The translations under genes and the position numbers were made by a program. A model generated the notes under the pieces. The model saw nothing but the letters and a program-made list of their open reading frames with translations, ran no database searches and was not told where the DNA came from. Below are positions 1 through 33,312 of a stretch of DNA of 33,312 bases, piece after piece. Numbering within the stretch: the stretch's first letter is position 1; the number at the start of each line of letters is the position of its first letter. This DNA is from Brevundimonas sp. (GTDB lineage: Bacteria; Pseudomonadota; Alphaproteobacteria; Caulobacterales; Caulobacteraceae): NCBI RefSeq assembly GCF_024711105.1, contig NZ_JANJTL010000092.1, forward strand, positions 1 to 33,312, in the 5' to 3' direction.

Positions 1-2862
<2,862 letters not shown>

Positions 2863-2879
2863 CGCAGGGCTCTTCAAAA

Positions 2880-2982
2880 ATTGTCCTCCCGGAAGCCGCG
2901 TCAGCGGCTGTCCGGGACAAGCGAGGGGCTTTCTACCCTTGTCCCGGCTCTGCGCGCTGCGCGCTACGGCCGGGATGACAAC
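2880..2982. repeat. Pair of intergenic palindromes (REP-like)
   Basis: Two imperfect inverted repeats lie side by side between the convergent metH and the minus-strand gene. The first (2881-2920) begins TTGTCCTCCCGGA and ends TCCGGGACAA, with an inner AGCCGC-GTCA-GCGGCT stem. The second (2938-2981) begins CTTGTCCCGGC and ends GCCGGGATGACAA, around a GCGCGC-T-GCGCGC core. Both share the outer core TTGTC(AT)CCCGG in opposite orientation, as in dispersed REP/BIME-type elements. They could also serve as a two-way terminator. That they are dispersed in the genome is inference. Confidence 0.6.
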
Positions 2983-2993
2983 GAAGAGAGCGC

Positions 2994-3629
2994 CTAGGTC
3001 TCGTCGGACGCGTCCGGCTGGGCGGGCGTCGCGGTTTCCTCCGCCACGTCCTCGGCGGTCGCCTCGGCTTCCTCTTCCAAAAGGCTGGGCGGCAGGACTT
3101 CCTCGGGGGTCAGGCCGACCTGCTCCAGCGTGGCGGGGGCGGTGGTGATGTTGTTGCGGACGCGGCGGGCCGCGTGCTCGCAGCGGCCGGGCAGGCCGAA
3201 GAAGAGGTCGAAGCCGGCCTGACGGTCGTCGGCGTTGGCGTTGGTCAGATACGGCTGCCACCGCGTCATGGCGCGGTCGTAGGCGGCGCGGCCGGCGGCG
3301 ATCTCGGCGGCCGAGCGGCGGCCCGAGCCGGCCTGGATGGCCGTCTGGAAGTCCTGGCGCTCGAGCCGGCCCAGACGCATCAGCTCGGCGTCGGCGGCGG
3401 TCCCCAGCGTCTCGCCCAGCTGGACGTGGCCGTCGATCAGGCCGTGGCAGTAGTTCAGGAAGCCGAAGTCGTCGGCCGGGACATTTTCGGGGATCGGATA
3501 GGCGTAGGCCATGGCCTCGCGGGTGCGCAGCTGTTCGGCCGTCTCGGTCGGGGCGGTGGGGGCCGTGACCATCGGGCCATCCTGTCCGGACAGGATGAGC
3601 GCAGCGGCGAAGGCGAGCGAAAGCGACAT
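2994..3629 (-). CDS. Secreted hypothetical protein, acidic C-terminal tail
   Basis: A 211-residue protein that I do not recognise. The N-terminus (MSLSLAFAAALILSG) is short and hydrophobic and looks like a signal peptide or N-terminal anchor, so export to the periplasm is likely. The middle (about residues 35-165) is well mixed and probably folded, with two cysteines (NYCHG and GRCEHA) that could pair. The last 30 residues are rich in Glu, Ala and Thr and probably disordered. The start is supported by an AGAGG ribosome-binding site about 8 nt upstream. It is divergent from the small membrane protein gene and convergent with metH. The codon pattern is typical for the genome, and overlapping plus-strand ORFs have no such support. 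Confidence 0.75.
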   Translation of the reverse strand: MSLSLAFAAALILSGQDGPMVTAPTAPTETAEQLRTREAMAYAYPIPENVPADDFGFLNYCHGLIDGHVQLGETLGTAADAELMRLGRLERQDFQTAIQAGSGRRSAAEIAAGRAAYDRAMTRWQPYLTNANADDRQAGFDLFFGLPGRCEHAARRVRNNITTAPATLEQVGLTPEEVLPPSLLEEEAEATAEDVAEETATPAQPDASDET

Positions 3630-3797
3630 GAAAGGTTACCTCTGACGGCCTGTTGAAGCCCCACATAACTCTAAACCCGGGAACCGGATGCGCCAACACG
3701 GCTTCGTTAAGCGTCAGGCCGCGTCATTGACGCCGAGGCCATTCATGACGACATTGGTTTCGCGCCCGCCGTTTCAGGCGTCGCAAGAGGTTGAGTG

Positions 3798-4112
3798 ATG
3801 ATCCGCGTCCAGACCTTTCGGCTGGCCCCGCCCCGTCCCCCGCGCACCTTCGCCGGCGCGGTCGGCTGGCTGTTCGGCCTTCTGGCGGCGGGCGTGGCCC
3901 TGGTGTTCGGGGCGCTCTTCGCGGTGGCGACGGCCGTGGCCGTGGCCCTGTTCGCGGTGGTCGCGGGCGTCCTGGTCTTTGCGGCGCGGCTGTTCGGCGG
4001 ACGGCGTCCGCGCCCGGCGGCCGCCAGCGCTTCGGCCGCCGATGCGATCATCGACGCGCACAAGGTGGGCGACCAGTGGGTCGCCTACGGCTGGGACCGC
4101 CAGGGCCGCTGA
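3798..4112 (+). CDS. Small two-helix membrane protein, unknown function
   Basis: A 104-residue protein of unknown function. Two hydrophobic stretches (about residues 22-42 and 44-66) form a likely hairpin in the inner membrane. A basic patch (GGRRPRP) and a soluble C-terminal tail ending VGDQWVAYGWDRQGR follow. The ORF track begins at a GTG (3795), but the next codon is ATG at 3798 and the AAGAGG at 3785-3790 lies 7 nt before it, so I choose ATG. The stop is 6 nt before the amidase start, so the two genes are very probably cotranscribed. This suggests a role at the envelope, but nothing in the sequence defines it. Confidence 0.8.
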   Translation: MIRVQTFRLAPPRPPRTFAGAVGWLFGLLAAGVALVFGALFAVATAVAVALFAVVAGVLVFAARLFGGRRPRPAAASASAADAIIDAHKVGDQWVAYGWDRQGR

Positions 4113-4118
4113 GGCCCG

Positions 4119-4883
4119 ATGACCCTGTCCCTCATCGACCGGCCGACGCCGAACTTCGACGAGCGGCACGCGCCGCCCGACATGATCATCCTACACTACA
4201 CCGGCATGCAGACCGGCGAGGCGGCGCTCGAGCGCCTTTGCGACCCCCAGGCGCGCGTCTCGGCCCACTATCTGGTCGAGGAGGACGGGCGGGTCTTCCG
4301 ACTGGCGCCGGAGGAGCGGCGCTGCTGGCACGCCGGCGTGTCCCACTGGCGCGGCGAGGACAACCTCAACGGCGTCTCCATCGGCATCGAGATCGTCAAT
4401 CCGGGCCATGAGTGGGGCTATCGCGCATTCCCGGACGCCCAGATCGAGTCCGTGGTCGAACTGGTCGGCCAGATCCGCGAGCGCTGGACCGTGCCCAATG
4501 ACCGCATCCTCGGCCACTCCGACGTCGCGCCGGCGCGCAAGGAGGATCCGGGCGAACTCTTTCCCTGGAAACGTCTGGCCGAGGCCGGCCACGGCCTGTG
4601 GTTCGAGCCGGCCATGGAGCGGATCGCCGCGCTTGGCCCGCCGCTGAAGCCAGGGGACGAGGGCATCGGCGTGGTCGTCATGCAGTCGGCCCTGAAGCGG
4701 CTGGGCTACGGCCTCGAGCAGACCGGCGTCTACGACGAGGCCACCCGCATCACCGTCACCGCCTTCCAGCGCCACTGGCGCCAGGCCAACGTCGACGGGA
4801 TCGCCGACGGCGAGACCCGCGCGCGGCTGGTCGGCGTGCTCCAGCTGGCTCAGGTGGAGAGCGTGACGGGGGTGCTGACCTAG
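4119..4883 (+). CDS. N-acetylmuramoyl-L-alanine amidase (AmiD/AmpD family) with peptidoglycan-binding domain
   Basis: Predicted zinc amidase that cuts the bond between MurNAc and L-Ala in peptidoglycan or in anhydro-muropeptides. The Amidase_2 domain (about residues 1-160) shows the expected ligands: His26 (ILHYTGM), His133 (GHSDVAP) and Asp143 (KEDPG). Glu91 (IGIEIVN) fits the catalytic glutamate. A PG_binding_1 domain follows (about 178-245, GDEGIGVVVMQSALKRLGYG). This is the architecture of E. coli AmiD, an outer-membrane lipoprotein, but no signal peptide or lipobox is present here. The protein may therefore be cytoplasmic and act in muropeptide recycling like AmpD, or be exported another way. 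The family is clear; whether the substrate is intact wall or recycled fragments is open. Confidence 0.93.
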   Translation: MTLSLIDRPTPNFDERHAPPDMIILHYTGMQTGEAALERLCDPQARVSAHYLVEEDGRVFRLAPEERRCWHAGVSHWRGEDNLNGVSIGIEIVNPGHEWGYRAFPDAQIESVVELVGQIRERWTVPNDRILGHSDVAPARKEDPGELFPWKRLAEAGHGLWFEPAMERIAALGPPLKPGDEGIGVVVMQSALKRLGYGLEQTGVYDEATRITVTAFQRHWRQANVDGIADGETRARLVGVLQLAQVESVTGVLT

Positions 4884-4897
4884 TCTGCCTTGGCGGC

Positions 4898-5386
4898 CTA
4901 CGGCCTGTCGTCAAGAAGCAGGCGAACCACTTCGGATTCCTCACTCGACGCGTCGAAGAGAAAAGGTTGGGCGCACGGTGCCTGGAGTATCGTGAGAAGT
5001 TCGGGCTCGGGCGTCGGAAAAATTGTCGCGCTCGGCCCTCGTAAGGGCGGCGCGTCAGAAGTTGGCGCGCGGAGAGCAATCAGGAAGGGGCCTTCCCCGA
5101 TCGCCTCAGGGATTCCGAATGTCGAATTGACCCACGTCATGGTCAGCGTCTCGGGCGCATCGCCGACCAACACCTCGTCGACCTGCAATTCGATGCGCGC
5201 ATAGCGGGGCAGGCGCGCGGAACGCAGAGGTCGTATGATGCTGTACTCTGTCACTCGGCCCACGACGACCACGTCGGCAAGACGAACATCCTCAAGGACC
5301 GTCGGGGCCTCGACGAAGCACGCTGCGGCAGGCTGACCAAGGGCCAAGCCCAGCGACGTAACCAGGGCGAATATCATGGAACGCAT
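4898..5386 (-). CDS. Secreted hypothetical protein, possibly NTR/OB-fold-like
   Basis: A 162-residue protein of unknown function. I chose the ATG at 5386, preceded by GCGGGGG, because it gives a clean signal peptide (MRSMIFALVTSLGLALGQPAAA) followed at once by a cysteine (ACF). The ORF-track start 27 codons upstream would bury the signal. The mature part has alternating beta-like stretches (LADVVVVGRVTEY, ARIELQVDEVLVGD, LTMTWVNSTFG, GPFLIALRAP). This pattern resembles small secreted netrin/TIMP-like (NTR) domains, but that is a weak guess. Base composition looks less GC-rich than its neighbours. Its stop lies 14 nt from the convergent amidase stop. Confidence 0.72.
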   Translation of the reverse strand: MRSMIFALVTSLGLALGQPAAACFVEAPTVLEDVRLADVVVVGRVTEYSIIRPLRSARLPRYARIELQVDEVLVGDAPETLTMTWVNSTFGIPEAIGEGPFLIALRAPTSDAPPLRGPSATIFPTPEPELLTILQAPCAQPFLFDASSEESEVVRLLLDDRP

Positions 5387-5449
5387 CGCTGCCCCCGCAA
5401 CCTGTGCAGATATCTGACGCCCGGCTCGACCGGCTCGCAAGTCCTCGAT

Positions 5450-5479
5450 TTGACCTGGAAGCCGCACGGGCCCATCTAT
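5450..5479 (+). promoter_or_regulatory. Candidate promoter of rnpB
   Basis: TTGACC (5450-5455) resembles a housekeeping -35 box. After 17 nt comes CATCTAT (5473-5479), a weak -10 box. The predicted start of transcription falls near 5485, exactly where the P1 helix of the RNase P RNA begins. The positional fit is the main support, since the -10 match is poor. Confidence 0.45.
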
Positions 5480-5484
5480 CCGCC

Positions 5485-5900
5485 GTCAGACGGCCGGGCG
5501 GTCGCTCTGCTTTGCTGAAGCTTCGCAGAGCCCTGCGCAGCCTTTAGCGGAGCAGGGAGGAAAGTCCGGGCTCCACGGCGAAAAGGCGGCGGGTAACGCC
5601 CGCCCGGGGTGACCCGAGGGATAGCGCCACAGAAAGCAAACCGCCCTGCGTCGCTCTTCGAGCTATGCAGGGCAAGGGTGAAAGGGTGGGGTAAGAGCCC
5701 ACCGCGGACCGGGCGACCGGGACGGCATGGCAAGCCCCGCCTGGAGCAAGACCGAATAGGGACGCCGCGCACCTTCGGGTGCAGGGCTCGCCGGCCCGAG
5801 GCGTCCGGGTAGGTCGCGAGAACCGCTCAGCAATGGGCGGTCCAGAGGAATGATCGTCACCCGCTTGCGGGGACAGAACCCGGCTTACAGGCCGTCTGAC
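5485..5900 (+). ncRNA. rnpB: RNase P RNA (bacterial class A)
   Basis: Catalytic RNA that removes the 5' leader from tRNA precursors together with the RnpA protein. The ends pair as the P1 helix: GTCAGACGGCC (5485-5495) with GGCCGTCTGAC (5890-5900). Universal core blocks are present in order: GGAGGAAAGTCCGGGCTCC near 5558-5574, the AGGGTGAAAGGGTGGGGTAAGAGCCCACCGC block near 5672-5705, and AGAGGAATGATCG and ACAGAACCCGGCTTACAGGCC near the 3' end. The length of about 416 nt suits alphaproteobacterial forms. A TTTTT run follows at 5903. ORFs called across it (5476-5963) are not genes. It lies just upstream of mraZ. Confidence 0.97.
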
Positions 5901-5908
5901 ACTTTTTC
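5890..5908 (+). terminator. 3' end and terminator of rnpB
   Basis: The 3' strand of the P1 helix is followed after AC by TTTTT (5903-5907), the usual layout in which the closing helix of the RNA plus a U-run ends transcription. Confidence 0.55.
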
Positions 5909-6028
5909 CACTACGGCCACGCTTGCTGGCAGGAATACTCAGCGTGTTCTTGCTGCGTTCCAATCGTTAACTGCGGCAGGCGGATTTTCGCCGTTATGGT
6001 GAAGCAAACGTCAACAAGTGTCATTGCG

Positions 6029-6063
6029 TCCCAATCCGTCCCATGTTAACCCAAACCATCCCC
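6029..6063. promoter_or_regulatory. MraZ operator (three CCCA boxes plus one degenerate, 10-bp period)
   Basis: TCCCA at 6029, TCCCA at 6039 and ACCCA at 6049 are spaced exactly 10 bp apart; TCCCC at 6059 continues the period with one mismatch. On the minus strand they read TGGGN with 5-nt spacers, the direct-repeat operator described for the repressor MraZ in E. coli and other bacteria. The array lies about 70 bp before the mraZ start, where autoregulation of the dcw cluster is expected. I could not find a convincing promoter core next to it. Confidence 0.8.
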
Positions 6064-6129
6064 GGTATGACGCGTCGGAGGGGCCGACGAAGCCGGGCAG
6101 GGGCGGGCTGACAAGCCTGGGGTAGGCGG

Positions 6130-6603
6130 GTGTTTCTCTCGACCTTCGAGAAGCAGCTCGACACCAAGCGGCGCTTTGTCGTGCCGCAGGATTACCGCAC
6201 CCCCGCGACCGGTTCGGCCGACGGCGTCTTCTGCTTTCCGTCCATCGAGGCCGACTGCATCGAGGCGGGCGGCGACGCCCTGTTTTCCCAGTACCAGCGG
6301 GTCATCGACGAACTGCCCTTCGGCCATCGGCTGAGGACCGCGCTCGAGGACGCCGTCTTCGGCCAGCAGCGCCGCCTGTCCTATGACACGGCGGGCCGCA
6401 TCACCCTGCCGGAGAGCCTCTGCGAAGAATTCGGCCTGACGGACACGGTGGTGATCGTGGGCCTGCGCGACCGTTTCCAGATCTGGCGGCCGGACGTCCA
6501 CCGCGCCTGGCGCGCCGAGCAGCGCCGCGTGGCGCGCGAGGGCCTGGCTGAACTGGGCGAACTGAAGCGGGCCGCCAGCCTGAAGCTCGGGGGCGGCGCA
6601 TGA
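6130..6603 (+). CDS. mraZ: Transcriptional regulator MraZ
   Basis: DNA-binding repressor of the dcw cluster, 157 residues, made of two SpoVT-AbrB-like (MraZ) domains. The opening [23 protein letters not shown] is the classic MraZ start, with a lysine/arginine-rich DNA-contact segment. The second half repeats it as [20 protein letters not shown]. The start is GTG at 6130. It overlaps rsmH by 4 nt. The CCCA boxes just upstream (6029-6063) are the expected operator, so negative autoregulation of the cluster is likely. The C-terminal tail (about 15 residues after [11 protein letters not shown]) is slightly extended. Confidence 0.96.
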
Positions 6604-7538
6604 GCCCCCACCTCTCGGTCCTGCTGGATGAGGTGGTGGAGGCCGTGGCGCCCGGACCGGGCAAGCTGATCGTCGACGGCACCTTTGGCGCTGGCGGCTA
6701 TTCCCGCGCCTTCCTCAAGCGCGGCGCCGACGTCATCGGCTTCGACCGCGATCCGACCGTGAAGCCGCATGCCGAGCGGCTGGCCGCCGATTTCGGCGAC
6801 CGCTTCCGGCTGGTCGAGCGCCGCTTCTCCGAGATGGACGACGAACTCGGCGAGCAGGGCTGCGACGGGGTGGCGCTGGACATCGGTGTCTCGTCCATGC
6901 AGCTGGACCAGGCCGAGCGCGGCTTCTCCTTCCAGAAGGACGGCCCGCTGGACATGCGGATGGGCGCCGACGGGCCGACCGCCGCCGATCTGGTCAACAC
7001 CCTGGACCACGGGCCGCTGGCCAAGCTGCTGCGCGACTACGGCGAGGAGCGCGAGTCCGGCCGGATCGCCACCGCCATCCTGCGCCGCCGCGCCGTGGAG
7101 CCGTTCAGCCGCACGCTGGACCTGGCCGCCGTCATCGAAAAGGCGCTGGGCGGCCGGCGCGGCGCGCCCGTGCATCCGGCGACCCGGTCGTTCCAGGCGC
7201 TGCGCATCGCCGTCAACGACGAGCTGGGCGAACTCGAAGCCGGCCTCGCCGCCGCCGAGCGCATCCTGCGGCCGGGCGGGCGGCTGGCGGTCGTGACCTT
7301 CCATTCGCTTGAGGATCGGCTGGTGAAGCGCTTCCTGGCCGAGCGCGCCGGCAAGACCGGCTCCGGCTCGCGGCACCTGCCGCCGCAGGCGCAGGGGCCG
7401 GCCCCGACCTTCGAACTGATCGGCAAGGGGGCGGTCGAGGCCTCTCCCGAGGAAACCGCCGTCAACCCGCGGTCCCGCTCCGCCCGTCTGCGCACGGCGC
7501 GCCGGACCGAGGCCCCGGCCTGGAGGGCTGCGGCATGA
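6600..7538 (+). CDS. rsmH: 16S rRNA (cytosine(1402)-N4)-methyltransferase RsmH
   Basis: Methylates N4 of C1402 in the 16S rRNA decoding centre using S-adenosylmethionine (older name mraW). The protein has 312 residues, the family's normal length. Family motifs in order are [10 protein letters not shown] at the start, the SAM loop [22 protein letters not shown], the cap-domain helix [28 protein letters not shown], and the closing [10 protein letters not shown]. It is coupled by 4-nt overlaps to mraZ before it and ftsL after it. Confidence 0.97.
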
Positions 7539-7876
7539 GCACGACGGTCGGCGGGCGCGGCGTTCTGAGGGCGCTGGAGATCGCGGCGGTGGTGTGTCTC
7601 GGCACGCTCATCCTGTGGGTCTATGTGGCCAAGGCCGCCGGCGCGGACGAGCGCGCGGCCATCCGCGAGTTGGAGACGGAGATCGCCCAGACCCAGCGCG
7701 ATATCCGCCTGCTGCGCGCCGAAGCGGCCCACCTCGAGCAGCCAGCGCGGCTCCAGGCGCTGGTGGACGCCCACCTTCAGCTCCAGCCCGTCGACGCCCA
7801 GCAGGAGGCCTCGCCCGAGGTGCTGCCGGTCGTCCTGCCGTCGGCCGAGCCCGAGCCCGCGGAGGCCGCGCAATGA
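7535..7876 (+). CDS. ftsL: Cell division protein FtsL
   Basis: Small bitopic membrane protein of the divisome that, with FtsB and FtsQ, activates the FtsW-FtsI septal synthase. It has 113 residues: a short cytoplasmic start, one membrane segment (about residues 11-34, [24 protein letters not shown]) and a periplasmic coiled coil (about 38-80, [30 protein letters not shown]). The tail is rich in Pro, Glu and Ala. FtsL sequences diverge strongly, so the call rests on topology, size and position between rsmH and ftsI. It overlaps both neighbours by 4 nt. Confidence 0.9.
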
Positions 7877-9648
7877 GCCTGGCCGGCCTGCCGCCCCGCA
7901 TCGGAGTGCGCCTGCCGACCCGGCGGCTGCTCGACTGGATCCAGAGCCTGGAGCACGCCTTCGAGCGCGCCCGCGCCGAGGGCAAGGCCGAGAACGACAC
8001 CCGCGTGCGGATCCTGCTGGTCTCCTGCCTGTTCGGGTTGATCTTCGCGGGCCTCGCCGTCGGGGCCATCCGCGCCGCCCTGTTTTCGGGGCTGGACGCG
8101 CCGCTCGGCCGGGGCGGGGCGCCGGTGCTGCAACGCGGCGACCTGACCGACCGCAACGGCCTGCTCATGGCGACCAACCTGCCGCACTACCGGCTGGTCA
8201 TCGACCCAGTGGAGACCTTCGACCGCGCCTATGTCCGCAACGCCGTCCTGCGCGCCATGCCGGACATCTCGGCGGCGGGCCGGCGGCGGCTGGAGCGGGT
8301 GCTGGCGGGCGACGAGCGGGCCTTCGTGGTCGGCGGCCTGACGGCGGCCCAGCGGGCGCGCCTGCATGACCTGGCGCTGGGCGGCCTGCATTTCGAGGAG
8401 GAGGACGCCCGCGTCTATCCGCTGGAGGACCTGGCCTCGCACGTCGTAGGCTTCGCCAACGCGGACGGCGAGGGCGCGGCCGGCTTCGAGCGCGCCTTCG
8501 ACGCCGACATCCGCGCCGCCGGGGCTGACGGTGGGGCCGTGCCCCTGTCCATCGACCTCAGGGTCCAGGGCGCGCTGGAGACCGAGCTGGAGGCCGTGGC
8601 GACCGACCAGCGAGTCGTGGGCGCCGTCGGCGTCGTCACCAACATCCAGACCGGCGAGATCCTGGCCATGGCCAGCTATCCGGATTTCGACCCGAACCGG
8701 CGCGGCGCCGGCGACGCCTCGGCCATGGTCAACCGTGTCGCGGGCCAGGTCTGGGAGATGGGCTCGACCTTCAAGATCTTCTCGATCGCCGCAGGTCTGG
8801 ACAGCGGCCGTGTCGATATCGACACGGTGATCGACACTGGTTCGCCGCTCCGCATGGCGGGGCGCACGATCAACGACTTTCACGCCCAGAATCGGCCCAT
8901 GAGTGTCGAGGAGGTTTTCCTCCATTCCTCGAATGTCGGTACGTCGCGAGTCGCAGCCCTGATGGGATCGCAGGTCATGCAGGACTACTATCGGTCCTTC
9001 GGCCTGCTGGACCGGCAGCGCATCGGCCTGGCCGAGTCCGCGGCGCCCCTGCTGCCGCGGCGCTGGGACGCCAACACCGTCGCCTCGGCCTCGTTCGGCC
9101 ACGCCATGGCGGTCACGCCGCTGCACGTCGCGGCGGGCGTGGGCGCCATCATGAACGGCGGCCGCTATGTGCCGCTGACGCTGCGGCCGGTTCGGCCCGG
9201 GCGGCGTCCGCAGGGCCAGCGCATCGTCACGGAAGTGACCTCGATGCGGATGCTGCGCCTGATGCGGCTGAACGTTGAGCGCGGCTCGGGCCGTCGCGCC
9301 GCCGTCGAAGGCTTCAGCGTCGGCGGCAAGACCGGCACCGCCGAGAAGTACACCAACGGCCGGGTCGACCGGACGCGCGTGACCTCGTCCTTCGTCTCGG
9401 TCTTCCCGACGGAAGGGCCGGTCAACGCCGACCGCTACCTGGTCATGATCCTGCTGGACGAGCCGCGCGGCAGCGAGGCGTCCGGCGGCGCCCGCACCGC
9501 GGGCATGACCGCGGCGCCGGCCGTGGGCCGGGTGATCCGCCGCATCGCGCCCTTCCTCGGCGTCGAGCGCCGGCTCGAAGTGCTGAGCGCCAGCGAGGCC
9601 GAGGCCCTGCCGCTGTCCGAAGACGCATCCCTGGCGGGGCCGCGATGA
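7873..9648 (+). CDS. ftsI: Septal peptidoglycan transpeptidase FtsI (PBP3)
   Basis: Cross-links septal peptidoglycan as partner of FtsW. The protein has 591 residues from the ATG at 7873; the ORF track extends it wrongly through ftsL. A cytoplasmic tail is followed by a membrane anchor (about 45-70) and the pedestal domain starting RGDLTDRNGLLMATNL. The transpeptidase domain has all three penicillin-binding motifs: S298-T-F-K, S352-S-N and K486-T-G-T. The start overlaps ftsL by 4 nt and the end overlaps murE by 4 nt. A stretch at about 8810-8990 uses rarer codons than the rest and contains a perfect 20-bp palindrome (see findings). Confidence 0.97.
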   Translation: MSLAGLPPRIGVRLPTRRLLDWIQSLEHAFERARAEGKAENDTRVRILLVSCLFGLIFAGLAVGAIRAALFSGLDAPLGRGGAPVLQRGDLTDRNGLLMATNLPHYRLVIDPVETFDRAYVRNAVLRAMPDISAAGRRRLERVLAGDERAFVVGGLTAAQRARLHDLALGGLHFEEEDARVYPLEDLASHVVGFANADGEGAAGFERAFDADIRAAGADGGAVPLSIDLRVQGALETELEAVATDQRVVGAVGVVTNIQTGEILAMASYPDFDPNRRGAGDASAMVNRVAGQVWEMGSTFKIFSIAAGLDSGRVDIDTVIDTGSPLRMAGRTINDFHAQNRPMSVEEVFLHSSNVGTSRVAALMGSQVMQDYYRSFGLLDRQRIGLAESAAPLLPRRWDANTVASASFGHAMAVTPLHVAAGVGAIMNGGRYVPLTLRPVRPGRRPQGQRIVTEVTSMRMLRLMRLNVERGSGRRAAVEGFSVGGKTGTAEKYTNGRVDRTRVTSSFVSVFPTEGPVNADRYLVMILLDEPRGSEASGGARTAGMTAAPAVGRVIRRIAPFLGVERRLEVLSASEAEALPLSEDASLAGPR

Positions 9649-11090
9649 CCGGCGTGCGGCTGTCCGAAATCCTCAGGCGCGACGTGCCGACCGATCCGGT
9701 CATCACCGGCGTCACCGCGGACAGCCGCCGGGTGGGGACGGGGACGCTGTTCGCCGCGCTTCCGGGCGCGCGCGCCGACGGCCGCGCCTTCATCCCCCAA
9801 GCGCTGTCGCAGGGCGCCGCCGCGGTGCTGGCGCCCGAGGACACGCCGGACGGGGCCGCTCCCCTTCTGGTGCGGTCGGGCGACGTACGCCGCGCCTATG
9901 CGCTGGCGGCGCGGGCCTTCTACGGAAAGCAGCCGCGCACCTGCGTGGCGGTCACGGGCACCAACGGAAAGACTTCGGTCGCCGCCTTCTGCCGCCAGAT
10001 CTGGACGGCGCTGGGCCACCATGGGGCCAGCATGGGCACGCTGGGCGTCATGGCCGGCGAAGAGGCCCTAACCGGGCCCGGCCTGACCAGCCCGGACGCG
10101 GCGGACGCCGCGCGCCTGCTGGCCGAACTGGCCGGGCGCGGCGTGACCCACCTGGCGCTCGAGGCCTCGTCGCACGGGCTGGACCAGCGGCGGCTGGACG
10201 GCGTGGGGCTTACGGCGGCGGCCTTCACCAACCTCAGCCAGGACCATCTGGACTACCATCACGACATGGCCGCCTATCGCGCGGCCAAGCTGCGCCTGTT
10301 CGACACCCTGTTGCCGCGCGGGCGCACGGCCGTGCTGAACGCGGACTCCGACGCTTACAACGCCTTCGCCGGCGCGGGCATCATGGCGGGCCTTAGCATC
10401 TTCGGAGTCGGCGAACGGGGCCGGGACCTGTCGCTGGTCGCCCGCCGCGCCACGGGCGAGGGCCAGCGGCTGTCGATCGACGCCGGCGGCCGGACCTATG
10501 ACATCCTGCTGCCGCTGGCCGGGGCCTTCCAGGCCTCGAATGCGCTCGTGGCCGCGGGGCTCTGCGTCGCTGCAGGCGACAAACCGGAAGCGGTGATCGC
10601 TGCGCTGGAGACGCTGAAGGGCGCGCCCGGCCGGCTGCAGCGCGTGGGTCTGAGCGCTCAGGGCGGCGAGGTCTATGTCGACTACGCGCACACGCCCGAC
10701 GGACTGGAGACTGTGTTGCAGGCCCTGCGGCCGCACGCGTCGGGACGGCTGGTCGTAGTGTTCGGCGCCGGTGGCGACCGCGATCGCGGCAAGCGCCGGC
10801 TGATGGGCGAGGTCGCCGCCCGCCTGGCCGACGCGGCGGTGGTGACCGATGACAATCCGCGCTCCGAAGACCCGGCCGCGATCCGCGCCGAGGTGATGAA
10901 GGGCTGTCCCGAGGCCCGCGAGATCGGCGACCGCCGCGAGGCCATCGCCTGGGCTGTGTCGGGCCTGAAGAAGGGGGATGTGCTGATCGTCGCCGGAAAG
11001 GGTCACGAGCAGGGTCAAATCGTCGGCGAAACGGTCTATCCGTTCGACGACGCGGCGGTGGCCGCCGAGGCCCTGAGGGAAGTTGCGTGA
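9645..11090 (+). CDS. murE: UDP-MurNAc-L-Ala-D-Glu:meso-diaminopimelate ligase MurE
   Basis: Adds the third residue of the peptidoglycan stem peptide in the cytoplasm, using ATP. It has 481 residues with the three Mur-ligase domains. The P-loop VTGTNGKTS lies at about 103-111, and DNPR at 403-406 is the motif that selects meso-diaminopimelate rather than lysine, so this cell has DAP-type peptidoglycan as expected of a Gram-negative. The N-terminal ITGVTADSRRVGTGTLFAALPG binds the uridine part. Start and stop overlap ftsI and murF. Confidence 0.97.
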   Translation: MTGVRLSEILRRDVPTDPVITGVTADSRRVGTGTLFAALPGARADGRAFIPQALSQGAAAVLAPEDTPDGAAPLLVRSGDVRRAYALAARAFYGKQPRTCVAVTGTNGKTSVAAFCRQIWTALGHHGASMGTLGVMAGEEALTGPGLTSPDAADAARLLAELAGRGVTHLALEASSHGLDQRRLDGVGLTAAAFTNLSQDHLDYHHDMAAYRAAKLRLFDTLLPRGRTAVLNADSDAYNAFAGAGIMAGLSIFGVGERGRDLSLVARRATGEGQRLSIDAGGRTYDILLPLAGAFQASNALVAAGLCVAAGDKPEAVIAALETLKGAPGRLQRVGLSAQGGEVYVDYAHTPDGLETVLQALRPHASGRLVVVFGAGGDRDRGKRRLMGEVAARLADAAVVTDDNPRSEDPAAIRAEVMKGCPEAREIGDRREAIAWAVSGLKKGDVLIVAGKGHEQGQIVGETVYPFDDAAVAAEALREVA

Positions 11091-12490
11091 TGAATGAGGC
11101 CCTGTGGACCTCGGCCGAGGTCTCCGAGGCGACGGGCGGGCTGGCGGACGGATCGTTCGCCGCCACGGGCGTGACCTTCGACAGCCGCGAGGTGAAGCCG
11201 GGCGACCTGTTCGTGGCCCTGAAGGGCGCGCGCGACGGCCACGGCTTCGTGGGACAGGCCTTCGAGAAGGGCGCGGCCGGCGTCCTGGTGTCCGAACCGG
11301 TGACCGGCGGGCCGTTCGTCCTTGTGTCCGACACCCTGGACGGCCTGGTCGCGCTCGGCGGCTACGCCCGCGACCGGGCCCCACAGACCCGCCGTGGCGC
11401 GGTGACCGGCTCGGTCGGCAAGACTAGCGTGACCCAGGCGATCCGCGCCGGGCTGGCGCTGGCGGGCTCGGCCCACTCGTCGGTGAAATCCTTCAACAAC
11501 CACATCGGCGTGCCCCTGACGCTGGCGCGGATGCCACGCGACACCGAACGCGCCGTCTTCGAGATCGGCATGAACCACGCCGACGAGATCGCGCCGCTGT
11601 CGCGCATGGTCCAGCCGCACGCGGTCTGCGTGACCACGGTCGGGCCGGTCCACATCGAGAACTTCCCCGACGGCGAGGAGGGCGTCGCCCGCGCCAAGGC
11701 CGAAATCTTCGAGGGCCTGGGTCCGGGCGGCGTGGCCGTGCTGAACGGCGACAACGTCTGGTTCGACCTGCTCAAGCACGCGGCGCTCGAGCGCGGCGCG
11801 CGCATCGCCGTCTTCGGTACGGATGAGAGCGCCGACGCCTGCCTGCTGGCCTTCGAATCCGAGGGTGAAGGCGCGCGGGTGCGAGCCCGCATCTGGGGCG
11901 AGACGCACAGCTTCGAACTGGCCCAGTCCGGCCTGCACTGGGGCCTGAACAGCATGGCCGTCCTGCTGATGCTGGATGCGCTGGATGTGCCGATGGAGAC
12001 GGGCCTCGTCGCCCTGTCCGCGTTCCAGCCGCTGGAAGGCCGGGGCCAGGTCCGCACCGTCCGCCTGCCGGGCGGCGGGGCCTTCACCCTGGTGGACGAG
12101 AGCTACAACGCCAATCCCTTGAGCATGCGGGCGGGCTTCATGAGCCTGGCGGCGCGCGAGCCCGGCGAGGGCGGCCGCCGCATCGTGGCGCTTACCGACA
12201 TGCTGGAGCTGGGCGAGGATTCCCAGCGGCTGCACGCGGGCCTGGCCGACTTCATCGAGGCGGCCCGGCTGGATCAGGTGTTCACCGCCGGCCCCGCCAT
12301 GCGCTGGCTGCACAAGGCCCTGCCCGAGAGCCGCCGCGGCGCCTGGGCGGAGGACGCCGACACGCTGATCCCGATCGTCACCGGCGCGGTGCGCGACGGC
12401 GACATCGTCATGGTCAAGGGATCGAATGGCTCGCGCGCCTCCAAGGTCGCGAAGGCGCTGGCCGGCATGGGTCCGGGAGGGGACGCCTAG
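11090..12490 (+). CDS. murF: UDP-MurNAc-tripeptide:D-Ala-D-Ala ligase MurF
   Basis: Joins D-Ala-D-Ala to the UDP-MurNAc-tripeptide, the last cytoplasmic peptide step. It has 466 residues from ATG 11090. A GTG at 11087 is also possible and would add one residue; the GAGGGA at 11075-11080 serves either. The P-loop is TGSVGKTS (106-113), with Val where E. coli has another residue. Other Mur-ligase blocks are SFNNHIGVPLTL, EIGMNHADEIAPLSRMVQP and DESYNANPLSMRAG. The start overlaps the murE stop by one base (TGATG), and the stop is directly followed by mraY with no gap. Confidence 0.96.
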   Translation: MNEALWTSAEVSEATGGLADGSFAATGVTFDSREVKPGDLFVALKGARDGHGFVGQAFEKGAAGVLVSEPVTGGPFVLVSDTLDGLVALGGYARDRAPQTRRGAVTGSVGKTSVTQAIRAGLALAGSAHSSVKSFNNHIGVPLTLARMPRDTERAVFEIGMNHADEIAPLSRMVQPHAVCVTTVGPVHIENFPDGEEGVARAKAEIFEGLGPGGVAVLNGDNVWFDLLKHAALERGARIAVFGTDESADACLLAFESEGEGARVRARIWGETHSFELAQSGLHWGLNSMAVLLMLDALDVPMETGLVALSAFQPLEGRGQVRTVRLPGGGAFTLVDESYNANPLSMRAGFMSLAAREPGEGGRRIVALTDMLELGEDSQRLHAGLADFIEAARLDQVFTAGPAMRWLHKALPESRRGAWAEDADTLIPIVTGAVRDGDIVMVKGSNGSRASKVAKALAGMGPGGDA

Positions 12491-13603
12491 ATGTTCTATC
12501 TGCTCTATCTGCAGTTCGCGGACCTGGCCCAGGACTATCCGCTTCTGAACCTGCTCCAGTACCAGACGGTGCGGGTGGGCCTGGCGCTGTTCACCGGCCT
12601 GATCGTGGCCATCGCCCTGGGCAGCCGCTTCATCGACTGGATGCGCGCCAAGCAGGGCCGCGGCCAGCCGATCCGCAAGGACGGTCCCGAAAGCCACCTG
12701 CTGAACAAGCAGGGCACGCCGACCATGGGCGGGCTGATGATCCTGGCCGGGGTCTTCGCGGGCACGCTCCTTTGGGCCGACCTGACCAATCCGTTCGTCT
12801 GGGTGGCCCTGCTGGTCACCGGCGGCTACGGCCTGCTCGGCTTCCTCGACGACTACGACAAGGTCACCAAGCAGCACCACGCCGGCCTGACCGGCAAGCA
12901 GAAGCTGGCGGCCCAGTTCGCCCTGGCCATCGTGGCCTCGGCGCTGCTGATCTGGTTGTCGACGCCCTCGCCGACGTCTCCGGGCCTTGAAACTTCGATC
13001 GCCTTCCCATTCTTCAAGGAGGTGCTGCTGAACCTCGGCTGGTTCTATGTCGCCTTCGCCGCCTTCACGATCGTGGGCTTCTCCAACGCCGTGAACCTGA
13101 CCGACGGGCTGGACGGCCTGGCCATCGTGCCGGTGATGATGGCCGCCGCCGCCTTCGGGGTGATCAGCTATCTCGTCGGCAACTTCGTCTTCTCGGAATA
13201 TCTCCAGGTCCACCATGCGCCGGGCGCGGGCGAGCTGGCCATCTTCTGCGCGGCCATCATCGGCGGGGGCGTCGGCTTCCTCTGGTACAACGCCCCGCCG
13301 GCCAAGATCTTCATGGGCGACACCGGATCGCTGGCGCTGGGCGGCGCGCTGGGCACGGTCGCGGTCTCGACCAAGCACGAGCTGGTGCTGGGCATCATCG
13401 GGGGGCTGTTCGTGATCGAGGCGGCCTCGGTGATGATCCAGGTCGCCTACTTCAAGGCTACGGGTAAGCGCATCTTCCTGATGGCGCCGATCCACCACCA
13501 CTTCGAAAAGCTGGGCTGGGCGGAGTCGACCGTGGTGATCCGCTTCTGGATCGTCGCGGCCATGCTCGCGCTGATCGGTCTGTCGACGCTGAAGCTCAGA
13601 TGA
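12491..13603 (+). CDS. mraY: Phospho-MurNAc-pentapeptide transferase MraY
   Basis: Moves phospho-MurNAc-pentapeptide from UDP to undecaprenyl phosphate, making lipid I at the inner face of the membrane. It has 370 residues with about ten membrane segments. Signature blocks are GTPTMGG, the metal-binding [24 protein letters not shown] (Asp120, Asp121), [22 protein letters not shown] and the C-terminal [14 protein letters not shown]. It starts right after the murF stop and overlaps murD by 4 nt. Confidence 0.98.
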
Positions 13604-14937
13604 TCCCGGTCCCCGGCTTCGAGGGGCGCGAGGTCGCCGTCTTCGGCCTGGGACGTTCGGGCCTGCCGTCCGCGCGCGCGCTGCAGGCCAGAGGGGCGCG
13701 TCCGGTCCTTTGGGACGACGGCGTCTCGGGCCGCATGCAGGCCGAGGCCGAGGGCTTTCAGGTCGAGGATCTGACCCAGGCGGACTGGAGCCGGTTCGCG
13801 GGCCTGGTCCTGTCGCCTGGCGTGCCCCTGACCCACCCGAAGCCGCACTGGACGGTCGATAAGGCCAGGGCAGCGGGCGTGCCCGTCATCGGCGACATCG
13901 AGCTGTTCGCCCGCGCCATGGCGGCGCTTCCCGAAGGCGAGCGGCCCAAGGTGGTCGCCATCACCGGCACCAACGGCAAGTCGACCACCACGGCCCTGAT
14001 CGGCTGGGTTCTCAACCAGGCGGGTCTGAAGGCGCACATCGGGGGCAACATCGGCATCGGGGCCCTGGCCCTGCCCGCGCCCAAGGGCGGCGAGGTCTAT
14101 GTGCTGGAGGTGTCGTCCTACCAGCTGGACCTGACCCAGAGCTTCGCGCCCGACGTCGCCATCCTCACCAACATCAGCCCCGACCACCTCGACCGCCACG
14201 GCGGGATGGAGGGCTATGTCGCGGCTAAGCGGAAGATTTTCGACAGGGCGGGCGTCGCCCTGGTGGGTGTCGACGACGACTGGGGCAGACGGATCGCCGG
14301 CGAGCTGCCGAACGCCGAAGCCGTGTCTGTCGCGGATTTCGACGGGCGCCTCACCCACGCCGGTCAGGATGTGGCCGATCTAACCCAAGCGCGCTCACTC
14401 CCGGGCCGGCACAACGCCCAGAACGCCGCCTTCGCCTATGCCACGGCGCGGGCGCTCGGGGTGCCGCACGACAAGGCCGTCGCAGGCCTGATGACCTTCC
14501 CCGGGCTGGCGCACCGGATGGAGGAGGTCGGCCATGTCGGGCCGGTGCGCTTCATCAACGACTCCAAGGCCACCAACGCCGACGCCACGCGTCAGGCGCT
14601 GGCGTCGTACCCGCGCAGCTACTGGATCGCCGGCGGACGGGCGAAGAGCGAAGGCATCGAGCCGCTCGCCGACCTCTTCCCGCGCATCGCCAAGGCCTAT
14701 CTGATCGGCGAGGCCGCCAACGACTTCGCCCGCGTGTTGGGCGCCGTGCCGCACGAGGTCTGCAGCGTCATGGAAGCCGCCGTGGCCGCGGCCGCCCGAG
14801 ACGCCTCGGCCACCGGCCAGCCGGAGGTCGTGCTGCTGTCGCCGGCCTGCGCCTCCTTCGACCAGTATCCGGACTTCGAGGCGCGCGGAGAGGCCTTCCG
14901 CGCCGCCGTGCTCGGCCTCCAGGGAGCCGCCGCATGA
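13600..14937 (+). CDS. murD: UDP-MurNAc-L-alanine:D-glutamate ligase MurD
   Basis: Adds D-Glu to UDP-MurNAc-L-Ala in the cytoplasm. It has 445 residues. The N-terminal Rossmann-like domain begins [15 protein letters not shown], the P-loop [15 protein letters not shown] starts near residue 121, and [30 protein letters not shown] and [11 protein letters not shown] follow in the family order. It has 4-nt overlaps with mraY and ftsW. Confidence 0.97.
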
Positions 14938-16100
14938 CCGCCTACGCCCCGCAGCTCGGCCGCGAGCGGTCGCCGCTCAGCCACTGGTTCTGGCAGGTCG
15001 ACAAGCCGATCTTCGCCGCCGTGCTCGCCCTGATCTTCCTCGGCGTGGCGCTCAGCTTCGCCTCCAGCCCGGCCGCCGCCGGCCGGGACGACTCCATCTC
15101 GGGCGACTTCTATTATTCGTGGCGGATGATGGCGTTCGCGGCGGCGGGCCTGTTCACCCTGCTGTCGGCCTCCATGCTGTCGCCGCGTGGTGTGCGGCGG
15201 GTGGCCCTGGCGGTGTTTCTGATCTCGATTGCGGTGATGGCCCTGCTCCCGTTCATCGGTCACGAGGCCAAGGGCGCGACGCGCTGGCTGCCGCTGGGAC
15301 CGTTCAGCTTCCAACCGTCGGAGTTCGTGAAACCGGCGCTGATCATCCTTGCGGCCTGGATGTTCTCCGAGGGCCAGAAGGGCGAGGGCGTGCCGGGCAT
15401 GACCATCGCGTTCTGCCTCTACGGCCTGACGGCGGTGCTGCTCGTGATCCAGCCGGACATCGGCCAGACGGTGCTGATCACCACGGCGTTCATGGCGGTC
15501 TTCTTCATGGCCGGCGTGCCCTTCCGCTGGATGCTGGTGCTGGCGGGGCTGGCGGCGGCGGGGTTCGTGGCGATCTACGCCTCGGTCGATCACGTGCGCG
15601 AGCGCATCGGCACCTATTTCGGCGGCGGCGAGGCGGCCGACACCTACCAGCTCGACCGGGCCCACGAGGCCATCGCCGCAGGCGGCCTGGTCGGCCGCGG
15701 CGTGGGCGAGGGCGTGATGAAGCGCTTCGTGCCCGACCTGCACACCGACTTCATCTATTCGGTCGCGGCCGAGGAGTTCGGCCTGGTCTTTTCGATCCTG
15801 CTCATCGGCCTGTTCGGCCTGATCGCGGTCCGGGGCCTGAGGCGGTCGATGCGGCTGGCCGACCCGTTCGAGCAGACGGCCGCGGGCGGCCTCTTCGTGC
15901 TGGCGGGGCTGCAGGCGGCGATCAACATCGCGGTGAACCTCGGCCTGATCCCGACCAAGGGCATGACCCTGCCGTTCATCAGCTATGGCGGCTCCTCGAT
16001 GATCGCCATGTGCCTGACGCTGGGGCTGGCGCTGGCGCTGACCCGCAAGCGGCCGGGCGCCTACGAACCCGGCGAGACGGCGCGCGGCATCCTGGGATGA
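14934..16100 (+). CDS. ftsW: Septal peptidoglycan glycosyltransferase FtsW (SEDS family)
   Basis: Polymerises lipid II into glycan strands at the septum together with FtsI. It has 388 residues with about ten membrane segments. The long loop after KGATRWLPLGPFSFQPSEFVKPA and the AEEFG segment (HTDFIYSVAAEEFG) are SEDS hallmarks, as is the closing LPFISYGGSSMIAMCLTLGLAL. Position between murD and murG supports FtsW over RodA. It overlaps both by 4 nt. The long plus-strand ORF 15119-17182 is murG with a false extension through ftsW. Confidence 0.97.
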   Translation: MTAYAPQLGRERSPLSHWFWQVDKPIFAAVLALIFLGVALSFASSPAAAGRDDSISGDFYYSWRMMAFAAAGLFTLLSASMLSPRGVRRVALAVFLISIAVMALLPFIGHEAKGATRWLPLGPFSFQPSEFVKPALIILAAWMFSEGQKGEGVPGMTIAFCLYGLTAVLLVIQPDIGQTVLITTAFMAVFFMAGVPFRWMLVLAGLAAAGFVAIYASVDHVRERIGTYFGGGEAADTYQLDRAHEAIAAGGLVGRGVGEGVMKRFVPDLHTDFIYSVAAEEFGLVFSILLIGLFGLIAVRGLRRSMRLADPFEQTAAGGLFVLAGLQAAINIAVNLGLIPTKGMTLPFISYGGSSMIAMCLTLGLALALTRKRPGAYEPGETARGILG

Positions 16101-17182
16101 GCAGGCTCGCCGTCCTCGCCGCCGGGGGCACCGGCGGCCATATGTTCCCGGCCCAGGCCCTGGCGGGCGTGCTGGCCGCACGCGGCTGGCGCGTGGTGCT
16201 GGCTACGGACGCGCGCGGCGCCCAGTACGCTCACGAATTTCCGGCCGAGGAGCGCATCGCGCTCGAGGCCGCGACCGCAAAAGGCGGCGACCCCATCGGC
16301 ATGGCCCGGGCGGGTCTGAAGATCGCCGCCGGGATCGGTCAGGCGCGCAAGGCCTACGCCCGGTTGGACCCGGCGGTGGTGGTCGGCTTCGGCGGCTATC
16401 CGTCCGTGCCGGCGCTGCTCGCCGCCGTCAGCCAGGGCCGACCCACGGTCATCCACGAGCAGAACGCGGTGCTGGGTCGCTCCAACCGGCTGCTGGCGCG
16501 CTGGGCCAAGGCGGTGGCCTGCGGTTTCCCGACGCTCGAGCGCGCGCCGGCGGGGGTGAAGGACCGCGTCGTGGTCGTCGGCAATCCGGTGCGGGCGGAC
16601 ATCCGCGCCCTGACGGGCCGGGCCTACGACGCCTCGCAGGGCCCGCTGCACGTGCTGATCACCGGCGGGAGCCAGGGCGCCCGCCTTCTGTCCGAGACGA
16701 CCCCGCGCGCGCTGGCCCAGATCGCCGAGCCGCTGCGCCTGCGGCTCAAGGTGCATCAGCAGAGCCGGCCCGAGGCGCTGGACACCGCGCGCGCCATCTA
16801 CGCCGACGCCCTGATCGACGCCGAGGTCGCGCCCTTCTTCCGGGACATGGCCTCCCGGCTCGAGCAGGCGCATCTGGTCATCGGCCGGGCCGGCGCCTCG
16901 ACCTGTTCGGAGCTGGCCGTGGCGGGCCTGCCGTCGGTGCTCATTCCGCTGAAGATCGCCACGGACGACCATCAGCGGTTGAACGCCAAGGCGCTGGCGG
17001 ATACGGGCGCGGCCGAGGTGATCCTTGAGGACGAGGTGACCGTCGACCGGCTGGCCGAGGCGATCCAGGCGATGCTGTCGGACACCGAGGCGCTGGCCCG
17101 TCGCGCCGCCGCGGCCCGCGCGGTGGCCCTGCCGGATGCGGCCGAGCGGCTGGCGGATCTGGTCGAGGCCCAGGCGCGCTAA
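16097..17182 (+). CDS. murG: Lipid II synthase, UDP-GlcNAc transferase MurG
   Basis: Adds GlcNAc to lipid I to give lipid II on the inner face of the membrane. It has 361 residues from the ATG at 16097, which overlaps ftsW by 4 nt. The glycine loop LAAGGTGGHMFPAQA (residues 8-20), GFGGYPSVPALLAA, VIHEQNAVLGRSNR, ITGGSQGARLLSE, and the UDP-GlcNAc site RAGASTCSELAVAGLPSVLIPLK followed by DDHQRLNAKAL are all present. The run of 4-nt overlaps ends here; 48 nt separate it from the channel gene. Confidence 0.97.
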   Translation: MSRLAVLAAGGTGGHMFPAQALAGVLAARGWRVVLATDARGAQYAHEFPAEERIALEAATAKGGDPIGMARAGLKIAAGIGQARKAYARLDPAVVVGFGGYPSVPALLAAVSQGRPTVIHEQNAVLGRSNRLLARWAKAVACGFPTLERAPAGVKDRVVVVGNPVRADIRALTGRAYDASQGPLHVLITGGSQGARLLSETTPRALAQIAEPLRLRLKVHQQSRPEALDTARAIYADALIDAEVAPFFRDMASRLEQAHLVIGRAGASTCSELAVAGLPSVLIPLKIATDDHQRLNAKALADTGAAEVILEDEVTVDRLAEAIQAMLSDTEALARRAAAARAVALPDAAERLADLVEAQAR

Positions 17183-17230
17183 GCCGTCGCAGCCGGGAAC
17201 GGTAGAGCTTGTCTCGCCGTTTCCTTGCCA

Positions 17231-18346
17231 ATGCCCCCAGCTCTGACCGACCTGACGCGAGAGGTGATCGCCCTCTGGCGACGCGTGCACTGGCTGCCCG
17301 AATGGGCGGCCATCGCCATTGTCGTGGGTGCCTTCGCGCTCGCCGGCTGGCTCGCCCACCGGATCATCTTCAGCCTTGCGCGGCTGATCGTGCGCAAGCG
17401 CGACCTGTTCTGGCGCGGCGTCGTCGAGCGCGCGCGGCTCAAGCTGCGCATCCTGGTGCTGATCGTCGCCCTGGCGATCGGGGTGACCGTCTCTCCCATG
17501 GACCCCGAACCGTCGGAGACTGTCCGGCAGGTGCTGTTGTTTGGCTTCGTGCTGACGCTGGGCTGGCTGGTCGCAGGCGCGGTGGACATGTGGACGGTGG
17601 TCTACATGCGGCGTTTCAACATCGCCGCGCCGGACAATCTGGTCGCGCGCAAGCACGTCACCCAGGCGCGGATTCTCCAGAAGGTCGCCCGGGTGCTGAT
17701 CGCCATGGTGACCATCGGCCTGGCGCTGATGACCATCGGCGGCTTCCGCCAGTGGGGCGTCAGCCTGCTGGCCTCGGCCGGCGTGGTCGGCATCATCGCG
17801 GGCCTCGCGCTGCAGCCCGTGCTGACCAACCTGCTGGCCGGCATCCAGATCGCCATGACCCAGCCGATCCGCATCGATGACGCGGTCATCGTCGAGGGCG
17901 AGTGGGGCAATGTCGAGGAGATCGGCTCGACCTATGTGGTGGTGAAGCTGTGGGACTGGCGGCGCATGATCCTGCCGCTCAGCTACTTCATCAGCACCCC
18001 CTTCCAGAACTGGACGCGCGAGACCGCGCGGCTGATCGGCAGCGTCTTCCTCTATGTCGACTACGAGGCGCCGATCGAGCGGCTGCGCGCGGCGTTCGAG
18101 CGCATCGTTCAGGCGTCGCCGCACTGGGACGGCGAGGTCCAGGTGCTGCAGGTCATCGAGGTGACGGACCGGGTCGCCCAAGTCCGCTGCCTAGCCAGCG
18201 CGGCGGACGGGGGCGCCGCCTTCGACCTGCGCTGCGAGATCCGCGAGAAGATGCTGGCCTTCATGCGCGACGAATGTCCGGAGGCGCTGCCGAGGGAGCG
18301 GTGGGAACCGGGCCGCGGGGAGCCGGTGGCTCCGTCCACAGGCTGA
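17231..18346 (+). CDS. MscS-family mechanosensitive ion channel
   Basis: Predicted small-conductance mechanosensitive channel of the inner membrane, which would release solutes on osmotic downshock. It has 371 residues from ATG 17231; the TTG at 17225 is less likely. About five membrane segments fall near residues 20-45, 75-92, 105-125, 157-172 and 178-200. The last is the pore-lining helix (GVSLLASAGVVGIIAGLALQPVLTNLLAGIQIAMTQ). The beta domain IRIDDAVIVEGEWGNVEEIGSTYVVVKLWDWRRMILPLSYFISTPFQNWTR is typical of the family. The ribosome-binding site is weak. It sits between murG and murC on the same strand, 48 and 39 nt from them, and is not part of the usual dcw set. Confidence 0.92.
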   Translation: MPPALTDLTREVIALWRRVHWLPEWAAIAIVVGAFALAGWLAHRIIFSLARLIVRKRDLFWRGVVERARLKLRILVLIVALAIGVTVSPMDPEPSETVRQVLLFGFVLTLGWLVAGAVDMWTVVYMRRFNIAAPDNLVARKHVTQARILQKVARVLIAMVTIGLALMTIGGFRQWGVSLLASAGVVGIIAGLALQPVLTNLLAGIQIAMTQPIRIDDAVIVEGEWGNVEEIGSTYVVVKLWDWRRMILPLSYFISTPFQNWTRETARLIGSVFLYVDYEAPIERLRAAFERIVQASPHWDGEVQVLQVIEVTDRVAQVRCLASAADGGAAFDLRCEIREKMLAFMRDECPEALPRERWEPGRGEPVAPSTG

Positions 18347-18385
18347 GGCATTCCAGCGGCGGCCCACCCCTGCTAAGCCGCCCCG

Positions 18386-19831
18386 ATGATCCGGCGCATA
18401 CGTCCTGTCCCCTTCCACATCGGTCCCGTCCACTTCGTAGGCATCGGGGGCATCGGCATGAGCGGCATCGCCGAGATCATGCTGAAGATCGGCTATTCGG
18501 TGCAGGGTTCGGACGCGAAAGCATCCGCCAACACCGAGCGGCTGGAGGCGCTGGGCGCGCGCATCTTCATCGGCCACGAGGCCGAGCATGTCGGCGAGGA
18601 CGTCTCAGCGGTGGTCTATTCGACGGCGGTGAAGGCCGAGAATCCGGAGCTGCAGGCGGCGCGGGCGCGGCGCATCCCTCTGGTTCGGCGCGCCGAGATG
18701 CTGGCCGAGCTGATGCGGCTGCAGTTCTCGATCGGCGTGGCCGGGACCCACGGCAAGACGACGACCACCTCGCTGGTCGCCGCGGTGCTGGACGCCGGCG
18801 GGCTGGACCCGACGGTGGTCAACGGCGGGATCATCAACGCCTACGGCACCAACGCCAAGGTCGGGGACGGCGACTGGATGGTGGTCGAGGCCGACGAGAG
18901 CGACGGCAGCTTCCTGCGCCTGAAGTCGACGGTCGCCATCGTGACCAACATCGATCCGGAGCACCTCGATCACTACGGGGATTTCGAGGGGGTCCGGAAG
19001 GCGTTCTGCGACTTCGTCGAGAACATTCCCTTCTATGGTTTCGCGGCGGTCTGCCTGGACCACCCGGAGGTGCAGAAGCTGGTGGCCAGCGTCGATAACC
19101 GGCGGCTGGTGACCTACGGCCTCAATCCGCAAGCCATGGTGCGGGCCGACAACTGCCGGCTGGAGCCGGATGGCGCTTATTTCGACGTGCTGATCCAGCG
19201 CCAGGGCCTGGCGGCGCTGGAGGAACCGGACCGGATCGAGGGCGTCCACCTGCCGATGGCCGGCTGGCACAACGTCTCGAACGCGCTGGCCGCCATCGCC
19301 GTGGCGCGCGAGCTGGACGTCTCGGACGACGCCATCCGCCAGGGTCTGGCGGGCTTCGACGGGGTGAGGCGGCGCTTCACTACTACGGGCATCGTGGACG
19401 GCGTGCGCATCATCGACGACTACGGTCACCATCCGGTCGAGATCGCCGCGGTGCTCAAGGCCGCGCGCCAGGTGGCGCGCAGGGGCGACCAGTCCGGCCG
19501 GGTCATCGCCGTGGTCCAGCCGCACCGCTACACGCGCCTGCGCGACCTGATGGAGGAGTTCTCCACCTGCTTCTCGGACGCCGACGCGGTGTATGTCGCG
19601 GACGTCTATGCGGCGGGCGAGCAGCCCATCGAGGGTGTCGACAAACAGGCCCTGGTCGAGGGCATCCGCCGCTTCGGACATCTGCATGTTGAAGCCCTCG
19701 AAGGGCCCGAGGCCCTGGCCGGCATTGTCAAGAGCGAGGCCCGGCCGGACGACCTGGTGGTGTTCCTCGGCGCCGGCGATATCACCCAGTGGGCCTATGC
19801 GCTGCCGGCTCAGCTGGAGGCGCTCGCGTGA
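18386..19831 (+). CDS. murC: UDP-N-acetylmuramate:L-alanine ligase MurC
   Basis: Adds L-Ala to UDP-MurNAc, the first stem-peptide step. It has 481 residues. The start motif [17 protein letters not shown] and P-loop [15 protein letters not shown] (from about 117) are canonical, followed by [45 protein letters not shown] and [11 protein letters not shown]. No clear ribosome-binding site precedes the ATG, but the N-terminus matches the family closely. The 39-nt gap before it contains GGCGGC and GCCGCC, which could pair weakly. It overlaps murB by 4 nt. Confidence 0.97.
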
Positions 19832-20727
19832 ACCTCCCCGAAGTGCGCGGCAAGCTGCTCCTGAACGAGCCGCTGGGCCCCTACACCTGGTTCCGTGTCG
19901 GCGGCGCGGCGGATGCGTTGTTCATCCCGGCGGACGCCGATGACCTGGCGGGCTTCCTGAAGACGCTTGATCCCGCCGTCCCGGTCACGGTGCTGGGCGT
20001 CGGGTCAAACGTCATTGTGCGCGACGGGGGCGTGGAGGGCGTGGTCATCCGCCTGGCCGGGCGGCCGTGGGCGCAGGTGACGGCCGAGGGCGACACGATC
20101 ACGGCGGGCGCGGGCGCGCTGGATTCGATGGTGGCAAAGGCGAGCGCGAAGGCGGGGATCGAGGGGCTGGAGTTCTATGCGGGCATTCCCGGGACGATCG
20201 GCGGGGCCCTGACGATGAACGCGGGCTGTTACGGCGCGGAGAGCAAGGATGTCCTGGTCTCGGCCTGGGGCCTGGATCGCCGGGGCGAGCGGGTCGATTA
20301 TGCGCTGGCCGACTTCGGCTACACCTACCGCCATTCCGAGGCGCCGGCCGACATCATCTGGGTCGAGGCGACCTATCGGGGGACGCCCGCTGATCCCGCC
20401 AAGGTGCAGGCGAAGATCGACGAGATCACCTCGCGCCGCGAACAGACCCAGCCGATCCGCGAGAAGACCGGTGGCTCGACTTTCAAAAACCCGCCCGGCC
20501 ATTCGTCCTGGAAGCTGGTCGACGAGGCGGGCTGGCGCGGCAGGCTGCACGCCGTGACGGGCGGGGGCGCCAAGTTCTCGGAGCTGCACTCCAACTTCAT
20601 GATCAATCCAGGCGAGGCCACCGCCGCCGACATCGAGGGCCTGGGCGAGGCGGTGCGGGCGGATGTGCTCGAAAAAGCGGGCGTCCAGCTGGAGTGGGAG
20701 ATCAAGCGGATCGGGCGTCGGTCCTGA
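19828..20727 (+). CDS. murB: UDP-N-acetylenolpyruvoylglucosamine reductase MurB
   Basis: FAD enzyme that reduces UDP-GlcNAc-enolpyruvate to UDP-MurNAc with NADPH. It has 299 residues from GTG 19828, which overlaps the murC stop (GTGA); the ORF track start at 19789 lies inside murC. FAD-binding blocks [37 protein letters not shown] and [24 protein letters not shown] are present. The catalytic serine is in GGSTFKNP (Ser217), and [12 protein letters not shown] follows. The layout fits the type I/IIb forms common in alphaproteobacteria. Confidence 0.96.
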
Positions 20728-20794
20728 GCCGGTAAACTCCGCGTAAACCCAAATGAGGGATTAACGAGGCTTCGCCCCTGCAAGAGCCGCGTTC

Positions 20795-21736
20795 ATGCCC
20801 CGCAACCCTTCCGAGACCCACGTCGCCGTCCTGATGGGTGGCTGGTCGTCGGAGCGGGACGTGTCGCTGGTGTCGGGCAAGGCCTGCGCCGACGCGCTGA
20901 GGCGCGTGGGCTATCGCGTGACCGAGGTGGATGTCGGCCGCGACCTGGCGGCGGTGCTGACGGCGCTCAAGCCTGACGTGGCCTTCAACGCGCTGCATGG
21001 CCCCTGGGGCGAGGACGGCTGCGTCCAGGGCGTGCTCGAGGTCTTAGGCGTCCCCTACACCCACTCCGGCGTGCTGGCCTCGGCGATGGCCATGGACAAG
21101 GACAAGTCCAAGGCGGTGCTGAAGGCGGCCGGCGTGCCGGTGCCGGGCGGCGGCCTGTTTGACCGCCATGAGGTGGCCCAGCGCCACGTGATCGAGCCGC
21201 CCTATGTGGTCAAGCCCAACGCCGAGGGCTCCTCGGTCGGGGTCTATCTGGTGCGCGAGGGCGCCAACGACTTCGTGACCGAGGTCGGCTCGCCCGACTG
21301 GCGCTATGGCGACGAGGTGATGGTCGAGCCCTATGTCGCCGGCAAGGAGCTGTGCGTCACCGTCATGGGCGAGGCCTCGGGTCCGCGCGCGCTGACGGTC
21401 ACCGACATCACGCCCGCCAAGGGCTTCTACGACTACGAGGCGAAATACGCGCCGGGCGGCTCGACGCACGAGCTGCCGGCGAAGCTGCCGGCCGCGATCT
21501 TCGAGCGCTGCCTAAGCGAGGCCGAACGGGCGCACGCCGCCATGGGCTGCCGCGGGGTGAGCCGCAGCGACTTCCGTTATGACGATGTTAAGGACGTTCT
21601 CGTCCTTCTCGAGATCAACACCCAGCCCGGCATGACGCCGACCTCGCTCGCGCCCGAGCAGGCGGCGTACGTGGGCATGGACTTCGAATCTCTGGTGCGG
21701 TGGATGGTCGAGGACGCCTCATGCCCGCGGTCGTAA
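20795..21736 (+). CDS. ddl: D-alanine:D-alanine ligase
   Basis: Makes the D-Ala-D-Ala dipeptide used by MurF, with an ATP-grasp fold. It has 313 residues. Blocks in order are [81 protein letters not shown] and, at the metal site, [21 protein letters not shown] 67-nt spacer follows murB and may hold an internal promoter, though I see no strong one. The 3' end overlaps ftsQ by 16 nt. Confidence 0.96.
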
Positions 21737-22584
21737 GGGGCGGTCGAAAGCAGGCGTCGCGGCCGGCTCCGCGCCGGGCCCCGGCGTCGCGCGGCCGGGC
21801 CTCGACGCGCCCCGCCGCCGGTCCGGCCCTGCTCGGCCGAGGATTCCTGTCGCCCGCGACGGTCTGGGTCGGGGCGGCCAGCCTGGCCGCGCTGGTCGTG
21901 GTCGTGGTGGCGGCCGGAGGGTGGGGACAGAGCATCGCGGCCTCGGTCGGGCACGGCGTCGACGCGCGGCTGGCCGACATGGGGTTCCGCCTGGAGCAGG
22001 TCGACATCCACGGGGCGACGCCGGCGGGTCAGCGCGCCATTCTTGATCGCCTGCGGCTGCAACGGGGGCAGCCGATCGTCGGGCTGGACCTCGAGCGGCT
22101 GCGCGCGGACGTCGAGGCGGTCGGCTGGGTCAGCGAGGCGCGCGTTGTCCGCCTGCTGCCTGACCGGCTGGTGATCCAGGTGACCGAGCGCCGGCCAATG
22201 GCCGTGTGGCAGAGCGCGGGCGCCGTGACGGTCGTCGACGGCCAGGGCGTGGTCATTCCCGGCGCCGACCCGGGACGTTTCGCGGCGCTGCCTCTGGTCG
22301 TCGGCGCGGGCGCGGGCGAGGCGGCCTCCGAGCTCGTGCCGATGATCGAGAATTTCCCGCGGCTGCGCGAGCGCCTCGAGGCCGCCGTGCGCGTGGACGA
22401 CCGGCGCTGGAACCTGCTGCTGAAGACGGGCGGCGTCATCCAGCTGCCGGCTGACGACCTGGACTCCGCCTTCGTGCAGCTGGAAGCGATGGATCAGCGT
22501 CAGCGTCTGCTCGACCTCGCCTTCGCGAGGGTCGACATGCGGGCGCCGGGCGAGGTGGCGGTGCAGCCGCGCGGGTCGGTTTGA
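21721..22584 (+). CDS. ftsQ: Cell division protein FtsQ
   Basis: Bitopic divisome protein that recruits FtsB and FtsL. It has 287 residues from ATG 21721, chosen because GAGGAC lies 7-10 nt before it; the GTG at 21700 lacks this. A long basic Arg/Ala/Pro-rich cytoplasmic tail (about 1-44) precedes one membrane helix (about 47-68, [21 protein letters not shown]). The POTRA domain ([27 protein letters not shown]) and the FtsQ domain ([29 protein letters not shown]) follow. It overlaps ddl by 16 nt. A hairpin lies in the 57-nt gap to ftsA. Confidence 0.95.
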
Positions 22585-22602
22585 TTTTGGGTTGAGGGCA
22601 GG

Positions 22603-22628
22603 GCGCGGAAGAATCCGCGCTCTTTATT
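22603..22628 (+). terminator. Terminator-like hairpin between ftsQ and ftsA
   Basis: GCGCGGA (22603-22609), loop AGAA, then TCCGCGC (22614-22620), followed by TCTTTATT. This is a perfect 7-bp GC stem with a 4-nt loop and a short U-rich tail, the layout of an intrinsic terminator or attenuator. It lies 13 nt before the ftsA SD core. It also contains a GAATC (GANTC) site across the loop and stem. Confidence 0.55.
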
Positions 22629-22641
22629 GGGGATTGGCTTG

Positions 22642-23970
22642 ATGACGCGTTCGGGTGCGGGCGGCGAGGCAGAAGGGCTGAAGCGGCTCGGGGCGGCGAG
22701 ACCCGCCCAGGTGGCGGCGCTCGACCTGGGCGCGTCCAAGGTGGCCTGTTTCATCATGACCCCGGACGGGGTGCGCCGCGCCGACGGCACCGTGCGCGTG
22801 GCCCACGCCGGCCACGTCCAGTCGCGCGGTGTGCGCGGGGGCGCCCTGATCGACATCGAGGCCGCGGCCGAGGCGATCGACCACGCCATGACGCGCGCCC
22901 AGCGGGACTGCGAGACGCCCGTCTCCAGCGTCATCGTCACCACCTCGATTGGCCAGCCCCAGAGCAGCCGGATCTCGGCGCAGGTCTCCCTGGGGAGCCG
23001 GCCCATCCGGGACGCCGATCTGGCGCGCGCCATCGCCTCGGCCCTGGGGCAGGCGCGCTTTCCAGGCCGGCGGCCGATCCACCTGCTTCCGATCCGCTGG
23101 AGCGTCGACGGCGCGCGCGGCGTACGCGATCCGCGCGGCTTGACTGGGCATCAGCTGGGCCTGGACCTGCTGGTCGTGACCATGGCCGAGACGGCGTTCA
23201 CCGCCATCGCGCATTCGCTGGCCCTGGCGCACCTGGATCTCGAAGGCGTCGTCGCCTCGCCCTTCATGTCGGCCCTGTCGGCGCTGGAGGAGGACGAGAA
23301 GGAGCTCGGCTGCGCCTGCATCGACATGGGCGCCGGCTCGACCACGGCGGCGATCTTCTCCGACGGTTCGCTGGTTCATGTCGACGGGGTGCCGGTGGGC
23401 GGCCATCACGTGACCGCCGACATCGCGCGCGGCCTGTCGACTTCGATGAACGGCGCCGAGCGGCTCAAGACAATGCACGGGTCCTGCATGGCCTCGGCGC
23501 ACGAGGACGGCGAGAAGATCGAGGCCCCGCCGCGCGGCGACGATCCGGGCGCCGGACCGATCGTGGTCGACCGGGGTATCGTCAAGAACATCATCGCTCC
23601 CCGCGTCGAGGAGACGCTGGAGCTGGTCCGCGATCGGCTGAAGGCGTCCGGAGCGCCGTTCGAGCCCGGCGCGAGCGTAGTCCTGACCGGCGGGGCCAGT
23701 CAGCTCAACGGCGTGCGCGAAATGGCCACGCGGGTGTTCGACCGCCCGGTGCGTCTGGCCCGGCCGATCCGCAGCCCGCACCTGGCCGACGCGGCCTCCG
23801 GCCCCGGATTCTGCGCTGCGGCGGGCGTGCTGGTCCGGGCCGCCTACGGTCCGCGCGAGGCGGTTTCGGCCAAGAAGCTGCTCACCGCGCGCATCGGACC
23901 GGCGGCCGCGCCACAGGTGCAGGGGGGCATGCTGAACCGTTTCGCGGGCTGGTTGCGCGAGAACCTCTGA
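22642..23970 (+). CDS. ftsA: Cell division protein FtsA
   Basis: Actin-like ATPase that ties FtsZ filaments to the inner membrane and recruits later division proteins. It has 442 residues from ATG 22642, with GGGGA 8 nt upstream; the TTG at 22627 is less likely. The phosphate-1 loop AALDLGASKVACFIM lies at about 25-39, the 1C domain holds GGALIDIEAAAEAIDHAM, the second phosphate loop is CIDMGAGSTTAAIF, and the adenosine motif is VVLTGGASQLNGV. It ends in an amphipathic helix (MLNRFAGWLRENL) that should bind the membrane. It is 188 nt upstream of ftsZ, which has its own control region. Confidence 0.97.
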   Translation: MTRSGAGGEAEGLKRLGAARPAQVAALDLGASKVACFIMTPDGVRRADGTVRVAHAGHVQSRGVRGGALIDIEAAAEAIDHAMTRAQRDCETPVSSVIVTTSIGQPQSSRISAQVSLGSRPIRDADLARAIASALGQARFPGRRPIHLLPIRWSVDGARGVRDPRGLTGHQLGLDLLVVTMAETAFTAIAHSLALAHLDLEGVVASPFMSALSALEEDEKELGCACIDMGAGSTTAAIFSDGSLVHVDGVPVGGHHVTADIARGLSTSMNGAERLKTMHGSCMASAHEDGEKIEAPPRGDDPGAGPIVVDRGIVKNIIAPRVEETLELVRDRLKASGAPFEPGASVVLTGGASQLNGVREMATRVFDRPVRLARPIRSPHLADAASGPGFCAAAGVLVRAAYGPREAVSAKKLLTARIGPAAAPQVQGGMLNRFAGWLRENL

Positions 23971-24007
23971 TGCGGGCCCCCGCAACGCGGGGAAATCCAA
24001 GCGTTAC

Positions 24008-24087
24008 GGTTAACAAAATCCTCGAAAGAATCACGACTCAGGCTATCGCGGTAACGACGCGTTAAGGTTGGTGGTTTTCCATTAACC
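24008..24087 (+). promoter_or_regulatory. ftsZ control region: two GANTC sites, TTAACC half-sites, possible -10
   Basis: GAATC (24028-24032) and GACTC (24035-24039) are two GANTC sites of the CcrM methyltransferase only 2 nt apart. The second reads TGAGTCG on the minus strand, matching the YGAKTCG preference that I recall for GcrA. GCTATCGC (24042-24049) weakly resembles a Caulobacter -10 box. TTAACC-type CtrA half-sites occur as GGTTAA (24008-24013) and TTAACC (24082-24087), but no full TTAA-N7-TTAA is present. In Caulobacter crescentus ftsZ is known to depend on CcrM methylation and on CtrA. That the same holds here is inference. Confidence 0.55.
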
Positions 24088-24141
24088 TCGTCCGTGATCG
24101 ACGCTTCGGCCAGGCGGGGTCGTTGTCGTCACCGGACATCC

Positions 24142-24147
24142 AGGAGG
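24142..24147 (+). promoter_or_regulatory. Ribosome-binding site deciding the ftsZ start
   Basis: A perfect AGGAGG lies 11 nt before the ATG at 24159. The spacing is a little long. The TTG at 24123 in the ORF track is upstream of this site, so the site supports the internal ATG. Confidence 0.55.
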
Positions 24148-24158
24148 TCGGTGAAGGC

Positions 24159-25718
24159 ATGCGTGATCTGGGTCTTTCGGCGCCGAAGGCGACGGAGTTG
24201 AAGCCACGTATCGTGGTCTTCGGTGTTGGCGGGGCCGGCGGCAACGCGGTCAACAACATGATCGACGCCGGGCTGGAGGGCTGCGAGTTCGTCGTGGCCA
24301 ACACCGACGCCCAGCACCTGGCGCATTCGCACTGCGATTCCCGAATCCAGCTGGGCGCGACAATCACGCAAGGTCTGGGCGCCGGCGCTCACCCCGAAGT
24401 GGGCATGAACGCGGCCGAGGAGTCCGAGGACGAGATCCACGCGCACCTCGACGGCGCGCACATGGTCTTCATCACCGCCGGCATGGGCGGCGGCACCGGC
24501 ACGGGCGCGGCGCCCGTCATCGCCAAATGCGCGCGTGACCGCGGCATCCTGACCGTCGGCGTCGTCACCAAGCCCTTCAGCTTCGAAGGCCGCCACCGCA
24601 TGCGGCTGGCCGACGCGGGCATCGCCGAGCTGCAGCGCTACGTCGATACCCTGATCGTCATTCCGAACCAGAACCTGTTCCGCATCGCCAACGAGAAGAC
24701 CGGCTTCACCGAGGCCTTCGGCCTGGCCGACCAGGTGCTGCTGGCTGGCGTGCGTTCGATCACCGACCTGATGGTGCTGCCGGGGCTGATCAACCTCGAC
24801 TTCGCCGACGTCCGCGCGGTCATGTCCGAAATGGGCAAGGCGATGATGGGAACGGGCGAGGCCCAGGGCGAGGAGCGCGCGATCAACGCCGCCATGGCCG
24901 CCATCCAGAACCCGCTGCTGGACGACACCTCGCTGCGCGGCGCCAAGGCCGTGCTGGTGAACATCACCGGCGGCAACGACATGACCCTGATGGAGGTCGA
25001 CGAGGCCGCCAACATCATCTGGGGCGAAGTCGATCCGGAAGCCAACTTCATCTTCGGCGCGGCCTTCGACGCCTCGCTGGAAGGAAAGCTGCGCGTGTCG
25101 GTGGTCGCCACCGGCATGGACGAGGTCGCCATCCAGAAGATCGAGCCCTCGGCCCCGGCCCGCCGCGTCGAGGCCGTCGCGCCCCAGCCGATCATCCAGC
25201 CCGCTCCGATCCCGCAGCCCCAGCCGGTCATCGAGCCCAGCTTCGGCGTCCGGCAGCCGGAGCCGGCCGTGCGCCGCGCCCAAGCGGACCTGGAGATCGC
25301 CGCCCGGGCCATCGAGACGCCCCACATCCCGGAACCCGTCCCTCAGCAAGCCGCCACGGCCGAGCCGCGCATCATCGGCCGTATCGTCGATCCGGCGGTG
25401 GAGGAGATGGAAGAGCAGGGCGACCTGTATCTCACCGAACCCGCGCCGCAGCCTCGTTCTGCCCAGCCCCGCGCCGAACAGCCCGCCCCGCGCTTGCGGC
25501 CGGACGCCTATGAGGACGACGGCCTGTTCATGCCGCGCGCCGAGCCCAAGCCGCAGAAGTGGTCCCTGTTCGGCCGCCGCCGGCCCGATCCGGAGCCGCC
25601 GTTGGAGCGCGCGCCGCAGATGCGCACGGTCCAGCAGGAGCAGCCTCAGCCAACCGAAGTTGCCACGCCGGAAGACGACCTGGAGATTCCCTCCTTCCTG
25701 CGCCGCCTGGCCAACTAG
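24159..25718 (+). CDS. ftsZ: Cell division GTPase FtsZ
   Basis: Tubulin homologue that forms the Z-ring. It has 519 residues from ATG 24159 ([18 protein letters not shown]), which resembles Caulobacter FtsZ at the N-terminus. The GTP-binding core has [15 protein letters not shown] and the tubulin signature GGGTGTG (110-116), and the catalytic loop carries [15 protein letters not shown]. The core ends near residue 325. A disordered linker of roughly 180 residues, rich in Pro, Gln, Ala and Glu, follows, as in Caulobacter where the linker is also long. The C-terminal peptide [13 protein letters not shown] should bind FtsA and other partners. A TTG 12 codons upstream is the alternative start. Confidence 0.97.
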
Positions 25719-25737
25719 GCGCAATCAGCCAGCCCCG

Positions 25738-25766
25738 ACGCCGCTCGCGCCCCGCGCGAGCGGCGT
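25738..25766 (+). terminator. Hairpin downstream of ftsZ
   Basis: ACGCCGCTCGCG (25738-25749), loop CCCCG, then CGCGAGCGGCGT (25755-25766): a perfect 12-bp stem 19 nt after the ftsZ stop. Only TTCG follows, so it lacks a U-run. It may end transcription with help, or protect the 3' end of the ftsZ mRNA. It separates ftsZ from lpxC. Confidence 0.6.
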
Positions 25767-25888
25767 TCGCCTATGCAGAGCAAGGCGAAACAAAGCGAAA
25801 CTCGAGTTCAGTTTCTCAAGCGAACCATCACGGTTAAGGCGACCGTGGGGCGGGCCGCGTGTGCGGCCAGAGTAGAGGTTTCGGTCGA

Positions 25889-26785
25889 GTGACGCCGAAG
25901 GAACAGCACGAGCACACCCTGGCGGGTCCGGCGATCTGCGCCGGCGTCGGCGTGCATTCGGGCGAGCGCGTGCGCCTGTCGATCCGTCCGGCCCCGGCCG
26001 GCCACGGCGTCGTCTTCGTGCGCGCCGACGTGCGGGACCGCGACAACCGCGTGCCGGTTTCTGGCGAGGCCGTCATCGACGCCCGGCTGAACACCACCAT
26101 CGCCAACGCCGAGGGCGTGACCGTCTCGACGATCGAGCACTTGATGGCGGCCCTGGCCGCGCTCGGCGTGTCCAACGCCGTGGTGGAGCTCGACGGGCCG
26201 GAACTGCCGATCATGGACGGCTCGGCCTTGCCGTTCGTCCAGCTGCTCGACCGCGCCGGCTTCCGCCGCCAGGAGACGCCGCAGCGCTTCATCGAGGTGC
26301 TGGAGCCGATCGAGGTCACAGACGGAGACAAGTGGGCCCGGCTCACGCCGTGCGACCGCTACGAGATGGCTTTTGAGATCGATTTCGACTCGGCCGTGAT
26401 CGGGAACCAACGGGTGGACTTCGTCGTCGACGAACAGACCTTCCGCGACGAGATCTGCGCCGCGCGCACCTTCGGCTTCGCCCATGAGGTCGAGGCGCTG
26501 CGCCGCGCCGGCCTGGCCCGCGGCGGCAGCCTGGAGAACGCGGTCGTCATCGACGGTGATGTGATCCTCAATCCGGGCGGCCTGCGCATGGAGCGCGAGT
26601 TCGTGCGGCACAAGGCGCTGGACGCGATCGGCGACCTCTATGTGCTCGGCGCGCCTCTACTGGCCCGCTACGAGGGCTTCAAGGGCGGCCACGCCCTGAA
26701 CAACAAGTTGGTCCGCGAAATGCTGGCCCGGCCCGAGGTCTGGCGCGTGGTGACCCGCACGCCGGAGCTGGCGCAGAGCGCTTAG
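25889..26785 (+). CDS. lpxC: UDP-3-O-acyl-N-acetylglucosamine deacetylase LpxC
   Basis: Zinc enzyme for the first committed step of lipid A synthesis, in the cytoplasm. It has 298 residues from GTG 25889 (MTPKEQHEHTLAGPAICAGVGVHSG), which fits the family N-terminus and has AGAGG 10 nt upstream; the GTG at 25859 is the alternative. Zinc ligands His84 (TIEHLMAAL), His241 and Asp245 (HKALDAIGDL), the general base Glu83 and catalytic His268 (GGHALNNK) are present. A small inverted repeat CACGGT...ACCGTG (25829-25847) lies in the 170-nt leader. Its stop codon overlaps that of the convergent pgeF. Confidence 0.97.
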   Translation: MTPKEQHEHTLAGPAICAGVGVHSGERVRLSIRPAPAGHGVVFVRADVRDRDNRVPVSGEAVIDARLNTTIANAEGVTVSTIEHLMAALAALGVSNAVVELDGPELPIMDGSALPFVQLLDRAGFRRQETPQRFIEVLEPIEVTDGDKWARLTPCDRYEMAFEIDFDSAVIGNQRVDFVVDEQTFRDEICAARTFGFAHEVEALRRAGLARGGSLENAVVIDGDVILNPGGLRMEREFVRHKALDAIGDLYVLGAPLLARYEGFKGGHALNNKLVREMLARPEVWRVVTRTPELAQSA

Positions 26786-27552
26786 AGCGCAATCGCGCTC
26801 ATCTGCCGGCCGAAGTCCGGCTCTCCTCGCAGGAAGGCGCGGCGGTTTGAATAGAACCGCCCCTCGTCCGCGCGCGTATCGTGGCCGGTCCAGGCGCTCT
26901 GTCCGATGCCCGCAGCCTCCAGACGTGAGAGGACGAAGCCGGGAAGGTCGAACAGCCGCTTGTCGGGAGCCGCCCCTGGGATGAAGAACCGGCCCGAGCC
27001 GGGGGCCTCGGCGAGGAAGCGCGCCTCGAAGGCCTCATCCACTTCGTAGCTGGCCTGGGCGATGGTCGGTCCGACGACGGCGACCATGCGCGCTGGCTCG
27101 GCGCTGAGGCCCTGCATGGCTGTGACAGCTGCCTCGATCACCCCGCCGATAGCCCCCTTCCAGCCGGCGTGGGCCGCGCCGACCACGCCGGCTTTAGGGT
27201 CGGCAAGCAGGATGGGTGCGCAGTCGGCCGTGAGCACGGCGCAGATCACGCCGGGCGCAGCCGTGACCGAGGCGTCGCCTTCTGGCCGCCGGCCGCGCCA
27301 GCCCGTCTCGGCGACGTGGGCGATGGCCGAATGCACCTGATAGCAAGCGGCCAGGTCGTCGAGGGTCCCGCCCATCCATGCGGCCACGCGGCGGCGGTTC
27401 TCAGCCACGGCGGCGGGATCGTCCTTGGAGCCGACGCCGGTGTTCAGACCCTCGTAGACGCCCGTCGAGACGCCGCCCTGGCGGGTGAAGAACCCGTGGC
27501 GCACGCCCGCCTGCTGGAGCAGGGGGTGGGTGATGGGCCTCAGCCCGCTCAT
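26782..27552 (-). CDS. pgeF: Peptidoglycan editing factor PgeF (laccase-domain, YfiH/YlmD family)
   Basis: Family of Cu/Zn-binding cytoplasmic enzymes. E. coli YfiH (PgeF) keeps L-Ser out of the first stem-peptide position, and relatives act on purine nucleosides. It has 256 residues from ATG 27552, which overlaps the preceding gene by 4 nt; the ORF-track start adds 15 residues inside that gene. The three metal ligands are visible: His74 (CYQVHSA), Cys111 (TADCAPILL) and His128 (AAHAGWKGA). FFTRQGGVSTGVYEGLN at the start is typical. It is last in an operon with lgt and the MidA-like gene and ends on the lpxC stop. Confidence 0.92.
   Translation of the reverse strand: MSGLRPITHPLLQQAGVRHGFFTRQGGVSTGVYEGLNTGVGSKDDPAAVAENRRRVAAWMGGTLDDLAACYQVHSAIAHVAETGWRGRRPEGDASVTAAPGVICAVLTADCAPILLADPKAGVVGAAHAGWKGAIGGVIEAAVTAMQGLSAEPARMVAVVGPTIAQASYEVDEAFEARFLAEAPGSGRFFIPGAAPDKRLFDLPGFVLSRLEAAGIGQSAWTGHDTRADEGRFYSNRRAFLRGEPDFGRQMSAIAL
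26785..26800. terminator. Small hairpin at the lpxC/pgeF junction
   Basis: GAGCGC-AATC-GCGCTC (26785-26800) is a perfect 6-bp stem at the shared 3' ends, mostly inside the end of pgeF. There is no U-run on either strand. It could slow both convergent polymerases, but this is weak. Confidence 0.3.
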
Positions 27553-28622
27553 CGCTCGAACCCCGGCACGGCCAGCGATTTCGGCGAGAAGATGCAAGCG
27601 GCCTTGAACAGGGTTCCCATTTCGTCGAGAGCGGTGAGGCGGCGCAGTTGCCGGTCGACGACCTCGGCGGCCTCAGGGCGACCCGCCTTGAGGCGCTCGG
27701 CGCGCGCGCGGATCCCCAGCCGTTCGAGGAACTCGCCCTGGCCGCGGCAGCCGGTGACGTCGGCCCCGGCGCGGACGGCGGCGCCCAGCACCGCGGGGAA
27801 ATCCGCCCACATGGTCAGGTCGGCCTGGCCGGGCGCCTCCAGCGGATGGATCTTGCGGTGGCGGATCAGGGCCTGGAGCGTGTCGCCGGCCTCCGGCCGG
27901 TCGCGGCCGTAGTCGATCAGCAGGGCGGCGCCGCCGTGCGTGTTCACCAGTTCGGCCAGGCCCTCGGCGAACATGGCCTGGGCCGCGCAGACCTCGACCA
28001 CCTGGCCGGGTTCGACCGCGAAGGTGGGCCGGATGAAGCCGCCGCTGATCGGCGAATGGCCGAAGACCAGTTCGCCGTCCTCGTCGACGCCGACGCGACG
28101 CTCCGCCCAGCCGTCGTCGGTCTTCACGAACTGGCGGCCGGGCATGCAGTCCAGCACCTCGTTGGCGATGAGGATGACCGGCCCCTCGGGAGCGATCTCG
28201 TCGAGCGAGCGGACGAAGCGCGGCGGCAGGTCCGATTGCGAGAGGCGGCGCGCCTGGATTTCCCTGAGCGGCGCGCTCGGCTCGATCAGGGTCAGCTGCG
28301 CGGCCTGGAGGAAGGCAGGATCGGCCCGCGCGGCGCGCAGGGCGTCCTCCATCAGCGTGCCATCGCCGGGGCCGACCTCGACCAGCTGGACGTGGTCGGG
28401 CGCGCCGAGGCGGCGCCATGTCTCGACCGCCCAAAGGCCGATCAGCTCGCCGAACATCTGGCTGACCAGGGGCGCGGTGATGAAGTCGCCCTCGGCGCCC
28501 AGCCGCGGCCGCGTGGCGTAGTAGCCGTCGCGCGGGTCGTGCAGGCAGCGGGTGACGTAATCGGCGATGGTGAGCGGCCCGCCCTCGGCGATGTCGCGGA
28601 CCAGCCGCTCCTTCAGGCTCAT
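27549..28622 (-). CDS. MidA/NDUFAF7-like class I SAM-dependent methyltransferase
   Basis: Methyltransferase-fold protein of 357 residues. The mitochondrial relative NDUFAF7 dimethylates an arginine of complex I subunit NDUFS2, so a role in respiratory complex assembly is possible but unproven in bacteria. Motifs are ITAPLVSQMFGELIG, the SAM loop VEVGPGDGTLMEDALR, LIANEVLDCMPGRQFV and ALLIDYGRDRP, in the family order. The start at 28622 (MSLKERLVRDIAEGGPLTIADYV) overlaps the lgt stop by 4 nt, and the stop overlaps the pgeF start by 4 nt, so the three genes are translationally coupled. The ORF-track start at 28856 is inside lgt. Confidence 0.92.
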   Translation of the reverse strand: MSLKERLVRDIAEGGPLTIADYVTRCLHDPRDGYYATRPRLGAEGDFITAPLVSQMFGELIGLWAVETWRRLGAPDHVQLVEVGPGDGTLMEDALRAARADPAFLQAAQLTLIEPSAPLREIQARRLSQSDLPPRFVRSLDEIAPEGPVILIANEVLDCMPGRQFVKTDDGWAERRVGVDEDGELVFGHSPISGGFIRPTFAVEPGQVVEVCAAQAMFAEGLAELVNTHGGAALLIDYGRDRPEAGDTLQALIRHRKIHPLEAPGQADLTMWADFPAVLGAAVRAGADVTGCRGQGEFLERLGIRARAERLKAGRPEAAEVVDRQLRRLTALDEMGTLFKAACIFSPKSLAVPGFER

Positions 28623-29479
28623 TCCGCGACGGGCGGACGGCTCCGCGCCCGCCAGATCAGCCAGGCGCCGATCAGGATCATCGGGATCGACAGCAACATG
28701 CCCATGGTGACGTAGCCGCTGAGCGCCTCGGGCATGAAGGAATCCGGCTCGCGCACGGTTTCCAGCAGCGCCCTGATGAGGCCGTAGCCGAGCAGGAACA
28801 GGCCGGTGACATAGCCTGGCTTCGCCAGCAGCTTCAGCTTCCAGACCGCCAGCCACAGGAGCAGGAACAGGCCGACGCCCTCCAGGCCCGCCTCATAAAG
28901 CTGGCTGGGATGGCGCGGCATCTCGCCGGCCGGGCAGACGCCGGAATAGAGGGCGCGGATTCGGTCGTTGCAGAAGATGACGCCGAGCGGTCCGTCGGTC
29001 GGCCGACCCCACAGTTCGCCGTTGATGAAGTTGGCGACGCGTCCGAAGAACAGACCGATCGGCACCACCGGCGCGACGAGGTCGCCCAGCTTGAGCATGC
29101 TCATCTTCTGGGCGCGGGCGAACAGGACGATGGCGATCGCCACGCCGAGCGCCCCGCCGTGGAAAGCCATGCCCCCTTCCCAGATCTTGAAGATGTCGAG
29201 CGGATTGGACCAGATCGGTGGGTCCATCAGCGCGCCGTAAAACAGCACGTAGCCGAGGCGTCCGCCGAGGATGACGCCGAGCGTCACCCACAGCACCAGA
29301 TCGTCGATCTGGGCCGGGGTGGCCGGGGACCGGCCGGGCGACCACAGCGCCTCGCGCCGGGCCAGCATGGCCGCGTAGCGCCAGCCCAGCAGGATGCCCG
29401 CGACATAGGCCAAGGCGTACCAGCGGATGGCGACAGGCCCGATCTGGAACAGGATCGGATCGAACTCAGGAAAGACCAC
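28619..29479 (-). CDS. lgt: Prolipoprotein diacylglyceryl transferase Lgt
   Basis: Inner-membrane enzyme that attaches diacylglycerol from phosphatidylglycerol to the lipobox cysteine of prelipoproteins. It has 286 residues from the GTG at 29479 (VVFPEFDPILFQIGP), which has GGGGGA about 6 nt upstream. The track's TTG at 29518 has no such site. About seven membrane segments are present. Lgt motifs include IRWYALAYVAGILLGW, WEGGMAFHGGALG with the essential His, and the signature GRVANFINGELWGRPT. It is first in the lgt-MidA-pgeF operon. Confidence 0.96.
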   Translation of the reverse strand: MVFPEFDPILFQIGPVAIRWYALAYVAGILLGWRYAAMLARREALWSPGRSPATPAQIDDLVLWVTLGVILGGRLGYVLFYGALMDPPIWSNPLDIFKIWEGGMAFHGGALGVAIAIVLFARAQKMSMLKLGDLVAPVVPIGLFFGRVANFINGELWGRPTDGPLGVIFCNDRIRALYSGVCPAGEMPRHPSQLYEAGLEGVGLFLLLWLAVWKLKLLAKPGYVTGLFLLGYGLIRALLETVREPDSFMPEALSGYVTMGMLLSIPMILIGAWLIWRARSRPPVAE

Positions 29480-29548
29480 GGCGATTCCCCCGGCGGCGTC
29501 AGACGCCTCGTTTAGCAAGCGGCTGGCGGGCTGTCGCGCACCGTAGCG

Positions 29549-30019
29549 TCACCATTCCGGCGAGATTTCGGCGCGGCCGAAGACTTCGTCCAGGCGCGCG
29601 CGGGAACCCCGGTTCAGGTCGGCGGGCAGGGCGTCGAGCGGGAAGAAGGCCACCTCCGCGATCTCCTGGCTCGACTTCCGATCGCCCGTCTCCCAGGCGT
29701 CGACGCGGTAAAGGAAGACGTGGTCGCCGGGAAAGAACCGCTCGTTGGAGTGGGCGGAGAGCAGGGTGGGGCGGCCCTTGGCGATCAGACCCGCTTCCTC
29801 GCGCAGCTCGCGGACGGCGGCGGCCTCCAGCGTCTCGCCGCGGTCCACGCCCCCGCCGGGAAGCCACCAGCCGGGCAGGTAGGTGTGGCGCACCAGCAGC
29901 ACGCGGCCCTCGCCGTCCACGGCCAGGATGCGCACGCCCAGCGTCTTGCCGCGGCTGATCCGGGACCAGGCGAAGAAGAACGGACGGGTAAAGGGCTCGA
30001 TGGCCTCGCGCCAGCGCAT
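29549..30019 (-). CDS. Nudix family hydrolase
   Basis: Predicted pyrophosphohydrolase acting on a nucleoside diphosphate linked to another group; the substrate cannot be told. It has 156 residues. The Nudix box is perfect at residues 56-78: G-x5-E62-x7-R70-E-L-R-E-E-A-G-L. The [15 protein letters not shown] stretch is common in small phosphatase-type Nudix enzymes. The end has no membrane or signal segment. It lies 69 nt upstream of the lgt start on the same strand, so it could share its transcript, and it is divergent from the 26-codon ORF. Confidence 0.93.
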
Positions 30020-30087
30020 GAGGTCTCCATACTTGATCCGGAAGCGAGAGGGACCTAATCCCGGCGCAAATCGTTTCGGAGCCGACC

Positions 30088-30168
30088 ATGCTCGCCATCG
30101 CCATCATCTTCGGCTTCGTCGCCGTCCTGGCCGGATTCAACTTCGTCGAGTTCGGCCGGCTCGACTGA
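30088..30168 (+). CDS. 26-residue single-helix membrane microprotein
   Basis: ORF too short for the track: [16 protein letters not shown] followed by [10 protein letters not shown]. Residues 2-19 form one hydrophobic helix, and the end is a short polar tail, so a membrane microprotein is predicted. CGGAG lies about 8 nt before the ATG as a ribosome-binding site. The stop TGA overlaps the next gene's ATG by one base (TGATG), typical of real coupled genes. There are no membrane proteins nearby on this strand to name as a partner. It could instead be a leader whose translation couples to the reductase gene. The function is unknown. Confidence 0.62.
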
Positions 30169-30917
30169 TGAGCGCGCGCGGCGCCGCGCTGGTCACCGGC
30201 GCGGGCCAGCGCATCGGCCGGGCCATCGCGCTCAGGCTGGCGCAGGCCGGGTTCGACGTCGCCGTCCACTATCGCAGCGATCCGGACGCGGCCGAGGCCG
30301 TCGTGGCGGAGATCGAGGCCTTGGGGCGGCGAGCCGTGGCCGTCCAGGTCGAACTGACGGACGAGGCGCGGGCGCGGGCATTGGTAGCGGAAGCCGCAGG
30401 CGCGCTAGGGCCGCTGACCGTGCTGGTCAACTCGGCCTCAACCTTCGAGGACGACCGTGCGGGTCGCCTGGGCCGCGAGACCTGGGACCGGCATTTCGAA
30501 ACCAACCTGCGCGCGCCCCTGGTGCTGGCGGAGGCCTTCGCCGAACAGGCGGGCGAGGGGGCCTGCGTGGTCAACTTGCTGGACCAGCGGGTCTGGAAGC
30601 TGACGCCGCAGTTCTTCTCCTACGCCCTGTCCAAGTCCGCCCTGTGGACCGCGACGCGGATGCTGGCCCAGGCGTGGGCGCCGCGCATCCGGGTGAACGG
30701 GGTGGGGCCGGGACCGACCCTGGCCTCGGTCCACCAGAGCGAGGCGGACTTCGAGGCGGAGGCCCGGGGCACGCTGATGGGCCGGCCGGTGGACCCCGAG
30801 GAGATCGCGGAGGCGGTCCTCTACCTCGTTGACGCCCCTTCGGTGACCGGCCAGATGATCGCGGTCGACGCGGGCCAGCATCTGGGCTGGCGCACCCCCG
30901 ACATCCAGGAGCCCTGA
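30168..30917 (+). CDS. SDR family oxidoreductase, probable pteridine reductase (FolM/PTR1-like)
   Basis: Short-chain dehydrogenase of 249 residues that probably reduces dihydropterins or dihydrofolate with NADPH. The dinucleotide loop is LVTGAGQRIGRAIALRL (9-25), and LVNSAST (86-92) replaces the usual NNAG, as is common in pteridine reductases. The catalytic set is Asp139 (NLLDQR), Tyr152 and Lys156 (YALSK). Asp in place of Ser, 13 residues before Tyr, copies the Asp-Tyr-Lys pattern of PTR1. The next gene is folB, 2 nt away, which supports a pterin substrate. The start is the ATG at 30168, not the far upstream one in the track. Confidence 0.88.
   Translation: MSARGAALVTGAGQRIGRAIALRLAQAGFDVAVHYRSDPDAAEAVVAEIEALGRRAVAVQVELTDEARARALVAEAAGALGPLTVLVNSASTFEDDRAGRLGRETWDRHFETNLRAPLVLAEAFAEQAGEGACVVNLLDQRVWKLTPQFFSYALSKSALWTATRMLAQAWAPRIRVNGVGPGPTLASVHQSEADFEAEARGTLMGRPVDPEEIAEAVLYLVDAPSVTGQMIAVDAGQHLGWRTPDIQEP
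30907..30911 (+). promoter_or_regulatory. Ribosome-binding site supporting the folB TTG start
   Basis: AGGAG lies 8 nt before TTG 30920, inside the last codons of the reductase gene. This ideal spacing favours TTG over the downstream GTG codons at 30944 and 30956. Confidence 0.6.
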
Positions 30918-30919
30918 GC

Positions 30920-31306
30920 TTGTCCCTGCCGCGTCCCACGCCTGTGTCCGAACCCGTGGCCGAGGGCCTGACCGTCTTTGTGCGGGGGCTGGAGGTCGAG
31001 GCGGCGATCGGGGTCCATGACCACGAACTGGGCCGGACCCAGCCGCTGGTCCTGGACGTCGAGCTGCAGCTGGCCCCGCGCTCGGTGCGGCGGCTGGAAG
31101 ACACCTACAACTACGAAGGCGTGGTCGAGGCGGCCCGGGCCCTGCTGGCCGAAGGGCACATCGGCCTAGTCGAGACCTTCGCCGAGCGACTGGCCGAGGC
31201 GCTGATGGCCGACCACCGGATCCGGCGCTGCCGTGTGGCGGTGGCCAAGTCGGAGGCGCTGAAGGACGCGCGCGCCGCGGGCTGCGAGGTCGTCCTGGTC
31301 CGCTAG
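30920..31306 (+). CDS. folB: Dihydroneopterin aldolase FolB
   Basis: Cleaves 7,8-dihydroneopterin to 6-hydroxymethyl-dihydropterin and glycolaldehyde in folate synthesis. It has 128 residues. VFVRGLEVEAAIGVHDHELGRTQPLVLDVEL is the standard opening, with the Glu-x-Gly-His-type first strand; NYEGVVEAARALLAEGHIGLVETFAERLAEAL and the final VAVAKSEALKDARAAGCEVVLVR complete the T-fold. The start is TTG, backed by a good ribosome-binding site. The N-terminal 16 residues are longer than in many FolB proteins, so a GTG at 30944 or 30956 remains possible. Confidence 0.93.
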   Translation: MSLPRPTPVSEPVAEGLTVFVRGLEVEAAIGVHDHELGRTQPLVLDVELQLAPRSVRRLEDTYNYEGVVEAARALLAEGHIGLVETFAERLAEALMADHRIRRCRVAVAKSEALKDARAAGCEVVLVR

Positions 31307-31349
31307 GCCGGCGCGTTGCCGCGTGGCGCGGCGGCGGCTAGGGATAGGC

Positions 31350-32021
31350 ATGGCCGAGCCCGAGGACCCGCGCGAAGACGAACCCGACGAGGCCGTCGAG
31401 GCGGCGGCCGAGCCGACCGGGTCCCCCGTGCCCGAGCCGGAGCCCCTCCCCGAACCTGAGCCCAAACCGGAGCCGGCGGCGCCGGCCGTGGAGCTCGGGC
31501 CCGTCGACGACGACCTGATCGGCTTCTGCAATCCGCGGTCGCTGACCGGAGAGCGGCGCGCGCCCCAGCCCATGTTCGGAACGGCGTTGGCGGGCGGAGC
31601 GGCCGTGCTGGCCCCTGCCGACGACCTTCCGCGCGCCACCCGGCCCTTCGCGCGGCCCAGGCCCCGCCCCGAGGAGGGCGTCACCGCCGAGCCCGAGAGC
31701 CGGATGGCCCTGACCATCTATGGCCTGCTGGTCGGCTCGGTCCTGACGCTGGGCCTGTCGGTCCTGCCGGCGCTGTACCTGGCCTGGATCTCGCGCCTGG
31801 GCGCCGAGGGCTGGACCCGCGGGCACCTGCTCTATCAGCTGCGGACCAGCCTGGTCGGAACCGTGGCCGGGGCCGTGGGCGTTCTGGCCCTGCCGGTCGG
31901 GCTGGGCGTCTTCATCCTGACCGCGACCCTGGCCTGGGTGGTGGTCAGGGGATCGGCCGGCCTGATCCGCCTGGTGCAGCACAAGCCCATCAAGAATCCG
32001 CGAACCTGGAGCCTGCCATGA
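31350..32021 (+). CDS. Membrane protein with Pro-Glu-rich N-terminus (DUF4870-like C-terminal domain)
   Basis: A 223-residue protein of unknown function. The first 45 residues are acidic and Pro-rich, with PEPEP/EPEPKPEP repeats, and probably disordered and cytoplasmic. The C-terminal half has two or three membrane segments (about 119-142 and 163-200). The connecting part, RLGAEGWTRGHLLYQLRTSL, resembles SAQGWVRSHFDQQIRIFW of the next protein, so both appear to hold a related domain. ATG 31350 follows GGGATAGG. The stop overlaps the next start by 4 nt. The DUF4870 label is from memory of the pattern and is tentative. Confidence 0.78.
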   Translation: MAEPEDPREDEPDEAVEAAAEPTGSPVPEPEPLPEPEPKPEPAAPAVELGPVDDDLIGFCNPRSLTGERRAPQPMFGTALAGGAAVLAPADDLPRATRPFARPRPRPEEGVTAEPESRMALTIYGLLVGSVLTLGLSVLPALYLAWISRLGAEGWTRGHLLYQLRTSLVGTVAGAVGVLALPVGLGVFILTATLAWVVVRGSAGLIRLVQHKPIKNPRTWSLP

Positions 32022-32392
32022 CCGACACCCGCGACCCCGACCTGATCTCGGAAGAGGGCCGGCCGGCCGCGGCCGTGGTCTGGCTGCTCTACATCCTGTC
32101 GATCCCCAGCGCGGGCGTGCTGGCGGTGGTCGGGCTGATCGTGGCCTATGTCTCGCGCGGCTCGGCGCAAGGCTGGGTCCGCAGCCACTTCGACCAGCAG
32201 ATCCGCATCTTCTGGCAGTCCTTCTGGTGGCACGTGATCCCGTGGGTGGTGGTCGGCCTGCTGAGCCTGGTCCTGATCGGCCTGTTGCTGCTGTGGGTCC
32301 CCTTCGTGATCAGTTTCGTCCTGCTCATCTGGTTCACGGTGAAGAGCGTGCTGGGCATGGTCGACCTGCTGAACAGCCGGCCGGTGCGATAG
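32018..32392 (+). CDS. Small membrane protein, DUF4870-like
   Basis: A 124-residue inner-membrane protein of unknown function. A short polar start (MTDTRDPDLISEEGRPAA) precedes three membrane segments (about residues 18-47, 70-90 and 92-112). Between them is RGSAQGWVRSHFDQQIRIFWQSFWW, the conserved type of loop in which a WxxSHFxxQ-like pattern is seen in DUF4870-type proteins. It overlaps the upstream gene by 4 nt and shares with it this loop and an ending of the form LxxLxxxxPx. The two are probably diverged tandem paralogues acting together. Confidence 0.85.
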   Translation: MTDTRDPDLISEEGRPAAAVVWLLYILSIPSAGVLAVVGLIVAYVSRGSAQGWVRSHFDQQIRIFWQSFWWHVIPWVVVGLLSLVLIGLLLLWVPFVISFVLLIWFTVKSVLGMVDLLNSRPVR

Positions 32393-32495
32393 AACACACT
32401 CCGGCTTCGATTTTCTCGGGAAGTGTCGGCGATCAGGCATATCCCGCGCGCGAACACGGCTAGGCGGGTGTCCGTACGATACCGGGCGCTGATGG

Positions 32496-32666
32496 ATGAA
32501 GACACCGGCCGAGCTCCGCGCCGAAGCGATCAAGTGCCGCCGGCTGGCGGCTGGGATCACTGACCGCACGACCGTCGAAGCCCTGCGCGCCTGCGCCGAG
32601 GAGGCCGAGGCGCGGGCGGAGGCGATGGATCGCCAGGCCCTCCTCGAGGACCGTCCCGAAGCCTGA
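32496..32666 (+). CDS. 56-residue helical hypothetical protein
   Basis: Short ORF absent from the track. The sequence begins MKTPAELRAEAIKCRRLAAG and continues with ALRACAEEAEARAEAMDRQ, so it is likely two amphipathic helices rich in Ala, Glu and Arg. The arrangement of Cys-Arg-x-Leu-Ala followed by an Ala/Glu helix recalls small hypothetical proteins that I have seen often in alphaproteobacteria, but I know no function. The ribosome-binding site is weak. An excellent intrinsic terminator starts 9 nt after the stop, which supports an expressed gene ending here. An alternative ATG at 32492 is in another frame. Confidence 0.65.
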   Translation: MKTPAELRAEAIKCRRLAAGITDRTTVEALRACAEEAEARAEAMDRQALLEDRPEA

Positions 32667-32674
32667 GCGTAGGA

Positions 32675-32700
32675 ACTCGCCCGTGGGGCGGGTGTTTTCT
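32675..32700 (+). terminator. Intrinsic terminator after the 56-residue ORF
   Basis: ACTCGCCC-GTG-GGGCGGGT (32675-32693) forms an 8-bp stem with one G-T pair and a 3-nt loop, followed by GTTTTCT. It has both the GC-rich stem and the U-run and is the clearest protein-gene terminator in the window. Confidence 0.8.
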
Positions 32701-32703
32701 CCG

Positions 32704-32724
32704 CGCACGGCCCGGAGCCGTGCG
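32704..32724 (+). promoter_or_regulatory. Perfect hairpin in the leader of the last gene
   Basis: CGCACGGC-CCGGA-GCCGTGCG is a perfect 8-bp stem with a 5-nt loop. It ends 15 nt before the ATG at 32740, close to the ribosome-binding site (GGAG at 32729-32732). It may shape translation or mRNA stability, or be an operator. Confidence 0.45.
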
Positions 32725-32739
32725 AAGTGGAGACTGATC

Positions 32740-33312
32740 ATGCGTATTTCCGCCTTGCTTGCCGGGGCCGCGATGCTCGCCGTCGCTGTTCCGGCCTCCG
32801 CCCAAGTCGTGGGCGGCAATGTGGGGGCAGGGGTCAGGGGCAATACGGGCCTGGGCCCGACCGTCAGCGGCCTTGCGCGCGAGGGCCGCGCCATCGGCAG
32901 CGACGTCAGGGATCTGGCGCGAGACCAGGTCGAATTCGGCCGCGAGACGGCGCGCGACGCCCGTGACCGGGCCGACGCCGACGTTAGCGCCTCGGCTCGG
33001 GCGGAAGCCGGCCGGGGCAACGCCTCCTTTGGCCTGGATGTCGCGGCCGGCGCCTCGGTGCGCTCCAACGGCGGCGACACCTTGGGCCAGGTGGTCAGCA
33101 TCGAGCGCAGCGCGACCGGCCAGGCCCGGCGTGTGCTGGTGCGGGGCCGTGACGGCGTGACCCGCGCGGTCGACGCCTCGGCCCTGTCGGTGAACGGCTC
33201 GGGCGAGGTCACGGGCGACTTCACCGCCTACCAGTTCCGCCGGATGCCGGCGGACCCGTCGTACGACGACACCCGGCGTTCCCCGGAGCCGACCAATGAC
33301 GACCGCATCGAC
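32740..33312 (+). CDS. Secreted hypothetical protein (3' end outside window)
   Basis: The frame from ATG 32740 stays open to the last base of the window (191 codons), so the track missed it. A classic signal peptide (MRISALLAGAAMLAVAVPASAQ, cut after ASA) implies a periplasmic or outer-membrane location. The next part is Gly- and Asn-rich (VVGGNVGAGVRGNTG), then comes a charged helical stretch with repeated Arg-Asp/Glu (ARDQVEFGRETARDARDRADADV). A beta-rich part follows (LGQVVSIERSATGQARRVLVRGRDGVTRAVD), resembling a PRC-barrel-like strand pattern, though weakly. GGAG lies 7 nt before the start. The function is unknown. The shadow ORF 32759-33160 is not real. Confidence 0.82.
   Translation, partial: MRISALLAGAAMLAVAVPASAQVVGGNVGAGVRGNTGLGPTVSGLAREGRAIGSDVRDLARDQVEFGRETARDARDRADADVSASARAEAGRGNASFGLDVAAGASVRSNGGDTLGQVVSIERSATGQARRVLVRGRDGVTRAVDASALSVNGSGEVTGDFTAYQFRRMPADPSYDDTRRSPEPTNDDRID

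Follow-up and report, generated by a model that had tools for sequence, protein, structure and literature searches.

A probable CcrM-responsive ftsZ promoter in an uncharacterised Brevundimonas-like lineage, with a second GANTC site upstream of the conserved one

The ftsZ promoter in the window, by which we mean the whole 33,312-bp stretch of Brevundimonas sp. DNA analysed here, is very probably one of the CcrM-responsive ftsZ promoters of the Caulobacteraceae. This conclusion draws on the motif, its position, its conservation and the presence of the enzymes in the genome, with the dependence of promoter activity on CGACTC and CcrM presumed by analogy with Caulobacter crescentus. The main site is thus a case of the already known CcrM control of ftsZ, and what is new is the lineage, which is uncharacterised, together with a small variant in which an extra site is present. 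The known range of a well-studied epigenetic control over cell division in bacteria thereby comes to include this Brevundimonas-like lineage.

Architecture of the ftsZ promoter and its CcrM site

On the plus strand of the window, ftsZ (24159-25718; TIGR00065, E 3.7e-123) lies downstream of ftsA (22627-23970; TIGR01174, E 2.9e-81). The ftsZ start codon was placed at the ATG at 24159 by comparison with relatives, and is preceded by AGGAGG at 24142-24147. Between the two genes lies the conserved CcrM site, which reads CGACTCA with its flanking bases (24034-24040; CGACTC at 24034-24039, GACTC at 24035-24039), the G of GACTC being 124 bp from the ftsZ ATG, a distance that is mostly 119-147 bp in relatives. 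A second GANTC site, GAATC (24028-24032), which is common to the window's clade, begins 7 bp 5′ of the core GACTC, with AC between the two sites, and the core is followed by AG and then by GCTATCGC at 24042-24049. The first-pass annotation had therefore placed both sites, the 2-nt gap between them and their position just 5′ of GCTATCGC correctly. Its statement that one of the two matches the GcrA preference YGAKTCG on the minus strand also holds, since the minus strand reads TGAGTCG across GACTC and fits this extended motif. Across GAATC (AGAATCA) the minus strand reads TGATTCT and falls outside the motif, so that the two sites do not both fit it.

The core appears to sit within the 17-nt spacer of a sigma-70 promoter, as judged from the following elements. 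The putative −35 element is CTCGAA (24021-24026, plus strand), in which the T at 24022 belongs to a conserved column (−13 when counted from the core), which is T in 98% of the window's genus and in 100% of the other genera. The putative −10 region is GCTATCGC (24042-24049, plus strand), with the hexamer TATCGC at 24044-24049, 17 nt from the −35 element. Columns +9 and +10 are T and A in 99-100% of the 151 promoters that carry the core, although this TA is partly forced by the pattern used to define the core. Scanning with a simple sigma-70 consensus detected no promoter at this place; such a scan is uninformative for a promoter of this type. Transcription of ftsZ would start at about 24056, and this predicted start is spanned by a CtrA-like box, GTAA-N7-TTAA (24051-24065), which matches TTAA-N7-TTAA at 7 of 8 positions; boxes with at least 7 of 8 matches were found in 151 of 151 promoters, compared with 3 of 151 shuffled segments. 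CtrA bound at such a start-spanning position represses ftsZ in C. crescentus. Regulation of C. crescentus ftsZ by CtrA is cited in PMC3708114.

One explanation for the conservation of GACTC is that it is an ordinary spacer element of a sigma-70 promoter, conserved for reasons unrelated to methylation. Other promoter columns are indeed conserved besides GANTC, as this explanation would have it, but 97% of the promoters have an intact site, in contrast to the 5′ half of the spacer, whose sequence is free to vary. Moreover, the explanation is already contradicted in C. crescentus, where all ftsZ promoter variants, wild type included, are equally active when CcrM is missing (PMC3708114). We therefore consider it very improbable.

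The C. crescentus promoter provides the closest published comparison for the methylation-dependent reading. There, CGACTC is required for CcrM-dependent ftsZ activity (Gonzalez & Collier 2013, PMC3708114), all mutations in the core reduce activity (PMC3708114), and the data suggest that activity increases from no methylation through hemimethylation to full methylation (PMC3708114). The promoter in the window resembles it in the gene controlled, in the CGACTC motif, placed here between putative −35 and −10 elements, in the CtrA-like box and in the presence of a CcrM gene; it differs in the second GANTC 7 bp upstream, and in that the effect of methylation on ftsZ, measured in C. crescentus, is a prediction for the window organism. 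CcrM is encoded in the same genome (643 bits, E 9.4e-193 to chain 6pbd), with a catalytic N6_N4_Mtase domain and a RAMA domain, as is GcrA (PF07750 above the cut-off; 255 bits in a full-length match to chain 7ye1).

We infer methylation, the action of GcrA and the timing of control in the window organism, together with any role of GAATC, along the following lines. CcrM would methylate the conserved CGACTC in the −35/−10 spacer, and the methylated core would raise ftsZ transcription, the most likely intermediary being GcrA in complex with sigma-70 RNA polymerase, whereas CtrA bound across the start site would repress it. Passage of the replication fork would leave the core hemimethylated, and the supply of FtsZ could thereby be tied to the cell cycle. 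GAATC would be a second CcrM target, which may modestly tune occupancy by GcrA and CcrM or may be nearly neutral.

Of the CcrM and GcrA steps in this scheme, the latter is the less secure. For promoters with a methylated YGAKTCG there is support for GcrA reading the mark, and ftsZ of Brevundimonas is predicted to be GcrA-regulated (PMC7987155), but we are less sure of this role in Brevundimonas because the extended YGAKTCG motif was not recovered from the GcrA-bound promoters of B. subvibrioides (PMC7987155). For the CcrM step, a ccrM mutant of B. subvibrioides has lowered ftsZ expression (PMC7987155). The window organism apparently belongs to the same genus as B. subvibrioides, but the ftsZ promoter of the window's clade is a variant of its own.

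As a side observation, the mipZ promoter is the expected partner of the ftsZ promoter, and in this genome TGAGTCG and TGACTCC both lie a short way upstream of mipZ. In C. crescentus mipZ is co-regulated with ftsZ and has TGAGTCG upstream (PMC3708114), so that the TGAGTCG found here matches the motif shared by the two C. crescentus genes.

Range of the core site

The first-pass annotation had proposed a comparison of ftsZ upstream regions across the Caulobacterales. We compared these regions in 155 Caulobacteraceae genomes, of which 93, among them that of the window, belong to the window's genus and 62 to 16 other genera, with the core defined as CGACTC followed by A or G (CGACTCR) and by TA 2-4 bases further on. 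The core with its downstream TA was found in 151 of the 155 promoters and in 16 of the 17 genera, and the same CGACTC element is present in named Caulobacter and Brevundimonas records. In contrast, none of 40 genomes from the rest of the Caulobacterales, ten from each of four families, had CGACTCR in the 300 bp before ftsZ. PMC3708114 gives the ftsZ motif a wider range, "Caulobacterales and Rhodobacterales", although the range found here was sampled with 300 bp and ten genomes per family, and order boundaries have changed. Control of ftsZ through this site thereby gains a sharper range, covering nearly all of the Caulobacteraceae sampled and none of the genomes sampled from the four other families.

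Four promoters (G251, G163, G048 and G116) are without the core. In G251 the ftsZ promoter reads CAACTCA with the rest intact, one change away from a CcrM site, and in G163 one base has been inserted to give CGAACTC. Because all four of these genomes still encode CcrM, we conclude that the core can be dispensed with. Natural promoters of this kind, missing the core in genomes that keep CcrM, offer a direct test of whether CcrM matters because it activates ftsZ.

The nearest relatives found (G056, G082 and G046) have FtsZ proteins 94% identical to that of the window. All three carry the core and, at the same spacing, GAATC; absence from sister species, which the first-pass annotation had named as grounds for abandoning its reading, is thus not what these genomes show.

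The upstream GAATC site

GANTC is scarce in the window, with 36 sites in 33,312 bp compared with 146 expected from dinucleotide shuffles. The density of one site per 925 bp is well below the one per 368 bp expected from base composition and the one per 229 bp expected from dinucleotide shuffles; the first-pass annotation was right that the site is scarce and the pair unusual, but had assumed GANTC to be commoner than it is. Under-representation of GANTC is known in CcrM-bearing alphaproteobacteria (PMC3973325). Because of this scarcity a pair 7 bp apart is unusual, and the window contains two pairs with start distances of 5-7 bp where 0.12 are expected. Across the whole assembly GANTC-N2-GANTC occurs six times, twice in the window, whereas a reversed control pattern occurs nine times, and we conclude that such pairs are not enriched genome-wide. 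The other pair in the window has the same spacing and lies inside the ftsZ coding sequence (24336/24343, spanning 24336-24347); it was absent from the three sister genomes in which it was looked for and was set aside as chance.

A second GANTC lies 6-8 bp 5′ of the core in 11 of the 151 promoters, always in the spacer, and none was found at −9 to −15 from the core in the same promoters. The restriction may be explained by spacer geometry, since −6 to −8 is the room available between the −35 element and the core. The count of 11 compares with a mean of 2.5 and a maximum of 8 in 300 shuffles, which ignore relatedness. A tree of 55 genomes from the window's genus, built on FtsZ DNA, requires at least five changes for the tandem arrangement, and two further cases in genus g6 bring the origins to about seven by our count. 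This count leaves out G090, which has a promoter like that of G008. In the window's clade the tandem seems to have been gained once, and all four of its members keep it although the flanks have changed, from A-GAATC-A to G-GAATC-G.

These observations bear on whether GAATC and GACTC form a functional tandem, in which the two sites, both methylated and within one spacer, would act jointly, so that the response exceeds that of one site in strength or sharpness, for example through cooperative loading of GcrA or through a prolonged hemimethylated period. The retention of the pair throughout the clade would be consistent with such a unit, as would the recurrence of second sites above the shuffle maximum and their repeated origin within the genus and in g6. 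The GcrA- and CcrM-dependent mipZ promoter of C. crescentus likewise has two juxtaposed GANTC sites (Fioravanti 2013, PMC3667746; PMC3708114). It too serves cell division, but it drives a different gene, and for it GcrA binding and the effects of site mutations were measured. However, 93% of the Caulobacteraceae promoters manage without a second site, a single partner site among the 11 tandem promoters, and not that of the window, agrees with the extended GcrA motif, and the 7-bp offset would place the two sites on different faces of the helix. Given also that the shuffle statistics take no account of relatedness, we regard a joint function as rather doubtful. It is slightly more doubtful still that a spacer site 6-8 bp 5′ of the core, having arisen repeatedly, tunes the methylation response of ftsZ; if it did so, natural promoters with zero, one and two sites would represent successive grades of control by methylation.

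The alternative that GAATC is a nearly neutral neighbour and that only GACTC matters, which is compatible with CcrM-responsive control through the core, seems to us somewhat better than an even bet. Most of the family is without a second site, GAATC is not an extended motif, and the equally spaced but unconserved pair inside ftsZ shows that chance can produce pairs of this kind. What neutrality explains less readily is that GAATC is kept in all three sister genomes despite the change in its flanks, in a background where GANTC is otherwise strongly avoided. GAATC is a minor lineage-specific extra that possibly has a function.

The first-pass annotation had read the promoter as one of the CcrM/GcrA type known from C. 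crescentus, and strong support for this part of its interpretation comes from the identity of the motif, its near-universal conservation across the family, its place in the promoter and the CcrM and GcrA genes in the genome. Its stress on the tandem pair did not hold up, as the conserved unit is GACTC alone and GAATC is lineage-specific and not an extended GcrA site; the pair may mark what it called the same methylation clock. Separately, in Novosphingobium-like genomes (loci L028, L044 and L045) two GANTC sites of the YGAKTCG type lie 8 bp apart (−84/−76) upstream of ftsZ.

A hairpin in the ftsZ leader

In Brevundimonas a hairpin was observed in the ftsZ leader about 70 bp 3′ of the core, in individual loci (L121, L104, L147 and L134) and in most g1 loci. 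The leader carries a second conserved GANTC in 78 of 92 promoters, mostly as CGATTCG on either strand, in the context CCAATGCGA-TTCGGCGGGGATT-TCGCATTGG, and the arms CCAATGCGA and TCGCATTGG enclose a TCGGCGGGG loop. The Brevundimonas form had no match in Rfam or in the literature searched. RNAalifold gave a poor consensus for the leader hairpin, and pairing of the arms was therefore evaluated by direct counting over 61 distinct sequences, against shuffles that ignore relatedness: the arms were paired in 87.5% of cells compared with 83.7% in shuffles, and 11 cells had both sides changed compared with 2.2, neither value being reached in any of 1000 shuffles. Arms slid out of register paired in 29-41% of cells, and one slid version had 16 double changes but paired in only 29%. 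As far as these alignments indicate, the Brevundimonas leader hairpin is conserved and its arms covary.

The window's clade is without this Brevundimonas form of the leader, and the hairpin in the window had no match in Rfam. RNA folding nevertheless predicts a leader hairpin there, GTCCG...CGGAC (24090-24137, plus strand), with GGCGGGG at 24113-24119, and this predicted structure is possibly the counterpart of the Brevundimonas leader hairpin.
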